NCBI RefSeq assembly: GCF_014252015.1
Contig: NZ_CP059206.1
Location: 1-64,000 of the forward strand
DNA: 64,000 nt
Reading direction: 5' to 3'
DNA from: Blattabacterium cuenoti
GTDB taxonomy: Bacteria; Bacteroidota; Bacteroidia; Flavobacteriales; Blattabacteriaceae
Shown here one piece after another: positions 1 through 64,000 of the stretch (within the stretch, counting starts at the first letter, position 1; each line of letters opens with the position of its first letter). The translations under genes and the position numbers were made by a program. The notes under the pieces are model-generated. The model saw only the letters and a program-made list of their open reading frames with translations, had not been told where the DNA came from and ran no database searches.

Positions 1-1254
1 ATGGATAATGAAGCTTTAATAGATTCTTTTTCAGATTTTAAATATGAAAAAAATATAGATAGAGTGAGTCTAATGGCCATTTTAGAAGAATCTATACGAT
101 GTGTTTTAAGAAAAAAATACGAATCATCAAAAAATTACGATATTATTGTAAATCCAGATCAAGGGGATTTAGAAATATGGAGGAATCGCGTAGTAGTGCA
201 AGATGGAGAAATAAAAGATATAAATAAGGAAATAGAACTATCTACAGCTAGAAAAATAGAACCTGATTTTGAAATTGGAGAAGAAGTTACGGAAAAAGTA
301 GAATTACAATCTTTAGGAAGAAGAGCTATTTTAGCTCTCAGACAAAATTTGCTTTCTAAAATTAGTGAGTATGATAATACAAATACTTATAAAAAGTTCA
401 AAAATAAAGTAGGAGAGATTATTAATGTGGAAGTCTATCATATCTTGCCAAAACAAATTATTATGAGAGATGAAGAACAAAATGAAATGGTTTTACCTAA
501 ACAAGAGCAAATACCAAGTGATTTTTTTAGAAAAGGAGACCCCGTTAGAGCTTTAGTTAAACGAGTAGATTGGAAAGATAACAAACCTTTTGCTATTCTT
601 AGCAGAAAAGATGAATCTTTTTTGGAAGAACTTTTTAAGTTAGAAATTCCAGAGGTTTCTGATGGTTTAATTACAGTTAAAAAAGTAGCACGTATTCCAG
701 GAGAAAAAGCTAAAGTAGCTGTAGAATCTTATGATGATCGTATAGATCCAGTAGGAGCATGTGTAGGAATGAAGGGGTCTAGGATTCATCCTATTGTTAG
801 AGAATTAAAAAATGAAAATATAGATGTTATTAATTTCACCTCTAATATACAGTTATATATAACAAGAGCTTTAAGTCCGGCTAAAGTTTCTATGATGGAA
901 GTTAATGAAGAACATAAATATGTAAATGTATATGTAAAAATTGAAGAAATATCGAAAGCAATTGGAAAAGGAGGTCAAAACATCAAATTAGCTAGTCAAT
1001 TAACTGGATATAAAATACATATATTCAGAGATTTTCCTTATGAAGATGATGTGGAATTAACAGAATTTTCTGATGAAATAGAATCGGAAGTATTGGAAAG
1101 ATTTCATAAAGTAGGTTTAAATACCGCAAAATCTGTTTTAAACTACAGCAAAACTGATTTAAGTAAACGGACTAATCTTGAAGAAAAAACTATAAATAAA
1201 GTATTTACCATATTAAAAAAAGAATTTGAGGAAGAATTAAATGTAAATACATAA
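1..1254 (+). CDS. nusA: Transcription termination/antitermination factor NusA
   Basis: NusA binds RNA polymerase and nascent RNA and modulates pausing, termination and antitermination. The 417-residue product has the expected order: an N-terminal polymerase-binding domain (about 1-130) with a conserved LGRRAILALRQNL stretch, an S1 domain (about 135-205), then two KH domains. KH1 carries GMKGSRIHPIVREL near residue 257 and KH2 carries IGKGGQNIKLA near residue 322. A short acidic tail follows, and the E. coli-type C-terminal acidic repeats are absent, which is usual for Bacteroidetes. The ATG lies at the first base of the window and matches the family N-terminus, so the gene looks complete, although its upstream signals and any rimP neighbour are outside. 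infB follows after 64 nt, the widespread nusA-infB arrangement. Confidence 0.95.
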   Translation: MDNEALIDSFSDFKYEKNIDRVSLMAILEESIRCVLRKKYESSKNYDIIVNPDQGDLEIWRNRVVVQDGEIKDINKEIELSTARKIEPDFEIGEEVTEKVELQSLGRRAILALRQNLLSKISEYDNTNTYKKFKNKVGEIINVEVYHILPKQIIMRDEEQNEMVLPKQEQIPSDFFRKGDPVRALVKRVDWKDNKPFAILSRKDESFLEELFKLEIPEVSDGLITVKKVARIPGEKAKVAVESYDDRIDPVGACVGMKGSRIHPIVRELKNENIDVINFTSNIQLYITRALSPAKVSMMEVNEEHKYVNVYVKIEEISKAIGKGGQNIKLASQLTGYKIHIFRDFPYEDDVELTEFSDEIESEVLERFHKVGLNTAKSVLNYSKTDLSKRTNLEEKTINKVFTILKKEFEEELNVNT

Positions 1255-1318
1255 GTTTTTTCTTTCCAAGATTTCTATTTTTATTCTTATATTTTTTACT
1301 ACATTTTTATATTTTTAT

Positions 1319-3916
1319 ATGACTGATAAAATCAGATTAAAAACAGTATTAACCAAATTTAATATTTCCTTACAACGAGTAATTAGTTTTTTACAAAAAA
1401 AAGGAATTGAAATAGAAAATAATCCTAATGCCAAAATAGAAGAACCAGTCTATAAGTTTCTTGTTAGAGAATTTAAAACTCACAAGGAAATACGAGATGC
1501 ATCTGAGAAGGTTTTTTTGCAAAAAAAAATGGAAAAAGATAAAATAAAAGAAGAATTATTAAAATCAAAACATATTCATAATTATCAAATTATACGTGCC
1601 AAATCAGAAAATTTAATTGAATTTAAAAAAGTAGGAAAAATAGATATTGATACATTAGACAAAAAATATGGAATTAAAGAAGAAAAAAAAAACAATTTAC
1701 ATCAACATAAAAAAATAGAAAATAAATTTAAAAATCATAACAAACCTGAACATATTGATACCATATATCAAAAATTGGATGGGGTTATGTTAACAGGAGA
1801 TAGAATAGATTTATCTCAATTTGAAAAAAAAAGAACAAAATCAGAAATTAAAAAGAAACGAAAGAGAATAAAAAAAGAAGTTTTTGTTGATGAAGTGAAA
1901 AATATTTCTACAAGTAAAAAACAAAATAAAGAAAAGAAATCTAATAAATATTATAATGAAAAAAAAATAGATAAATCAAAAAATAAAAAGAATTTACAAA
2001 AATCTGTAATTACTGATGAACAAATTAAAAAACAAATCAGAGAAACTTTAGAAAAGTTATCTTCCAAAGGAATCAAATCAAAAGCTTCAAAAATTAGGAA
2101 AGAAAAACGTCAATCCAAGAAGGAAAAAAAATTTATACAAAATGAAATAGAAAATAAAAAAGAAGAAAAAGTTCTTAAACTAGCTGAATTTACTACAGTA
2201 AATGAACTAGCATCTATGATGAAAGTCAATGCTACAGATGTGATAGTATCTTGCATGTCTTTGGGAATTATGGTTACCATGAATCAAAGATTAGATGCAG
2301 AGATATTAACCTTAGTTGCAGATGAATTTGGATATAATGTAAAATTTGTCGGATTGGATTTAGAGGAAGCAGTTCAAGATGATAAAGATTTAGAAGAACA
2401 TTTAAGACCTAGGCCTCCTATCATTACAGTTATGGGGCATGTAGATCATGGAAAAACGTCTTTATTAGATTATATTAGAAATACCAATGTTATTGCAGGA
2501 GAAGCAGGTGGAATTACTCAACATATAGCCGCTTATAGTGTAGAATGTTCTAATAATCAAAGTGTTACTTTTTTAGATACTCCAGGACATGAAGCTTTTA
2601 CTGCTATGCGCGCAAGAGGAGCACAAATAACGGATATTGCAATCATAGTTATAGCGGCTGATGATCAGGTGATGCCTCAAACCAAAGAAGCAATTAGTCA
2701 TGCTCAAGCTGCTAGCGTTCCTATCCTTTTTGTTTTTAATAAAATGGATAAATCCAACGCTAATCCAGATAAAATTAGAGAACAATTAGCTAATTTGAAT
2801 TTTTTAGTTAAAGAATGGGGAGGAAAATATTCTACTCAAGAAATATCAGCAAAATTAGGATCTGGGATAGATGAGTTATTAAAAAAAGTTATTTTAGTTT
2901 CTGAATCGTTAAATTTAAAAGCTAATCCAAATAAACCTGCAATAGGAACAGTTATAGAAGCTTCTTTAGATAAAGGAAGAGGATTCATTGCAACTTTACT
3001 TCTCCAAGGAGGAACATTAAGAGTTGGAGATTATGTATTAGCAGGAAGTCATCATGGAAAAGTAAAAAGTATTTTGGATGAACGGGGGAAATCTGTTCCA
3101 TTAGTAGGTCCATCTAAGCCTATTACTATATTAGGATTGAACGGAGCTCCTACTGCTGGAGATAAATTTAAAGTATTTAAAGATGAGAAAGAAGCAAAAC
3201 AACTTGCTTCTAGAAGAGAACAATTGCAAAGAGAACAAAATATACGAGCTCAAAAACATCTTACATTGGATGAAATAGGAAGACGTATAGCATTAGGTGA
3301 TTTTAAAGAATTGAAAATTATTATTAAAGGAGATGTGGATGGATCAGTGGAAGCTATTGCTGATGCTCTTCAGAAATTATCTACAAATAATATTATGATC
3401 AATATTATTTATAAAGGGGTTGGTCAGATTACAGAATCTGATGTTTTATTAGCGAGTGCTTCAGATGCTATAATTATAGGATTTAATGTTCGTTCTAATA
3501 TTGGAGCTAAGAATATAGAAAAAAAAGAAAATATAGAAATACGAACTTATTCAATTATATACGATATTACCAATGATATTCAAGAAGCTATGGATGGAAT
3601 GCTATCTCCTGAAGTAAGAGAAAAGATATTAGGGAATGCTGAAGTTAGAGAAATATTCAAAATACCAAAAACAGGAACTATAGCTGGATGTATGGTAATA
3701 GAAGGGAAATTATTACGTCAAGCAAAAGTTAGGTTAATTAGAGAAGGAATTGTTATTCATAATGGAGAATTTACTTCTCTTAAACGTTTTAAGGAAGATG
3801 TTAAAGAAGTTTCAAAAGGATATGAATGTGGGTTAGGAATAAAAAATTATCATAATCTTAAATCTGGAGATCTTATAGAGGTTTATGAAGAATTATCTGA
3901 ATATAAAAAAAGTTAA
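1319..3916 (+). CDS. infB: Translation initiation factor IF-2
   Basis: IF-2 is the GTPase that brings initiator tRNA to the 30S subunit and promotes subunit joining. The 865-residue product begins with an IF2_N helical module, followed by a long, very Lys/Glu-rich, low-complexity linker (about 50-290). A second IF2_N-like segment (AEFTTVNELASMMKV) precedes the G domain. GTPase motifs are intact: G1 GHVDHGKT at about 373-380, G3 DTPGHE at about 420, and G4 NKMD at about 474. Domains II-IV follow, including the conserved KGDVDGSVEAI segment. The ATG is preceded by an AT-only stretch with no Shine-Dalgarno. aspS begins 5 nt after the stop codon, so the two are probably co-transcribed. Confidence 0.96.
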   Translation: MTDKIRLKTVLTKFNISLQRVISFLQKKGIEIENNPNAKIEEPVYKFLVREFKTHKEIRDASEKVFLQKKMEKDKIKEELLKSKHIHNYQIIRAKSENLIEFKKVGKIDIDTLDKKYGIKEEKKNNLHQHKKIENKFKNHNKPEHIDTIYQKLDGVMLTGDRIDLSQFEKKRTKSEIKKKRKRIKKEVFVDEVKNISTSKKQNKEKKSNKYYNEKKIDKSKNKKNLQKSVITDEQIKKQIRETLEKLSSKGIKSKASKIRKEKRQSKKEKKFIQNEIENKKEEKVLKLAEFTTVNELASMMKVNATDVIVSCMSLGIMVTMNQRLDAEILTLVADEFGYNVKFVGLDLEEAVQDDKDLEEHLRPRPPIITVMGHVDHGKTSLLDYIRNTNVIAGEAGGITQHIAAYSVECSNNQSVTFLDTPGHEAFTAMRARGAQITDIAIIVIAADDQVMPQTKEAISHAQAASVPILFVFNKMDKSNANPDKIREQLANLNFLVKEWGGKYSTQEISAKLGSGIDELLKKVILVSESLNLKANPNKPAIGTVIEASLDKGRGFIATLLLQGGTLRVGDYVLAGSHHGKVKSILDERGKSVPLVGPSKPITILGLNGAPTAGDKFKVFKDEKEAKQLASRREQLQREQNIRAQKHLTLDEIGRRIALGDFKELKIIIKGDVDGSVEAIADALQKLSTNNIMINIIYKGVGQITESDVLLASASDAIIIGFNVRSNIGAKNIEKKENIEIRTYSIIYDITNDIQEAMDGMLSPEVREKILGNAEVREIFKIPKTGTIAGCMVIEGKLLRQAKVRLIREGIVIHNGEFTSLKRFKEDVKEVSKGYECGLGIKNYHNLKSGDLIEVYEELSEYKKS

Positions 3917-3921
3917 AAACA

Positions 3922-5628
3922 ATGTATAGAACACATAATTGTGGAGAATTGAGGATCAAAGATGTAGGAAAAGAAGTCATATTATCTGGATGGATTCAAA
4001 AAATAAGAAATTTAGGATCTTTATTATTTATGGATATTAGAGATTATTTTGGAATTACACAGTTAATGATTTCTAAAAAATTAGTAAAAAAAAATTTTCT
4101 TTTAGGAAAAGAGTTTATAATTAGAATAAGAGGAAAGGTCGTAGAAAGATTTTCTAAGAATAATAATATTCCTACAGGTGAAATAGAAATTTCAGTTTCT
4201 CATATAGATTTGTTAAATTCATCTCTACCTACTCCTTTTACTATAGAAGATCAAACAGATGGAAATGAAGAAATTAGAATGATTTATAGATATCTTGATA
4301 TGAGAAGAAATCCTATTAAAAATAATTTGATTATTCGTCATAATTTAACTTTGGAGATACGTAATTTTCTTTCTGAAAATGGATTTTTGGAAATAGAAAC
4401 TCCTGTCTTAATCAATCATACTCCAGAAGGAGCAAGAAGTTTTGTTGTTCCTTCTAGAATACATATTGATAAGTTCTATGCTCTAGCTCAATCTCCACAA
4501 TTATTTAAACAATTGTTGATGATAGGAGGAATAGATAAGTATTTTCAAATTGTGAAATGTTTTAGGGATGAAGATTCACGTTCTGATAGACAAATAGAGT
4601 TTACACAAATAGATTGTGAGATGTCTTTCGTAGAAGTTCATGATGTATTAGTTTTCTTTGAAAATTTTATCAAACATATTTTCAAAAAAATTAAAAAAAT
4701 TCAATTAGATCCTTTTCCTTGTATTTCTTATTCTAATGCTATAAAAATATATGGAACAGATTCTCCTGATATTCGTTTTGGTATGCCTTTTATTGAACTA
4801 AATGATTTAGTTAAAAAAAAAGATATTAATTTTTTGAAAACACAAGAATTGGTAATAGGAATTAAAATTAAAAAATATCATAATATTTATGATAAAATAG
4901 ATTTTTTTTTGAAAAAAATAGAAAATGATAACTTTTTTTGGATAAAATACTTATGTGATCAAACTTTACTTTCTTCTAATCAAAGTTTTTTAAACAAAAA
5001 AATTTTAGAAATTTTTGTAAAGTATTTTAAAGCTATACCCGGTGATTTCTTATTTTTTTCTTATGGAAAAAAAAGAAAAACTAGAGAAAAACTCGGAGAA
5101 ATACGACTAAAAATAGCAGATTTTTTTAATTTAAAAAATTCTAAAATTTATCAACCTTTGTGGATTACAGATATTCCTCTTTTAAAATGGGATAAACAAT
5201 TTAAAAAATATAAATCTGTACATCATCCATTTACTAGTCCAAAAGAAGAAGATATTCATTTACTGAAAACAAATCCAAAAAAAATTCGTTCTAAATCTTA
5301 TGATTTAATTATAAACGGAATAGAAATCGGAAGTGGATCTATACGTATTCACAATAAAAATATACAGAATTTTATTTTTAAACATTTAGGATTTTCTCAA
5401 AAGGAAATAGAATCTAAATTTGGTTTTTTTATAAAAGCTTTTGAATATGGAGTTCCTCCTCATGGAGGTATAGCTTTCGGTTTAGATAGACTAGTCAATC
5501 TTATGGAAGAAGATAAAAATATAAAAAACTTCATCGCTTTTCCAAAAAATAATTATGGAAAAGATGTAATGATAAATGCTCCATCTTTTTTAGAAAAAGA
5601 AAAATTAAAAGAGTTACATTTGCGTTAA
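3922..5628 (+). CDS. aspS: Aspartyl-tRNA synthetase
   Basis: This class II synthetase charges tRNA-Asp. The 568-residue protein has an N-terminal OB-fold anticodon domain (VILSGWIQKIRNLG onward, about 1-110). The catalytic core has motif 2, FRDEDSRSDRQIEFTQIDCEMSF, at about 213-235, and motif 3, GGIAFGLDRLVNLM, near the C-terminus. The bacterial GAD insertion between them (about 275-420) is present but poorly conserved, and the protein is slightly shorter than typical bacterial AspRS. The start lies 5 nt downstream of infB. The 3' end overlaps the convergent ppa gene by 15 nt. No asparaginyl-tRNA synthetase or amidotransferase gene is in the window, so discriminating versus non-discriminating type cannot be judged from context. 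Confidence 0.95.
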   Translation: MYRTHNCGELRIKDVGKEVILSGWIQKIRNLGSLLFMDIRDYFGITQLMISKKLVKKNFLLGKEFIIRIRGKVVERFSKNNNIPTGEIEISVSHIDLLNSSLPTPFTIEDQTDGNEEIRMIYRYLDMRRNPIKNNLIIRHNLTLEIRNFLSENGFLEIETPVLINHTPEGARSFVVPSRIHIDKFYALAQSPQLFKQLLMIGGIDKYFQIVKCFRDEDSRSDRQIEFTQIDCEMSFVEVHDVLVFFENFIKHIFKKIKKIQLDPFPCISYSNAIKIYGTDSPDIRFGMPFIELNDLVKKKDINFLKTQELVIGIKIKKYHNIYDKIDFFLKKIENDNFFWIKYLCDQTLLSSNQSFLNKKILEIFVKYFKAIPGDFLFFSYGKKRKTREKLGEIRLKIADFFNLKNSKIYQPLWITDIPLLKWDKQFKKYKSVHHPFTSPKEEDIHLLKTNPKKIRSKSYDLIINGIEIGSGSIRIHNKNIQNFIFKHLGFSQKEIESKFGFFIKAFEYGVPPHGGIAFGLDRLVNLMEEDKNIKNFIAFPKNNYGKDVMINAPSFLEKEKLKELHLR

Positions 5629-6111
5629 ATGATTTTGATATCGCAGACAAGATTGTTGATATACAGAGATAGCTTCTTTTCTATTTTTCCAATTTCCTAT
5701 TTTCACTTTTTTGTTTTCTAAATCTTTATATACTAAAAAAAAATGCTCTATCTCTTTTTTAGTATGTAAAGCAATCTCATCAATATCATTTATCCTATTA
5801 TAATTAGGATCTGCAACAGGAACACAAATAATCTTTTCATCCTCTCCTTTTTCGTCTGTCATGAAAAAAATTCCTATAGGTTTTACTTCTATTAAACAAC
5901 CTGGAATTGTAGGTTCTGTCAAAAAAACTAACACATCTAATGGATCTCCATCCATAGAAAGAGTTTTTGGAATAAAACCATAATCTGTGGGATAACTCAT
6001 AGGAGAGTACAATACCCGATCCAATCGAATTAGATTATTTTTTTTGTCAAATTCATATTTATTTCTACTCCCTTTGGGAATTTCAATAAGTGCATCAAAA
6101 CTGAATTTCAT
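5614..6111 (-). CDS. ppa: Inorganic pyrophosphatase (family I)
   Basis: This soluble enzyme hydrolyses pyrophosphate to phosphate, pulling biosynthetic reactions forward. The 165-residue length and motifs fit family I: EIPKGSRNKYEFD near the N-terminus, YPTDYGFIPKTL, and the metal-binding signature DGDPLDVLV at about 55-63. The ATG at 6111 gives the standard MKFSFDALIEIPKG start. The gene converges on aspS with a 15-nt tail overlap. It lies 10 nt downstream of the E2 gene on the same strand, so it is probably co-transcribed with it. Confidence 0.95.
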   Translation of the reverse strand: MKFSFDALIEIPKGSRNKYEFDKKNNLIRLDRVLYSPMSYPTDYGFIPKTLSMDGDPLDVLVFLTEPTIPGCLIEVKPIGIFFMTDEKGEDEKIICVPVADPNYNRINDIDEIALHTKKEIEHFFLVYKDLENKKVKIGNWKNRKEAISVYQQSCLRYQNHLTQM

Positions 6112-6121
6112 AATTTTATAT

Positions 6122-7342
6122 TTATATTTTTATATAACAATTAAATTTTTCTAAATATAGAGCTACTTTTTTAGCAAAACATCCACCTAAAACTCCATCT
6201 ATTACACGATGATCATAAGAATGAGACAAATAAATTTTGTGTCTTATTCCTATTATATCTCCATCTGGAGTTTCTATAATAGATAATTTTTTTTGAATTA
6301 AACCTATAGCCATAATAGCTACCTGCGGTTGATGTATAATTGGTGTTCCAAAAAGATTTCCAAAACTTCCAATATTACTAATTGTATAAGTTCCTCCTTG
6401 AGTTTCTTCAGGTTTTAATTGATTAGATTTCGCCCTTTTTATCAAATCATTGATAATTTTTATTAATCCTACTAAATTATAAGAATCTGCATTTTTGATT
6501 ACAGGAACAATTAAATTCCCGTTGGGTAAAGCTGTAGCTAATCCTATATGAATATTTCTTTTTTTTATTATATTTGTTCCATTGACAGAAATATTTATCA
6601 TGGGGTGATCTTTTATAGCTTTTACTACGCATTCCACGAAAACAGACATAAGAGTTAATTTTTCTCCCGTATTTTTTTGAAATGTATCTTTTATTTTCTC
6701 TCTCCATTTTACTATATTAGTGACATCTGCTTCTACAAAAGAAGTGACATGTGCAGAAATATTTTTACTGTTCATCATATGTTCTGCAGTTATCCTACGC
6801 ATTCTATCCATTTCAATTACTTCTTCCTTTTGATTATGATTTGTATTTTTATTATTATTACATGAAAATAAAATTCTATCATATTCATATTTAGGGATAA
6901 TAATTCTGTTTTTTTTAATATGAATATACTTTAATATATCTTTCTTAGTAACACGTCCCTTATCTCCAGTTCCTTCTATTGTTTCCAATTCATAGAAACT
7001 GATCCCTTCTCTATGAGCAATAGTACGTACAAGAGGAGAATAAAAACGTTTTTTATTCTTTTCTATTATTGTAAGATCCTCTAACTCTAAAGAAAATTTT
7101 TCTTCCGTTTCTAAAATAGCTATGAAACTTCCTACTTTAGCAACTTCATTAGGAGAAAATAGTTTCTTTTTTAATATACCATTTACAGGAGAAGATATTT
7201 CAGAATCTACTTTATCTGTAGCTATTTCTACTAAAAGATCTTCTTTTTTTATAGGATCTCCCTCCTCCTTTAACCAACGAATGATAGTAGCCTCAGCTAT
7301 ACTTTCACCCATGGCTGGAAGGGTCAAATTATACTCGGCCAT
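6122..7342 (-). CDS. 2-oxo acid dehydrogenase E2 (dihydrolipoamide acyltransferase), BkdC-like
   Basis: E2 is the lipoyl-bearing core that transfers acyl groups to CoA in a 2-oxo acid dehydrogenase complex. The 406-residue protein has one lipoyl domain (1-80, with EIATDKVDSE placing the lipoyl-lysine at K44). A peripheral-subunit-binding domain lies at about 100-140 (SPLVRTIAHREGI...GRVTKKDIL). The catalytic domain ends with SYDHRVIDG, which holds the active-site His and Asp. The N-terminus LPAMGESIAEATI resembles flavobacterial branched-chain-type E2 rather than the PDH-type (DTMEEG). The substrate could be branched-chain 2-oxo acids or pyruvate, because the E1 genes are not in the window. 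A separate SucB-type E2 lies at 56379. The neighbouring nnr gene is divergent. Confidence 0.85.
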   Translation of the reverse strand: MAEYNLTLPAMGESIAEATIIRWLKEEGDPIKKEDLLVEIATDKVDSEISSPVNGILKKKLFSPNEVAKVGSFIAILETEEKFSLELEDLTIIEKNKKRFYSPLVRTIAHREGISFYELETIEGTGDKGRVTKKDILKYIHIKKNRIIIPKYEYDRILFSCNNNKNTNHNQKEEVIEMDRMRRITAEHMMNSKNISAHVTSFVEADVTNIVKWREKIKDTFQKNTGEKLTLMSVFVECVVKAIKDHPMINISVNGTNIIKKRNIHIGLATALPNGNLIVPVIKNADSYNLVGLIKIINDLIKRAKSNQLKPEETQGGTYTISNIGSFGNLFGTPIIHQPQVAIMAIGLIQKKLSIIETPDGDIIGIRHKIYLSHSYDHRVIDGVLGGCFAKKVALYLEKFNCYIKI

Positions 7343-7357
7343 CTAGATTAATCGTTT

Positions 7358-7365
7358 TATATTTG
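7358..7365 (+). promoter_or_regulatory. Possible -7 promoter element upstream of nnr
   Basis: TATATTTG matches the Bacteroidetes -7 consensus TAnnTTTG in the 105-nt gap between the divergent E2 and nnr genes. No TTTG -33 partner is visible at the usual spacing. It would give a leader of roughly 75 nt. This is a weak call. Confidence 0.28.
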
Positions 7366-7447
7366 CAGATACTGATCAGATTTTACAATCTAATCTAATT
7401 AAAATAGAAAATTTACAAAATCAAAAATAATAAATTCATTTTAAAAA

Positions 7448-8980
7448 ATGAAAATTCTTTCTTTAAATCAAATTAGAAAAGCCGATCAATATTGTATTGA
7501 TTCCGAATTAATTTCTCCTATTCAATTAATGGAAAGAGCAGCTAAAAGTTGTTTTGATTGGATTATTCATAATAAATATTTTAAAATTAGAAAAATTCCA
7601 TTTATAGTATTAGTCGGAAATGGAAATAATGGAGGAGATGGACTGTATTTATCTTATATGTTACATTTATACGGAGCAATAGTTTCAGTATATGCAGTTA
7701 ACATTTCTAATCATTTTTCAAATGAGTTTTTAATCAATAAACATAAAATATTACAACATAAAATAACTTTTAAAACAATTTATAAAGGGGAAAAATTTCC
7801 TTTTTTAAATCAAAAAAGTTATTTGATTGATGCCATTTTTGGAATAGGATTCAATCGTGAAATTAATCAATATTGGAAATCTTTTTTTCACTATATTAAC
7901 GAAAAAAAATTTCTAGCAGTTATATCTATAGATATCCCATCTGGACTATTTATGGAAAAAAATAATGAAGATTTTAAAGGGATAATAAAAGCTACACACA
8001 CTTTAACATTTCAAGTTCCAAAATTACCTTTTTTATTACCAAAATACGCAGATTATGTTGGAAAATGGTATTTAATAAACATTGGATGGAAAAATGATTT
8101 TTTTCGTAAAATACAAACTCAAAATTTTTATGTAGATAATGTATATATTCATGCTATATATAAAAAAAAAGTAAGAAAAAAATTTTCACATAAAGGAAAT
8201 TATGGACATGGAATAATTATAGGAGGAAGTTTCGGTATGATAGGATCTATTATTCTTTCTGCCACAGCTAGTTTTCGTACTGGAATAGGAAAATTAAGTG
8301 TATATGTTCCTTATTGTGGTTATCAAATTATACAAAATGCACTTCCAGAAGCCATTGTAAATACAGACGAAAAAAAATATTGTATAAGTAATATTGTTAT
8401 TTCTAATGATAATATAAATGCAATAGGAATAGGAATGGGTATGGGAATTCATCCCAAAACTGTATACGCTCTAGAATCTTTTTTACTAAAAAAAAAAAAA
8501 ATCCCTATGGTGATAGATGCAGATGCTATAAATATCTTATCATATCAATTACAATTATTGGATCTTCTTCCGGAAGGAACTATTCTTACTCCACATCCAA
8601 AAGAATTTCAGAAATTATGTAAAAAATTATGGAAAAATGATTATGAAAAATTATATCTATTAAAAGAAATGTCTACAAAATATAAAATTTTTATTGTATT
8701 AAAAGGTGCATATTCCGTTATTTCAACACCTAATGGAAATCTTTATTTTAATAGTACAGGAAATGCAGGAATGGCAACAGCCGGTAGTGGAGATGTTCTC
8801 ACTGGAATGATAATGAGTTTGTTATCTCAAGGATATTCTCCGGAAGAATCATGTATAATGGGAGTTTATTTACATGGATTATCAGGAGATATTGCTTCAA
8901 AAAAATTAAGTGAAGAAGCTATCATAGCTAATGATATTATTAATCATATAGGGGAAGCTTTTTTAAAAATTAAGGCTTGA
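7448..8980 (+). CDS. nnr: Bifunctional NAD(P)H-hydrate epimerase / ADP-dependent dehydratase
   Basis: This metabolite-repair enzyme epimerises and dehydrates damaged NAD(P)H hydrates back to NAD(P)H. The 510-residue product is the full two-domain form. The N-terminal YjeF epimerase domain (about 1-215) has VGNGNNGGDGLYLSYML. The C-terminal ribokinase-like dehydratase domain (about 230-505) has the nucleotide-binding NAGMATAGSGDVLTGMI and VIDADAINIL. The frame contains a 14-nt A run at 8488-8501 that is read in frame as four lysines, a slippage-prone site as long as the one that breaks truA. The 3' end overlaps the convergent lnt gene by 11 nt. Confidence 0.93.
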   Translation: MKILSLNQIRKADQYCIDSELISPIQLMERAAKSCFDWIIHNKYFKIRKIPFIVLVGNGNNGGDGLYLSYMLHLYGAIVSVYAVNISNHFSNEFLINKHKILQHKITFKTIYKGEKFPFLNQKSYLIDAIFGIGFNREINQYWKSFFHYINEKKFLAVISIDIPSGLFMEKNNEDFKGIIKATHTLTFQVPKLPFLLPKYADYVGKWYLINIGWKNDFFRKIQTQNFYVDNVYIHAIYKKKVRKKFSHKGNYGHGIIIGGSFGMIGSIILSATASFRTGIGKLSVYVPYCGYQIIQNALPEAIVNTDEKKYCISNIVISNDNINAIGIGMGMGIHPKTVYALESFLLKKKKIPMVIDADAINILSYQLQLLDLLPEGTILTPHPKEFQKLCKKLWKNDYEKLYLLKEMSTKYKIFIVLKGAYSVISTPNGNLYFNSTGNAGMATAGSGDVLTGMIMSLLSQGYSPEESCIMGVYLHGLSGDIASKKLSEEAIIANDIINHIGEAFLKIKA

Positions 8981-10637
8981 GTTTATTTATTGCACATTTT
9001 TTGCTTGATATGATATTATATGTCAGGGTATACAATAAAATTATGATTATTGTCAATAAACTAATTTTAGAAAGAAAGTCTCCATGTTTAATGTAAAAAG
9101 TTTTCTTATCATTGAGATATATTTTATTATATAAAAAACCTTCTTTTCCATAAGGAATATATGACATAATTTCTCCTTTTTCGTTAATAAAACAAGAAAT
9201 ACCTGTATTTGCAGATCTAGCTATATATTTTCTATTTTCAATTGCTCTAATACGAGCATAATACATATGTTGTTTATGTCCTTGTGAGAACCCCCACCAT
9301 CCATCATTAGTAATGATAACCATTAATTCTACATTTTTTTTTTTAAAAAAATTAGATACATATTCTCCAAAAACAGATTCATAACAAATGATAGGGGCTA
9401 TTTTAATTCCTAAATAAGGATTTAGAAAAACAGAAGGATAATTTTCTTTTCCAAGTTCCATTACAGTTCCTCCAAAATTAAGTAATATATTTCCTAATAT
9501 AGGTGAAAAAAATTTTTTATAAGGAAAAGTTTCCACTGCTGGTACTAATTTAGATTTATGATGAAATTCAATATCTTTATTAATTCCTATTTGAATCACA
9601 GAATTAAAAATATCTACCCATTGTATATTTTTTTTTTTCAAAAAAATAGGAGTAGAAGTTTTGCTTTTATTTTTATGATATAAAGTTATTAATTCCACTC
9701 CTGTTATAAATACTGTATTTGGAGATTTTTTTTTCAAGTAATTCTTGAATGAAAATATAATCTTATTTTTATTTATATCTTTTATCTGTATTTTATTTCC
9801 TTTTCCTGGAAATATAGTTTCGGGTGCGACGATAATCATAGATTTTTCAGATATTTTTTTATTTATTAATTTCTTTAATTTTGAAACTAATTTATCTGTT
9901 GAAAAAGAATATTTTTGATTATATGGATCTATATTGGGTTGCAAAATTAATACATTTGCGGTACGTTTATATTGACTTCCTTTATATTTTATATATATAA
10001 GATTTGAAATAAAAATCATGAAAAAAATTATTCCTATATTAAGAAATATTCTTTTATAGAATAATAAAATATTTTTATCAATATTATATTTAACAATGGA
10101 TTCTGTAAATCCAATATTTACTATCCATATCCATATAGATCCTCCTAAAATTCCCGTATATTCATACCATTGAATCCATTCAGTACGACTAGCAAAACCA
10201 TTTCCCAAATTGAGCCATGGCCAAGATAATTCCCACTCTAAATGCATTTTTTCGAATGAAATCCATAAACAAACTAAAAATATATATCCTATTTTTTTAC
10301 TTTTTTCATATTTTTTAATCCATGAATAAAAAGAAAAAATAATTGACATGAAAAAAGCATTAAGTAACACAGGAATTAAAAAAGCTTCTACAGCAAAAGT
10401 TCCATTAGTTCTTTTTGAATAAGATAACCACCATGTGGAAATTACATTCCATGTTAAAAAAGTAATAAAAGAAAATAATAAAATAGAAAAAAAAGAATGA
10501 TTCAAATAATTTTCTATATATAATAAAGGAATAAAAGCTATAAACAAATATATGGGATCCCCATCAGTAGGCCATCCTAATCCTAGTAAAAAACCTGAAA
10601 ATATACTATATATAAAAAATTCAATTTTTTTTATGAT
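8970..10637 (-). CDS. lnt: Apolipoprotein N-acyltransferase (start codon uncertain, probably non-ATG)
   Basis: Lnt adds the third acyl chain to lipoproteins in the inner membrane. The periplasmic nitrilase domain has the catalytic triad: Glu in IIVAPETIFPG, Lys in HHKSKLVPAVETFPY, and Cys in PIICYESVFGE. NDGWWG follows the Cys, and transmembrane segments flank the domain. The nearest conventional start is a TTG at 10547 giving 525 residues. However, the same frame stays open upstream to a TAA at 10641-10643. That extra stretch encodes the family N-terminus, SGFLLGLGWPTDGDPIYLF, completing the first membrane helix. No ATG, GTG or TTG exists in the extension, only ATC (10637), ATA (10634) and ATT (10625). 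I therefore place the start at 10637 provisionally. tmRNA lies just upstream. Confidence 0.88.
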   Translation of the reverse strand: MIKKIEFFIYSIFSGFLLGLGWPTDGDPIYLFIAFIPLLYIENYLNHSFFSILLFSFITFLTWNVISTWWLSYSKRTNGTFAVEAFLIPVLLNAFFMSIIFSFYSWIKKYEKSKKIGYIFLVCLWISFEKMHLEWELSWPWLNLGNGFASRTEWIQWYEYTGILGGSIWIWIVNIGFTESIVKYNIDKNILLFYKRIFLNIGIIFFMIFISNLIYIKYKGSQYKRTANVLILQPNIDPYNQKYSFSTDKLVSKLKKLINKKISEKSMIIVAPETIFPGKGNKIQIKDINKNKIIFSFKNYLKKKSPNTVFITGVELITLYHKNKSKTSTPIFLKKKNIQWVDIFNSVIQIGINKDIEFHHKSKLVPAVETFPYKKFFSPILGNILLNFGGTVMELGKENYPSVFLNPYLGIKIAPIICYESVFGEYVSNFFKKKNVELMVIITNDGWWGFSQGHKQHMYYARIRAIENRKYIARSANTGISCFINEKGEIMSYIPYGKEGFLYNKIYLNDKKTFYIKHGDFLSKISLLTIIIILLYTLTYNIISSKKCAINKLKP

Positions 10638-10652
10638 ATTTTAATAATTAAG

Positions 10653-11060
10653 TGGAGCTGGCGGGATTCGAACCCGCGTCCAAACAAGTAGCATAAAAGA
10701 TTTCTACATATTTATCCAAAAAAAAATTTGATCCATTTTTATCCAAGTTTTGGATCCAGAATAAAAACTTAGATTCAAAATATAATTTCAGAAAACTTAA
10801 GAATCATTTGTTTTCCTATCCTTAATATTTTTGAGTATCTCTATATCAGAAATTATAAGGAAAAATTTCTGAGAGATATTTTGCTTCTGCATTTTTTGCA
10901 GACTCAGGCTATAATGTTTTAAACATTAATTAAGCAGCAAAAGCGTATTCTTTTTCGCCATTTATATGTTATGTAACGCTTTATTTTCGTGTAATACCTT
11001 ACGTGACACGATATGCTTTCTTTTATTACTTATCTTGCTGTCAAATCCAAAATCAGCCCC
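10653..11060 (-). ncRNA. ssrA: tmRNA (transfer-messenger RNA)
   Basis: tmRNA rescues stalled ribosomes and tags the truncated product. Read on the minus strand, the 5' end GGGGCTG (from 11060) pairs with CAGCTCC near 10654-10660, with one G-U pair, forming the tRNA-like acceptor. A T-arm with GGTTCGAATCC-type sequence precedes it, the discriminator is A at 10653, and CCA is not encoded. The 5' portion continues GATTTTGGATTTGACAGC, typical of tmRNA. The tag reading frame runs GGC GAA AAA GAA TAC GCT TTT GCT GCT TAA (10959 down to 10930), giving GEKEYAFAA, a variant of the flavobacterial GENNYALAA. Length is about 408 nt in one piece, so it is not a permuted two-piece tmRNA. Confidence 0.95.
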
Positions 11061-11062
11061 TA

Positions 11063-11092
11063 TCATATTAATTGGAATGAAATCATCTCAAA
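11063..11092 (-). promoter_or_regulatory. Candidate promoter of ssrA
   Basis: On the minus strand a TTTG (11092-11089) lies 18 nt before TAATATGA (11070-11063), which directly precedes the tmRNA 5' end at 11060. The geometry fits the Bacteroidetes -33 TTTG / -7 TAnnTTTG arrangement, but the -7 box matches only partly. Confidence 0.4.
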
Positions 11093-12323
11093 TCAAACAG
11101 GTTTGATCTGATACATCCATTCTTATAAAGATAAATAATAAAACAGTAAAAGACCAAAGAGACGACCCTCCATAACTAAAAAAAGGTAAAACAATTCCTA
11201 TTGTAGGAAAAAGACCCATAACCATCCCTAAATTAATAATAAGATGAATAAAAAGAATATTTCCAACTGAATAGCCAAAAATTCTTACGAAAGTATCTTT
11301 TTGTCTTTCAGATAAAAAATAAATACGACTAATAAATAATAAATAAAATATAATCAGAATCGCACTTCCTATAAAACCCCATTCTTCTCCTACTGTACAA
11401 AAAATATAATCAGTATGTTGTTCAGGTACAAATTTTCCTTTTGTAACAGTTCCTTTTTGATATCCTTTTCCAAAAAATTTTCCAGAACCAATAGCCGTTT
11501 TAGAATATAACAAATTATATCCTACATTATCCCTGTATTTTCTATCAAATTCATTTTGAAATAAAATATTGATTCTGTCTTTATGATGTTGTTTTAAAAA
11601 TTTTTGAAAAAAAAATGGAGAAAAAATAGAAAAAATTGAAAAGCTAATGAATAAAAATATATAAAAAAATAAATCAATAAATGATGTTTTTTTCTTAAAA
11701 GAAAAGAAAAATGCGAAAATAATGAATAAAAATAAAACTATAATCCAAGGTGATAAATTTAAAGAAATCAAAAACAAAAAAATAGAAAATAAAAAATAAA
11801 GTATAAAAGATATGGATAAACCTTCTCTATATAAAGTGAGGATAAAAGAAGAAAAAACTATAGAAGAACCAGGATCAGGTTGTAAAAATATTAAGAAAGC
11901 AGGTAATACTAAGATAATAAATATATGTAATAATACTTTATTATTATTCTTTATATCCTCTTGACTCATAATATGAGCTATCATCAAAGATGTTGAAATT
12001 TTAGCTAGTTCAGATGGTTGAAAACTAATAGATCCAAAAACGTACCAAGATTTTGATCCATTTACATTTTTTCCTAAAAAAAATACTCCAATCAAAAGGA
12101 ATAATGTAAACAAAAAGAAAAATGGAGTTATATGTTTATAATGAATAGGTTTAAATAAAAAAATAATAAATATGAAAACAAAACTTAATAATATCCATAT
12201 TAATTGTTTTTCTGCTTTTTCTGGAGATACGGAATATAAATTCATACATCCAAAAAAAATCATAATAATGTAAATAATAATAACTCCCCAATCTATATTT
12301 CTAAACAATATTTTATTTCTCAA
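11088..12323 (-). CDS. rodA: Rod-shape SEDS peptidoglycan polymerase RodA
   Basis: RodA is the SEDS-family glycosyltransferase that polymerises glycan strands during cell elongation, working with PBP2. The 411-residue product is highly hydrophobic with about ten predicted membrane helices. It carries family landmarks FQPSELAKIS, LQPDPGSS, GFIGSAILI and the C-terminal LPFFSYGGSS signature. It is the last gene of mreB-mreC-mreD-mrdA-rodA and overlaps mrdA by 11 nt, which supports RodA over FtsW. A full elongasome is notable in an endosymbiont with an otherwise shrunken wall-gene set, and suggests rod-like growth is retained. Confidence 0.93.
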   Translation of the reverse strand: MRNKILFRNIDWGVIIIYIIMIFFGCMNLYSVSPEKAEKQLIWILLSFVFIFIIFLFKPIHYKHITPFFFLFTLFLLIGVFFLGKNVNGSKSWYVFGSISFQPSELAKISTSLMIAHIMSQEDIKNNNKVLLHIFIILVLPAFLIFLQPDPGSSIVFSSFILTLYREGLSISFILYFLFSIFLFLISLNLSPWIIVLFLFIIFAFFFSFKKKTSFIDLFFYIFLFISFSIFSIFSPFFFQKFLKQHHKDRINILFQNEFDRKYRDNVGYNLLYSKTAIGSGKFFGKGYQKGTVTKGKFVPEQHTDYIFCTVGEEWGFIGSAILIIFYLLFISRIYFLSERQKDTFVRIFGYSVGNILFIHLIINLGMVMGLFPTIGIVLPFFSYGGSSLWSFTVLLFIFIRMDVSDQTCLI

Positions 12324-14205
12324 TTTTTGTATAAGAATTATTTAATCTTTTCATTTTTGCTATTGAATTATATACTTTTTTAAGTCCTGAAGTCATTATT
12401 TTTGTTTCAAGATTTTTTCTATCGACATTATTCTTAATATACCTCTCTGCAATAAGACTAGCAATAGGTCCGGCCCAACGAGATCCAAATCCTCCATTTT
12501 CTATTATAACAGAAATAGCAATTTTTGGATCCTCTACTGGAGCAAACAATATAAAAATAGAATGATCAGGTAAAGAAACTATTTTATGATTAATTTTAAT
12601 AAAATTTTGAGCGGTTCCTGTTTTTCCAGCCATTCTAATGTCAGATGACTTAAAATTTCTTCCAGTTCCAATCATGAAAACTTTTTCCATTCCATTAATA
12701 ATTAAATCAAAATATTTACTTTTAACTTTAGTGTGTTTAGCAACAGTATAATTAGGATTGGATATAGGTTGGTGATTAATTCGTTTTACTATATGTGGAG
12801 TATAAAAAAAACCCCTATTTGCTATAGCACAAACCATATTAGCCAATTGTATAGGAGTAACATTGATTTCCCCTTGACCAATACTATTAGAAATAATTGT
12901 AATGGCATTCCATTTTGTTGTTCCATATTTTTTATTATAATAATCTCCAGAAGGAATTACTCCTTTTTCTCCTGTAGCTAAATCATTATATAAGTAATTT
13001 CCAAAACCAAAACTTTTTATAATATCACACCATTCATTAAGACCTTTTGTCAAATTTCTAGGATATTTTTCTATAACACGTTTATAAACTTGTGCAAAAT
13101 AATTATTGCAAGAAACAGCAACAGCAGTTTCTATTCCTATAGGTAATCCATGAATTCCAGAATGACAATGAATTCTTTTTTTTCCATATTTAAATCCCTT
13201 ATAGCATATAAAAGTTGTATTGGTATCTACTACCCCCATCTGAAGTCCTGCTAATTCAGTAAGTAATTTAAATGGAGAGGCAGGTGGATAACGAGCTTGT
13301 GTAGTTCGGTCAAATAAAGGATTATCTATTGTATCCTTTATTAATTTTTGAAATTCTTTAGAACGATTAATACCTACAAATAAATTAGGATTATTAATGG
13401 GACTAGATACCAAGGATAAAATTTCACCATTTTTAGGATTTATAGCGACTATTCCTCCTTTTTTTTGATACATAAGCTGTTCTGCATAATTTTGTAAATT
13501 CCAGTCTATAGTTAAAGAGATATCATTTCCACTTACAGCTTTAATATTATTTTTATTATTATTATAACTACCTATAATGCATCCTTTTCTGTCTCTAACC
13601 CAATACTTTACTCCTTTTTTCCCCCTCAAAGTTTTTTCATAAGATTTTTCTACTCCAGCCCAACCAATAAAATCCCCTATTTGATAATAATTAGATTCCT
13701 TTTTAATATCTTTTTGAGTGACTTCTCCTATATATCCTAAAACATTAGCTGAACTTTCTACTTTATAATCCCTAAGAGAACGTTTTGTCCAATCAAATCC
13801 TTTGTATTTATACAATTTTTCTTGTATTGTGGCAAATTTTTCCTTTGAAATAAAAGGTAAAAAAACAGATGGCAAATATTTAGAATAAGCTTTTGCTTTT
13901 TCTAAATTTTTAGAAAAAGTATTTTTTTCAATTCCTACAAGATTACAAAATTCCATAATATTAAAATGTTCATCTATAAGAATAGGAATAACTATTAACT
14001 CATAAATAGATTTATTAAAAACTAATAAATTATCATTTCTATCAAAAATTGATCCTCTTTCAGGAATAATAATTTCTTGTTTAATAGAAGTATTAAAAGC
14101 ATTCAGAATATATTTCTCCGTATATATTTGTATATAAAATAGCCTAATTATAAAAATGACACCTACAAAACTCAATAAAATGTAAAACTTATATAATTTT
14201 TTCAA
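12313..14205 (-). CDS. mrdA: Penicillin-binding protein 2 (elongation transpeptidase)
   Basis: PBP2 cross-links peptidoglycan during elongation and activates RodA. The 630-residue class B PBP has one N-terminal membrane anchor (about 5-25). A dimerisation/pedestal domain follows, with IIPERGSIFDRNDNLL. The transpeptidase domain has the SxxK motif S310-P-F-K313, an SCN motif (VAVSCNNYF), and KTG at about 528 (AGKTGTAQNF). All catalytic motifs are intact and the length is normal. It overlaps mreD by 4 nt and rodA by 11 nt, indicating translational coupling in the operon. Confidence 0.94.
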   Translation of the reverse strand: MKKLYKFYILLSFVGVIFIIRLFYIQIYTEKYILNAFNTSIKQEIIIPERGSIFDRNDNLLVFNKSIYELIVIPILIDEHFNIMEFCNLVGIEKNTFSKNLEKAKAYSKYLPSVFLPFISKEKFATIQEKLYKYKGFDWTKRSLRDYKVESSANVLGYIGEVTQKDIKKESNYYQIGDFIGWAGVEKSYEKTLRGKKGVKYWVRDRKGCIIGSYNNNKNNIKAVSGNDISLTIDWNLQNYAEQLMYQKKGGIVAINPKNGEILSLVSSPINNPNLFVGINRSKEFQKLIKDTIDNPLFDRTTQARYPPASPFKLLTELAGLQMGVVDTNTTFICYKGFKYGKKRIHCHSGIHGLPIGIETAVAVSCNNYFAQVYKRVIEKYPRNLTKGLNEWCDIIKSFGFGNYLYNDLATGEKGVIPSGDYYNKKYGTTKWNAITIISNSIGQGEINVTPIQLANMVCAIANRGFFYTPHIVKRINHQPISNPNYTVAKHTKVKSKYFDLIINGMEKVFMIGTGRNFKSSDIRMAGKTGTAQNFIKINHKIVSLPDHSIFILFAPVEDPKIAISVIIENGGFGSRWAGPIASLIAERYIKNNVDRKNLETKIMTSGLKKVYNSIAKMKRLNNSYTKIEK

Positions 14206-14711
14206 TGTTTAATTTTTTTGAAAAAAAAATATATAATACATAAAATAGTTGTAAAAATACTGCTAAATATTGTTCTAAATAAAACAATTTGGTTTAAAAT
14301 AGTTCCCTTCAATATTTCTAATATTAATAAAGAAAAATGATGTGTAACAACTAATGAAAATATATAAAGCGTTTTTCTAATAAAAGACAATTCATAAATA
14401 GAAAAATCATTCCTATTTATAAAATTTTTTCCATCAAAAAACTGTAGAAATTTGAGTCTTAAAAAAGCAGATAAAGTAGAAGAAAAAGCATGAATACCTC
14501 CAGAATTCATACAATGATCGATTACCCACCCTATTAAAAAGGATAATAATAAAAATAAAAATTTATTTTCATTATATGGATGTATTAATATAAAAATAAT
14601 ATATATATAAGAATAACATCCTAAAAATGAAGAATTTAATATTGATATTTGAATTAGAAAAATAAGAAAAATATAAAATACAGAAATAATAAAGCTTTTA
14701 ATTAAATTCAT
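14202..14711 (-). CDS. mreD: Rod shape-determining protein MreD
   Basis: MreD is a small polytopic inner-membrane protein of the elongasome that binds MreC. The 169-residue product consists of about five hydrophobic segments. It contains GWVIDHCMNSGGIHAFSST, which resembles the conserved flavobacterial MreD core (ID...G..GLHA). Sequence conservation is low, as is usual for this family. Identification rests on that motif, its length and its position exactly between mreC (1-nt overlap) and mrdA (4-nt overlap). Confidence 0.88.
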   Translation of the reverse strand: MNLIKSFIISVFYIFLIFLIQISILNSSFLGCYSYIYIIFILIHPYNENKFLFLLLSFLIGWVIDHCMNSGGIHAFSSTLSAFLRLKFLQFFDGKNFINRNDFSIYELSFIRKTLYIFSLVVTHHFSLLILEILKGTILNQIVLFRTIFSSIFTTILCIIYFFFKKIKH

Positions 14712-15544
14712 TACTTATCTTCAACTTTATAAAGTTGAAGATCATTCCATTCTTTTTTGAATAAGTTTTTGACAACATAAGCATTTTCTATAGTAGAAAA
14801 ATTGGCCATGAGTTTCACTTTTATAATATAATTAGCATTTTCCTCATCAAGTTTATAAGAATAAACTTTTCCAATCGGAATTCCTTCAGGAAAAGTAGCT
14901 GATTTTCCATCTGTTTCTACTATATCTCCTTTATATATAGTAGAATGTCTAGGAATATCATATAATACTACATATTCGTGATCCAATCCATCCCAACTAA
15001 GAGTTCCAAAATATTTATTTTTTTTTAGCCTGGCATTAACTTTAATTTTTGGATTTAAAAGAGAAATTGCTATACTAAAATGTGTAGAAGTTTTTATAAT
15101 AATACCTGCAATTCCATTAGATAATATTATTCCCATATCTGATTTGATTCCATCTATACTTCCTTTATTAATAGTTATATAATTTTCTTGTTCATGAATA
15201 CTATTATTTATAATTTGTACTGGAGTAAAAGTATACTGTTGTAAATAATTAATGTCTTCTTTATTAAAATCTTTAGATATTTTTCTTATTTTATATAATA
15301 TTTGAGCATCACGTAATCTTTTATTTTCATTCAGAAGTTTTTTATTTTCAATTTCTAACAAAAAATAACTACGTAATTTGTAAATGGTTTCATAAACTTT
15401 TCCTATCATAAAATTGGAAGAACCGGCATAAATATATTGATGAAATTTTGAATTTGAAAAAGAAAAAAAAATAGCAGTGAATTCTAGTAAAAAAAAGAAA
15501 ATAAAAAAACGCCATTTAAAAAAATAATTAAAAAATTCACGCAT
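14711..15544 (-). CDS. mreC: Rod shape-determining protein MreC
   Basis: MreC is a periplasmic scaffold linking MreB/MreD to PBP2. The 277-residue product has an N-terminal membrane anchor (about 10-30), then a charged coiled-coil stretch (about 55-95, LLEIENKKLLNENKRLRD). A beta-rich MreC domain follows, with NSIHEQENYITINKGSIDGI and GIAGIIIKTSTHFS. Its lies 6 nt downstream of mreB and overlaps mreD by 1 nt. Length is normal for Bacteroidetes. Confidence 0.93.
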   Translation of the reverse strand: MREFFNYFFKWRFFIFFFLLEFTAIFFSFSNSKFHQYIYAGSSNFMIGKVYETIYKLRSYFLLEIENKKLLNENKRLRDAQILYKIRKISKDFNKEDINYLQQYTFTPVQIINNSIHEQENYITINKGSIDGIKSDMGIILSNGIAGIIIKTSTHFSIAISLLNPKIKVNARLKKNKYFGTLSWDGLDHEYVVLYDIPRHSTIYKGDIVETDGKSATFPEGIPIGKVYSYKLDEENANYIIKVKLMANFSTIENAYVVKNLFKKEWNDLQLYKVEDK

Positions 15545-15550
15545 AAAACC

Positions 15551-16591
15551 CTATTTCATTAAAAATGTAAATTTATCAATATTTTTTAATGCAACTCCTG
15601 TTCCTTTCACTACCGCTCTTAAAGGATCTTCCACTAAATAAACAGAAAGACCCGTTTTTTTGGATATTCTTTGATCTAAACCTCTTAAAAGAGAGCCTCC
15701 TCCCGCCATATATATTCCTGTTTTATAAATATCTGCTGCAAGTTCCGGTGGAGTTCTAGAAAGTGTTTCCATCACGGCATCCTCAATTCGTAAAATTGAT
15801 TTATCTAAAGCAGGAATTGTTTCTTTATAAGAAAGATTCATTTCTTTGGGTTTTCCTGTAGTAAGATCTCTTCCTTGTATGTGAATATCTTCTGGAGGAG
15901 CTTCTATGGATTCCATAGCTGCCCCAATATCTATTTTTATTTTCTCTGCAGTTCTTTCTCCAATATATAGGTTATATTTAGAACGAAGAAAATAGGAAAT
16001 ATCATTTGTAAAAACATCTCCAGCTATTTTTATAGATTTTTGACATACTATACCACCCAAAGCTATAACCCCACATTCTGTTGTTCCTCCTCCTATATCA
16101 ATAATCATATTTCCTTCTGCTTTAGTCACAGAAATACCTGAACCAATAGCAGCGGCCATAGGTTCTTCAATAAGATAAACTTCTTTAGCATTCAGATGTT
16201 GAGCCGAATCTTTTACTGCTCTTTTTTCCACTTCTGTTATTCCGGATGGAATGCAAATAACCATTGTTAATGATGGGGTAAAAAACTTATTATTTACACC
16301 CGGAACTTTTTTAAGAAACTCTTTAATCATAAGTTCTGCTACTTGATAATCTGCAATCACCCCATCTTTCAATGGTTTATAAATTTTAATATTTTCATGT
16401 GTCTTCCCTTGCATTTGTTTAGCTTCTTCTCCTACAGCTAATACTTTTTTTGTTCTTACATCTATAGCGATTATAGAAGGTAAATCAACTATTACCTTGT
16501 TATTATGCATAATAAGTGTATTTGCTGTTCCTAAATCTATGGCTATTTCTTGGGTAAAAAGATTCTTCATAAAATCTATTACTAATCTCAT
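15551..16591 (-). CDS. mreB: Rod shape-determining actin-like protein MreB
   Basis: MreB is the bacterial actin that forms membrane-associated filaments guiding lateral wall synthesis. The 346-residue product has the phosphate-binding loops EIAIDLGTANTLI (about 15-27) and MIIDIGGGTTECGVIALGG, and the adenosine motif YMAGGGSLLRGLD. It is the first and best-conserved gene of the mre-mrd operon. The ATG at 16591 gives an N-terminal MRLVIDFMKNLF; a second in-frame Met at residue 8 would also match the family, so the exact start is uncertain. The divergent folK begins 87 nt away. I saw no strict TAnnTTTG box on either strand in that gap. Confidence 0.96.
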   Translation of the reverse strand: MRLVIDFMKNLFTQEIAIDLGTANTLIMHNNKVIVDLPSIIAIDVRTKKVLAVGEEAKQMQGKTHENIKIYKPLKDGVIADYQVAELMIKEFLKKVPGVNNKFFTPSLTMVICIPSGITEVEKRAVKDSAQHLNAKEVYLIEEPMAAAIGSGISVTKAEGNMIIDIGGGTTECGVIALGGIVCQKSIKIAGDVFTNDISYFLRSKYNLYIGERTAEKIKIDIGAAMESIEAPPEDIHIQGRDLTTGKPKEMNLSYKETIPALDKSILRIEDAVMETLSRTPPELAADIYKTGIYMAGGGSLLRGLDQRISKKTGLSVYLVEDPLRAVVKGTGVALKNIDKFTFLMK

Positions 16592-16678
16592 TAATATTTT
16601 TTTATGAAAATATTTTTCTAATTTAAATAAAAAATACAGTTTTTCAGTATATTAAATATGTTGTAACAATTTTTTATT

Positions 16679-17179
16679 TTGAAAGAACATGATGTATTCT
16701 TGTTGCAAGGAAGTAACAAAGGAAATAAAAAAGAATATTTGGATCAATCTTTAATTTCAATATCTAAAAAAATAGGTAGAATTATTAAAATTTCATCATA
16801 TTTTGAAAGCGAAGCATGGAAGATGAAAAATTCTTCTATTTTTTATAATAGAGCTTTATATGTAAAAACTAATTATTCTCCTATTGATCTTTTAAAAAAA
16901 ATTTTGGATATAGAAATACTTATAGGAAGGAAAAAAAATTTATTTCAAGAAAAATATCAAAGTAGAGAAATAGATATAGACATTTTATTTTATGATCATA
17001 TTATTATATATAGCTCTATTTTGACAATTCCACATCCATTGTTACATTTACGAAGGTTTGTTTTAGAACCTATGTGTGAAATAGCTCCAAATAAAAATCA
17101 TCCAATATTTAATTTGACCATCCTAGATATGTTAGGATTATGTATGGATAAATTATATGTAAAAAAAATTATAGAATAA
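16679..17179 (+). CDS. folK: 2-amino-4-hydroxy-6-hydroxymethyldihydropteridine pyrophosphokinase
   Basis: FolK (HPPK) transfers pyrophosphate from ATP to the pterin alcohol in folate synthesis. The 166-residue product has FLLQGSNKGNKKEYL at the N-terminus and RKKNLFQEKYQSREIDIDILFYD, the HPPK signature with its metal-binding Asp residues. It also has IPHPLLHLRRFVLEPMCEIAPN. The likely start is a TTG at 16679; the frame is closed by a TAA at 16664-16666 and no ATG is available. Length is typical. The LptD-like gene follows after 28 nt. Confidence 0.93.
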   Translation: MKEHDVFLLQGSNKGNKKEYLDQSLISISKKIGRIIKISSYFESEAWKMKNSSIFYNRALYVKTNYSPIDLLKKILDIEILIGRKKNLFQEKYQSREIDIDILFYDHIIIYSSILTIPHPLLHLRRFVLEPMCEIAPNKNHPIFNLTILDMLGLCMDKLYVKKIIE

Positions 17180-17207
17180 ATTTTCTATTATTATTAAATA
17201 AAACAAT

Positions 17208-19412
17208 TTGTATCAAACTAAATTTTTTGTTTATATCATATTATTTATTTTTTCCATTTCTATTTTTTACGGAAATGAAAAAAATGATTATGATGATGTT
17301 ATATTATATAATAATTATAATCATCATAAAATGAAAAATAATTTATCTTTTTTAAAAGATATTTTAAAATATAAATCTCACATACAAGAACATGACATAA
17401 AAGAAGGAAAATCATATTTAAAAGGAAAAGCATCTATAGAATATAATAATACAAAAATTGAAGCAGATTATATAGAATATAATTGGAAAAATGGAGATTT
17501 ATATGCTTCTTCAAAAGAAGAAAAATCTGTTTTTTTACAAAAAGATGATCATAAATATTTTTTCAGTCAAATTCACTTCAATTTAGAAAATAAAATGGGA
17601 GAAGCAAAAAATTTCTATATAAAAGAGAAAAATTATATTGTGAGAGCCAATGAAGTTTTTAAAAAAAAGGAGGATATTTTAATGAAAAAAATTACATACA
17701 TATCAGATCCTTTTTTTTTAAAAAAAAAAGATAGTTTTCCTGATTTTTATTTAAAAACAAATTATTTAAAATATTCTTATTTAAAAAAATACATTTTTTC
17801 GGGTCCTATTTTTTTTTATTGGTATAGAGTTCCAATGCCTATTTTTATACCTTTTTTATATATGCCTATAGAATTGAACAAAACATCTTATAGAGCTGTG
17901 TATCCAAAATTAGGAATTCAGAATAAAAAAATATATATGGAAGATTTAGGTTTATTTTTTCCTATCTCTAATTTTATAAATTTTATGATGAGTACTTCTA
18001 TATATAATATTGAAAAATGGAAAATTAAAACAAGAATAGAATATAAATTGAAACATGCTTATTCTGGATCTATTGATTTTGATTATCAAAACATGTCAGA
18101 TAAACAAAAAAATTACTTATTTCAATGGAAACATAATTCAGATTTTAAATCAAATTCTGAAATAAATTTCAATGCAAATATTAATTATGATAATATTTTA
18201 TATAATAAAAATGAAAATTTTTCTTATATCAATGTAAGAAAAAAGTTATCTAATTATTTATTATTTATGGATGCTTATATGATCCAAAAACATGATAAAA
18301 AAAGAATAAAATTTATAATTCCAGAATTGATTTTACATACAAATAATATACTCTTTAATGATAAAAAAAACTTTTTTTTAAATAGAGTAAATATTGAAAA
18401 TAGATTACAGTTTAAGAATTCAATAGATTTTAACAAGAAAATTACTCCTGTATTTAATCACAATATGTGCATAACGGCCTATTTTCCTTTTTTTTATCCT
18501 TATTTAAGAATTTCATCTAAAATTTTATATAAGGATTTTTATATATGGAATTATCCTTATTTTGATGTTTCCAGTTTTCAGAATATTGATTTATCAACAA
18601 ATATAGTATCTATCCCATTTTATAAAATTTGGTATTTAAAAAATACTATTTTATTAAAACATAAAATAAAATCGGTTTTATCATTTCAAATGATATATTT
18701 TCCTCCTGTTTTTTATAACAAAAAAAATCCTTTTGAAAAAAGGATAAATTTAATTTTGAATAACGATTGGGAAATAAAAAATAGACGTAATCATGTAGAT
18801 ATATATAAAAAAACAGAAATTATAAAAGAAATAAACACTTCATTCATTATTGATCATAATTTTATAAAATGGGAAAATTTTTATATTATAGGAAATACTG
18901 ATTTAACAAAAAATTTGGAAGCGAAATATAAAGCAGGAATAAATTTTGGAAAAAAAGAAAAAAATATGATATATTTTGATTTTTCTTTTTATTCCAATTA
19001 TGAAATAAATTTTTTTTCTAAAAAAAATTTATTTCAAAAAAAAGGAAAAAATCGTTATGATTATTTTTTTTTCGATCAAAAAAATTATGCAAGATATCCA
19101 ATTCCGTTTAATTTAAAAATTGATTTTCATTCTAATTATGAAAATTGTTTCAATAAACAAAAATTTTTTCATACATTTTTAAATATTAATGGATCTGTTA
19201 ATATCACAAAATATTGGAAAATCAGTTTTAATACAGATTACGATTTTTTGAAAAATCAAATAATATTCACTAATATTATTTTTGATAGAGATTTAAGAAG
19301 CTTCGAGATGAGTTTTAATTGGACTCTAATAAAAAATCCTTCTTGGTCTTTTTTTATAGGATTGAAAGATCCAAATTTTAATAAAATCGTTCAGTACAAT
19401 GAAAAAAGCTAA
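17208..19412 (+). CDS. lptD: LptD-like outer-membrane LPS assembly protein
   Basis: LptD is the outer-membrane beta-barrel that inserts LPS into the outer leaflet. The 734-residue product starts at a TTG with a signal peptide (about 1-22). It then has an OstA/jelly-roll region (about 60-175; SYLKGKASIEYNN, KIEADYIEYNWKNGDL). Next comes a conserved stretch PIFFYWYRVPMPIFIPFLYMP matching the Bacteroidetes LptD form. The rest is a long, aromatic- and Lys/Asn-rich beta-strand region that fits a barrel. It is shorter than free-living homologues. Assignment rests on the N-terminal module, the PIFIPFLYMP region and an OstA-like gene close downstream; the barrel is weakly conserved. Confidence 0.78.
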   Translation: MYQTKFFVYIILFIFSISIFYGNEKNDYDDVILYNNYNHHKMKNNLSFLKDILKYKSHIQEHDIKEGKSYLKGKASIEYNNTKIEADYIEYNWKNGDLYASSKEEKSVFLQKDDHKYFFSQIHFNLENKMGEAKNFYIKEKNYIVRANEVFKKKEDILMKKITYISDPFFLKKKDSFPDFYLKTNYLKYSYLKKYIFSGPIFFYWYRVPMPIFIPFLYMPIELNKTSYRAVYPKLGIQNKKIYMEDLGLFFPISNFINFMMSTSIYNIEKWKIKTRIEYKLKHAYSGSIDFDYQNMSDKQKNYLFQWKHNSDFKSNSEINFNANINYDNILYNKNENFSYINVRKKLSNYLLFMDAYMIQKHDKKRIKFIIPELILHTNNILFNDKKNFFLNRVNIENRLQFKNSIDFNKKITPVFNHNMCITAYFPFFYPYLRISSKILYKDFYIWNYPYFDVSSFQNIDLSTNIVSIPFYKIWYLKNTILLKHKIKSVLSFQMIYFPPVFYNKKNPFEKRINLILNNDWEIKNRRNHVDIYKKTEIIKEINTSFIIDHNFIKWENFYIIGNTDLTKNLEAKYKAGINFGKKEKNMIYFDFSFYSNYEINFFSKKNLFQKKGKNRYDYFFFDQKNYARYPIPFNLKIDFHSNYENCFNKQKFFHTFLNINGSVNITKYWKISFNTDYDFLKNQIIFTNIIFDRDLRSFEMSFNWTLIKNPSWSFFIGLKDPNFNKIVQYNEKS

Positions 19413-19429
19413 TTAATATAATTTTAATT

Positions 19430-19813
19430 ATGATACCAAAAAAATTTTCAATAGAAAAAATTCCATCTTATGGTCCATATAATACATGTGTACTTGTTGG
19501 AAATTTTTTATTCGTTTCTGGACAAATAGCTGTAGATTTCAATACTAAAAAACTAGTATCAGATAATATAGAAATGGAAACAAAAAAAGTTATGGATAAT
19601 ATAAAAATTATTCTTTCAGAAAATGGAATTGGATTCCAAAATGTTATAAAAACTTCTCTTTTTGTAACAAATATGAATTTTTTTTCCAAAATAAATAATG
19701 TATATGCTAAGTTTTTTCATAAAGGAAGTTATCCTGCTAGAGAAACAATACAAGTATCTGGACTTCCTCAAAATGCTAATATTGAAATATCTTTAATAGC
19801 ATATAAGAATTAA
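19430..19813 (+). CDS. ridA: RidA family reactive intermediate/imine deaminase
   Basis: RidA proteins hydrolyse reactive enamine/imine intermediates released by PLP enzymes such as threonine dehydratase. The 127-residue product has the usual length and motifs: PSYGPYNTCVLVGNFLFVSGQ, the NIKIILSENG helix, VIKTSLFVTNM, and the C-terminal PARETIQVSGLPQNANIEISLIAY. That last region includes the Arg that binds substrate carboxylates and the terminal Glu. It lies between the LptD-like and OstA-like genes, 17 nt after the first, so it is probably read through from the upstream genes. Confidence 0.93.
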   Translation: MIPKKFSIEKIPSYGPYNTCVLVGNFLFVSGQIAVDFNTKKLVSDNIEMETKKVMDNIKIILSENGIGFQNVIKTSLFVTNMNFFSKINNVYAKFFHKGSYPARETIQVSGLPQNANIEISLIAYKN

Positions 19814-19834
19814 TTATTTTATTTATAATTAATT

Positions 19835-21517
19835 GTGAAATATGGATATTTAATTTTTATTATTTTTTTATTTCTATTAAATAAAATATATTCTAATGAA
19901 ATAAAAATCAGAAGAAGTATACAAATAATTCATGCTGATCTAATACAAAATAATATTCATAATCAAGCTTTCGTTTTAACAGGAAATGTTCATTTAAAAT
20001 ATGATGAATATCATCTTTTTTGTGATAAGATCATATATTATAAAATAAATAATAAATTTTATGGATATGGAAATGTTAGATTAGTGTCAATAAAAAATAA
20101 AATAATATCTCAAAATATAGTAGGAAATATATTTGATTTTCAATTATCAGGTAAAGTAGTTTTATATCAAAAAAAAATAAAATTAACAGCGGATATTATT
20201 CATTATAATTTCAAAAAAAAATCAATTCAAGCTATAAATAATGTTATTCTATTTTTTAATAAAATAAAATTAACTACTAATATATTGGAATATAACTTAA
20301 TTCTAAATCAAATTTTTTATAATAAAAAAAGTATTATCCATTATAGAGATTATACTATCTGTAGTGAAGAAGGTTTTTTTTATATCAAAAAAAAAAAGAT
20401 AGAGTTAAAACATAAAATTAAATTGATTAGTAAAATTTATACTGTATATGCCAATACATTAGAATATCTTTTTGAACAAGATAAAATTCATTTTCATAAT
20501 ACCGTTATCATAGTACAAAATACAAATTTTGATAATTTTATTTATGCTAAAAAAGCACAATTTTTAGTAAAAAAGAGTTTTTTTTTATTTAAAAATTATG
20601 TAAGTATTCATTATAATGGTCAAATTGTTAAAGGAGAATATTTGTTTTTTGATTATAAAAAAAAACATGGCTTTATTAAAAATATTCTGCTAGAATATTC
20701 GAATAAAAAATATTTTTTGATGAGCGGATATGGAAAATTTGATTTGAATTTTGGTTTTTTAATTTTAAAAAAAAATCCTAAAATCATTCAAATATCAAAA
20801 AATGATTCAATTTTTATTTGTTCAAATATTTTAAAGATAAAGATTGGTAAAAATTATAAATATTCAATTCAAGCTTATTCTGTTAATGTTAAATGTTTTT
20901 TTTTGAATGAAACTATTCAAGGTAAATGTGAATACTTCAATTTTGACTCTTCAAATGATTATATGCAATTTAATGGAAATCCTATATTCTGGTTTCAAAA
21001 TAAACAAATCACTGGAAAAATCATATATATTCATTTTCGAAAAAAAAATAATAATTTATTAAAATGTATAAAAATTTTCCAAAATGCTTCTTATATAGAA
21101 AAAATAAATTCAAAAGAATTTAATCATATAGAAGGAGATATTATGACTGGTTTTTTTAATGAAGAAAATGATTTAGAAAAAGTGATGATTGAAGGAAATA
21201 TCAATAGTATTATTTTTATTTATCCTGATCAAGAAAAAAAAATAATTCATAAGTTATCTTGTAATACCCTGTCAATATATTTAGATAAATCGAAAAAAAT
21301 AAGAAAATTTTCTTATGCAAAAGAAGTGCGTTCAGAATTAATTCCAATACATAAAGAAACTCCTAATGAATTTCTTTATCTTTCCAAATTTTCTTGGAAA
21401 AAAATAGATAAACCGAAAGAAAATAAAAAATCTTTTGTATTTAAAGAAATAAATAAATATGAAAAAGAAAGCTTGTTAGAAAAAAAACAAATTACAACTA
21501 TGATAAAAAATAAATAG
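19835..21517 (+). CDS. OstA-like protein (LptA-type periplasmic LPS transport domain)
   Basis: OstA/LptA-fold proteins form the periplasmic bridge that carries LPS from the inner membrane to LptD. The 560-residue product starts at a GTG and has a short signal peptide (KYGYLIFIIFLFLLNKIYS). Repeated OstA-type beta segments follow, such as QAFVLTGNVHLKYDEYHLFCDKI, KIKLTADIIHYNF and KGEYLFFDYKKKHGF. It is much longer than E. coli LptA, and this long OstA-like form is typical of Bacteroidetes. Together with the LptD-like gene upstream and lptB at 26530 it suggests an LPS export route. Its function is inferred from the fold and neighbours. Confidence 0.75.
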   Translation: MKYGYLIFIIFLFLLNKIYSNEIKIRRSIQIIHADLIQNNIHNQAFVLTGNVHLKYDEYHLFCDKIIYYKINNKFYGYGNVRLVSIKNKIISQNIVGNIFDFQLSGKVVLYQKKIKLTADIIHYNFKKKSIQAINNVILFFNKIKLTTNILEYNLILNQIFYNKKSIIHYRDYTICSEEGFFYIKKKKIELKHKIKLISKIYTVYANTLEYLFEQDKIHFHNTVIIVQNTNFDNFIYAKKAQFLVKKSFFLFKNYVSIHYNGQIVKGEYLFFDYKKKHGFIKNILLEYSNKKYFLMSGYGKFDLNFGFLILKKNPKIIQISKNDSIFICSNILKIKIGKNYKYSIQAYSVNVKCFFLNETIQGKCEYFNFDSSNDYMQFNGNPIFWFQNKQITGKIIYIHFRKKNNNLLKCIKIFQNASYIEKINSKEFNHIEGDIMTGFFNEENDLEKVMIEGNINSIIFIYPDQEKKIIHKLSCNTLSIYLDKSKKIRKFSYAKEVRSELIPIHKETPNEFLYLSKFSWKKIDKPKENKKSFVFKEINKYEKESLLEKKQITTMIKNK

Positions 21518-21529
21518 AATAAAATTCTT

Positions 21530-22717
21530 ATGAAAGAATTAGAAAAAGACTTTTTTCAATATCAAACTCAAATCAATCCATCATCCATGAATATTATGGT
21601 AAATCATGGTGAAGGAAGTTATATTTATGGAACAGATGGTAAAAAATATCTAGATTTTGTAGCAGGTGTTTCCGTAAACGTATTAGGACATGGAAATAAA
21701 AAAATAAAAGAAGCTATAAAAAAACAAGTAGATAAATATTTGCATACTATGGTATATGGAGAATTCATACAAAATCCTTGTGTTATTCTTTGTAAGAAAA
21801 TATCAGAAAATATTCCATATCCACTTACTACTACTTATTTGGTTAATTCTGGAACAGAAGCTGTAGAAGGAGCTTTAAAATTAGCTAAATGTTATACAGG
21901 AAGAGAAGAAATAATATCTTGTAAATGGTCTTATCATGGAAGTACCCTTGGGTCTATAAGTGTTATGGGAAATCAAGATTATAAAAGGTCTTTTAGACCT
22001 TTATTACCTTTAGTTAAATTTATAACGTTTAATAATATAAAAGAATTAATTTCTTCTATAACAGAAAAAACTGCATGTGTTATATTAGAAACTATTCAAT
22101 GTTCTGCTGGAATTATATTACCTGATGATTCGTTTTTAAAAGAAATAAGAAAACAGTGCGATCAAAAAAAAGCTTTAATGATACTTGACGAAATCCAAAC
22201 TGGATTTGGAAGAACAGGAAAACTTTTTGCTTTTGAACATTATGAAGTCTTTCCTGATATATTAATAATGGGAAAAGGAATGGGAGGTGGAATGCCGATA
22301 AGTGCTTTTGTTTCATCTCACAAAATTATGAGGACTTTTATTGATATCGTTCCTTTAGGACATTTAACTACTTTTGGAGGAAATGCAGTTTCTGCTTCTG
22401 CATCTTTAGCTACTTTAAATCAACTTATCGATTCTGATATAATGGAACAAGTACCACTGAAAGAAAAGTGGATTAGGGAACATTTAGTTCATAATGAAAT
22501 CAAAAATATTCATGGAAAAGGTCTTCTTTTATCTTTTGAATTAAAAAATAAAGAAATAGTGGAAAAGGTTTTAAAAAATTGTATAAAAAAAGGATTAATA
22601 TTATTTCGTTTTTTATTTCACAGTAACTTTTTGCGTATATCTCCTCCATTAACTATCACAAAAAAGGAAATCCAAAAAGGATGTTCTATTATTATTGAAA
22701 GTTTAAATGAACTTTAA
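21530..22717 (+). CDS. Class III PLP-dependent aminotransferase (ArgD-like)
   Basis: Class III aminotransferases move amino groups from omega-amino donors such as acetylornithine. The 395-residue product is complete: NHGEGSYIYGTDGKKYLDFVAGVSVNVLGH near the N-terminus, VNSGTEAVEGALKLA for phosphate binding, and ILDEIQTGFGRTGKLFAFEH. The PLP lysine is K249 in MGKGMGGGMPISAF. This matches the flavobacterial gene usually found next to the OstA-like gene, variously annotated as acetylornithine or aspartate-family aminotransferase. The substrate is therefore unsettled. truA begins 14 nt downstream. Confidence 0.87.
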   Translation: MKELEKDFFQYQTQINPSSMNIMVNHGEGSYIYGTDGKKYLDFVAGVSVNVLGHGNKKIKEAIKKQVDKYLHTMVYGEFIQNPCVILCKKISENIPYPLTTTYLVNSGTEAVEGALKLAKCYTGREEIISCKWSYHGSTLGSISVMGNQDYKRSFRPLLPLVKFITFNNIKELISSITEKTACVILETIQCSAGIILPDDSFLKEIRKQCDQKKALMILDEIQTGFGRTGKLFAFEHYEVFPDILIMGKGMGGGMPISAFVSSHKIMRTFIDIVPLGHLTTFGGNAVSASASLATLNQLIDSDIMEQVPLKEKWIREHLVHNEIKNIHGKGLLLSFELKNKEIVEKVLKNCIKKGLILFRFLFHSNFLRISPPLTITKKEIQKGCSIIIESLNEL

Positions 22718-22731
22718 AAAAAATAATGTAA

Positions 22732-23479
22732 TTGAGATTTTTTATTGAATTAGCTTATAATGGTAAACATTTTTTTGGATGGCAAATTCAAAAAAAAGTA
22801 AGTACAGTAGAAGAAAAATTAGAATATTGTTTATCAAAATTATTAAAAACTCCTATAAATATAGTAGGAGCTGGTAGAACCGATAAAGGTGTTCATGCTG
22901 AACAAATGTTTGCTCATTTTGACTATGAAAAAGAAATTAGCAAAAATTTTGTTGATAAACTAAACATTTTTTTACCTAATTCTATTAGAGTATTTAATAT
23001 TTTTCCAGTAAAAAAAAATATTCATGCAAGATTTGACGCTATAAAACGAACATATAAATATTACTTAACACGCGATAAAAATCCATTTAATCAAGATTTC
23101 TCTTGGTACTGTTTTTATCCACTGAATATTCAAAAAATGAATGCAGCTTCAATAAAACTCATGGAGTATGAAGATTTTAGTTCCTTTTGTAAAAAAAAAA
23201 AAAATTAATGAAAAGGAAAATAATATATGTAAAATTTATTATGCTTATTGGTCAGTGACCGATAATATTTTATGTTTTACTATTGAAGCTAATCGATTTC
23301 TTAGATCTATGGTTAGGGCTATTATAGGGACGCTGGTTGATGTGGGAAGAAATAAAATTAGTATCAATGAATTTGTAAAAATCATAGAATTAAAAAATGC
23401 TGATTTTTGCAAATCTATAGCTCCTGCATGTGGTTTATTTCTGACCAAGATTCTCTATCCAGAAGATATTTTTTTATGA
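22732..23479 (+). pseudogene. truA: tRNA pseudouridine(38-40) synthase TruA, frameshifted at a poly(A) tract
   Basis: TruA makes pseudouridine at positions 38-40 of tRNA anticodon arms. The first part (22732-23208, TTG start, 158 residues) has the catalytic Asp51 in VGAGRTDKGVHAEQ. It ends at a TAA just after a run of 14 A (23191-23204). The remainder continues in the +1 frame to 23479, with EANRFLRSMVRAIIGTLVDVG. Removing one A joins both parts into about 248 residues, the normal TruA length, without loss. Both halves are well conserved, so the break is recent, is a sequencing error, or is tolerated through polymerase slippage on the A run. The stop TGA overlaps the ATG of the following ABC gene. 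Confidence 0.88.
23191..23204 (+). repeat. A14 homopolymer at the truA frameshift
   Basis: Fourteen consecutive A. Read in the upstream frame they run into AAT TAA. With 13 A the frame continues as KKKKINEKENN into the C-terminal half of TruA. Confidence 0.97.
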
Positions 23480-25233
23480 AAGAAAATTTGAATAAACAAA
23501 AGTCATCTTTAAAACAGCTTATTATAATTAGCCTAAATTATAAACTGATATTGATATCAACAATTATAACTTCTATATTAATTTCCTTTATTTCCGCGTA
23601 TCGTCCTAAATTAATACAAAAGGCTATAGATATTCATATCCTTTATAAAGATTTTTTAGGATTGAAAAATATATTGGCGTTGATAATTATGCTTCTTTTT
23701 TTAGAAAGTATATTTCATTTTATTTTATTATATCTATCTAATAGATTAGCTCAAAATGTAATTGAAAAAATTAGAATTCTTTTATTTGAAAAATTATTAC
23801 ATTTTAAAAATTCTTTTTTTAATAAAACTCCAATAGGAAAATTAGTATCTTATTCTGTATCAGATATAGAAACTATAACTGTAATATTTAATGATGGAAT
23901 TTTACTTGTTTCTGGAGATGTTTTAAGAATTATTATGATTATTGTCATGATGTATACAGTACATCAAAAATTATCTTTTATAGTTTTTCTAACTATTCCT
24001 TTTATGTATATTATTACTCGTTTTTTTCAAAAAACATTAAAAAAAACGTTTCATGAAGAACGAATTCAAACTTCACGTTTAAACAGTTTCTTACAAGAGA
24101 ATATTATAGGGATGTCTATTATTCAACTTTTTCATAAAGAAAAAGAAGAATACTTAAAATTTAAATCAATCAATTATAAGTTAATGAATGCTCATTTTAA
24201 AACCATTTTTTATTTTTCTATTTTTTTTCCTATAGTAGAAATAATTTCTGCAATAACAATAAGTATTATCATATTTTATGGAGGATTTCATGCTATTGAA
24301 ATAGGAAATGTTAAACCGGGTCAAATTATTGCTTTTATTTTTTTTATTTATCTTCTTTTTCGTCCTATGCGACAAATAGCTGACAGATTTAATATTATAC
24401 AAAGAGGGATAGCTGGAATAGAACGTATATTTTCCATATTAAATTCTGAAGAAATTATTATTAATAGAGGAAATTTACGTTTTAATAAATTAAAGGGACA
24501 TATTGTATTTAATAATGTTCATTTCTCTTATAGAGAGAATGAAATGGTATTGAATGGAGTTTCTTTTGAAATCAAACCAGGAGAAAAAGTTGCTATAGTA
24601 GGATCCACGGGTTCTGGAAAATCTACAATTACTCATTTAATTTCTAGATTATATGAAATAAAAAAAGGAAATATTTGGATTGATGGACACTCTATTCAAG
24701 ATATAGAGCTTAAAAATTTAAGATCTCATATAAGAGTGGTAACACAAGATACTTTTTTATTTAATGATTCTATAATTAATAATATTACTTTGGGGGATCC
24801 GTCTATTAGCATAAATAAAATAGAAAATATGGCAAAAAAAATAGGAATACATAATTTTATTACATCTTTACCTAACGGATATAAATTCATAGTAAAAGAA
24901 AGAGGTAATTTACTCTCTCTTGGGGAAAAACAATTGATTTCTTTTTTGAGAGTTCAAATGCATCCTTATTCTGTGCTTATATTAGACGAAGCCACCGCAT
25001 CCTTAAATAAGGAATTAGAAAAAATGATTTATCATGCTACAGATCTTTTAACTAAACACAAAACTTCCATAATTATTACCCACCGTCTTTCCACATTAGA
25101 AAATGCCGATAAAATATTAGCTATTGATAAAGGATCTATTGTAGAAAAAGGAACTCATAAAGAACTAATTCAATCAAATGGATATTATGCTGGATTATAC
25201 AAAGAATCTTTGAAAAAAAAAATTAACAATTGA
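23476..25233 (+). CDS. ABC exporter, fused permease/ATPase (MsbA/MdlB type)
   Basis: This is a half-transporter that would dimerise in the inner membrane; lipid A/phospholipid or multidrug export are the usual roles. The 585-residue product has about six membrane helices (about 20-310). The nucleotide-binding domain has Walker A GSTGSGKST (about 376-384), a Q-loop VTQDTF, signature LSLGEKQ in place of LSGGQ, Walker B VLILDEATASLN, and the His switch IITHRLST. I chose the ATG at 23476, which overlaps the truA stop, because the frame upstream (from 23407) lies inside truA. The 3' end overlaps the convergent SurA-like gene by 11 nt. Next to LPS transport genes an MsbA-like role is plausible but unproven. 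Confidence 0.85.
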   Translation: MKENLNKQKSSLKQLIIISLNYKLILISTIITSILISFISAYRPKLIQKAIDIHILYKDFLGLKNILALIIMLLFLESIFHFILLYLSNRLAQNVIEKIRILLFEKLLHFKNSFFNKTPIGKLVSYSVSDIETITVIFNDGILLVSGDVLRIIMIIVMMYTVHQKLSFIVFLTIPFMYIITRFFQKTLKKTFHEERIQTSRLNSFLQENIIGMSIIQLFHKEKEEYLKFKSINYKLMNAHFKTIFYFSIFFPIVEIISAITISIIIFYGGFHAIEIGNVKPGQIIAFIFFIYLLFRPMRQIADRFNIIQRGIAGIERIFSILNSEEIIINRGNLRFNKLKGHIVFNNVHFSYRENEMVLNGVSFEIKPGEKVAIVGSTGSGKSTITHLISRLYEIKKGNIWIDGHSIQDIELKNLRSHIRVVTQDTFLFNDSIINNITLGDPSISINKIENMAKKIGIHNFITSLPNGYKFIVKERGNLLSLGEKQLISFLRVQMHPYSVLILDEATASLNKELEKMIYHATDLLTKHKTSIIITHRLSTLENADKILAIDKGSIVEKGTHKELIQSNGYYAGLYKESLKKKINN

Positions 25234-26488
25234 TTTTTATAACATAAAAAGTCTTTTTTAATATTTTCTTTGCCCAATTTTTTATTTTATCTTTTTTCTT
25301 GATATTTTTAACAAAATCTTTTAATATAGTGTAATCTTTTTCAAAAGAAACGGGTTTAGATGGTATTTCATCTAACAATTTAATTATAACAAACGCTTCT
25401 TTATCATTTATAATTTCTTTGTAAGGTTTTGTTATTTTTCCTTTTTTTAAAAAAAAAAATGCTTTTTTCGTATTTTTTGAAAGGTTATTTTCCTCTACCC
25501 AAATTTTATTTTGAACTATGACATCCACTATTTTGTTTTGACTTAGTAAATATGGAATCTTATCTAAATTTATTTTATGATGAAGAATACGTTTTCTAAA
25601 GAATTCTGCAAATGATTTTGTTTTATATAATTCATATTTAGAATACTTAGGTTTAATTAAAATATGTCTAAAATCAATCTCATCTTTTCTTTTTTTTTCT
25701 AATTTGATTAGGTGAAATCCTAAATCCGTTTCAAACGGTTCAGATATTTCTCCTTCTTTTAAGGATAAAACTGAATCTGAAAATTTTTGGGGAAGATTAT
25801 TAATTTTAATTCCCTGGACAAAACCACCTCTTAATGCTGAATCATTATCTTCAGAAAATAAAATAGCTTTGGTAGAAAAATCATTATCAGAATGGATTTC
25901 TTTTTTAATTTGGTTTAAAAAATCAATTATTTTTTTTTTGTTAATCTTACTTAATTTAGGATAAAATATTATATAGGAAATATATAGTTTTTTAGACGTA
26001 TAAGGTATTTTATTTTTTTTTATAGTAAAAAAATATTTTACTTCTTCTGGAGAAGGATCTACATCATTTGTTATTTTATTATAGAATTTTTCTATATATT
26101 GTTGATTTCTAATTTTTTCATTTAATTCTTCTAATAATTTTTTATTTTCAAATTGTGTTAAAAATTCTTCCTGATTTATATATTTTTTTCTCATATTTGA
26201 TAGAAATGCTTGAATTTTAAACTCCAATTCTTTATCATTTATTTGTATGCTGGGATCTTTTTTTGCATGAAGAAGCATTAATTTTTGAATTATAAAATCA
26301 TTTATAATGTCAGTATTGCAAAATAATTTTTTATCATTCACATTTCTAATCTCTGAATCTAATATTATATCATTTCCAATTACAACGGCAATTCCACTCA
26401 TCTTTTCTAAACCATATGAGAATGGAAAGTAACAAGACAAAAACAAAATAAAAAAATATTTTTTAAAAAAATTTTTCATTACATGCAA
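25223..26488 (-). CDS. SurA-like periplasmic peptidyl-prolyl isomerase/chaperone
   Basis: SurA-type proteins chaperone outer-membrane proteins through the periplasm. The 421-residue product has a signal peptide (FFKKYFFILFLSCYFPFSYG) and a SurA_N-like segment (MSGIAVVIGNDIILDSEI then IINDFIIQKLMLLHAKK). A parvulin domain follows (about 175-290; FSEDNDSALRGGFVQGIKI, EISEPFETDLGFHLIKLEKK), with a weaker second parvulin-like region towards the C-terminus. It fits flavobacterial PpiC/SurA proteins. A client link to the LptD-like barrel is plausible. The gene is divergent from lptB across 41 nt. Confidence 0.85.
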   Translation of the reverse strand: MHVMKNFFKKYFFILFLSCYFPFSYGLEKMSGIAVVIGNDIILDSEIRNVNDKKLFCNTDIINDFIIQKLMLLHAKKDPSIQINDKELEFKIQAFLSNMRKKYINQEEFLTQFENKKLLEELNEKIRNQQYIEKFYNKITNDVDPSPEEVKYFFTIKKNKIPYTSKKLYISYIIFYPKLSKINKKKIIDFLNQIKKEIHSDNDFSTKAILFSEDNDSALRGGFVQGIKINNLPQKFSDSVLSLKEGEISEPFETDLGFHLIKLEKKRKDEIDFRHILIKPKYSKYELYKTKSFAEFFRKRILHHKINLDKIPYLLSQNKIVDVIVQNKIWVEENNLSKNTKKAFFFLKKGKITKPYKEIINDKEAFVIIKLLDEIPSKPVSFEKDYTILKDFVKNIKKKDKIKNWAKKILKKTFYVIKINC

Positions 26489-26529
26489 ATATTAATATTT
26501 TTTTATTTAAAAAAAAAATTATTTACATT

Positions 26530-27273
26530 ATGACCTTGAAAACTAATAATATATGTAAAAAATATAAAAATAAATATATAGTAAAAAATGTTTCAATTCG
26601 ATTGAATAAAGGAGAAATAGTAGGATTAATCGGGCCTAATGGTGCAGGAAAAACTACTTTTTTTTATATAATTGTAGGTTTGATTAAACCAGATCAAGGT
26701 AAAATACTCCTTTTTCACAAGGATATTACAGAATATCCAATGTATCAACGTTCCAAAAAAGGAATTGGATATTTAGCTCAAGAACCATCTATATTTAGAA
26801 AATTATCTGTGGAAGATAATATTTTATGCATATTAGAAATGCAAAAAAAAATATCGAATCAAGAAAGAAAAAGAAAGGTAGATCAACTGATTGAGGAATT
26901 AGGATTGCAAAAAATTCGAAAGAATAGAGGAGATCTTATTTCTGGAGGTGAACGAAGACGTACCGAAATTGCTAGATGTTTAGCTATAAATCCTAAATTT
27001 ATTCTTTTAGATGAACCTTTTTCTGGAATAGATCCAATTGCTATAGAAGAATTACAAAAAATAATTTTTTCTCTCAAAAAGAAAAATATAGGAATATTAA
27101 TTACAGATCATAATGTTCAAGAAATTTTTACAATAACAGATCGTATTTACTTAATGTTTAATGGAAAAATTATAAAATATGGATCCACTTCAGAAATTAT
27201 GCGAGATTCTGTAGTTAAAAAAATTTATTTAGGAAATAGAACCATAAATTTTGAAATAAAAAATGAATCATAG
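26530..27273 (+). CDS. lptB: LPS export ABC transporter ATPase LptB
   Basis: LptB energises extraction of LPS from the inner membrane with LptFG. The 247-residue stand-alone ATPase has Walker A GPNGAGKTT at 35-43, the Q-loop LAQEPSIFRKLSVEDNI typical of LptB, signature SGGERRR, Walker B FILLDEPFSGIDP and the switch His in ITDHNVQEIF. The SGGERRR signature and EPSIFRKLSVEDN are diagnostic among stand-alone ABC ATPases. It overlaps the thiamine pyrophosphokinase gene by 11 nt. LptF/LptG are not in this window. Confidence 0.93.
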   Translation: MTLKTNNICKKYKNKYIVKNVSIRLNKGEIVGLIGPNGAGKTTFFYIIVGLIKPDQGKILLFHKDITEYPMYQRSKKGIGYLAQEPSIFRKLSVEDNILCILEMQKKISNQERKRKVDQLIEELGLQKIRKNRGDLISGGERRRTEIARCLAINPKFILLDEPFSGIDPIAIEELQKIIFSLKKKNIGILITDHNVQEIFTITDRIYLMFNGKIIKYGSTSEIMRDSVVKKIYLGNRTINFEIKNES

Positions 27274-27901
27274 ATTTGATGCCGTAGAAGTAGGATTATT
27301 TTTAAATGGAGAAATTCCTCCTTTTTTAGAAAGGGAATTTTCTTTTTATGAAAAAATATTTGCAGTAGATGGGGCTTTTTATTATTTAAATACATTTGGA
27401 ATTTCAGTTGATTATATTATTGGAGATTTTGATTCTCTTTTAAAATTAAAAAAAAATATTCCTTTAGAAACTAATTTATTGAAAACTTATGATCAAAGAT
27501 ATACTGATTTTGATAAAGCCTTAAATATTCTTTATAAAAAAGGATTTTTAAATATAAACGTTTGGGGCGCAAGTGGAATGGAACAAGATCATTTTTTAGG
27601 AAATCTATCTACAGCTTTAAAATATAAAAATAAATTATCTATTATATTTCACGACAAGTATCATTCTTATTTTTTTTCTGATAAAAAAATTTCTTTTTAT
27701 CAGAAAAAAAATAAAAAAGTATCTTTATTTCCTTTTCCTAAAGTAGAAGGATTATACACTCATGGACTTAAATATTCCATAAAAAAAGGCTTATTAAAAA
27801 TAGGAAAAAATATAGGCATCAGAAATGAAGCATATGATATCAATAAAAAGATTGAAATAAATTACAAAAGAGGAGAATTATTAATATTTATAGAAAAATA
27901 A
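27263..27901 (+). CDS. Thiamine diphosphokinase
   Basis: The enzyme pyrophosphorylates thiamine to the cofactor ThDP, which SucA and other 2-oxo acid dehydrogenases need. The 212-residue product has the family motifs KIFAVDGAFYYLNTFGISVDYIIGDFDS (the DGA and GDFDS elements bind ATP-Mg). Then come YTDFDKALNIL, and WGASGMEQDHFLGNLSTAL. The C-terminal thiamine-binding beta domain is present (GLKYSIKKGLLKIGKN). It overlaps lptB by 11 nt and is probably translated from the same mRNA. It converges on mdh with a 1-nt gap. Confidence 0.87.
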   Translation: MNHRFDAVEVGLFLNGEIPPFLEREFSFYEKIFAVDGAFYYLNTFGISVDYIIGDFDSLLKLKKNIPLETNLLKTYDQRYTDFDKALNILYKKGFLNINVWGASGMEQDHFLGNLSTALKYKNKLSIIFHDKYHSYFFSDKKISFYQKKNKKVSLFPFPKVEGLYTHGLKYSIKKGLLKIGKNIGIRNEAYDINKKIEINYKRGELLIFIEK

Positions 27902-27902
27902 A

Positions 27903-28829
27903 TTAAAAATTTTTGAGTTTATCAATCATGTTTTGAACGTGATGGGCAGATGTTTTTAAAAGATTCCTTTCTTTTTGGTTCAATTGTAATTCTATAATTT
28001 TTTCTATTCCAGATTTACCTAAAATCACTGGAACACCTAAATATATATTTTTCAAGCCATACTGACCTTTTAAAAAAGCAGAACAAGGAAAAATACGTTT
28101 AGAATCTTTTAAAATAGCTTCCACTATTTTTACAACAGAGGCGCTAGGAGCCATCCAAGCAGATGTTCCTAATAAATTAACTATTTCTTCTCCCCCTTTT
28201 TTTGTTTTTTCAATAATCGCATTATTTTCTTCTTCTGATAAAAATTCTTTTATAGGAATTCCTGAAACAGATGTATATCTATATAAAGGGACCATTGTAT
28301 CACCATGTCCTCCTAATAATAAAGATTGTATATCAATAGGGGAAATATTTAGTCTTTTTGATAAAAAAAAACGATACCTAGTAGAATCTAATATTCCAGC
28401 CATACCAATTATACGAGAAGAATCTACTTTAGCCGTCATATAACTTACGTATGCCATAACATCCAATGGATTGGATACAATAATAAATTTAGCTTTTGGA
28501 GAAAAAAGGATAGATTTTTTAGTTACAGTTCGAATAATTTCGGCATTTGTATTAACAAGATCATCTCTACTCATTCCAGGTTTTCTTGGAATTCCACAAG
28601 TAATAATGATTATTTCAGAATTTTCGCTTTTTGAATAGTCATTAGTAATTCCAATCACTTCAGTATTCGATTTTATCATAGGAAGCATTTGAGATATATC
28701 TAAACTTTTTCCTTCTGAAAGTTTTTCTCTAACGTCTAACAAAACAATTTTTTTTATTATGTCTTTTTGAGCTAACAGACTAGCAGAAGAAGCGCCTACA
28801 TTTCCTGCTCCAATAATAGTTACTTTCAT
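27903..28829 (-). CDS. mdh: Malate dehydrogenase
   Basis: This NAD-dependent enzyme interconverts malate and oxaloacetate. The 308-residue product is of the LDH-like MDH type: the Rossmann loop TIIGAGNVGASSA at 4-16, substrate loop GIPRKPGMSRDDL with catalytic Arg residues, SNPLDVMAY, and the catalytic His in LLGGHGDTMVPL. It supplies the TCA cycle step that complements sucA, sucB and sucC in the same window. It is transcribed divergently from gcvP across a 72-nt gap. Confidence 0.94.
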   Translation of the reverse strand: MKVTIIGAGNVGASSASLLAQKDIIKKIVLLDVREKLSEGKSLDISQMLPMIKSNTEVIGITNDYSKSENSEIIIITCGIPRKPGMSRDDLVNTNAEIIRTVTKKSILFSPKAKFIIVSNPLDVMAYVSYMTAKVDSSRIIGMAGILDSTRYRFFLSKRLNISPIDIQSLLLGGHGDTMVPLYRYTSVSGIPIKEFLSEEENNAIIEKTKKGGEEIVNLLGTSAWMAPSASVVKIVEAILKDSKRIFPCSAFLKGQYGLKNIYLGVPVILGKSGIEKIIELQLNQKERNLLKTSAHHVQNMIDKLKNF

Positions 28830-28858
28830 TTTATTTTATTTATTAATGCTTATTTAGC

Positions 28859-28866
28859 TAAATTTG
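28859..28866 (+). promoter_or_regulatory. Possible -7 promoter element upstream of gcvP
   Basis: TAAATTTG matches TAnnTTTG and lies 36 nt before the gcvP ATG in the mdh-gcvP intergenic gap. No TTTG -33 box is visible at normal spacing. Confidence 0.3.
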
Positions 28867-28901
28867 TAATCTCTAAAGATAAAACAATTTTTATTCTTTT
28901 T

Positions 28902-31787
28902 ATGAAAGAGAATTACGTAAAAAAATTCTATCACAGACATATAGGACCGTCTCGTGATGAGATTAACAATATGTTGAAAAAATTACAATGTTCTTCTATT
29001 CAAGATTTTTTAAATAAAACTGTACCTAAAGAAATACGTTTAAAAAGAAAATTAAATCTTCCCAATTCTATTTCTGAATATCAATATTTGAATCATATAT
29101 ATAGAATAAGTAAAAAAAATAAAATTTATCGTTCTTATATAGGATTAGGATATAAAAATACTATCACTCCAAGTGTTATTCAAAGAAATATTTTGGAGAA
29201 TCCTGCTTGGTATACACCTTATACTCCTTATCAATCAGAAATATCCCAAGGACGTTTAGAAGCTTTAATTAATTTTCAAACTATGATTTCAGATCTAACC
29301 GGAATGAAAATTAGTAATGCTTCTATGTTGGATGAATCCACAGCAGCAGCTGATGCTATGTTCATGATTTATCAAGAGAAAATCAAGAAAAAACAAATAG
29401 ATAATAATTATTATTTTTTTATTTCAAATGAAATATTTCCACAAACTATTTCTGTTTTAAAAACAAGGTGCTTCGGATTGGGAATACATATCATAAATGA
29501 TTCTCATAAAAATTTAAAAATAAAATATAATAATAAAAAAATATTTGGATTAATAATATCTTATCCTTCTAGTCTAGGGGAAATATATGATTATAGTGAA
29601 ACAGTTGAATATGCAAAAGAACACAATATATCAATAATAGTTTCCACAGACCTTTTATCTTTATCTTTGTTAAAACCTCCTGGAGAATGGGGTGCGGATG
29701 TAGTGATAGGATCCAGTCAATCTTTTGGAATTCCTATGGGATATGGTGGACCTCATGCTGCTTTTTTTTCTACTCATGAACAATATAAACGTTTTCTTCC
29801 CGGAAGAATTATTGGAATATCTGTAGATATAAGAAATAAAAAAGCTTTTCGTATGGCTTTACAAACCAGAGAACAGCATATTAAAAGAGAAAGAGCTACT
29901 TCTAACATTTGTACATCACAAGTGCTACCCGCTATAATGGCTTCTATGTATGCTTTATATCACGGAAAAAAAGGATTGATAGAAATAGCGAAATGTATTC
30001 ATGAATATACTAAAAAATTAGAATTTTTATTGGTTAATAGCATAAATCATCTTGATCAAGTAAATACTTCTTATTTTGATACTATTAGAATTAAAACAGA
30101 TTCCGAAAGTGTAAGTAAAATAAAAAAAGTGTCAGAACGTAAAAAGACTAATTTTAGATATGTAAATGAAAATCATTTAACCATTACTTTAGATGAAACA
30201 ACTTGTCAAAAAGATATAAATCATATTTTATCAATTTTTTACGAGGTATATAATAAAGATAAAAAAACGTATAAAAAAATAAAATATAATAGGAATATTC
30301 GTCATGAATACAAATTTCCTTTTTTTTTGAAAAGAAAATCTGATTTTTTAAAACATAAAGTTTTTAATAAATTTTATTCAGAAAATGAATTGATACGTTA
30401 TGTCAAGAGATTGGAAAAAAAAGACATATCCTTGATTCATTCCATGATTCCACTTGGTTCATGTACTATGAAATTAAATGCTTCTGCGGAATTGTTGTCT
30501 TTAAGTCAACAAGAATGGAGAAATATACATCCTTTTGTTCCTGAAAAACAAGCAATGGGATATCATTTTATTATTAAAAATTTAAAAAAATATTTAAAAG
30601 AAATTACTGGATTTTCTGGAATTTCTTTACAACCAAATTCAGGAGCTCAAGGAGAATATGCTGGACTCATGGTTATAAAACATTATCATCATTCATTAAA
30701 AGAACATCAAAGAAATATAGCATTAATTCCTTCTTCTTCTCATGGAACCAATCCTGCTTCAGCAAATATGGCTGGAATGAAAGTTTTGTTGGTCTCTACA
30801 ACAAATGATGGATCTATTAATAAAAACGATTTGTTAAAAAAAGTAAAAGAAAATAAAAATTCATTATCTGTATTAATGATCACTTATCCTTCCACTTATG
30901 GCATATATGAAAAAAATATTCAGGAAATTATAGATATAATTCATGAAAATGGAGGACAAGTTTATATGGATGGAGCCAACATGAATGCTCAAATAGGATT
31001 AATTAGACCAGCAAATTTAGGTGTAGATGTTTGTCATCTTAATCTTCATAAAACTTTCGCTATTCCTCATGGAGGAGGAGGTCCTGGCATGGGGCCTATT
31101 TGTGTTGCTTCTCATTTAAAACCTTTTCTCCCAAATCATCCCTTTCAAAAACAAGAAAAAAACAAAGAAACATTGACGATTTCCTCTTCTCCATATGGTT
31201 CTTCTTTAATTTTAACAATTTCTTATGCTTATATTCGTCTATTAGGACCATATGGACTTAGAAAATGTACAGAAATATCTGTTTTGAATGCGAATTATAT
31301 CAAAGAAAGATTGAAAAATTTTTATAATATATTATATGTAGGAGAAAACAATACCGTAGCACATGAATTAATTATAGACTGTAGAATTTTTAAACATATG
31401 GAAATAGAAGTTGTAGATATAGCAAAAAGAATGATGGATTATGGATATCATGCACCTACTATATCCTTTCCTGTAGAAGGATGTATGATGATAGAACCTA
31501 CAGAAAGCGAATCTAAAGAAGAATTAGATCATTTTATTGAAACTATGATCAATATAAGACAAGAAATTAAAGAAATTGAATATGGAAAATTTTCAAAAAA
31601 AAATAATGTGTTTAAAAATGCTCCACATAGTATAGATATTTTAACTCAAAATGAATGGAAATATCCTTATAGTAGAGAAAAAGCAGCTTATCCTTTACAT
31701 TGGATTAAAGATAGAAAGTTCTGGCCATCAATAAATCGTATTGATGATGGATATGGAGATAGAAACTTAATATGTACATGTGTGTAA
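28902..31787 (+). CDS. gcvP: Glycine dehydrogenase (decarboxylating), P protein
   Basis: The P protein decarboxylates glycine and loads the aminomethyl group on GcvH. The 961-residue product is the full-length single-chain form with N- and C-terminal aminotransferase-like halves. It carries YHRHIGPSRDEINNML at the N-terminus, GYGGPHAAFFS in the first half, SMIPLGSCTMKLNA, SSSHGTNPASANMAGMK, and the PLP lysine at about K717 in NLHKTFAIPHGGGGPGMGP. It is intact. The other cleavage-system genes (gcvT, gcvH, lpd) are not in the window. The downstream tsaD converges with an 18-nt gap. Confidence 0.96.
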   Translation: MKENYVKKFYHRHIGPSRDEINNMLKKLQCSSIQDFLNKTVPKEIRLKRKLNLPNSISEYQYLNHIYRISKKNKIYRSYIGLGYKNTITPSVIQRNILENPAWYTPYTPYQSEISQGRLEALINFQTMISDLTGMKISNASMLDESTAAADAMFMIYQEKIKKKQIDNNYYFFISNEIFPQTISVLKTRCFGLGIHIINDSHKNLKIKYNNKKIFGLIISYPSSLGEIYDYSETVEYAKEHNISIIVSTDLLSLSLLKPPGEWGADVVIGSSQSFGIPMGYGGPHAAFFSTHEQYKRFLPGRIIGISVDIRNKKAFRMALQTREQHIKRERATSNICTSQVLPAIMASMYALYHGKKGLIEIAKCIHEYTKKLEFLLVNSINHLDQVNTSYFDTIRIKTDSESVSKIKKVSERKKTNFRYVNENHLTITLDETTCQKDINHILSIFYEVYNKDKKTYKKIKYNRNIRHEYKFPFFLKRKSDFLKHKVFNKFYSENELIRYVKRLEKKDISLIHSMIPLGSCTMKLNASAELLSLSQQEWRNIHPFVPEKQAMGYHFIIKNLKKYLKEITGFSGISLQPNSGAQGEYAGLMVIKHYHHSLKEHQRNIALIPSSSHGTNPASANMAGMKVLLVSTTNDGSINKNDLLKKVKENKNSLSVLMITYPSTYGIYEKNIQEIIDIIHENGGQVYMDGANMNAQIGLIRPANLGVDVCHLNLHKTFAIPHGGGGPGMGPICVASHLKPFLPNHPFQKQEKNKETLTISSSPYGSSLILTISYAYIRLLGPYGLRKCTEISVLNANYIKERLKNFYNILYVGENNTVAHELIIDCRIFKHMEIEVVDIAKRMMDYGYHAPTISFPVEGCMMIEPTESESKEELDHFIETMINIRQEIKEIEYGKFSKKNNVFKNAPHSIDILTQNEWKYPYSREKAAYPLHWIKDRKFWPSINRIDDGYGDRNLICTCV

Positions 31788-31805
31788 AGTAAAAGTATAG
31801 TTAAG

Positions 31806-32837
31806 TTAAAATTTTTTAAATTTTGAATATGGAACGGTATGAATAGAATCAAATAAATTTCTTTTATATTTAAATAATCCTGTAATAGCTATCATGGCTC
31901 CATTGTCAGTAGTATATATTTTTTTTGGAATAAAAATTTCACACTTTGTATTCTTTTTTGCGAAAGATATAAATTTTCGTCTAATTTCATAATTAGCGGA
32001 GACACCTCCTGCTAACGCTATTTTATAAATACCTGTTTCTAATATAGCTTTTTGTACTTTTTCTAAAAGTATTTCTGCTGTTATTTTCTGTACAGATGCA
32101 CAAATATCAGATAAATTTTGTTTTATAAATAATGTATTTTTTTTTAATTTTTTTTTTATAAATTGTGAAACGTCGCTTTTGAATCCACTAAAACTAAAGT
32201 CTAGTCCATTTACTACAGGTTTTGAAAAAATAAATTTCTTGTCATTCCCATTTTTAGAAAAAAACTCTATCATAGGTCCACCAGGATAATAAAACCCCAG
32301 TATTCTAGCTATTTTATCTAAACTTTCTCCTACAGAATCATCTAAAGTAGATCCTAATATTTCCATTTGAAAAACATCATTTACTTTTATGATCTGTGTG
32401 TGACCTCCACTTATAACTAAACCTAAAAATGGAAATTCCGGATAAGAATTATTAAGATTTGAATTTTCTATAAAATGAGAAAGTATGTGAGCTTGTATAT
32501 GATTTACTGCTAATAAGGGTATTCCTAATCCCATAGAAAACGATTTTGCAAAAGAAGCTCCTACTAATAATGAACCGATTAATCCAGGTCCTAAAGTAAA
32601 AGATACCGCATCAATTTGATGCGGTTTAATCTTTGCATAAAAAATAGCATCCTGAACTGCTTTTGTCATATTTATATCATGTAATCTTGAAGCTAATTCA
32701 GGAACAACTCCTCCATACTTTTTATGAATCTCTTGATGAATAATAATGTTAGATAATACATTCCTATCTTGAATAATAGAAACTCCTGTATCATCACATG
32801 ATGACTCTATACCAATAATTATAGGTTTATTCTTCAT
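31806..32837 (-). CDS. tsaD: tRNA N6-adenosine threonylcarbamoyltransferase TsaD
   Basis: TsaD transfers threonylcarbamoyl to A37 of ANN-decoding tRNAs. The 343-residue product has the ASKHA fold motifs: GIESSCDDTGVSI at the N-terminus, metal-binding VNHIQAHILSHF, LVISGGHTQI, GESLDKIARILGFYYPGGP and AGGVSANYEIRR. Length is normal. TsaD depends on TsaB, TsaC and TsaE, none of which is in the window. It is transcribed divergently from the TamB-like gene with only 28 nt between starts. Confidence 0.95.
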   Translation of the reverse strand: MKNKPIIIGIESSCDDTGVSIIQDRNVLSNIIIHQEIHKKYGGVVPELASRLHDINMTKAVQDAIFYAKIKPHQIDAVSFTLGPGLIGSLLVGASFAKSFSMGLGIPLLAVNHIQAHILSHFIENSNLNNSYPEFPFLGLVISGGHTQIIKVNDVFQMEILGSTLDDSVGESLDKIARILGFYYPGGPMIEFFSKNGNDKKFIFSKPVVNGLDFSFSGFKSDVSQFIKKKLKKNTLFIKQNLSDICASVQKITAEILLEKVQKAILETGIYKIALAGGVSANYEIRRKFISFAKKNTKCEIFIPKKIYTTDNGAMIAITGLFKYKRNLFDSIHTVPYSKFKKF

Positions 32838-32865
32838 ACATAAAAAAATAACAATATCTTTGAAA

Positions 32866-35800
32866 ATGAATAATGCTTTTTTTCATAAATTAAAAAAAAC
32901 GAGAATCCTGATTTTATTTCTTTTATTAGGATTGTTTTTTTTTTCTATTTATTATAGACATAGGCAAGAAATACAAGAAAAAGCTTCCACATTTTTTTTG
33001 AAAATTTTTTTAAAAAAAATAAAAAATCATTTAAACGAAAAAATATATATAAAAAATGTTTCCATTAATTTTTTAAAAAAAGAACTTATTTTTTATGATG
33101 TAAAAATTATAGACCATCATCGTTTTTCTTTTATTCATCTATCTAAATGTAAAATATCCATTGAAAATTTACTTTATTTTATTCTTTTTAACTCAAAATA
33201 CTTAAAAATAAAAGATATTTTTATTGATAATTCTTCTTTTTTTATAAAAAAATATTTTAAAGAAAAAGAGAATAACATTCTTTTTTTTATCAAATATTTT
33301 TTAATGAGTAAAAAATTAAGGGAACTGAACATTAATTTTGTTACCTGTTCCAAATTAATAATAAGTAAATCTTATTTAGAATATAATAATATTAATAAAT
33401 CTAAACATTTTTTTTCTATTTGTATAAAAAATATTAAAATTGATAATAAAAAAATAAAAGCTTCTGTTTTTTCTTTACAATCTAAATCTAAAGGATTAGT
33501 AAAAAAAGATAAATTTCTTATTATAGAAAATTTATTTTGTAATTTTGTATATCATTATCCTTCTAAATTTTTAATTTACAATCTTTTAATAAAAACTCCT
33601 AATAGTTATTTGAAAGGATATTTTACCATATTTCAATATAAAGAAAATCAAATTCTTTTTCCAAAAATCAATATACAATGTCAAATTTTTGAAGGATCAA
33701 AATTAGGTCAAGATCTAGGAATATTTTTTTATAAAAAATGGAATTTTGATTACAAAGTATTTTTTAGAGGTAGTATTCATGGGAAATTTAATCATAAAGA
33801 AAAAATATTTTTTCTTAATAATGTTTTTATAAAGGATTTACAAGGAAACAAATTGTATGCAGATCAAATTCATATCCTTTATGCAAAAAAAAAATGGAAA
33901 AAAATAAAGTTTTTGAAAACTTTTATTCAGTTTCGTCCTCATGAAATAAAAAAAATAATACCATATAGTTTTTATTATTACAAATTCAAGTTGACGAGAT
34001 TTATTTTAAATCTTAAACAATGTTATATTTACAAAGGAGATATTATATTATCCTTATACGGAAAAAAAAGAAATTTAGAAATAAAAGGAATTGTTAAAAA
34101 TCGTTTTTTTATAGTTCAAATATCAACTTATATTGATTTTTTTAATAATCAATATACAGGTCAAATATCCATAGAAAAAAAATATCTTTCTCTTTTTTTT
34201 GGAAAAAAAACCAATATATTTTGGTTATCGTCAAAAATACAACCTTTCATATATAATAAATTATTGAATTTATATATTATGAATTTCAAAGGAAATTTGT
34301 ATAATTTTTTTGTAACTCTATTATTTTCTAATTCTCATTCAGGGTATAAAATGTATTTCACAGGAAAAATATTTTCCCATTTTCAAAAAATATGTATTAA
34401 CGTATATGATAAAAATAAAAAAAATATAAAAATAATATTCCTAAATAATAAAAATCAGTCTTTTCAAAAGATTAGCATAAATATATATGATATGATTATT
34501 GGTCATATTTATGGATGTTTGAAATGGAAAAATTTATTCAAAATTTCTTGTTTAAAAGATTCATCTAAATATATAAACTTTGATTTTTTAATTAAGAAAT
34601 CTTTTTTTGATTTTATAAAACCAGTAAAAAATGAAAATATATTTTCTGATATTCAAATTTCAGGAGAAAAAAGAGATAATGCATTCAAAATGATTTTTCA
34701 CACAAAAAAAATGCAATTAAATGAAATTTCTTTTGATAAATTGTTTGTCATGGTGGATTATTCTTTAAAAAAAAGAATGAAAATTCATGTAGAAAAAATA
34801 ATTTTTAAAAAATTTTTTTCAAAGAAAATAAATATATCTGTTTTAAATCAAAAAAATTTTTGGATAATAAATTCTAATTTCTTTTTTAAATTAAAAAAAC
34901 AAGAATATAAAGAACAAATACTAAATTTTTTTTGCAAAAAAAAAGGTAATTTTTTAATGTGTTATCCTTTTCTTTCTAAATTAAATATAAATGGCTATGA
35001 TTGGCTAACTGACTACAATTATCATAATTTAGGTATTATTAAAATAGATTTAATACATAAAAAATATATTATTGATAATATTATTTTATTCTCAGACTCT
35101 AAAAAACAAAAAATTGTTATTAATACAAATTATGTTAAAAACAAACAAAAAATATTTCAATTTTATCTTGAAAATGTCCAATTAAAAAAAATCATACTTA
35201 ATAAAAATTTAAATATCAATGGTTTTGCTAATGGCTTTTTTTTATGTAAAAATATTTCTAATCAAATAGAACCCAATATCAATATAATAATTAAAAATTT
35301 TTCAATTGAAAAAACTATTTTAGGAAATTTTTACATTTTTTCTTTTCAAAAAAAGAAGAAGAATTATGAAATTAATGGAATTATTAAAAAAGATTCTGAG
35401 AATATTTTGAAAATATTTGGAAATATTAGAAATGAATCAAAAAATCAATCAAAACTTAATTTGGATATAATGATTCAAAACTTTAAAATAGATAATTTTT
35501 CTTCTTTTTGGAAAAAAATGAATCTTGAAGTAAGAGGTACTTTGACAGGAAAAATCCAAATTTTTGGATCTTTGTATGATCTTCATTACTTTGGTAAAGT
35601 AGAAATTAAAAAATTTGGAATCAAAATTAATTCTTCAAATACGAATTATGAGATTAAAAATACAGCTTATATAGATATTTTTTCTAAATCTTGCATATTA
35701 TCCAATTCTTGTTTTGTAGATACTAAATATAATACGAAAGGCTATATTAATGGTTTTTTTTCACATAAAAATCTTATTCAATGGCGTTTAATAAAATTAT

Positions 35801-36669
35801 CTATCAATACAAAAAATTTACTTGTTTTAGATTCATATGAGAAACAAAATAATTTTTTATTTGGAAAAATATTTACTCATGGAAAAATTCAAATAATAAA
35901 AAAAGAAAATACAAATAAAATTTGTATTTCTATGAACAATGGAAAAATTTTGAATACTTCTTATTTATATATTAATCCTTTAAAATATAATAAGAAAGAT
36001 ATATCCAAATTGAATAATTTAAAAAGAAAAAAAGAAAATCATTATTCGTTATTAATAGATATAAAAACTATCATAAATGAAAATACTAAAGTATCAATAT
36101 TTTTAGATAAAAATCATTTTATTCAACTCAGGGGAGGAGGTTTTCTTTTTATAGAAAAAAAATACGAAAAAAATGTACAAACTAGTGGTACTTTCTTTGT
36201 AAAAGACGGATTATATCATTATTATAATAATGAAAAGATTCCGATAAAATTAGAAAGAAAATTCAAAATAAAACCAGGAGGATTTATTACTTGGAAAAAT
36301 GATTTTTATCAATCAAATATTAATTTGATCGCTTATGATACTAAATATGTATTCAATTACATTGAATATATAGATTTTATAAAAAAATCACAATATGATA
36401 AAAATATGGTATTTACAGAATTAAGAATTCATATTTTTGGTAAAATACAAAAACCTAATATTAATATAGAAATTTTACTTCCTGAAAGTAAAGAAGATCT
36501 TCAAAAAAAATTATCAGAAAAACTGAATTCTTTCGAGGAAAAAACAATGCAATTTATATCTATTCTAATATTAGGAAAATTTTTCTTAAAAAATGATATT
36601 ATAAAAAACTTTTTATATTTTTCTATATATGAAATTTTTTTAAAAAAATTAAAACATATATTATTATAA
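32866..36669 (+). CDS. tamB: TamB-like translocation/assembly module protein (AsmA/DUF490 family)
   Basis: TamB-type proteins span the periplasm as lipid-binding beta-taco bridges involved in outer-membrane lipid or protein transport. The roughly 1267-residue product has one N-terminal signal anchor (ILILFLLLGLFFFSIYY). Very long AT-codon-rich repetitive beta-strand sequence follows, ending in a C-terminal DUF490-like domain (TSGTFFVKDGLYHYYNN, KIKPGGFITWKND, LRIHIFGKIQKPNINIEILLPESKEDL). I prefer the ATG at 32866; an in-frame TTG six nt upstream is an alternative. It is shorter than free-living flavobacterial homologues. The function is family-based; the middle region is weakly conserved. 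Confidence 0.8.
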   Translation: MNNAFFHKLKKTRILILFLLLGLFFFSIYYRHRQEIQEKASTFFLKIFLKKIKNHLNEKIYIKNVSINFLKKELIFYDVKIIDHHRFSFIHLSKCKISIENLLYFILFNSKYLKIKDIFIDNSSFFIKKYFKEKENNILFFIKYFLMSKKLRELNINFVTCSKLIISKSYLEYNNINKSKHFFSICIKNIKIDNKKIKASVFSLQSKSKGLVKKDKFLIIENLFCNFVYHYPSKFLIYNLLIKTPNSYLKGYFTIFQYKENQILFPKINIQCQIFEGSKLGQDLGIFFYKKWNFDYKVFFRGSIHGKFNHKEKIFFLNNVFIKDLQGNKLYADQIHILYAKKKWKKIKFLKTFIQFRPHEIKKIIPYSFYYYKFKLTRFILNLKQCYIYKGDIILSLYGKKRNLEIKGIVKNRFFIVQISTYIDFFNNQYTGQISIEKKYLSLFFGKKTNIFWLSSKIQPFIYNKLLNLYIMNFKGNLYNFFVTLLFSNSHSGYKMYFTGKIFSHFQKICINVYDKNKKNIKIIFLNNKNQSFQKISINIYDMIIGHIYGCLKWKNLFKISCLKDSSKYINFDFLIKKSFFDFIKPVKNENIFSDIQISGEKRDNAFKMIFHTKKMQLNEISFDKLFVMVDYSLKKRMKIHVEKIIFKKFFSKKINISVLNQKNFWIINSNFFFKLKKQEYKEQILNFFCKKKGNFLMCYPFLSKLNINGYDWLTDYNYHNLGIIKIDLIHKKYIIDNIILFSDSKKQKIVINTNYVKNKQKIFQFYLENVQLKKIILNKNLNINGFANGFFLCKNISNQIEPNINIIIKNFSIEKTILGNFYIFSFQKKKKNYEINGIIKKDSENILKIFGNIRNESKNQSKLNLDIMIQNFKIDNFSSFWKKMNLEVRGTLTGKIQIFGSLYDLHYFGKVEIKKFGIKINSSNTNYEIKNTAYIDIFSKSCILSNSCFVDTKYNTKGYINGFFSHKNLIQWRLIKLSINTKNLLVLDSYEKQNNFLFGKIFTHGKIQIIKKENTNKICISMNNGKILNTSYLYINPLKYNKKDISKLNNLKRKKENHYSLLIDIKTIINENTKVSIFLDKNHFIQLRGGGFLFIEKKYEKNVQTSGTFFVKDGLYHYYNNEKIPIKLERKFKIKPGGFITWKNDFYQSNINLIAYDTKYVFNYIEYIDFIKKSQYDKNMVFTELRIHIFGKIQKPNINIEILLPESKEDLQKKLSEKLNSFEEKTMQFISILILGKFFLKNDIIKNFLYFSIYEIFLKKLKHILL

Positions 36670-37024
36670 ATGAAATTAATCAATTTATAAAAAAATATAG
36701 TATTCCAAATATTAAGAATCATTGTTTCTACTATAATTTTTATTTATCAAAGATTATAGTTTTTTCATTAAAAATGCAATATATATATAATGTGTTAATT
36801 TATTGTTTAAAATAACAATTTGATAAAATCAACATAAAATTATTCATATCAAACTACAAACTAAATTAACTGAAAATAAATTTTAAAAAATATGAAATTA
36901 TTTTCGATATAGAATGAATACTAATATATTAGAAAATAAGAACCTATTTCTTCAAAAGAAAGTTTTGTATCTTGATATTTTTAATACCTTTATTTAAAAA
37001 AAACAATAATAAAAATATAAAACA
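36670..37024. other. 355-nt gene-free stretch before the lrp-like gene
   Basis: This extremely AT-rich stretch holds no convincing ORF, tRNA or hairpin terminator. The only structure I can support is a promoter-like pair near its right end, listed separately. It is the longest spacer in the window without an RNA gene and may be the remains of a deleted gene. Confidence 0.6.
36964..36992 (+). promoter_or_regulatory. Candidate promoter of the lrp-like gene
   Basis: TTTG (36964-36967), a 17-nt spacer and TACCTTTA (36985-36992) resemble the Bacteroidetes -33/-7 pattern, with one mismatch in the last base. The gene starts at 37025, which leaves a leader of about 25 nt. Confidence 0.4.
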
Positions 37025-37549
37025 ATGATTCTAAGATATAGATATAATACAGACGAAATTGACAATACTATTGTCAGAAAACTAAACATAAATGCTAGAA
37101 CCCCCTATACTGAAATTAGCAAGCAAATCAGTAAAGAAATAAAACCATTGTCTGTTGGGACAGTTCATGTTAGAGTAAAAAAATTAGAAGATGCAGGGAT
37201 TATAAAGGGAAGTACTCTGATTATAGGATATGAATCATTAGGTTTTCATTTGATAGCTTTTGTAGGAATTTTATCAGATTCTCGTGAATCTAAATTGGTA
37301 AAAGAAGAATTAAAAAAAATTCCAAATATAGTACAACTATATATTACTTCAGGGAAGTATAATCTGTTTTGTAGAATTATTGCTAGGGATCCTTCAGATG
37401 CAAGAGATGTTATTTCGAAAATAGGGGAAATAAAAGGTGTACTTAGAACAGAATCTACTATTTGTTTAGAAGAAAGCATAAATGATGAAAATAGACTGCT
37501 ATCCAATATTTTGCAAAAACATCAAACATCTTATAAAAAAAAAACATGA
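37025..37549 (+). CDS. Lrp/AsnC family transcriptional regulator
   Basis: Lrp/AsnC proteins are small DNA-binding regulators that sense amino acids and bind DNA as octamers. The 174-residue product has an N-terminal winged helix-turn-helix (about 8-65; DEIDNTIVRKLNINARTPYTEIS, then VGTVHVRVKKLEDAGIIKGSTLII). The C-terminal RAM effector domain (about 75-150) contains YITSGKYNLFCRIIARD. It is the only recognisable transcription regulator in this window. It stands alone after a long spacer with its own candidate promoter. Target genes and ligand cannot be told from sequence. Confidence 0.92.
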   Translation: MILRYRYNTDEIDNTIVRKLNINARTPYTEISKQISKEIKPLSVGTVHVRVKKLEDAGIIKGSTLIIGYESLGFHLIAFVGILSDSRESKLVKEELKKIPNIVQLYITSGKYNLFCRIIARDPSDARDVISKIGEIKGVLRTESTICLEESINDENRLLSNILQKHQTSYKKKT

Positions 37550-37667
37550 TTATATAATAATTGATAATTATTATTATAATTTTCTATTATTTCAATATAA
37601 AACTTATTCTTTAAAGAAAAAAAATTTATCCTTCCGAAAAAATTGCATAAGTTTCAATTTTTAGGTA

Positions 37668-39695
37668 ATGGCTAACTTCTTCAAGTTTTATAATAAAAAT
37701 ATTGCATATAAAATTTTAACTCTAATTATTGCAATCTTATTATTGACATTTTTTTTCCCAAAAAAAGAGATTTTTAAATATAAATTTTCAGAAGGAAAAA
37801 TTTGGTCTTATGGAGATTTATTTTCTCCATTTAATTTTTTAGTTTTAAAAACTAATCAAGATACAGATTTGGAAATCAAAAAATTAAAAGAAAATCAAGG
37901 AATATTCTGTATTAGAAATGAAAAAATAGTAAGAAATATAAAAAAAAAACTAAAAAAAATTTCGCTCATACGAAAAAACAAACATGATTATAAAATTGTT
38001 TATAAGATTATAAATACGATATATAAATATGGATATATAAAAGATTATAATAATTTAACAAAATTAAACAATACTAACATAATTTTTTTTAAAAAGGATA
38101 AAAAGTGGATTCCAATTTTACACAATAAAATCTTTACTCATGATCAAGTTACCAATATTATTGATAAAAGTTTTAGAATAAAAAGCCGTCGTGTTAAAAT
38201 TTTAAAAAGGATCTTAAGAAAAATTATATTACCCAATTTTTTTTATAGTCAGTATTATACAGATTTTTTTTTGAAAAAAAAAATTCAGTCTATAGAAAAA
38301 ATAAAATATTCTTTTACAAAAGGAGATAATATTATCAGAAAAAATGAGATTGTAAATAAAAATAAATTGAAAATTTTATTCTATTTCAAAAAAGAATATG
38401 AAAATAAAGTATGGAATAAACAAAAATATTATTGTCTTATTACAGGATATTTATTAATAATAACCATAATATTTACTTTATTTATATTATATATTTTTTA
38501 TTTTGAAAACAAAATATTTCAGAATAATAGAGAAGTAAATTTTTTGATTATAAATATATTATTAATATCATTAATTACCATTACAATTTTAAAATACCAT
38601 TCTAAAATATTATACATAATTCCCTTTTGTATACTTCCTATAAGTGTACGTTCTTTTTTCAATTTTCACTTGAGTATTTTTATTCATTTAATAACTATAT
38701 TATTATTATCCTTTATTACACCAAATAGTTTTGAATTTATTTTTATTCAAATCACAGCAGGTTTTTTTGTTATGTTAACAAAAAAAAATATTTATAAAAT
38801 GGCTAATCTTTTTATTGCTGCAGCAAAAATAACCATAACTTATATCATTACTTTTAGTTTACTCACTTTAATTCGTGAAGGATCTTTAGAAAAAATTTCT
38901 TTACATACTTTTTCTTTATTTTTTTTTAGTGGATTTTTAACTTTATTTGTTCATCCATTAATATTTCTTTTCGAGAAACTGTTAAATTTAACCTCAGATA
39001 TTTCATTATTAGAATTATCTGACTCCAATACTCCTGTATTAAGATTATTATCTCAAAAAGCTCCAGGTACATTACAACATGTTCTAACAGTAGCGAATAT
39101 CGCAGAAGAAGCTGCCGTTGCAATTGGAGCTAATTCTTTATTAGTAAAAATAGGAGCTATTTATCATGATATAGGAAAAATTGAAAACTCTACATTTTTT
39201 ACTGAAAATCAACATAATATTATTGATCCTCACGAAAAATTAAGTCCAAAAGAAAGTGCAAAAATTATTTTAGAACATGTATCAACAGGTGTTGAACTGG
39301 CAAGAAAATATCATTTACCCGATTCTGTTACTGATTTTATACGTACTCATCATGGAAATAGTATAGTTTACTATTTTTATGAAAAACAAAAAAAAAAATA
39401 TCCAAATTTAAAAGTGGATAAAAAACAATTTCAATATTCTGGACCTAAACCATTTTCCAAAGAAACTGCTATTGTTATGATAGCTGATTCTGTAGAAGCA
39501 GCTTCTAAAAGTATAAAAAATCCATCTACTAAAGATTTGGAAAATTTGGTAGAAAATATAATAGAAAAACAAAAAACGGAAAGTCAATTTTCTAACGCAG
39601 ATATTACTTTGAAAGAAATAGAAAAAGTAAAAAAAGTTTTGAAAAAAAAATTAAGAAATATTTATCATACTAGAATAGAATATCCTAGCCCCTAA
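37668..39695 (+). CDS. 7TM-HD domain phosphohydrolase (PgpH-like)
   Basis: 7TM-HD proteins of the PgpH type hydrolyse cyclic di-AMP at the membrane. The 675-residue product has an N-terminal helix (about 13-29) and an extracytoplasmic 7TMR-HDED-like domain (about 30-250). A block of about seven membrane helices (about 255-440) precedes a cytoplasmic HD domain. The metal-binding His-Asp pair is H500-D501 in YHDIGKIE, with further HD motifs in ILEHVSTGVELARKY and IRTHHGNSIV. All metal ligands I can identify are present. C-di-AMP as the substrate is inferred from the family; no diadenylate cyclase gene is in the window. Confidence 0.87.
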   Translation: MANFFKFYNKNIAYKILTLIIAILLLTFFFPKKEIFKYKFSEGKIWSYGDLFSPFNFLVLKTNQDTDLEIKKLKENQGIFCIRNEKIVRNIKKKLKKISLIRKNKHDYKIVYKIINTIYKYGYIKDYNNLTKLNNTNIIFFKKDKKWIPILHNKIFTHDQVTNIIDKSFRIKSRRVKILKRILRKIILPNFFYSQYYTDFFLKKKIQSIEKIKYSFTKGDNIIRKNEIVNKNKLKILFYFKKEYENKVWNKQKYYCLITGYLLIITIIFTLFILYIFYFENKIFQNNREVNFLIINILLISLITITILKYHSKILYIIPFCILPISVRSFFNFHLSIFIHLITILLLSFITPNSFEFIFIQITAGFFVMLTKKNIYKMANLFIAAAKITITYIITFSLLTLIREGSLEKISLHTFSLFFFSGFLTLFVHPLIFLFEKLLNLTSDISLLELSDSNTPVLRLLSQKAPGTLQHVLTVANIAEEAAVAIGANSLLVKIGAIYHDIGKIENSTFFTENQHNIIDPHEKLSPKESAKIILEHVSTGVELARKYHLPDSVTDFIRTHHGNSIVYYFYEKQKKKYPNLKVDKKQFQYSGPKPFSKETAIVMIADSVEAASKSIKNPSTKDLENLVENIIEKQKTESQFSNADITLKEIEKVKKVLKKKLRNIYHTRIEYPSP

Positions 39696-39705
39696 TTCTC
39701 TATTA

Positions 39706-39737
39706 TTTGTTTATTAAGTAGATCTACTTTAGATTTG
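39706..39737 (+). promoter_or_regulatory. Candidate promoter of the tRNA-Ser/Pro/Arg cluster
   Basis: TTTG at 39706-39709, a 20-nt spacer and TAGATTTG at 39730-39737 match the Bacteroidetes -33 TTTG / -7 TAnnTTTG pattern exactly. The -7 box ends 9 nt before the first base of tRNA-Ser. Confidence 0.6.
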
Positions 39738-39746
39738 TATTTTATT

Positions 39747-39831
39747 GGAGAATTGCCGGAGTGGTTAACGGAACAGTTTGCTAAACTGTCGGTATGTAAA
39801 TACCGCGTGGGTTCGAATCCCACATTCTCCG
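39747..39831 (+). tRNA. tRNA-Ser (anticodon GCT)
   Basis: This type II tRNA of 85 nt has acceptor stem GGAGAAT pairing with ATTCTCC, then discriminator G. The anticodon stem-loop ACAGT-TTGCTAA-ACTGT places GCT at 39780-39782. A long variable arm (CGGTATGTAAATACCG) identifies a serine tRNA, and the T-arm contains GGTTCGAATCC. It reads AGC/AGU codons. CCA is not encoded. Confidence 0.96.
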
Positions 39832-39841
39832 CAAAAAAAAA

Positions 39842-39916
39842 CGGGGTATAGCGTAGTTTGGTTATCGCGCCTGGTTTGGGACCAGGAGATCGTAGGTTCA
39901 AATCCTGCTACCCCGA
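39842..39916 (+). tRNA. tRNA-Pro (anticodon TGG)
   Basis: The 75-nt cloverleaf has acceptor CGGGGTA pairing with TACCCCG and discriminator A. The anticodon arm CCTGG-TTTGGGA-CCAGG has TGG at 39877-39879, and the T-loop is GGTTCAAATCC. It follows tRNA-Ser after 10 nt. CCA is not encoded. Confidence 0.96.
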
Positions 39917-39927
39917 TGCTAAGGTAA

Positions 39928-40001
39928 GATCACGTAGCTCAAATGGATAGAGCAACTGCCTTCTAAGCAGTAGGTTACAGGTTCAAATCCTGTCGTGATC
40001 A
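39928..40001 (+). tRNA. tRNA-Arg (anticodon TCT)
   Basis: The 74-nt cloverleaf has acceptor GATCACG pairing with CGTGATC and discriminator A. The anticodon arm ACTGC-CTTCTAA-GCAGT has TCT at 39962-39964, reading AGA/AGG. Its last three bases overlap the stop codon of the convergent clpP. CCA is not encoded. Confidence 0.95.
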
Positions 40002-40670
40002 TTTTTTACCTTCTAATATTTCATCTATCATCCCGTATTTTTTAGCTTCTATAGAAGTCATCCAGTAATCTCTATCCGAATCTTTTTCTATTTTTTCAAT
40101 AGGTAATCCTGAATGTTTCGATATAATTTCATAAAGCTCTTTTTTCAATTTTAAAATTTCACGAACTGTTATTTCAATATCAGAAGCTTGTCCTTGTGTT
40201 CCTCCTATAGGTTGATGAATCATGATTCTAGAATGTTTTAATGCTGATCTTTTATTTTTTACTCCTGCACAAAGGAGAACCGCAGCCATTGATGCGGCCA
40301 TTCCAGTGCAAATTGTCGCTACATCTGGTTCTACAATTTGCATTGTATCATATATACCTAATCCAGCATAAACATCTCCTCCAGGAGAATTAATATATAT
40401 TTGTATATCCTTCATAGAATCTACAGATTGTAAAAATAATAACTGAGCTTGTACTATGTTTGCTACTTGATCTTCTATTGGAGTTCCTAAAAAAATAACT
40501 CTATCCATCATCAAACGAGAAAAAACATCCATTTGAGCTACATTTAATTTTCTTTCTTCAACAATATAAGGAGTCATAAACTTAATATATTCATCAATTG
40601 TTAAGCTACTGATTCTTTTATGTTTTATAGCATATAGCATAAATTCTTGTGATTTTTTATGATAATCCAT
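39999..40670 (-). CDS. clpP: ATP-dependent Clp protease proteolytic subunit ClpP
   Basis: ClpP forms the tetradecameric serine-protease chamber fed by Clp ATPases. The 223-residue product keeps the catalytic triad: Ser127 in CTGMAASMAAVLLCAG, His152 in SRIMIHQPIGG, and Asp201 in DSDRDYWM. The INSPGGDVYAGLGIYDTMQ loop is also present. The N-terminal extension (about 30 residues) resembles flavobacterial ClpP propeptide regions. The stop codon TGA (39999-40001) lies within the 3' end of the convergent tRNA-Arg. A partner ATPase, clpC, begins at the far end of the window. Confidence 0.96.
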   Translation of the reverse strand: MDYHKKSQEFMLYAIKHKRISSLTIDEYIKFMTPYIVEERKLNVAQMDVFSRLMMDRVIFLGTPIEDQVANIVQAQLLFLQSVDSMKDIQIYINSPGGDVYAGLGIYDTMQIVEPDVATICTGMAASMAAVLLCAGVKNKRSALKHSRIMIHQPIGGTQGQASDIEITVREILKLKKELYEIISKHSGLPIEKIEKDSDRDYWMTSIEAKKYGMIDEILEGKK

Positions 40671-40692
40671 TTTTTTATGTTAAAAATTTCAT

Positions 40693-40700
40693 CAAAGTTA
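40693..40700 (-). promoter_or_regulatory. Candidate -7 promoter element of clpP
   Basis: On the minus strand TAACTTTG matches TAnnTTTG 22 nt before the clpP ATG. A TTTCG (minus strand, 40725-40721), 20 nt further upstream, could be a degenerate -33 box. Confidence 0.4.
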
Positions 40701-40713
40701 CTTTCTTCCGTGT

Positions 40714-40772
40714 AAAGTTTCGAAAAAAAAAAGTTGATACGTGCATAAAAAAATGCAGAAATTAGAAACTTT
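40714..40772. repeat. Nested inverted repeats between clpP and the flippase gene
   Basis: AAAGTTTC (40714-40721) and GAAACTTT (40765-40772) form an 8-bp inverted repeat with a 43-nt spacer. Inside it, TGCAT-aaaaaa-ATGCA (40742-40757) forms a second small hairpin. Both lie in the intergenic gap between two divergent genes. In DNA this AT-rich such short repeats can occur by chance. Confidence 0.35.
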
Positions 40773-40781
40773 AATATTAAA

Positions 40782-42239
40782 ATGAACTTGTACAAAAAAT
40801 TAGCTATACAAACAATTCTTTATTCTATAGGATTTATATTTCCCAAAATTGTTAATTATGTTTTTTTAAAATTTTTCACTGTTTTTTTTAAAAGAGAAGA
40901 GTTTTCTCTTTATACAGATATGTACGCACTATCTTTTATAGTTATAGGATTTCTTTCTTTTGGATTAGAAAATACTTACTTTAGATTTTTATATAAAAAA
41001 AATTATAATAAAGAAATTGTTTTTTCCACGGTAGTCATAATGCAATTATTGATTAGTTCTTTTTTTTTAATAATTTCTATCAATTTAATAAACTACTTGT
41101 CTTTTGCTGCTGGATATCATAATCATCCAGAATATTTCCTCATGTTTTTTTTAATTATATTTTTTGATACAATTTGTATTATTCCTATGGCTTGGCTTCG
41201 TGTAAATGATAAACCATTACAATATTCCACAATAAATATAATAAACATATTAATACAATCATTTATCATAATATATTTATTTTTTTGTTATAAAAATATT
41301 TATGAAAACAAAACTTTATTTTTTTTCATTTTTAAATGGGTTAATTCTTTTACAGATAAAATAGGTTATATATTTTTTGCAAACATGATTTCTTCTTTAG
41401 GTAATTTTTTTTTAATACTTCCTATTCTTTTAAAAAAAGTAACTATAAAAAAATTTAATAGAATTCTTGCTATGAATATGTTCAGTTATGGTATTCCTAT
41501 TATGTTAGGAACTATAGCTTTTTCTATTAATGAAAATCTAGATAAGATTTTGATAAAAAGATATATTTCAGATGAAATTAACGGATCCTATTCTGCTTGT
41601 TATAAAATAGCCGCTTTTATGAGTTTATATCTCAGAATTTTTAAATTAGGGATTGAACCTTTTTTTTTTAAAAAATCTAAGGATTCCGATGCTATACTTT
41701 ATTATGAAGAAATCACTTATATATTTATTCTATTTGGATTAATTTTTTATGTATTAATATGTGGAAATATTAACATATTTATGAAATTTTTAATTGATGA
41801 AAAATATCATGTAGCTATACCTATTATTCCTATAATAATGATGGGAAATCTATTTCTGGGAGTTTATACTAATTTATCCATTTTTTATAAAATCATAGAT
41901 AAACCTCTTATTGGAACTTACATCTCCTTAATAGGTGTATTTATTACTTTTTTATTTAATGTTATTTTTTTTATTTCTAATAATAGTTTTATGATTCCTG
42001 CATGGGGGACTTTGACATCTTATGGCAGTATGCTAACAGTTTTATACATTTGGGGTAAAAAAAACTTTTTTAAGTTTTGTTATAAAAAAATAAGAAATAT
42101 CATAATTCATTTTTTATTTGCGCTTTTTATCGTTTTTATAATAAAAAAAGAAATGAAATTGAGTTTTTTATTACAATTTTTATATTTAACAATTATTCTT
42201 TTTTTAGAAAAAAAAAGATTGATTAATTTAATTAAATAA
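40782..42239 (+). CDS. Polytopic flippase of the MOP/Wzx-like polysaccharide exporter family
   Basis: Wzx-like proteins flip lipid-linked glycans across the inner membrane. The 485-residue product has about twelve to fourteen membrane helices. Its N-terminal half resembles flavobacterial lipopolysaccharide/oligosaccharide flippases (YSIGFIFPKIVNYVFLKFFT, then FGLENTYFRFLYKK, IIPMAWLRVNDKPLQYS, and YGIPIMLGTIAFSINENLDKI). It starts a three-gene run, flippase-dut-nucleotidyltransferase, whose order is also seen in free-living Flavobacteria. The transported molecule is unknown; MurJ-like activity is possible because the two families share a fold. Confidence 0.8.
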   Translation: MNLYKKLAIQTILYSIGFIFPKIVNYVFLKFFTVFFKREEFSLYTDMYALSFIVIGFLSFGLENTYFRFLYKKNYNKEIVFSTVVIMQLLISSFFLIISINLINYLSFAAGYHNHPEYFLMFFLIIFFDTICIIPMAWLRVNDKPLQYSTINIINILIQSFIIIYLFFCYKNIYENKTLFFFIFKWVNSFTDKIGYIFFANMISSLGNFFLILPILLKKVTIKKFNRILAMNMFSYGIPIMLGTIAFSINENLDKILIKRYISDEINGSYSACYKIAAFMSLYLRIFKLGIEPFFFKKSKDSDAILYYEEITYIFILFGLIFYVLICGNINIFMKFLIDEKYHVAIPIIPIIMMGNLFLGVYTNLSIFYKIIDKPLIGTYISLIGVFITFLFNVIFFISNNSFMIPAWGTLTSYGSMLTVLYIWGKKNFFKFCYKKIRNIIIHFLFALFIVFIIKKEMKLSFLLQFLYLTIILFLEKKRLINLIK

Positions 42240-42248
42240 AAGTAAACT

Positions 42249-42626
42249 TTGTTAAAAAAAATATATCAATCAGCTTTGATTGCTAAGACCCAAAAATCTG
42301 TTTCTATTAATTTTTTGGAAAGAAAATTAATACCGACAGGTATTTTTATTAAAATTTCGATAAATACCAGATATTATTTCTTTTTGAAAAGAAAATTTAT
42401 AGAATCTATTTGTATAATTCATTTAACAAAAAATAAAGAAGATATCTTCTATAAAGAAATCAATATAATTATAATTAATGTTTTTTTTAAAAATATGATT
42501 ATTGAACCTTATGAAAAATTGGGAATATTAGATATAATTAAAGGTGTTAAAGTAAAATGGAATAAATGTTTGATTTTAAATCAAAGTATAAGAGGAAGTA
42601 ATAGTTTTGGAAGCACTGGAATATAA
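42249..42626 (+). CDS. Degenerate dUTPase-like protein
   Basis: dUTPase (Dut) hydrolyses dUTP to dUMP and PPi. The 125-residue product (TTG start) sits where flavobacterial dut sits, between flippase and nucleotidyltransferase. It keeps the C-terminal motif 5 (RGSNSFGSTGI) and ERKLIPTGIFIKI. The other motifs are eroded: motif 1 AGxDL is replaced by a KTQKSV-type stretch; motif 3 GTIDADYRGE is reduced to NKEDIFYKE; and motif 4 GxRIAQL is reduced to YEKLGIL. Length is slightly short (about 145 is usual). It is either a dying gene or a non-catalytic relic that still has an open frame. The dut assignment rests on motif 5, length and synteny. Confidence 0.65.
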   Translation: MLKKIYQSALIAKTQKSVSINFLERKLIPTGIFIKISINTRYYFFLKRKFIESICIIHLTKNKEDIFYKEINIIIINVFFKNMIIEPYEKLGILDIIKGVKVKWNKCLILNQSIRGSNSFGSTGI

Positions 42627-42640
42627 AAATAAATAATAAT

Positions 42641-43660
42641 ATGAAAATTATAATACCCATGGCTGGAAAAGGGACCCGTCTATTCCCCCATACTTTAAAT
42701 AATCCTAAACCATTTATTTCCATTGCAGGAAAAACAATCTTGAGAAGATTATTAGAAAGTTTGGCTAAACTTATTCAGGTTTTTTCTATAGAAGAAATTA
42801 TCTTTATTGTGGGTAATTTTGGAAATAAAATAGAAAATCAATTAATAAGATTATCCCATGACATGGGGGTTAATCCTGTTATATATTATCAAATTATTCC
42901 ACTCGGAACGGCAGATGCTTTATTAAAAGCTAAAAAATCTTTAACAGGGGAACCAATTATTGTCGCTTTTTCTGATTCTTTATTTTTTCATAATTCTTTT
43001 GATAAAGAAATTAATCATGAGGTAGATAACATAATATGGACGAAAAAAGTTAAAAATCCTCATTTATTTGGTATTGTAAAATGTGATTCTTCAGGATTTA
43101 TTACACATTTTATAGAAAAACCAAACAATTATATTTCAAATCTTGCAATTGTTGGACTTTATTATTTTAAAAATAGTTTGTTTTTAAAAAAAGAATTACA
43201 ATCTATATTAGATAATAATATTAAAAATGAAGAAGAATATCAGTTAACGTCTGTTTTAGAAAATATGAGAAAAAAAGGAGCAAAATTTACTAATAAAATA
43301 ATTAAAGAATGGATGGATTTTGGAAATCATAAAAGAACTATTTATTCAAATTCAAGAATATTATCCATTGAATCCAAAAAATCAGAATTAATTCATGAAA
43401 AAGTTATTATAAAAAATAGTTTGATTATAAAACCTTGTTCTATAGAAGAAAATACAAATATTGAAAATAGTATTATAGGTCCTTATGTTTCAATAGGAAA
43501 ATATGCAAAAATAAAGAATAGCAATATAAAAAAATCTTTAATTCAAGATTATACAAAAATTCAATATGCAAATTTAAATCATTCTATGATAGGAAATTAC
43601 TCTATTTATAAAGGAGAAGCAAGAGAAGTAAGTTTAAGTGATTATTCTGTTTCAAAATAA
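42641..43660 (+). CDS. Sugar-phosphate nucleotidyltransferase with C-terminal left-handed beta-helix
   Basis: These enzymes make NDP-sugars for surface polysaccharides. The 339-residue product has the nucleotide-binding signature PMAGKGTRLFPHTLNNPKP at 6-24. VAFSDSLFFHN supplies the metal Asp, and EKPNNYISNLAIVGLYYFK follows. The C-terminal third (about 250-335) has hexapeptide-type turns (NTNIENSIIGPYVSIGKYAKIKNS is split over several turns). The sugar and nucleotide are not clear; RmlA/ManC-like families are alternatives. It lies 14 nt downstream of the decayed dut. Confidence 0.85.
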   Translation: MKIIIPMAGKGTRLFPHTLNNPKPFISIAGKTILRRLLESLAKLIQVFSIEEIIFIVGNFGNKIENQLIRLSHDMGVNPVIYYQIIPLGTADALLKAKKSLTGEPIIVAFSDSLFFHNSFDKEINHEVDNIIWTKKVKNPHLFGIVKCDSSGFITHFIEKPNNYISNLAIVGLYYFKNSLFLKKELQSILDNNIKNEEEYQLTSVLENMRKKGAKFTNKIIKEWMDFGNHKRTIYSNSRILSIESKKSELIHEKVIIKNSLIIKPCSIEENTNIENSIIGPYVSIGKYAKIKNSNIKKSLIQDYTKIQYANLNHSMIGNYSIYKGEAREVSLSDYSVSK

Positions 43661-43681
43661 ATTATAAATTTGGAATTTTTT

Positions 43682-43689
43682 TATATTTG
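43682..43689 (+). promoter_or_regulatory. Possible -7 promoter element upstream of tatA
   Basis: TATATTTG matches TAnnTTTG 17 nt before the tatA ATG. A TTTG at 43669-43672 is too close to act as a normal -33 box. Confidence 0.3.
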
Positions 43690-43706
43690 ATAAAAATCCC
43701 ATATAC

Positions 43707-43889
43707 ATGTATTTTTTTTATATATTACTTGGAACTTTTGGAACTACAGAAATTGTGGTTATTGTCATCCTCGCTCTTTTATTATTTGGAGGTAAAAAGA
43801 TACCAGAATTAATGAAAGGGTTGGGTACCGGTTTGAAAGAATTTAAAAAAGCTTCTGAAGAAAAAAATTCAGAGTCTGAAAAAGAATAA
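43707..43889 (+). CDS. tatA: Sec-independent translocase component TatA/E
   Basis: TatA forms the membrane-thinning component of the twin-arginine pathway for folded proteins. The 60-residue product has a short periplasmic lead, [20 protein letters not shown] (one helix), then the conserved hinge [23 protein letters not shown] and a charged amphipathic tail. The LFGG-KIPEL-G-G motif is diagnostic. TatC, which is needed for recognition, is not in the window. The lytic transglycosylase gene downstream is a common flavobacterial neighbour. Confidence 0.92.
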
Positions 43890-43968
43890 AAAATTTTTCT
43901 TTCACTTTCCGTTTGTTTATTAGTACTTTTTTTTCTAAAATTTTAGAAATTAATCAAACTAATAAATA

Positions 43969-45072
43969 ATGGGAACGACAACTATAAGAAATATTATGTT
44001 TTTTATGTTCATATTAAAAAGCTTAGCTATTCAAGCTATATCAAAACCATTTTTAGAACAAAAAAATGTAATAAATTTTCATAAAAGTATTTATCATCCA
44101 AAACTAGATTTAAATAATGTATGTATAGAGAAGTTGTGGAAAAAAATGTTAGGAGGAAAGAAAAAATCTTTATCTGGAAAAAAGTTATCTCATAATCATA
44201 ATAATAAAAAAAATACTGTTATTACCAATATTAATGCTGAAGAATTAAGATTAAAACTTAATTTTCTAAATCAAAAATCTCAAATTAAAATACTTAAATA
44301 TAACAGTATTGTACATGCATCTGTAGAAAGTTATCTTCGTATGGACAAATATATAGGTAGAATTATTTCATTGTCAGAGTTTTATTTTCCTATGTTTGAA
44401 GAGAAACTTGAAAATCACCGTCTTCCAAAAGAATTAAAATATTTAGCTATTATAGAGTCTAATTTAAATCCTATTGTTACTTCTAAAGCTGGAGCACAAG
44501 GAATTTGGCAATTTATGCCTGAAACTGGAAAAATATATAATCTTAACATTAATCATATTTATGACGAAAGAAATGATCCTATTAAATCTACAGAAGCAGC
44601 TTGCCGATATTTGAAATTTTTATATAAAAAAATAGGAAATTGGGAATTAGTTTTAGCCGCTTACAATGCAGGTCCTGGAACGGTAAATAAAATATTACAA
44701 CATAATCAAAATAAAAAAGATTTTTGGGGATTATGGGAATCATTTCCGAAAGAAACTCAAAATTATATTCCAAAATTTATTGCTATAAATTATGTCATGA
44801 ATTATTATAAAGAACATAATATTTCTACATACTATTCTTCTCCTTACAAATATAAATATAAAGAAACGGCATTAATCTCTATAAAAGAAAAAATTTCTTT
44901 GAAATTTTTTGCTTATAATTTAAATATTTCTTATCAAGATTTAATTCTTCTTAATCCAAAATATCTTGTAGACCTCGTTCCTCCTGGTAATAAATTAAGA
45001 CTTCCAAAAAATAAGATTTTACTCTTAAAAAGTAAAGAAGGATCTTTTTTTAAAAAAAAAAATAAAAATTAA
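43969..45072 (+). CDS. Lytic murein transglycosylase (SLT domain) with a C-terminal LysM-like segment
   Basis: The enzyme cleaves peptidoglycan glycan strands to form anhydro-muropeptides. The 367-residue product has an N-terminal hydrophobic export segment, a divergent linker, and a Slt domain (about 145-260). The domain has catalytic Glu163 in LKYLAIIESNLNP, then SKAGAQGIWQFMPETGKIYNL and LAAYNAGPGTVNKIL. The C-terminus (about 310-355) resembles one LysM (FFAYNLNISYQDLILLNPKY). It resembles MltD of Bacteroidetes. The domain is intact, so wall turnover probably continues alongside the mre operon. Confidence 0.9.
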   Translation: MGTTTIRNIMFFMFILKSLAIQAISKPFLEQKNVINFHKSIYHPKLDLNNVCIEKLWKKMLGGKKKSLSGKKLSHNHNNKKNTVITNINAEELRLKLNFLNQKSQIKILKYNSIVHASVESYLRMDKYIGRIISLSEFYFPMFEEKLENHRLPKELKYLAIIESNLNPIVTSKAGAQGIWQFMPETGKIYNLNINHIYDERNDPIKSTEAACRYLKFLYKKIGNWELVLAAYNAGPGTVNKILQHNQNKKDFWGLWESFPKETQNYIPKFIAINYVMNYYKEHNISTYYSSPYKYKYKETALISIKEKISLKFFAYNLNISYQDLILLNPKYLVDLVPPGNKLRLPKNKILLLKSKEGSFFKKKNKN

Positions 45073-45141
45073 CTATCTAAAACCCTATTATGTGTTTACA
45101 AGTAAAATTATTTTTTTGAATAAAAACTAATTTTCAAAATT

Positions 45142-46128
45142 ATGAACGAAAAAATTGAACAAAAAAGAAAATCCTTACAACTTGTATTAGAAAAAATAGA
45201 TAAAATATATGGAAAGGGAACTGTAATGCAAATGGGAGATTCTTATACAGAAAATTTAGAAATTATTTCTTCTGGATCTTTAAGTTTGGATATTGCTTTA
45301 GGAATCAAAGGGTTTCCAAAAGGTCGTATTATTGAAATATTTGGACCTGAATCTTCTGGAAAAACTACTTTAGCTTTACATGCTATAACTCAATCCCAAC
45401 AATTAGGAGGTTTTGCCAGTTTCATTGATGCTGAACATGCTTTTGATCGTATTTATGCTAAAAAAATAGGAGTGAATATAAAAGAATTAATAATATCCCA
45501 ACCAGATAATGGGGAACAAGCACTAGAAATCGTGGATAATTTAATTAGATCTAGTGTTATTGATATAATAGTGGTTGATTCTGTCGCAGCTTTAACTCCT
45601 AAAAGCGAAATAGAAGGAGAAATGGGGGATTCAAAAATAGGATTACAAGCAAGGTTAATGTCTCAAGCTTTAAGAAAGCTAACTTCTAGTATAGGAAAAT
45701 CTAAAAGCATACTTATATTTATTAATCAATTAAGAGAAAAAATAGGAGTTTATGGGAACCCAGAAGTCACAACAGGAGGTCATGCTTTAAAATTCTATTC
45801 CTCAATACGACTAGATATACGAAAAGGAAATCAAATTAAAAGTGGAGAAAAAATATTGGGGAATAGAACAAAAGTAAAAGTAGTTAAAAATAAGTTATCT
45901 CCTCCTTTTAGAACTGCCGAATTTGACATTGTGTACGGGGAAGGAATTTCTAAAGTTGGAGAAATTTTGGATATAGGAGTAGATTTAGGAATTATTAAAA
46001 AAAATGCCTCCTGGTTTAGTTATGGAGATATAAAATTAGGTCAGGGAAGAGATTCTGTAAAAGAATTTTTTAAAAAAAAACAAAATATCATGAATGAAAT
46101 ACAGAAAAATATATATAGAAATATATGA
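45142..46128 (+). CDS. recA: Recombinase RecA
   Basis: RecA forms ATP-dependent filaments for homologous recombination and SOS control. The 328-residue product has Walker A GPESSGKT at 68-75, [22 protein letters not shown] (Walker B and loop 1), and the DNA-binding loop 2 [20 protein letters not shown]. The C-terminal tail is short and lacks the acidic extension seen in E. coli. It overlaps the following MBL-fold gene by 4 nt (ATGA). Many obligate endosymbionts have lost recA, so its intact state is informative. Confidence 0.97.
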
Positions 46129-46895
46129 AAATTACTTTTTTGGGTACTGGAACTTCTCTAGGAATTCCTATTATTGGTTCTAAACATCCAGTATGTTTAT
46201 CTAAAAATTCAAAAGATAAAAGACTTAGAAGTTCTATTCTAATTGAAAAAGATCAGAAAAATTTTTTAATAGATTGTGGTCCAGATTTTCGTTATCAAAT
46301 GCTAAGAAGTAATCATGAAAGATTAAATGCTATTTTTATTACACATGAACATCAAGATCACATAGGAGGGTTAGATGATGTAAGACCAATTAATTTTAAT
46401 ATGAATCAACCTATTCCTATTTATGGTTTACGTAGAGTTATAGAAAACTTAAAAAAAAGATTTTTTTATATTTTTTCAAAAAATAAAAAATCAAATGTTT
46501 CAAAAATTTCCGTTTATGAATTAGATGATTATAAAAATTTTTTTATCGTAGAAAATTATAAAATTTTTCCTTTATTGACATGGCATGGACAACTTCCTAT
46601 TTTAGGTTTTCGTATAGAAAATTTTGCTTATATCACAGATGCTAGCCATATTCCCTTTCAAACAATACAAAGATTGAAAGGGATTAACATTTTGGTCTTA
46701 AATATATTAAGAAAAGAGATGAAACATAGTTTTCCTTTCATGCTTTCTGAAACTCTGAAGATCACTCAACAAATTTGTCCTCAAAAAACTTATTTAACTC
46801 ATATTAGCCATACATTTGGATTTCATGAAGAAATTGAAAAACAATTACCTAAAGATGTTTATCTAGCTTATGATAAATTAATTATTTATGAATAA
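46125..46895 (+). CDS. MBL-fold metallo-hydrolase (PhnP-like)
   Basis: This is a metallo-beta-lactamase-fold phosphodiesterase. The 256-residue product has [14 protein letters not shown] at the start, the dinuclear metal motif [10 protein letters not shown] with H74, H76, D78 and H79, [14 protein letters not shown], and a final [13 protein letters not shown]. It resembles PhnP/cyclic-phosphate phosphodiesterases that are widespread in Bacteroidetes; the substrate is unknown. The start codon overlaps the recA stop by 4 nt, suggesting translational coupling. Confidence 0.85.
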
Positions 46896-46930
46896 ATGAA
46901 GTATTCCATGTTATAATAAAATACAAGTAA

Positions 46931-49900
46931 ATGCAAACATTAAAAAAAATACTCTTTTCCACAAAAATCACTTCTTTTTTATTCTTATTGTTAGCCTTAA
47001 CTATGGCTATAGCCACTTTTATAGAAAAAAAATTTTCTACAGATGTAGCAAAAGTATTTATTTATGAGTCTACTTGGTTTGAAATTATCACGTTATTTAT
47101 CATAATCAATTTAATAGGAAATATATGGAAATACAAATTATGGAATTATAATAAATTCCCTTTATTTATTTTTCATCTGTCATTTATATTAATTTTTATT
47201 GGTGGAATTTTTTCTAGATATTTTAGTTTTGAAGGAACAATGTCTATAAGAGAGGGAGAAATAAATGATAAAATTTTTTCTAGAAAAAATTATATAAAAT
47301 TAAAAATAAGTCAAGGATCTTATACTAGATTTTATTACGATCCTTATATTCTTTCCTCTTTTCATAATGGATATACAGGGGGTTTTGATTTTAAAGAAAA
47401 TCCTTTGAAAGTGAAAGTTATAGATTATATTCCATGTGCTAAAATTATTTTATCAAAAGAAAAACCTAAAAAAAAAATTATAAAAATAGTTTCAGCAAAT
47501 CAAAAAGGAAGAACTGAGCATTTTATTAAAAATGGTGACATCACAAATGTAAATGGGGTTCTATTTTCTTTTAATAAAGAAATTCCTTTTGGAATTAAAA
47601 TTTTCGAAAAGAAAAATAAACTATACATAAAATCATCTTTTTCAGGAAAAAGTATTAATATGATAAATAAAAAAAGTAATTTTTTATTAAAAAAAAATGA
47701 TAGTGTATTAAAAATAAAACATTTATATCAAATTTTTATTAATAAAAATAATGAAATTTTGCAATGGGTTATTCCTGAAGGAGTAGTGAAAGGAGAATTA
47801 AAATATGTAAAATCATGTAACCAGGAAGAAAATAATGAATTAAGTGCTATTACGGCAAAAATATTTTTTCAAAATCAATCTAAATTGATAACCTTTTTAG
47901 GAGGAAAAAATACAATGAACATGAGTTCTCCTTTATTTTTTAATAATTGTAAAATATCCATTGGATATGGGTCCATTTTTTTGAATCTTCCTTTCTTAAT
48001 TCGATTAAGAAAATTTAAAGTGCAAAATTATCCAGGTTCTGGATTCCCATCTACTTTTATGAGTTATGTCACATTAATAAATAAAAATAAAAAAAAAGAC
48101 CATTTAATTTATATGAATAATGTTCTTAATTATAAAGGATTTAGATTTTTTCAATCTGGATATGATCCGGATAAAAAAGGAACTCATTTTTCTGTTAATA
48201 ATGATTATTTAGGAACATATTTTTCCTATACAGGTTATATTTTTATGAGTATAGGAATGTTTCTCACCTTATTTTGGAAAGGGACAAGATTTAGTTTTCT
48301 TAAAAAAAAACTTAAACATTTATCTTGTAAAAACTATTTTTTTATTGTATTCTTTTTATTAAGTTTATTAAGTATACAAAATGTTGTATTTGCTCAAATA
48401 CATGAATTTAATAAAATTCCTATTCCTATAGAAAATCTTTTCGATGCTGTTCATATTCCTAAAAAGCATAGCGAAAATTTTGGACGTTTGTTAGTCCAAG
48501 ATCATAAAGGTAGAATTAAACCTATAAATACAATCGCTATTGAGTTATTGAGAAAAATACATAAAAAAGATTCTATAGGAAGTTTAGATGCTAATCAATG
48601 GTTTATATCTATACACCAAGATAATATTTTTTGGACAAAAATACCTTTTATTAAAGTTGATAAAAAAGGAGGATTTAAATTTTTAAAAAAAGTAAAAGCA
48701 AATCGACAATATTATGTTTCTCTAATGGATTTATATATTATAGATTCAAAAACTTCAAAACTAAAATTTCTTCTACAAGAAGATTATGAAAATGCTTTTT
48801 CTAAAAACCCTATTCAGAGAAATGAATATGATAAAGCAGTGCTTAATCTTAGTGAACGTGTAGGAATAATACATGAAATTTTTCAAGGAAGGTATATTCG
48901 TATTTTTCCTATCCCTCATGATATCAATCATACTTGGTCTAGTTGGATGATATCAGAGACAAATAAACTAAATCCTACAGGTTTCTCTATGTTTAATAAT
49001 TATCTTAAATCTTTATCATTTGCTCAAAATGAAAAAAACTGGAACATTGCGAATGATGAAGTTCAAAAAATACGATTATATCAATTCAAATATGCCAAAT
49101 CTATTTTGCCTTCAGAAAATAAAATATATGCAGAAATTATTTATAATAAATTGAATATATTTTATGTATTATCTTTTCTGTATGCTTTTTTTGGAATAAT
49201 TATTCTTATTAATTCTTTTTTTCTAATTTTTTTAGAAAAAAAGAATATATTTTTTTTTTCTAAAATACTTATTATCATTTTATTCATTCTATTTATTTCA
49301 AATTTTTTAGGTTTAATTGCCAGATGGTATATTTCTGGACATGCTCCATGGACTAATGGATATGAGTCAGCAATTTTTATTAGTTGGAGTTTAATTGGAA
49401 TAGGTTTTCTATTTTATAAAAATCAATTTGTTTCAGGAATTACCGCTTTGGGTTCATCTATTTTATTAATGGTAGCACATGGAAATGCAATGGATCCAGA
49501 AATAACCAATTTGGTTCCCGTTTTAAAATCTCATTGGCTAATTATACATGTAGCTACCATAACTTCAAGTTATGGTTTCTTTTTAACAGGAGCATTTTTA
49601 GGATTTTTAGTCTTGCTTTTTTTTATATTAAAGGCATATTTTCCTAAATATAGCGATATGATTCATGTTCATATTGAAAAATTGACCATTATTAATGAAA
49701 TATGTTTAACTATAGGGCTTTTTTTATTAACTATAGGAACTTTTTTAGGTTCTGTTTGGGCTAATAATAGTTGGGGACGTTATTGGAGTTGGGATCCTAA
49801 AGAAACTTGGGCATTGATTAGTATAATGATTTATGCTTTTGTATTGCATACTCGATTAGTTCCATATTTAAAAAGCATATTTACTTTTAACTTTTACAGT

Positions 49901-50092
49901 ATATTATCAGTAAGTTCTATATTAATGACTTATTTTGGAGTAAATTACTATTTGTCAGGACTGCATTCTTACGCAAAAGGAGATCCTGTTTCTATTCCTC
50001 GTTGGATATATTATAGTTTGTTAATTTTGTTAATTATCACTATTTTATCTTATTATTCATTTAAATTTCATAGAAAAAAAATATATAAATAA
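46931..50092 (+). CDS. Cytochrome c biogenesis protein, ResB-CcsA fusion
   Basis: System II cytochrome c assembly attaches haem to apocytochromes through a CcsB(ResB)-CcsA pair. This 1053-residue protein fuses both. The N-terminal part (about 1-450) has membrane helices and a large periplasmic ResB-like region (FEGTMSIREGEIND, FRFFQSGYDPDKKGTHFSV). The C-terminal part (about 750-1050) has several helices and the haem-handling tryptophan-rich signature WGRYWSWDPKETWALI, with flanking His residues. The fused form is typical of Bacteroidetes. It implies that c-type cytochromes, hence respiration, are retained. Confidence 0.9.
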   Translation: MQTLKKILFSTKITSFLFLLLALTMAIATFIEKKFSTDVAKVFIYESTWFEIITLFIIINLIGNIWKYKLWNYNKFPLFIFHLSFILIFIGGIFSRYFSFEGTMSIREGEINDKIFSRKNYIKLKISQGSYTRFYYDPYILSSFHNGYTGGFDFKENPLKVKVIDYIPCAKIILSKEKPKKKIIKIVSANQKGRTEHFIKNGDITNVNGVLFSFNKEIPFGIKIFEKKNKLYIKSSFSGKSINMINKKSNFLLKKNDSVLKIKHLYQIFINKNNEILQWVIPEGVVKGELKYVKSCNQEENNELSAITAKIFFQNQSKLITFLGGKNTMNMSSPLFFNNCKISIGYGSIFLNLPFLIRLRKFKVQNYPGSGFPSTFMSYVTLINKNKKKDHLIYMNNVLNYKGFRFFQSGYDPDKKGTHFSVNNDYLGTYFSYTGYIFMSIGMFLTLFWKGTRFSFLKKKLKHLSCKNYFFIVFFLLSLLSIQNVVFAQIHEFNKIPIPIENLFDAVHIPKKHSENFGRLLVQDHKGRIKPINTIAIELLRKIHKKDSIGSLDANQWFISIHQDNIFWTKIPFIKVDKKGGFKFLKKVKANRQYYVSLMDLYIIDSKTSKLKFLLQEDYENAFSKNPIQRNEYDKAVLNLSERVGIIHEIFQGRYIRIFPIPHDINHTWSSWMISETNKLNPTGFSMFNNYLKSLSFAQNEKNWNIANDEVQKIRLYQFKYAKSILPSENKIYAEIIYNKLNIFYVLSFLYAFFGIIILINSFFLIFLEKKNIFFFSKILIIILFILFISNFLGLIARWYISGHAPWTNGYESAIFISWSLIGIGFLFYKNQFVSGITALGSSILLMVAHGNAMDPEITNLVPVLKSHWLIIHVATITSSYGFFLTGAFLGFLVLLFFILKAYFPKYSDMIHVHIEKLTIINEICLTIGLFLLTIGTFLGSVWANNSWGRYWSWDPKETWALISIMIYAFVLHTRLVPYLKSIFTFNFYSILSVSSILMTYFGVNYYLSGLHSYAKGDPVSIPRWIYYSLLILLIITILSYYSFKFHRKKIYK

Positions 50093-50095
50093 ACA

Positions 50096-50890
50096 GTGAA
50101 TTTTCATTCGTCTTTTTTTAAAAAATATTTAAAAAAAAAAGAAAGTACTCTATTTAGAGATGCATTTGGAAATTTGCATTTTATAAAACGTTTTCTAATT
50201 TTTACTTTCGGTTGTATATCTTATAATCGTTATAATGGATTCAATCAATTGCACTTGGAAGGAACTGAATATATAAAAGATTTACCTGATAAAAAAGTCC
50301 TTTTCGTATCTAATCACCAAACTTATTTTGCAGATGTTTTTGCTATGTTTCATGTTTTTTGCAGTGTAAAAAATGGTTTTATCAATACTATTAAAAATCC
50401 GATTTATCTTTTAAATCCTAAAGTCAATTTATATTATGTTGCGGCTAAAGAAACTATGAACCAAGGTTTTTTAACTAAATTATTTACTTATTCAGGGGGA
50501 ATTACAGTAAAAAGAACTTGGAGAGAAGGTAAAAAAAAAGTTAATCGTTCCGTAGATATATCTGAAATAACTCGTATGGGTATAGCTATTAATGATGGTT
50601 GGTTAATCACTTTTCCACAAGGAACAACTGAAGCTTTTGCACCTGGACGAAGAGGAATAGTTCATGTAATTAGGAAATATAGCCCTATTGTTGTTCCCAT
50701 TGTGATTGATGGATTTCAAAAAGCTTATGATAAAAAAGGAATCCGAATTAAAAAAAAAGGAGTATTACAAAAAATGAAATTTAAAGAACCAATTCAATTA
50801 GATTTAAAAAATGATACGACAGATTCTATCATGGAAAAAATTATGGATGCCATAGAACAGTCTCCTAAATATAGGAAAGATAACTTCTAA
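50096..50890 (+). CDS. 1-acyl-sn-glycerol-3-phosphate acyltransferase family protein
   Basis: PlsC-type enzymes make phosphatidic acid for membrane lipids. The 264-residue product (GTG start) has the acyltransferase His motif VSNHQTYFADVFAMF, the downstream GGITVKRTW block, FPQGTTEAFAPGRRG (substrate-binding motif), and IVVPIVIDGFQKA. The motif spacing follows the Bacteroidetes subgroup rather than E. coli PlsC. It begins 3 nt after the ResB-CcsA gene. It could instead act on other acyl acceptors. Confidence 0.85.
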   Translation: MNFHSSFFKKYLKKKESTLFRDAFGNLHFIKRFLIFTFGCISYNRYNGFNQLHLEGTEYIKDLPDKKVLFVSNHQTYFADVFAMFHVFCSVKNGFINTIKNPIYLLNPKVNLYYVAAKETMNQGFLTKLFTYSGGITVKRTWREGKKKVNRSVDISEITRMGIAINDGWLITFPQGTTEAFAPGRRGIVHVIRKYSPIVVPIVIDGFQKAYDKKGIRIKKKGVLQKMKFKEPIQLDLKNDTTDSIMEKIMDAIEQSPKYRKDNF

Positions 50891-50903
50891 ATGCTAAATA
50901 ACA

Positions 50904-53570
50904 ATGAGATATAAATTAATTAAAGACACTTTTCTCAATTTTTTTCAAAAAAAAAAACATAAAATCATTTCTTCTTTTCCCATTTATTCAAAAAGTGATC
51001 CTACTCTTTTTTTTGTTAATGCCGGAATGAATCCTTTCAAAGATTATTTTTTAGGGCATGTAAAACCTATACATACGAGAATAGCAAATATTCAAAAATG
51101 TTTGAGAGTAACTGGAAAACACAATGATTTAGAAAATGTAGGATTTGATAATTATCATCATACTATGTTCGAAATGTTAGGAAATTGGTCTTTTGGTGAT
51201 TATTCAAGAAAAGAAACTATAGAGTGGGCTTGGGAATTATTAATTAAAGTATATAATATTCCCAATCAAAATATTTATGTATCTATTTTCATTGGAGATA
51301 AAAAAGATGAATTACCCATGGATCAGGAAACTTTCAGATATTGGAAAACTTTAATTAACGAAAATAATATTCTATTTTTTGGAAAAAAGGAGAATTTTTG
51401 GGAAATGGGATCAACAGGTCCTTGTGGGCCTTGTTCAGAAATTCATATAGATTTACGTAACGAAAAAGAAAAAAAAATGTTACCTGGAAAATACCTTATT
51501 AATAAAAAACATCCTAAAGTAATAGAGATTTGGAATCTCGTTTTTATAGAATTTATGCGTAAGTCAAATGGAACATTAGAAAAACTTTATACAAAACATG
51601 TTGATACAGGAATGGGATTGGAAAGATTATGTATGGTTTTGCAAGGAAAAATATCCAGTTATGAAACTGATATTTTTTATCCTATTATTAAAAATATAAA
51701 AGATTATTTAGGAAATATTTATCAAGACGATTTTCATCAAAGGATCTCTATACGGGTTATAGCTGATCATTTAAGAGCTATTGTTTTTTCTATTTCAGAT
51801 GGACAACTTCCATCGAATAATGGAGCAGGTTATATAATAAAAAGAATACTCAGAAGAGCCATTATTTTTGCTAACCGTTTTTTAGCACAAAAGGAACCTT
51901 TTATTTATAAATTCGTAGATTCTTTAGTGATAGAAATGAAAAGTTCTTTTCCAGAATTGGAAAATAAAAAAAAATACATACAAGATATCATTAAAGAAGA
52001 AGAGTTATCTTTTTTCAATGTGATTGAAAAAGGAAGTAAAAAAATTCAATATATAATCGATCAATATAAAGAAAAAAATGAAAAAATTATCGATGGAAAA
52101 GAAATTTTTCAATTATACGATACTTATGGTTTTCCTATGAAATTATCTAAAATATTGGTTGAAAAAAATAATCTGTTCATTGATGAAAAATCATTTCAAA
52201 AAAAATTATTAGAACAACAAGAAAGATCAAAAAAAGAAAGTAATTCAATCATTAAAAATGATTGGATAAAAGTACATGATAATTTTTATGAAAATTCAAA
52301 TTTTATAGGATATGATTTTACAGAGTGTAATATTTTTATATTAAAATATAGAGAAGTAGAAAATAAATTAAAAAAAACACATTATTATGAATTAGTTTTT
52401 TCTAAAACTCCTTTTTATCCGGAAGGGGGTGGTCAATTGGGAGATACCGGAATTATAAAAAATAAAATTGATGAAATTTATATTTTTGATACTCAAAAAG
52501 AAAATTCCATTATTATACACTCTGTTGAAAAACTACCTTCAGATATTTTTGCTTATTTTAAGGCTATAGTAAATAAAAATAGGAGAGAAAAAATAGAAAA
52601 AAATCATACTTCTACCCATTTATTACATTTTGCTTTGAAAAAAATTCTAGGAAATCATATTCAACAAAAAGGTTCTTATGTAGGAGATGATTATCTAAGA
52701 TTTGATTTTTCTCATTATAAAAAAATAACTATTAAAGAATTACATCAGATAGAAAATTTAGTTCAAGAATTAATTTTTTCTGATATTTTTTTAAAAACAA
52801 AAATATATTCTTCTTTGCAAGAAGCTAGAAAAAATGTTTCTTTTAGTGAAATAGAAATATTTGAATATAAATATAAACAAGAAGTTAGAGTTGTCACTTT
52901 TGGAGAATCTTCTGAATTGTGTATTGGGACTCATGTTCAACATACTGGATTAATTCAAATTTTTGAAATCTTATCAGAATCTTCTGTATCACATGGAATA
53001 CGTAGAATTAAGGCCATAACTTCAAAAAAAGCAGTTCAATATTTGAAATATATTCGTGATCAGTATCAATCTTTAAAAGAGATAATGAAATATCCAGAAT
53101 CTCCTATAAAAAGTTTTTCAATTTTACGAAATTCTAATGAAAAATTAAAACAAGAAATATCAAAAATTAATTTACAAAAAATTAAAATATTAAAAAAAGA
53201 ATATACTTTGAAAGCCATTCAATTATCTTCTATAAAATATATATGTGAAATTGATTTTGATGAAGAAAAAGAAATCAATATTATGAGGAGAATTGCCTTA
53301 GATTTAAGATATGAAATTCATAATTTATTTATGGTTATAGGATTTGTAAAAAATGAAAAAGTAATTATTTTTATATCTATTTCTGATTTTATTATTAATA
53401 ATAATAATGTTCATGCTCATAAAATAATATGTAAAATAGCTTCTCATATAAACGGAAAATATTGGGGAAATTCTTCTTTTGCTACTGCTATGGGAACAAA
53501 AAAAAATGAATTGAATTTAGTGATTGAAAAATGTAATAGTATATCAAAATTATTTACAAATAAAAAATAA
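50904..53570 (+). CDS. alaS: Alanyl-tRNA synthetase
   Basis: This class II synthetase charges tRNA-Ala. The 888-residue product is full length. The aminoacylation core (about 1-450) has FVNAGMNPFKDYFLG and STGPCGPCSEIH. The editing domain has the zinc/catalytic HxxxH at H568/H572 and C673...H677 (CIGTHVQHTG). A C-terminal C-Ala/DHHA1-like region ends around GTKKNELNLV. The usual glycine-rich C-Ala loop (GGGGR) is replaced by KYWGNSSFATAMG, a small local change. All catalytic and editing ligands that I can identify are present. Confidence 0.96.
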   Translation: MRYKLIKDTFLNFFQKKKHKIISSFPIYSKSDPTLFFVNAGMNPFKDYFLGHVKPIHTRIANIQKCLRVTGKHNDLENVGFDNYHHTMFEMLGNWSFGDYSRKETIEWAWELLIKVYNIPNQNIYVSIFIGDKKDELPMDQETFRYWKTLINENNILFFGKKENFWEMGSTGPCGPCSEIHIDLRNEKEKKMLPGKYLINKKHPKVIEIWNLVFIEFMRKSNGTLEKLYTKHVDTGMGLERLCMVLQGKISSYETDIFYPIIKNIKDYLGNIYQDDFHQRISIRVIADHLRAIVFSISDGQLPSNNGAGYIIKRILRRAIIFANRFLAQKEPFIYKFVDSLVIEMKSSFPELENKKKYIQDIIKEEELSFFNVIEKGSKKIQYIIDQYKEKNEKIIDGKEIFQLYDTYGFPMKLSKILVEKNNLFIDEKSFQKKLLEQQERSKKESNSIIKNDWIKVHDNFYENSNFIGYDFTECNIFILKYREVENKLKKTHYYELVFSKTPFYPEGGGQLGDTGIIKNKIDEIYIFDTQKENSIIIHSVEKLPSDIFAYFKAIVNKNRREKIEKNHTSTHLLHFALKKILGNHIQQKGSYVGDDYLRFDFSHYKKITIKELHQIENLVQELIFSDIFLKTKIYSSLQEARKNVSFSEIEIFEYKYKQEVRVVTFGESSELCIGTHVQHTGLIQIFEILSESSVSHGIRRIKAITSKKAVQYLKYIRDQYQSLKEIMKYPESPIKSFSILRNSNEKLKQEISKINLQKIKILKKEYTLKAIQLSSIKYICEIDFDEEKEINIMRRIALDLRYEIHNLFMVIGFVKNEKVIIFISISDFIINNNNVHAHKIICKIASHINGKYWGNSSFATAMGTKKNELNLVIEKCNSISKLFTNKK

Positions 53571-53572
53571 AC

Positions 53573-53602
53573 TTTGATAGATATTTAAAATGTTTAAATT
53601 TG
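53573..53602 (+). promoter_or_regulatory. Candidate promoter of sucA
   Basis: TTTG (53573-53576), an 18-nt spacer and TAAATTTG (53595-53602) match the Bacteroidetes -33/-7 consensus exactly. The sucA ATG lies at 53624, so the leader would be about 15 nt. Confidence 0.55.
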
Positions 53603-53623
53603 AAATAAAAAAACAGTATATGT

Positions 53624-56368
53624 ATGAATGATAGATATTCTTTTCTAAATGCTATTCATTTTAAAGATATAGAATTTCTATATAATAAATATAAAGAAAA
53701 TCCTAATTCAATAGAATCAAGTTGGAGTGCCTTTTTCCATGGATTTGATTTTGGTAAAGAAAACAATGAAAACGTTACAAAATCAGAATCAGAATCAGAA
53801 ATTGATATCAACGATATCATACAAAAAGAATTTTTAGTATATAATTTAATTCAGGCTTATCGAAAAAGAGGTCATTTCTTCACAAATACAAATCCTATAC
53901 GAAAAAGGAGGATCCATTTTCCTTCTTTAAATTTGGATAATTTTGGATTATCTGAAAAAGAATTAGATATATCTTTTGAAGTTGGAAAGATAATAGGAAT
54001 AGGAAAAACATCATTAAGAAATATAATTAATCACCTAAAAAAAATCTATTGCGGTTCTATAGGAATTGAATACATGCACATTTCTGATTATGAAAAAATT
54101 AATTGGATTGAAAAATGGTTTAAAAAAAATAAATTACAATTTTTTCCGGAAGAAAAAAAATTTTTTTTGAAAAAATTAAATGAAGCAATTACTTTTGAAA
54201 ATTTTATTCATACCAAATTTGTAGGACAAAAAAGATTTTCTATTGAAGGAAATGAATCCATATTACCTGCATTGGAAGAAATGATAGAATATACAGCTGA
54301 TAAATATCTCACTGAAGATTTCATAATTGGAATGTCACATAGAGGTCGTATAAATATACTTTCTAATTTTTTTCAAAAAAATTACTCTCAGATATTTAGT
54401 GAATTTCAAGGAAAGGAATATAAAGAAAAAACTTTTTCTGGCGATGTTAAATATCATTTAGGATTTTCAAAAATAAGAACAACTAGAAAAGGCCGATATA
54501 TTAAAATGAATTTAGTTCCTAATCCTTCTCATTTAGAATCTGTAGATGCCATTGTGGAAGGAATTACCCGTGCAAAAATAGATATGATTTATAATCAAAA
54601 TAGTAATTCCGAAAAAATTATTCCCATTTTAATTCATGGAGATGCGGCGTTATCCGGTCAAGGAATTGTATATGAAGTTCTTCAATTATCTCAATTAAAA
54701 GGATATAAAACTGGAGGAACAATTCATATCGTCATTAATAATCAAATAGGATTTACCACAGATTATACTGAAGGTCGTTCCAGTGTATATTGTACTGATA
54801 TAGCTAAAACCCTTATGCTACCAGTATTACATATTAATGCAGATGATGTAGAATCTGTTATCCGAGCTATTTATTTTGCTGTAGACTTTAGAATGCGTTA
54901 TCATGAAGATATTTTCATAGACTTATTGGGATATAGAAAATATGGACACAATGAAGGAGATGAACCGAGATTTACTCAACCTTCTTTATACAAAGCTATC
55001 TCCAAACATACTAATTCTTACAATTTATATAGAAAAAAATTGGAAAAAGAAAAAGTTATTAGTCATGATGACGTAAAAAATATGGAAAAAGAATATGAAA
55101 ACGTTCTTAATACAAAATATAATGAAGCAAGTAATATTAAATGGAACGTATTAAATTCTTTTTTAGAAAAAGAATGGAGAAATTTTCCTATAGTATCTAA
55201 TAATGAAGAAATTTTTAAAAAGGTAGATACACAATTTTCAATAGAAAAAATTAGAAAAATATCCAATCAAATTTTTTCTCTTCCCAAAAATAAAAAATTC
55301 TTTAAAAAAACAAAATTCATTTTTCAAAAAAGATTAGAAATGATTAAAAAAGAATTAGTTGATTGGAGTATGGCAGAATTATTAGCATATGGAACGCTTT
55401 TGTACGAAGGAATTCATATTCGTTTATCAGGAGAAGATGTAGCAAGAGGAACGTTTTCTCAACGTCATGCTGTTGTAAAAACAGAAGAAGAAGAAGAAAT
55501 TATTACTCTTAATCAAATCTGTACAGAACAAGGTAAAATACAAATATTTAATTCACCACTTTCAGAATATGGAGTTTTAGGTTTTGATTATGGATATGCC
55601 ATGTATTCTCCTCATGTTTTAACTTTGTGGGAAGCTCAATTTGGAGATTTTGTAAATGGAGGGCAAATTATAATAGATCAATATATTTCTTCTGGAGAAA
55701 ATAAATGGAAAATTAGAAATGGAATTGTATTATTACTTCCTCATGGATATGAAGGACAAGGACCAGAACATTCTTCTGCGCGTATTGAACGTTATTTACA
55801 ACTTTGTGCTAATAATAATCTATTTGTAGTTAATTGCACCACTCCAGCTAATTTTTATCATCTTATAAGAAGACAAATGAAATTAAAATATAGAAAACCT
55901 CTGATAGTTTTTACTCCTAAAAGTTTGCTTAGAAATATGAAATGTTTATCTACCATAAATGATCTCGCAACAGAAATGTTTCAGGAAATATTGGATGATC
56001 CTTATATCAAGGACATAAATAAAATAAAAAAATTAATTTTTTGTTCTGGTAAGATGTATTATGAATTATTAAATAAAAAAGAATCTATTCAAGATGATAA
56101 AACCGCATTAATTCGTATAGAACAAATATATCCATTAAAAGTGGAAAAAATTAAGGAAATTATTGATAAATATAAAAATAAAAAAGAAATTTTTTGGGTA
56201 CAAGAAGAACCAGAAAATATGGGTTTATGGAGTTTTATTTTAAGAAAATTGGGAAATATTATCTCATTCCATTTAATCGCTCCATCTGAAAGTTCTAGCC
56301 CGTCTACAGGATCTTATCCTGATTTTTTAAGAATTCAAAACAAAATATTAAAAGAAGCTTTTCTTTAA
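53624..56368 (+). CDS. sucA: 2-oxoglutarate dehydrogenase E1 component
   Basis: E1 decarboxylates 2-oxoglutarate on ThDP and passes the succinyl group to the SucB lipoyl domain. The 914-residue product has the N-terminal E2-binding segment (NSIESSWSAFFHGFDFG) and the ThDP region GDAALSGQGIVYEVLQLSQL (about 340). Next come INNQIGFTTD, the LSGEDVARGTFSQRHAV block, and GYEGQGPEHSSARIERYLQL. The C-terminal VQEEPENMGLW is intact. sucB begins 10 nt downstream, so the two are an operon. Confidence 0.96.
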   Translation: MNDRYSFLNAIHFKDIEFLYNKYKENPNSIESSWSAFFHGFDFGKENNENVTKSESESEIDINDIIQKEFLVYNLIQAYRKRGHFFTNTNPIRKRRIHFPSLNLDNFGLSEKELDISFEVGKIIGIGKTSLRNIINHLKKIYCGSIGIEYMHISDYEKINWIEKWFKKNKLQFFPEEKKFFLKKLNEAITFENFIHTKFVGQKRFSIEGNESILPALEEMIEYTADKYLTEDFIIGMSHRGRINILSNFFQKNYSQIFSEFQGKEYKEKTFSGDVKYHLGFSKIRTTRKGRYIKMNLVPNPSHLESVDAIVEGITRAKIDMIYNQNSNSEKIIPILIHGDAALSGQGIVYEVLQLSQLKGYKTGGTIHIVINNQIGFTTDYTEGRSSVYCTDIAKTLMLPVLHINADDVESVIRAIYFAVDFRMRYHEDIFIDLLGYRKYGHNEGDEPRFTQPSLYKAISKHTNSYNLYRKKLEKEKVISHDDVKNMEKEYENVLNTKYNEASNIKWNVLNSFLEKEWRNFPIVSNNEEIFKKVDTQFSIEKIRKISNQIFSLPKNKKFFKKTKFIFQKRLEMIKKELVDWSMAELLAYGTLLYEGIHIRLSGEDVARGTFSQRHAVVKTEEEEEIITLNQICTEQGKIQIFNSPLSEYGVLGFDYGYAMYSPHVLTLWEAQFGDFVNGGQIIIDQYISSGENKWKIRNGIVLLLPHGYEGQGPEHSSARIERYLQLCANNNLFVVNCTTPANFYHLIRRQMKLKYRKPLIVFTPKSLLRNMKCLSTINDLATEMFQEILDDPYIKDINKIKKLIFCSGKMYYELLNKKESIQDDKTALIRIEQIYPLKVEKIKEIIDKYKNKKEIFWVQEEPENMGLWSFILRKLGNIISFHLIAPSESSSPSTGSYPDFLRIQNKILKEAFL

Positions 56369-56378
56369 AATTTAAATT

Positions 56379-57593
56379 ATGATAGTAAAGGTAAAAGTCC
56401 CCTCTCCAGGAGAATCCATAACAGAGGTAGAAGTTTCCGCATGGCTTGTAAAAACTGGAGATTATGTTAATAAAGGTCAGACAATAGCCGAAATAGATTC
56501 GGATAAAGCTACTTTAGAAATTTCTGCAGAAGAGAATGGAATAATAACCTTAATGGTAAAAAAAGGAGAAAAAATACGAGTTGGAGATACTTTATGTTCT
56601 ATCGATTCTTCTAAAGAATATCTGATTACAGAGGATAAATATAAAGAAAAAGATAATATTGAAAAAACCTCTTCTATAAATTTTAAAATTCCTTCTCCAG
56701 CTTCAAAAAAAATTTTAAAAGAAAAAAACATTTCTATTGAATCTATTCAAGGTACTGGAAAACATGGTAGAATTACAAAATCAGATTGTATTTTTCATTT
56801 AGAAGAAAATAATACTCCTTTCGTTTCTAATACGAGTATAGGTAGAACTATTACAACATATAGATCGAAAACAATAACTCCTCTTTCTTCTTTAAGAAGA
56901 AAACTTTCAGAAAGATTAGTTGATGTAAAAAATAAGACAGCTTCTCTGACTACATTTAATGAAGTAGATATGCAAGAAATTTTTTTTATAAGAAAAAAAT
57001 ATAAAGATCTTTTTAAGAAAAAACATGGAGTTAATTTAGGTTTTATGTCTTTCTTTACTTTATCTTGTATTAGGGCTTTAAAACTTTATCCAGATGTTAA
57101 TGCTATGATTAATGAAGGAGAAAAAATTAATTTTGAGTATTATGATATTAGTATTGCTATATCTGGACCTAAAGGATTAATGGTTCCCGTAATTAGAAAT
57201 GCTGAACATTTATCATTTAGAGGAATAGAAGAAGAAATATTCAAATTATCAACTCGTGTTTATAATGGAACGATCTCTATAGATGAAATGACAGGAGGAA
57301 CTTTCACGATTACTAATGGAGGAATTTTTGGATCTATGCTATCTACTCCGATTATAAATCCACCACAAAGTGCTATATTAGGAATGCATAAGATTATGGA
57401 AAGACCTGTAGTAATTAATGGATCCATTGAAATACGTCCTATAATGTATTTAGCTTTATCCTATGATCATAGAATTATTGATGGAAGAGAATCTGTAGGA
57501 TTCTTAGTGTCTGTAAAGGAATCCTTAGAAAATCCTATAAAATTATTGATGGGAGGAAGTGAAGAAAATATTAATAAGAAATTAGAATTATAA
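56379..57593 (+). CDS. sucB: 2-oxoglutarate dehydrogenase E2 (dihydrolipoamide succinyltransferase)
   Basis: E2 transfers the succinyl group from lipoate to CoA. The 404-residue product has one lipoyl domain with lipoyl-lysine K43 in [12 protein letters not shown], a peripheral-subunit-binding domain ([29 protein letters not shown] is spread over about 108-140), and a catalytic domain ending in [14 protein letters not shown]. Its position directly after sucA settles the substrate. It is distinct from the E2 at 6122-7342, so two E2 types coexist. Confidence 0.95.
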
Positions 57594-57626
57594 ATTTTAA
57601 TATAAAAATGATGGAAATTTTTTAAC

Positions 57627-58757
57627 ATGAAAAAAACTTTTATCATTCTTTTTTCTTTTATCATTTTATTAGGAGGTGTAAAAAACCAAAAATCTGAATA
57701 TAATCAAGAAAAAATCATCATAAAAAAAAAAGAAGATAAATCATATCACACAAAACCTATTAACATTATATTTATGCTTCCTTTATTTTTTAGTTCTACA
57801 GAAATAAATCAGGAAAATAAAAAACTTAGTGATCATGCTTTTTCCTTTTATCTTGGATCTAAAACTGCTATTGATTTTGTTCTTTTATTGAAAAAAAAAC
57901 AAAAAATTAATATTCAAATATTTGATACTAAAAATGAAAGAAAAAGGATTACTAATTTTATTCATTCATATGATTTATCTAAAATTCATGCTATTATCGG
58001 ACCTTTTTTTCGTTCTTCTTTAGAAGAAGTAGCTAGAAATAATAAAAGAATACCTATTATTTCTCCTTTTATATCTTCTGATCATTTAGATTTTTATCCT
58101 AACATTATTCAAGCTGAAGCAAAAGATATTTATCTAATAGAACCGATTTTAAAAGAAATAAAAATTATTCATCAAAAAGAAAAAATAAAAAAATTATATC
58201 TGTTAGGAGAAGATCCATCCAAAAAAATTACAAATTTCATAAAAAATAAATTGTTACAATGGAATCTTCATTTTCAAATTTATTATTTAAAAAATAATTT
58301 TTCCAATATTATTAATAATACACCTTTTTTTGCTGTTTTTTTGGGAGGAAATTCTCTTTTAGGAAAAGAGTTTATTGAATTTATTAAAAGATTTCCAATA
58401 AACAAAATTATTCCTTTTGGAATAGGTTATAATAATATTTATTATAAAAATATTTCCTTGTTAAAAGAGTATAAATTCTTATTTACAAGTAGGTATCATT
58501 TCAATAAGAATGATGAAAATAAAAAAAAAATGTTCTTTTTCATGAAAAAAAAACTTGGAGATAATCTAAATAAATACCAGTTATTAGGATTTGATTTATC
58601 TTATGATATATTATATAGGCTTATTGAAAATAACAATTTATTTAAAATAATAAATAAAAAATCTTTTTCAGGATTGGTAAGTAAATATGAATATCATAAA
58701 ATTTCTGATGAAGAAGGATATATCAATAGAGGATTATGGATTATTCGTTTACGCTAG
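57627..58757 (+). CDS. Exported protein with a type I periplasmic-binding fold
   Basis: I recognise the fold but not the function. The 376-residue product has a signal peptide (FIILFSFIILLGGVKN). Residues about 45-370 resemble the amino-acid-receptor-like domain of flavobacterial LysM-containing proteins: INIIFMLPLFFSS, AFSFYLGSKTAIDFVLLLKKK, HAIIGPFFRSSLEEVA and IPIISPFISSD. Free-living relatives carry LysM repeats before this domain; here the linker after the signal peptide is only about 25 residues, so those repeats seem lost. The 3' end overlaps the convergent TPR gene by 4 nt. Confidence 0.65.
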   Translation: MKKTFIILFSFIILLGGVKNQKSEYNQEKIIIKKKEDKSYHTKPINIIFMLPLFFSSTEINQENKKLSDHAFSFYLGSKTAIDFVLLLKKKQKINIQIFDTKNERKRITNFIHSYDLSKIHAIIGPFFRSSLEEVARNNKRIPIISPFISSDHLDFYPNIIQAEAKDIYLIEPILKEIKIIHQKEKIKKLYLLGEDPSKKITNFIKNKLLQWNLHFQIYYLKNNFSNIINNTPFFAVFLGGNSLLGKEFIEFIKRFPINKIIPFGIGYNNIYYKNISLLKEYKFLFTSRYHFNKNDENKKKMFFFMKKKLGDNLNKYQLLGFDLSYDILYRLIENNNLFKIINKKSFSGLVSKYEYHKISDEEGYINRGLWIIRLR

Positions 58758-59314
58758 AATTTTTTTCTAATATAAGGATTAGGTCTATTTATATTTCCTA
58801 TATTTATTTTTTTCATTTGTATTTTGATGATTTGAATTTGATCGTGCAATAAACCAGAAATATCCATTTTTTTTGCTTCTAATAATAAAAATTCAGCTCT
58901 TTTTTTGTTTCCTTTTGACAAAGAAGCTATTGCCAAATTTAATTTAGCAATAGCTATATTTTGTTTAAATTTCAATCCTAAATCTAAAGCCTTTTTCATA
59001 TAATTTTCTGATCTAAAAATGTTATTTTCTGAGTACAAAATTCCATTCAAAAAATAATAATAAGCTATTTGATTTTTAGTCAATTGTAATTGAGGGTTTT
59101 TAATATATCCTAAATATTTTTTTAATCCTTTCATGTCTTTTTTTCTTATTTTAAGAAAGGCTAATAATAAAAATTCATTTCTAAAAATGAAGAAAATAGG
59201 GATTAAACTTAATAAAAATAAAATATATCCATATAAATAATTTTTAAAAAAAAACGAAAAAATAGATCCCAATAAAATAAATATAAATAATATCATTTTT
59301 GAATGTTTACTCAT
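58754..59314 (-). CDS. Membrane-anchored tetratricopeptide-like protein
   Basis: No specific function is recognised. The 186-residue product has two N-terminal membrane helices (about 8-45). A helical region of TPR type follows (about 75-160; AYYYFLNGILYSENNIFRSENYMKKALDLG, split over two helices, and AIAKLNLAIASLSKGNKKRAEFLL). It resembles small membrane TPR proteins common in Bacteroidetes. The esterase gene lies 11 nt upstream on the same strand. Confidence 0.65.
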   Translation of the reverse strand: MSKHSKMILFIFILLGSIFSFFFKNYLYGYILFLLSLIPIFFIFRNEFLLLAFLKIRKKDMKGLKKYLGYIKNPQLQLTKNQIAYYYFLNGILYSENNIFRSENYMKKALDLGLKFKQNIAIAKLNLAIASLSKGNKKRAEFLLLEAKKMDISGLLHDQIQIIKIQMKKINIGNINRPNPYIRKKF

Positions 59315-59325
59315 AATTCAAATTT

Positions 59326-59985
59326 TTATTCAGAATGTTTTTCTTTAATCCAATTAATAAGATCTTGATAGTTGAAATCATTCAAGGTATGTCCAGACTC
59401 ATACTCTTTATAAAATAAAGAAAGTATTTTTTTTTGTTTTAAAAATTTTAATCCTTTTTTTACCCAATTCACGGGAATTATGGAATCATATTTACCATGA
59501 GATATAAAAAATTCTAAATCAGTAATATGATTCATTTCTTCTGGCAAAATATTATTTTCTAAATATCCACTTAAAGCAATTACTTTTTTTATTTTATCAG
59601 AATTTTTCAATGCTATAGCGTAGCTTAAAATAGCACCTTGGCTAAACCCACATATCCATACTGGATTCTTTTTTAATTTATACTCTTTAATAGCTTCATT
59701 TATAAAAAATGATATTTTTTCAATAGTTTTTTTAGCCTGTATTATATTAATGAATTTTTTTTCATTATCAAAATCTATATCATACCAAGAATATTGATCT
59801 GCTCCAATAGAATAAATACCCTGAATACTAATTATGAAAAAATCTTCTGGAAGATCTTTTTCAAAAGAAAAAAGATCTCTTTCATTGCTTCCATACCCAT
59901 GAATCATTAAAAAGAGTGTGTTTTCATTTTTATTTACGGATTTTTTTATGATATGTTTAAGAGAAAGTTTGTTTTTTAAAAGCAT
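59326..59985 (-). CDS. Alpha/beta hydrolase of the phospholipase/carboxylesterase family
   Basis: These serine hydrolases cleave acyl esters. The 219-residue product has the oxyanion region LFLMIHGYGSNERDLFSF, the nucleophile elbow GFSQGAILSYAIAL with the catalytic Ser, and ISHGKYDSIIPVNW with the Asp. A C-terminal YESGHTLN contributes the His. The triad is complete. The natural substrate is unknown. It lies 8 nt downstream of lolD on the same strand. Confidence 0.87.
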   Translation of the reverse strand: MLLKNKLSLKHIIKKSVNKNENTLFLMIHGYGSNERDLFSFEKDLPEDFFIISIQGIYSIGADQYSWYDIDFDNEKKFINIIQAKKTIEKISFFINEAIKEYKLKKNPVWICGFSQGAILSYAIALKNSDKIKKVIALSGYLENNILPEEMNHITDLEFFISHGKYDSIIPVNWVKKGLKFLKQKKILSLFYKEYESGHTLNDFNYQDLINWIKEKHSE

Positions 59986-59993
59986 AAATATTT

Positions 59994-60670
59994 TTATTTA
60001 TAAACCTTGTATACAATTCCATTTTCTATTTTTAATTTTTCATCAGCCATATCTGCTAATTCTAGATTATGAGTGACAATTAAAAAAGTTTGTTTTAATT
60101 TCTGGTTTAGAAAAGAAAAAAAATTATGTAATTTTTTTGCATTTTTTGCATCTAAATTACCAGAAGGTTCATCTGCAAAAATAATTTTTGGATCATTAAT
60201 CAAAGCCCTTGCTACAGATAATCTTTGTTTTTGTCCTCCAGATAATTCTTCTATTTTTGAATTATTATACTTAGATAAATTTAATTTTTTTAATAAATTT
60301 ATAGCTTTTTTTTTTACATATTCTTTATTTTTTTTGTAAATAAAACCTGGTAAACAAACATTTTCTAACACAGTAAATTCAGTAAAAAGTTGAGGAGTTT
60401 GAAATATAAATCCTATTTTTTGATTCCTTAAAAGGGAAAGTTCTTTATCTGTTAGAGATAATATTTCTTTTTTGTTAATTTTTATAACAGTTTTTATTTT
60501 TTTTTTATCGTTGGTTTTTCTAAAGTTCCTAAAATATGTAATAAAGTACTTTTTCCCGCTCCAGACTCTCCCAATAGACACACCATTTTTCCTTCTTTAA
60601 CCTTTATATTTACTCCTTTTAAAATTTCGTCTTTTCCAAAAGATTTGTAAATGTTTTTAGCCTGAATCAT
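59994..60670 (-). pseudogene. lolD: Lipoprotein-releasing ABC ATPase LolD, frameshifted at a poly(A) tract
   Basis: LolD powers release of lipoproteins from the inner membrane by LolCE. The 5' part (60670 down to 60494) encodes 58 residues with Walker A GESGAGKST at 34-42 and ends at a TAA directly after a run of ten A (minus strand; T10 at 60497-60506). The rest continues in another frame to 59994: IGFIFQTPQLFTEFTVLENV (Q-loop), ELSGGQKQRLSVARAL, IIFADEPSGNLD and VTHNLELADMAD. Adding one A gives KPTIKKKIKTVIKINKKE and a 225-residue protein of normal LolD length. All ATPase motifs are then intact. Either slippage, a sequencing error or recent inactivation explains it. Confidence 0.88.
60497..60506 (-). 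repeat. A10 homopolymer (minus strand) at the lolD frameshift
   Basis: Ten A on the coding strand, followed directly by TAA in the upstream frame. Eleven A would restore the LolD frame. Confidence 0.96.
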
Positions 60671-60747
60671 TTTTTTGTAATTTTAAAAATTATTCCTTTC
60701 AAAAATAAACGAATTTTAGTTTAAATTTACTATTAAAATTATTTTCA

Positions 60748-61947
60748 ATGAATTTACATGAATACCAAGGTAGAGAAATATTGAATTCTTTATCAATTCA
60801 AGTTCCTGAAGGAATCCTCGCTTCTTCTCCAGAAGAGGCTGTAAAAGTAGCCAAAATTCTTTTTGAAAAAACTAAAAAAAATTCTTTAGTTATCAAAGCT
60901 CAAATTCATGCTGGAGGACGAGGAAAAGCTGGTGGTATTCAAATTGCAAAAAATTTGGATGAAGTTTACGAAAAATCAAAAAATATTTTAGGAAAATTTT
61001 TAATAACCTCTCAGACTTCTAATCAAGGTAAATTGGTTAAAAAAATATTGTTATCTGAAGATATTTATTGTTCTGAATGTACTCCACCTGCAGAGTATTA
61101 TTTATCCATATTATTAAATCGTGATATAGAAAAAAATATAGTTTTATACTCTAAAGAAGGAGGAGTAGATGTAGAAAATGTTTCAAAAAAAGATCAAAAT
61201 AAAGTATATACAGAAATAATAGACCCTATGTTAGGGATTCAATTATTTCAAACTAGAAAAATTGGGTTCAATTTAGGGATACATAATAATGAATCTTTGA
61301 AAAATTTTAGTATTTTTTTATTATCACTTTATAAAGCTTATATGAATTATGATGCTTTACTATTAGAAATCAATCCTATGATAATAACATTTGATAAAAA
61401 AATTATACCAGTTGATATAAAAATAGTTTTAGATAATAATGCATTGTTTCGTCATAAAAAATATGCTTTAATACGTGATAGAGATGATATGGATTCAATC
61501 GAAAAAGAAGCTAATGAAGCTCAATTAAACTTTTTAAAATTGGAAGGAAATGTAGGATGTATGGTCAATGGAGCTGGATTAGCAATGGCAACTATGGATA
61601 TGATTAAATCTTACGGAGGAGTTCCCGCTAATTTTCTAGATATAGGTGGATCTGCTGATAGAGAACGTGTAGAAAAAGCTTTTTATCTTATATTAAAGGA
61701 TAAATCTGTAAAAACGATATTAATAAATATATTTGGAGGAATTGTACGTTGTGATACGGTTGCAAAAGGAATTATAAATTCTTATTATAAAATTAATCAA
61801 GATATTGAAATTCCTATAGTTGTTCGTTTACAAGGAACGAATGAAAAAGTAGCAAAAGAATTAATGACAAAAAGTTTGCTTCCTATTTATTCTACTGATA
61901 CTTTAAAGGAAGCTGCTGAAAAAATTCAAGAAATTTTGCATGTGTAA
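60748..61947 (+). CDS. sucC: Succinyl-CoA synthetase, beta subunit
   Basis: SucC, with SucD, converts succinyl-CoA to succinate with nucleotide synthesis. The 399-residue product has an ATP-grasp domain from MNLHEYQGREIL, with KAQIHAGGRGKAGGIQ (nucleotide binding) and LLLEINPMIIT. The C-terminal ligase domain has GGVPANFLDIGGSADRERVEKAF and NIFGGIVRCDTVAKGI. It is intact and follows the sucAB step in the TCA cycle. sucD is not in the window. The start is divergent from lolD across 77 nt. Confidence 0.96.
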   Translation: MNLHEYQGREILNSLSIQVPEGILASSPEEAVKVAKILFEKTKKNSLVIKAQIHAGGRGKAGGIQIAKNLDEVYEKSKNILGKFLITSQTSNQGKLVKKILLSEDIYCSECTPPAEYYLSILLNRDIEKNIVLYSKEGGVDVENVSKKDQNKVYTEIIDPMLGIQLFQTRKIGFNLGIHNNESLKNFSIFLLSLYKAYMNYDALLLEINPMIITFDKKIIPVDIKIVLDNNALFRHKKYALIRDRDDMDSIEKEANEAQLNFLKLEGNVGCMVNGAGLAMATMDMIKSYGGVPANFLDIGGSADRERVEKAFYLILKDKSVKTILINIFGGIVRCDTVAKGIINSYYKINQDIEIPIVVRLQGTNEKVAKELMTKSLLPIYSTDTLKEAAEKIQEILHV

Positions 61948-61970
61948 TATGTGGAAAATAATATTGATTT

Positions 61971-63587
61971 ATGAATAAAGTTTTTTCTGTATTATCTGAT
62001 AAATATAAGCCTTTGAAATGGAATGAAGTAATAGGACAAAAAGATATCATTTTTATTTTAAAAAAAGCAATACAAGAAAATCGTTTATCTCGAATTTTAT
62101 TTTTCTTTGGTCCAAAAGGAATAGGAAAAAATACATGTGCACGAATTTTATCGAACGAATTAAATTCTTTTTCAGATTCAGAATTAAGAGATTTTTCTTT
62201 AAATAGATTTGAGATTAATGGAATTTTTAATAATTCATTAGAATATTTTTATAAAATTATTAATGAATCTCGTTTTATTCCTAGAGTAGGAAAATATAAT
62301 GTATTTATTATTAATGATGTACATATGTTTTCTCAATGTATTTTCAATTCTATTCTAAGATTCATAGAAGAGAAACATCCACATATATTATTTATTTTTT
62401 GTGGTACAGAAGAAAAAAAAATTCCCAAATTTATTCTATCGTATTGTCAAGTATATGAATTCAAAAGTATTTCTACAAAAGAAATTTTTTTACATTTAAA
62501 AATGATTGCTACAAAAGAAAATATAGAAATAGAAAATGAAGCATTATTGATTTTGTCCAAATATGTAAAAGGATCTATTAGTAAAGCTCTTTATTTATTT
62601 GATAAATTGATTTTATATAGTGAAAAAAAAATATCTAAAGAATTTCTAATTAAAAAATTAGGGATTATTGACATAGAATACTATTTTAAACTAGTAGATT
62701 ATCTTTTAGATAAAAAAATATATAAAATATTCATTTTATTAGATAAAATATTACAAAAAAAGATGAAATCTTATGATTTTATCATAGGTTTAATCAAACA
62801 TTTTAGAAATTTATTTTTTTCTAAAAATTATGAAACATCTTATCTTTTGAATTTCAAGAAAGAGATATTGTCATCTTATATTGCACAATCAAAAAGAATA
62901 TCTTATTATTTTTTAATAAATGCTTTAAGTATTTGTATTCGTTTGAAAAACGAATATGAAAAATTCAATAAAAATTCTAGATTAACAATAGAAATTTATT
63001 TAATACAATTGTCATATTTATTTGATTCCTATAAAAATTATTTTTTCTTAGAAGAAGAAAAAGAAAATGTAAAAATTGAGTTTTTACAAAAAAATTGGAT
63101 AAAATTCATACATAAATTTTATGGAAAAATAAATCCTATTTATTTATATTTTTTAAAAAACGAAATACAATTTCGAGTAAAAAAAAATAAAATATTTTTT
63201 ATTATACCCGATAAATTAAAAAATCGTGGTTTTTTATTGATTAAAACACATTTTGTAAAATATTTTAAAGAAAAATTGAATAACACACATTTAGAATTTG
63301 AAATAGTGAAAAAAAATTCGAATGCAGAAATAGTGAAAAAAAATTCGAATGCAGAAATAGTGAAAGAAAATTCGAATGCAGAAATAGTGAAAGAAAATTC
63401 GAATGCAGAAATAGTGAAAGAAAATTCGAATGCAGAAATAGTGAAAGAAAATTCGAATGCAGAAATAGTGAAAGAAAATTCAAGTGCAATAGAACAATAT
63501 CATCTTTTATATAAAAAAAATAAATTAATAGAAACATTAATAGAACGATTAAATTTGAAAATATCTTCTTCGGAAATACAAGAATAA
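61971..63587 (+). CDS. dnaX: DNA polymerase III clamp-loader subunit DnaX, with eroded ATPase motifs
   Basis: DnaX (tau/gamma) is the ATPase of the clamp loader that places the beta clamp on DNA. The 538-residue product aligns by motif: KYKPLKWNEVIGQKDI, GPKGIGKNT (47-55), FIINDVHM (112-119), ILSYCQVYEF (155-164), then a helical domain III and a basic C-terminal part. Three functional motifs deviate. Walker A has Asn54 where Thr/Ser is expected, Walker B reads Asn115-Asp116 instead of Asp-Glu, and the SRC arginine finger is Ser157-Tyr158-Cys159. The tail (residues 444-506) is seven 9-residue repeats. It starts at ATG 61971, 23 nt after sucC. Confidence 0.86.
   Translation: MNKVFSVLSDKYKPLKWNEVIGQKDIIFILKKAIQENRLSRILFFFGPKGIGKNTCARILSNELNSFSDSELRDFSLNRFEINGIFNNSLEYFYKIINESRFIPRVGKYNVFIINDVHMFSQCIFNSILRFIEEKHPHILFIFCGTEEKKIPKFILSYCQVYEFKSISTKEIFLHLKMIATKENIEIENEALLILSKYVKGSISKALYLFDKLILYSEKKISKEFLIKKLGIIDIEYYFKLVDYLLDKKIYKIFILLDKILQKKMKSYDFIIGLIKHFRNLFFSKNYETSYLLNFKKEILSSYIAQSKRISYYFLINALSICIRLKNEYEKFNKNSRLTIEIYLIQLSYLFDSYKNYFFLEEEKENVKIEFLQKNWIKFIHKFYGKINPIYLYFLKNEIQFRVKKNKIFFIIPDKLKNRGFLLIKTHFVKYFKEKLNNTHLEFEIVKKNSNAEIVKKNSNAEIVKENSNAEIVKENSNAEIVKENSNAEIVKENSNAEIVKENSSAIEQYHLLYKKNKLIETLIERLNLKISSSEIQE
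63300..63488 (+). repeat. Tandem repeat, 7 x 27 bp, inside dnaX
   Basis: Seven head-to-tail 27-bp units encode EIVK(K/E)NS(N/S)A. Units 1-2 read EIVKKNSNA, units 3-6 EIVKENSNA and unit 7 EIVKENSSA. The period is a multiple of three, so copy-number change keeps the frame. Near identity of the units indicates recent expansion. Confidence 0.97.
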
Positions 63588-63701
63588 AGAATAGAAAAAA
63601 AATTTTATCAATGATTCTTTTTGTTTGCAGAATATTTCTATTTAAATTATTCTAAGATGTTTTATCTTTTTTTTAGAAAATACTTTTAATGATTTTAATT
63701 T

Positions 63702-64000
63702 ATGATTTATCATTATTCATCAAACAGTAGAAAAAAAATTTTTTTCTATTCTGCTTATTCCGATGAAGATATTGAAAATGAAAGTTCTGCTTCTTCTTAT
63801 GGATCTGGAGGGAGTGGAACAGGTTCTGGTTATTATGGAGGAACTTCAATAAGGAGTAGAACTCCTGTTTTAGATAATTTTGGAAGAGATTTGAATTCTA
63901 TAGCGATGGAAGGAAAATTAGATCCAGTGGTAGGTAGAGATAAAGAAGTTGAACGTGTTTCTCAAATATTGAGTAGAAGAAAAAAAAATAACCCTCTTCT
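63702..64000 (+). CDS. clpC: ATP-dependent Clp protease ATP-binding subunit ClpC, 5' part, without N-domain
   Basis: ClpC unfolds substrates and feeds them to ClpP. The frame opens at ATG 63702, just after an in-frame TAA at 63696, and runs off the window end. About 30 residues ([15 protein letters not shown]...) and a Gly/Ser-rich linker lead straight into [35 protein letters not shown] and [12 protein letters not shown]. These match the start of the first AAA+ module of flavobacterial ClpC. The usual double-repeat Clp N-domain (about 150 residues) is absent, and there is no room for it because dnaX ends at 63587. ClpB is an alternative, but the VLDNF and [15 protein letters not shown] wording favours ClpC. 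Confidence 0.82.

Follow-up and report, generated by a model that had tools for sequence, protein, structure and literature searches.

Conserved genes of Blattabacterium are broken by frameshifts at long runs of A, and the reading that we favour, at a probability of about 0.57, is that non-programmed slippage on poly(A) keeps these broken genes working and that the truA gene described below would still be used and be rescued in this way. Comparison of the genomes demonstrates the break in truA, its position at the A-run, the recurrence of breaks at homologous runs, their inheritance within clades and purifying selection downstream of them. The truA break is one example of a genus-wide pattern. 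Blattabacterium is the fat-body symbiont of cockroaches, and the stretch of DNA analysed here, called the window throughout, comprises the first 64,000 nucleotides of a 629,662-bp single-contig genome of this genus (G000).

truA is split at a run of 14 A

The upstream truA open frame (22732..23208, + strand) has a TTG start codon and encodes 158 aa that constitute the first half of TruA, the synthase of tRNA pseudouridine 38-40, and contain the GRTDKGVHA motif; it matches PF01416 and TIGR00071 and, among PDB entries, 1dj0 and 2nqp (E. coli TruA). The Asp codon of GRTDKG was read from the sequence at 22882..22884 (+), and we take its product to be the catalytic Asp of TruA. In the accessible part of a study on P. 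putida TruA, D70 is named as the catalytic residue (PMC9481147). The second half of TruA is encoded by a downstream open frame (23168..23479, +), which is +1 relative to the upstream frame, has no stops, matches TIGR00071 and ends at a TGA (23477-23479). The frame changes at an A14 run (23191..23204, +; context tgt-A14-ttaatg), and the TAA that ends the upstream frame (23206..23208, +) lies immediately 3' of it.

The sequence-only reading of the window had described truA as split by a one-base frameshift in a 14-A run, with an upstream frame that ends within 4 nt of the run and two conserved halves that give a 248-residue enzyme once one A is removed. All of this was borne out: the second half stands in the +1 frame, the run ends at 23204 and the stop codon begins at 23206, and the 745 nt between 22732 and 23476 become 248 codons when one base is taken away. 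The TIGR00071 profile of 228 positions is matched at positions 3-148 by the upstream half (E 1e-38) and at positions 144-228 by the downstream half (E 3e-14), and it is on these two hits in the correct order that the identification as TruA is based; the curated TruA cut-off of 142.85 bits is not reached in a single reading frame, with the upstream half alone scoring 132.9 bits. A gene that is rescued by slippage is expected to carry one indel in an A-run of at least about nine and to be open otherwise; the window's truA has this structure and probably belongs among such genes.

Two other accounts of this structure were rejected. One is plain decay, as neither half has a stop or a second indel and every genome of the family has truA. 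The other is internal re-initiation: an ATG at 23168 precedes the run in the downstream frame, but its 103-aa product would comprise neither the first domain nor the Asp motif.

Both neighbouring genes are intact, an argD-like aminotransferase gene upstream (21530..22717, +) and an msbA-like ABC transporter gene downstream (23476..25233, +). The start codon of the latter overlaps the truA stop in an ATGA that was read from the sequence (23476..23479, +), and early stops in truA may for this reason reduce translation of the msbA-like gene.

The 64-kb window contains 89 runs of A or T of at least nine, the longest being two runs of 14. The second A14 run (8488..8501, +) is in frame in a gene for an NAD(P)H-hydrate dehydratase/epimerase (7448-8980) and provides an internal control; slippage at this run should yield shifted messages from an intact gene. 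The window also holds a tmRNA gene (10652-11060, −) with the tag GEKEYAFAA.

The truA tract in related genomes

The TruA profile was matched in all 68 genomes of the family, nine of which are about 200 kb in size. Within the genus, truA is in one frame in 45 of 49 genomes and frameshifted in the remaining four (G000, G027, G037 and G033). The run of the window's genome has one base too many for the frame, and G027 and G037, which are sisters (98/95 support), have A10 where A11 keeps the frame, at the identical position in the lysine-rich linker and with open downstream halves. In G033 the break is at an A7 in the C-terminal part. From F(S)xF to the next Trp, the linker is 17 to 24 residues long in the 44 of 45 intact genomes that were measurable by script, which suggests that lysines are cheaply gained or lost there.

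A comparison of the tract in sister strains had been proposed as a check. The other 14 genomes of the subclade have runs from A2 to A16 with truA in frame in each of them, and the break is private to G000. The window has A14-TTAATG where relatives have A10-G-AA-C-TAATG, and this looks like the result of two substitutions that joined the A-runs and one added base, the order of these changes being a reconstruction.

A-run breaks elsewhere in the genome and in the genus

The genome to which the window belongs has 23 runs of at least 12 A. About 19 of these are inside genes, 14 in frame and five at a frameshift, as judged by a reading of the open frames and not gene by gene; the run at 605173, close to where an open frame ends, is ambiguous. 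About two thirds of the runs would be expected out of frame if their lengths were not under selection, which argues that the frame is still selected for, although imperfectly kept. Besides truA, the broken genes are topA (A12), miaA (A12), murF (A13) and a cysJ-like gene (A14).

Over the 49 genomes, 30 frameshifts were found in these five genes, 14 in topA and four each in truA, miaA (G000, G004, G017 and G021), murF (G000, G003, G026 and G038) and the cysJ-like gene (G000, G027, G029 and G033). The genes were picked as broken in G000, and the other 25 breaks were found as split profile matches regardless of A-runs; the 30 breaks partly share ancestry and are thus not 30 independent events. 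A script measured 28 of the 30 junctions, and topA of G024 (A12) and truA of G033 (A7) were read by eye. An A-run of at least nine is present at 27 of the 28 junctions, and in 25 of the 28 no A-run of the gene is longer than the one at the junction. The single exception to the presence of such a run is topA of G044, in which the stop precedes the run. In rpoB, which served as a long control gene, no break was found in any of the 49 genomes.

Not included in these counts are miaA of G031 (an assembly gap), single-domain cysJ matches in G006, G008, G009, G014, G026, G037 and G038, and cysJ of G003, G015, G023 and G046, which is split by the profile yet forms one open frame. The cysJ-like gene is matched by its reductase part only in G006, G008, G009, G014, G026, G027, G037 and G038, and the flavodoxin part seems to have been lost, the DNA having been inspected in G026, G027 and G037. 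In G031 miaA (L201 741-1025), the A117 followed by N is an assembly gap and no biological tract; on one strand of the same genome, stretches of 13 A were hit 113 times.

topA is broken repeatedly at one homologous run

Of 46 genomes, 13 have a frameshift in topA at one and the same homologous A-run, and G017 has one at a different run. All 13 genomes fall within one clade of 24; none of the 22 genomes outside this clade has the break, and there the run is shorter or interrupted, with A11 at most. The in-frame site encodes SKKKKIVQNL, with A13 in G022, G035, G036 and G042. The run is one base short in 11 genomes and two bases short in G013 and G016. At least seven changes are required to explain the pattern on a tree built from the downstream part of topA together with the truA region, so that the state either switches in both directions or has originated more than once. 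The three genomes G031, G029 and G005 group together with 100/100 support, and in each of them topA is one base short; in G005, a G replaces the last A of the run (A11-G). In G004 the run is likewise interrupted by a substitution (A10-G-A) and the break persists.

Two genomes show what may follow such a break. In G046 (L183), the sister of G020, in which topA is broken, the break at A12 is followed a few codons later by a compensating second indel, which restores the frame with changed residues; this suggests either that the gene was important during its time out of frame or that the interval between the two changes was very short. In G044 (L186), a substitution 5' of the C-A11 run at the SKKKK site has created a TGA stop together with an ATG in the downstream frame (an ATGA overlap), and topA may now consist of two coupled open frames. 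Slippage at the run cannot mend this copy, since the stop precedes the run. Re-initiation in place of slippage was rejected for topA in general, as G044 is the only broken copy in which a new ATG overlaps the stop.

In G038 and G039 no match to topA was obtained, and G011 has a weak match to the C-terminal part (C1:335998-336249); the gene is thus missing or nearly so in three of 49 genomes. In G011, an open frame of 5950 residues is reported.

An assembly error in the length of the run, with 13 A or a mixture in the real genome and an intact truA, is unlikely, but it has to be taken seriously for the window's own copy. Its break is private, the A14 ranks with the genome's longest runs and is long enough for an assembly miscount, which counts against rescue, and the miaA sequence of G031 is a clear poly(A) assembly artefact. 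However, runs of 14 and 15 A stand in frame within genes of the same genome, and breaks of this class are common to clades at runs down to A10, which argues that real breaks are common in the genus. As a general cause, sequencing error was rejected, given that the topA breaks track supported clades and persist in G005 and G004, where substitutions interrupt the run; a general assembly fault was rejected on the grounds that rpoB is intact throughout.

Selection downstream of the breaks

Downstream of the topA break, dN/dS between the pairs of G031, G029 and G005 is 0.17-0.22 (upper CI 0.24-0.29; 625-627 codons; dS 0.35-0.38). For intact topA pairs the values are 0.18-0.20 in the three that were bootstrapped and 0.13-0.41 in all 15 that were computed. 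About 200 differences separate each pair of the three broken copies in this region, and neither a stop nor a frame-breaking indel is among them. As the topA breaks are shared by a clade and dN/dS is normal, neither assembly error nor fresh gene death can readily explain them.

Between truA of G027 and that of G037, dN/dS on the two sides of the shared break is 0.24 (CI 0.13-0.44) upstream and 0.29 (CI 0.14-0.56) downstream, and three intact pairs have 0.13-0.30 downstream. When compared with the intact G026, the downstream part has a rather high value of 0.45 (CI 0.19-0.99) in G027 and one of 0.26 in G037. As judged by this test, which with 76 codons is a weak one, a broken-frame truA has been kept in both genomes. 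An inherited break with continued purifying selection downstream was accordingly found for topA of G029, G005 and G031 and for truA of G027 and G037, and not for the window's copy, in which selection after the break is not measurable because the break is private to G000. Compared with the intact G035, the window's truA has a dN/dS of 0.19 upstream and 0.16 downstream (CI 0.07-0.32), values like those of the intact pair G034/G035 (0.20 upstream, 0.13 downstream). Such normal values would be expected equally under rescue, under assembly error and if the break is very recent.

The sequence-only reading had left the choice between rescue by slippage and fresh loss. For the genus, the inherited breaks, the purifying selection downstream of them and the retention of truA throughout the family favour rescue; for the window's own truA, the claim holds less firmly, as the break is private and may be very recent or reflect a miscounted run. 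A true and very recent loss, by which truA is dead in this lineage but too young to have decayed, is in our opinion distinctly unlikely. It would agree with the private break and with the conserved look that null alleles have while young; gene loss also occurs in obligate symbionts, and the genomes in which topA has no match or a weak one suggest that some of the broken genes may be on their way out, which counts against rescue. However, truA is retained in every family genome, the break shared by G027 and G037 has persisted since the two diverged, with neither stops nor a clear relaxation, and five genes of G000 would have to be dying simultaneously.

How the broken genes may be read

According to the slippage model, a one-base insertion would have arisen in the A-run of the lysine-rich linker of TruA, which tolerates changes in length. 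RNA polymerase would slip in both directions on the long run and thereby bring a fraction of the truA transcripts back into frame, from which full-length TruA would be made, while the product of the remaining transcripts would end just after the run. The same rescue would apply to topA, miaA, murF and the cysJ-like gene of G000 and to many of the homologues in related Blattabacterium. It is from the genomic comparison that we infer heterogeneous transcripts, slippage of the polymerase rather than of the ribosome as the main route, and rescue of the window's truA.

Runs of AAA codons are slippery for ribosomes, and rescue could instead be achieved mainly by ribosomal frameshifting on AAA lysine codons. 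In agreement with this idea, the accessible part of a study on E. coli and P. putida reports that −1 frameshifting rises in both species without TruA (PMC9481147). However, the breaks run in both directions: the window's truA needs a shift of +1 and truA of G027 and G037 one of −1 (−1 base in G000 and +1 base in G027/G037 being what restores the frame), and topA, which is one or two bases short, needs both kinds in different genomes. A single one-directional shift of the ribosome would therefore not suffice for all of them, and the precedents in symbionts are transcriptional, as far as the accessible text of a review goes (PMC5009743). We consider ribosomal shifting very unlikely as the main route, though it could add to slippage of the polymerase. 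Hardly to be credited is a fidelity loop, conceivable since the anticodon arm of tRNA is modified by TruA as well as by MiaA and since both genes are broken at A-runs in G000. In such a loop, leaky A-run expression would be a standing, inherited state; when TruA or MiaA runs short, ribosomes would slip more often on the AAA runs of these same genes and so restore the enzymes, as a self-correcting circuit set up by mutation and drift.

If the broken genes work through slippage, the consequences extend beyond truA. Annotation pipelines may label such genes as dead, and the number of genes counted as lost from cockroach symbionts would then be too high. Blattabacterium, with its dozens of genomes, would also be a natural experiment on the persistence of slippage-mended frameshifts. 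The topA series is a stronger story than truA, and it makes the lifetime of slippage-dependent genes directly testable: with its run broken, compensated in G046 and superseded by a new start codon in G044, this one gene would present several stages.

Comparison with known systems

Poly(A) frameshifts with rescue by slippage have reportedly been described in Buchnera and Blochmannia, in work by Tamas in 2008 and by Wernegreen in 2010. The phenomenon itself is thus already known, and truA of Blattabacterium would add a further case. Slippage-rescued poly(A) frameshifts in Blattabacterium were not found in the accessible parts of the literature covered (including PMC3017870, PMC4389277, PMC3971599, PMC6128925, PMC4567559, PMC6039017 and PMC9603385), a body of work from which subscription papers are mostly absent, so that a report elsewhere is possible.

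Within the genus itself, the accessible part of one report lists pseudogenes of Blattabacterium that include metG, gltX, dnaN, atpG and others (PMC6039017). Here, as in the present study, conserved genes are concerned, and they are called pseudogenes; in that part of the report, however, the lesions are not given. metG, gltX, dnaN and atpG would be natural candidates for A-run frameshifts. Walczuchella, a flavobacterial symbiont of scale insects, belongs to the same broad bacterial group, and its authors think that pseudogenes with homopolymer frameshifts may function; in contrast to our comparison, that work concerns one genome, and its accessible text contains no test of inheritance or selection that we could see (PMC3971599).

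The closest parallels are the endosymbionts of aphids and ants, in which, according to the accessible part of a review, slippage at long poly(A) tracts leaves 12-50% of transcripts frame-corrected (PMC5009743), and in Blochmannia vafer homopolymer frameshifts affect eight genes, again as given in the accessible text (PMC3017870). Buchnera and Blochmannia resemble Blattabacterium in being AT-rich obligate insect symbionts in which a gene has a single A-run indel and is otherwise conserved, and in which breaks are shared between species. They differ in that the present case concerns Bacteroidota in cockroaches and is described at the level of DNA, and in that here a single run of one gene, topA, is broken in 13 of 46 genomes.

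Follow-up and report, generated by a model that had tools for sequence, protein, structure and literature searches.

Blattabacterium DnaX as a probable non-hydrolysing scaffold in a clamp-independent replisome

Comparison of replication genes across the genus Blattabacterium suggests that DnaX is, with fair probability, a non-hydrolysing scaffold in a clamp-independent replisome rather than the motor of a clamp loader, and that this holds genus-wide. The scaffold would probably act as a polymerase/helicase coupler. The analysis starts from the dnaX gene in the window, by which we mean the whole stretch of 64,000 nucleotides from Blattabacterium cuenoti that was analysed. The genome that carries the gene (G000) consists of one contig of 629,662 bp in which dnaX is the sole member of its family, and the gene is flanked by sucC and clpC, a synteny common to the genus.

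By overall similarity the protein belongs to the DnaX family, with resemblance over the AAA+ core, lid and collar. It matches PRK14971 (E=1e-83, aa 5-357), PF13177 (56 bits, cut-off 27) and the structures of E. coli tau/gamma (E=5e-30); the match to TIGR02397 (E=3e-69) scores 233.9 bits, under the curated equivalog cut-off of 250 bits. As a clamp-loader ATPase it lacks all of the expected marks, namely a Walker A of the form GxxGxGK[T/S], the Walker B Asp-Glu, the SRC arginine and the sensor-2 arginine, and it is accompanied neither by the partners encoded by holA and holB nor by a polymerase with a clamp motif. The conserved collar and C-terminal tail of a tau-type coupler are there (Table 1), and the tail would be a polymerase-binding tail, the counterpart of tau domain V. 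The stretch that separates the C-terminal domain from the tail holds a repeat carried only by the window genome and not seen in the C-termini of other DnaX proteins of the genus.

Table 1. Features of dnaX in the window (positions count from the first letter of the window)
Feature	Position	Strand	Basis or remark
dnaX, DNA polymerase III gamma/tau-like, 538 aa	61971..63587	+	ORF and DnaX model matches
Walker A / P-loop GPKGIGKN, aa 47-54	62109..62132	+	Lys retained, Mg-binding Thr replaced by Asn
Walker B Asp-Glu replaced by Asn-Asp (N115 D116), within FIINDVHM	62313..62318	+	motif alignment
SRC trans-acting arginine motif, changed to SYC, aa 157-159	62439..62447	+	motif alignment
Sensor-2 Arg-Asp replaced by Ser-Lys (S204 K205)	62580..62585	+	motif alignment
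Domain III (collar, oligomerisation), approximate	62649..63005	+	alignment to E. coli gamma/tau
Genus-conserved C-terminal domain, aa 376-450	63096..63320	+	genus alignment
In-frame 27-bp x 7 tandem repeat (EIVKENSNA), near-perfect	63300..63488	+	between C-terminal domain and tail
Conserved C-terminal tail (KNKLIETLIERLNLKIS)	63468..63572	+	genus alignment, omega, kept in G021

The preliminary description of the window had noticed GKN, IIND and SYC in this reading frame and interpreted them as three eroded motifs of a protein that is ATPase-poor or structural. All three are present as described. To place them, 46 readable Blattabacterium DnaX sequences were compared with 15 free-living DnaX of the same order, which are canonical at every site (15/15), with T in Walker A, DE in Walker B and RD in sensor 2; chance as the source of the changes is rejected because of this uniformity at each site, and the same substitutions do not occur in free-living relatives. 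Within the genus, the Mg-binding Thr of Walker A is replaced in 46/46 sequences (N in 41, S in 4, H in 1). A Ser at this position is still able to bind Mg. The Walker B Asp is lost in 45/46 and kept in one, the Glu is lost in 39 and kept in seven, and the sensor-2 Arg, whose loss the preliminary description had missed, is gone from all 46. The SRC Arg is kept in 27/46; the window DnaX has Tyr at this site.

Judged from the alignment, GKN and the loss of the Walker B DE are old and genus-wide, while SYC is lineage-specific because the SRC Arg persists in 27 of the 46 sequences. The P-loop itself is not eroded, since its Lys and three Gly are invariant in all 46 sequences, as they are in the free-living set, and the Cys-Ala that follows is invariant throughout the genus (46/46). 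Free-living DnaX proteins vary least in the ATPase core, whereas in the genus this order has broken down: Walker B, sensor 1 and SRC vary as much as the collar, and the P-loop is still conserved. The tail is better conserved in the genus (entropy 1.26) than in free-living relatives (1.67). As far as the alignments speak, the hydrolysis machinery was lost long ago and the loss is common to the genus, the P-loop being retained; a single gene eroding at random in a single genome does not describe it. The view of an ATPase-poor or structural protein finds good support: across the genus, the two side chains that coordinate Mg are lost, as is the sensor-2 Arg, in a frame under purifying selection. 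Loss of the zinc motif was considered as a further sign of erosion and rejected, as many free-living relatives are also without it.

The subunits with which DnaX would work are missing as well. No holA was found in the genus apart from cross-hits to dnaX, and the same search finds it in 22/23 free-living members of the order; no holB was found in the genus, and the same search finds it in 23/23 free-living genomes. These absences depend on the sensitivity of the profiles, with clear controls in the free-living relatives. A second dnaX, canonical or otherwise, or another clamp-loader ATPase was sought in the window's own genome and rejected, the search yielding only dnaX, ClpC, ClpB and a 328-aa P-loop protein. 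The earlier suggestion that replication relies on another ATPase subunit is therefore unsupported. Without delta, delta', the ATPase residues and the polymerase clamp motif described below, the sequences show a clamp loader that is dismantled genus-wide. An ordinary clamp-loader ATPase that tolerates its substitutions, possibly together with unrecognised delta/delta', would fit the clear overall similarity to DnaX and the SRC Arg kept in over half of the genus. We regard it as highly improbable, given that the two Mg ligands and the sensor-2 Arg have disappeared jointly throughout the genus, that the control searches find holA and holB in free-living relatives only and that the whole of dnaX is deleted in two lineages.

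The replicative polymerase has changed in the same direction. DnaE is intact and full-length in 49/49 genomes of the genus, and in all 49 its clamp-binding pentapeptide (QxxLF type; QVSLF, QLSLF and similar) is deleted at the usual place. By a simple pattern, a QxxLF-type motif is found in 9/10 free-living DnaE, the tenth (FL051) having a divergent DLF. In E. coli, weakening the clamp motif of alpha 10-fold or more is not tolerated (PMC12309361). The genus DnaE sequences (L166-L195, L216-L234) carry a short Lys-rich linker in place of the motif, before EKEVLG..HPLD; this linker is perhaps only a matter of AT bias. The DnaE of G034, G064 and G012 is also without the conserved HPLD segment that follows the linker. 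A compensating decay was not seen, in that the C-terminal domain of DnaE diverges no faster in lineages without dnaX.

The clamp itself presents a mixed picture. DnaN (L196-L212, L249-L268) is intact in most genomes although the loader and the polymerase motif are gone. In most lineages it evolves under purifying selection, and its match to clamp structures is still clear (E=4e-68). Its client pocket is altered in the genus, with His changed to Tyr/Phe in 36/37 and the C-terminal MP to MS in 35/35, where the Bacteroidota clamp structure 8dt6 served as the guide to the ancestral state. Eight genomes that form one well-supported clade have no dnaN, and five of these keep a full-length dnaX; that divergence hides the gene in this clade was rejected, as a genus-specific profile was also negative. 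The gene is broken in G018, G065 and G002, and G004, with a gapped match, was scored as broken on the tree. A dnaN pseudogene has been noted in one Blattabacterium strain (PMC6039017). Conversely, dnaN persists in G022, where dnaX is deleted. Loss of mismatch repair was rejected as the cause of clamp loss, mutL being present in 49/49 genomes.

These observations bear on whether clamp loading continues by other means. A DnaX homo-oligomer could open DnaN and place it by nucleotide binding alone, or the clamp could load itself, so that a relaxed form of loading persists without hydrolysis. The strongly conserved P-loop would fit, as would a dnaN that is selected in most lineages and recognisable as a clamp, and the ubiquity of mutL, a common clamp client. 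Such loading is nevertheless quite unlikely: the delta subunit that would open the clamp is missing, DnaE is without its clamp motif and the clamp pocket has changed, and the two genes do not travel together, dnaX staying in the dnaN-less clade and dnaN in the dnaX-deleted G022. The relaxed clamp-loading mechanism of the preliminary description is an understatement, with the DnaE clamp motif deleted in 49/49 genomes and dnaX outliving dnaN in one clade.

The dN/dS comparison that had been proposed for this gene shows purifying selection, with an omega of 0.11-0.33 between close pairs and a pooled value of 0.19 (codon model). The values for dnaE and sucC are about 0.09 (range about 0.05-0.16), and dnaX is at about twice that. 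Regional omega rises from the P-loop (0.069) through the lid (0.10), the tail (0.144) and the collar (0.22) to the C-terminal domain (0.27). In most lineages constraint is strongest in the P-loop rather than in the tail, so that nucleotide binding would matter for something beyond tethering alone; the strength of this constraint says that bound nucleotide or a folded AAA+ module, which a pure tether would not need, apparently still matters. G009 and G010, the one close pair among the five clamp-less genomes with dnaX, have a dnaX dN of 0.19 with dS saturated, and using the dnaE dS of 1.1 we infer an omega of about 0.17.

The gene is a full open frame in 42/49 genomes, in very AT-rich DNA. G003, G023 and G061 (L075, L076, L064) share a frame break at one A11 tract near codon 360, where a stop follows directly and the downstream frame is still open; the frame of G063 is broken at a T10 tract. 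In G020 and G022 dnaX is lost; a gap of 205 bp in G022 retains a decayed trace of the 5' end. Relocation of the gene in these two genomes was rejected, as the genus DnaX profile found none. Parsimony gives at least five changes of dnaX status, counted on a tree built from DnaE alone in which some forks stay open.

Such losses raise the question of slow pseudogenisation, in which dnaX is functionless and decays toward deletion as in other reduced symbionts. The two deletions, the four broken frames and the loss of the N-terminal part in G021 speak for it, as does an omega roughly double the value for dnaE and sucC. Still, this course is unlikely, considering the open frames in 42/49 genomes, an omega that is not near 1, the P-loop invariant in 46/46, the downstream frame left open by the three A11 frameshifts and a decay in G021 that is limited to the ATPase half. 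The record also counts in part against the scaffold, which must be dispensable in places because two lineages have deleted dnaX and four carry homopolymer frameshifts; counting for it, dnaX is kept under constraint in five clamp-less genomes. Also weighing against it are the stronger constraint on the P-loop than on the tail, the unchanged divergence of the DnaE C-terminal domain where dnaX is gone, and the intact dnaN of most genomes.

Homopolymer slippage is known from the dnaX of Thermus. Slippage at a homopolymer tract has also been proposed for the dnaX of Blochmannia (PMC3017870). G003, G023, G061 and G063 resemble these cases in that their frames break at long runs of A or T and stay intact beyond the break. 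Such tracts can be read by slippage, which in these four genomes is a candidate only; the dnaX of the window is without such a break. For the A11 break in G003, G023 and G061, transcriptional slippage yielding a gamma-like short form is a candidate.

G021 offers a view of what remains when the ATPase is removed. In this genome, 625 bp after sucC are without ATPase sequence recognisable to the ATPase profile. The intact, stand-alone ORF of 248 aa that follows them (L043:2030-2776) consists of the collar, the C-terminal domain and the tail, and starts at about the position of domain III in the window DnaX. It matches the collar profile (E=9e-55) and the tail profile (E=1e-11), with 36% identity to the window DnaX, and its open stretch of 255 codons compares with a longest of 116 codons in 2000 mononucleotide shuffles. 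The tau protein of E. coli contacts DnaB through its domains III-IV and DnaE through domain V (PMC11869525); the half retained by G021 corresponds to this DnaB- and DnaE-binding part. The case of an ATPase-less DnaX rests on G021, one genome in one assembly.

Taken together, a sequence of events can be proposed for the scaffold. The sequences show that three residues of DnaX, the Thr and Asp that coordinate Mg and the sensor-2 Arg, were gone before the genus diversified, that holA and holB had disappeared, and that DnaE had lost the motif that holds it to the clamp. DnaX may still bind nucleotide, or at least keep the P-loop fold, and would not hydrolyse ATP for clamp loading. Its collar, C-terminal domain and tail would form an oligomeric scaffold coupling DnaE to DnaE or to the helicase, so that DnaX would have kept the tau side of the tau/gamma role, in a replisome whose working no longer depends on a loaded clamp. 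Some lineages have since lost more: the clade of eight its clamp, G021 the ATPase half of DnaX, and G020 and G022 all of dnaX. The fuller proposition, that the genus copies chromosomes of about 0.6 Mb with a replicase uncoupled from the clamp, the former loader motor being a catalytically dead scaffold with an ATPase half dispensable in G021, is in our judgement evenly poised between true and false.

Among known systems, the DnaX (tau/gamma) of E. coli and of free-living Flavobacteriales is orthologous, and its P-loop, lid, collar and C-terminal tail are recognisable here; the Blattabacterium protein differs in having lost the Mg-binding Thr, the Asp and the sensor-2 Arg and in being without delta, delta' and the polymerase clamp motif. 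ATPase-dead AAA+ subunits, which keep the fold around a degenerate nucleotide site, are familiar from clamp loaders in the form of delta', delta and RFC5. Those, however, work beside catalytic subunits, and Blattabacterium has no catalytic subunit left. Replication without a clamp loader is the same end state that is found in more reduced symbionts. Carsonella is without dnaN, holA, holB and dnaX (PMC2175510), Portiera of Bemisia has lost dnaQ, dnaX, dnaN, holA and holB (PMC5322561), holA, holB and dnaX are absent from Evansia (PMC4122945), and dnaX is absent from Sulcia and Uzinura, the latter also without dnaN (PMC3971599). Unlike these extreme symbionts, Blattabacterium, with a 0.6-Mb genome, keeps dnaX open under selection after the catalytic residues, the partners and the polymerase motif are lost. 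Its dnaX and dnaN have been entered simply as present (PMC3971599). In the literature searched, no mention was found of the catalytic losses, of the loss of the DnaE motif or of an ATPase-less DnaX, and some of the losses may have been noticed before. Symbionts with smaller genomes are already known to have lost the clamp loader; the staged intermediate in Blattabacterium is a variant of that loss that appears to be new.

Clamps and ATP-driven loaders are regarded as universal for the replication of cellular chromosomes, and symbionts that have lost them are usually seen only at the end point. The 49 related genomes compared here show intermediate stages, in which the partners, the catalytic residues and the polymerase clamp motif are lost first, a non-motor DnaX is long retained, and then the clamp or the scaffold is lost separately. 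This makes testable what tau-type coupling is worth without a clamp and how a clamp-less C-family polymerase copies a whole chromosome. For genome annotation, 'dnaX present' need not equal 'clamp loader present'.

Elsewhere in the window, at 59994-60670 on the minus strand, lies a lolD-like gene for an ABC-transporter ATPase. Its N-terminal part starts at 60670, and the frame is broken near 60495-60509, at a run rich in A. From its reading frame it would be either a pseudogene or a slippage-read gene; lolD pseudogenes have been described in two Blattabacterium strains (PMC6039017).
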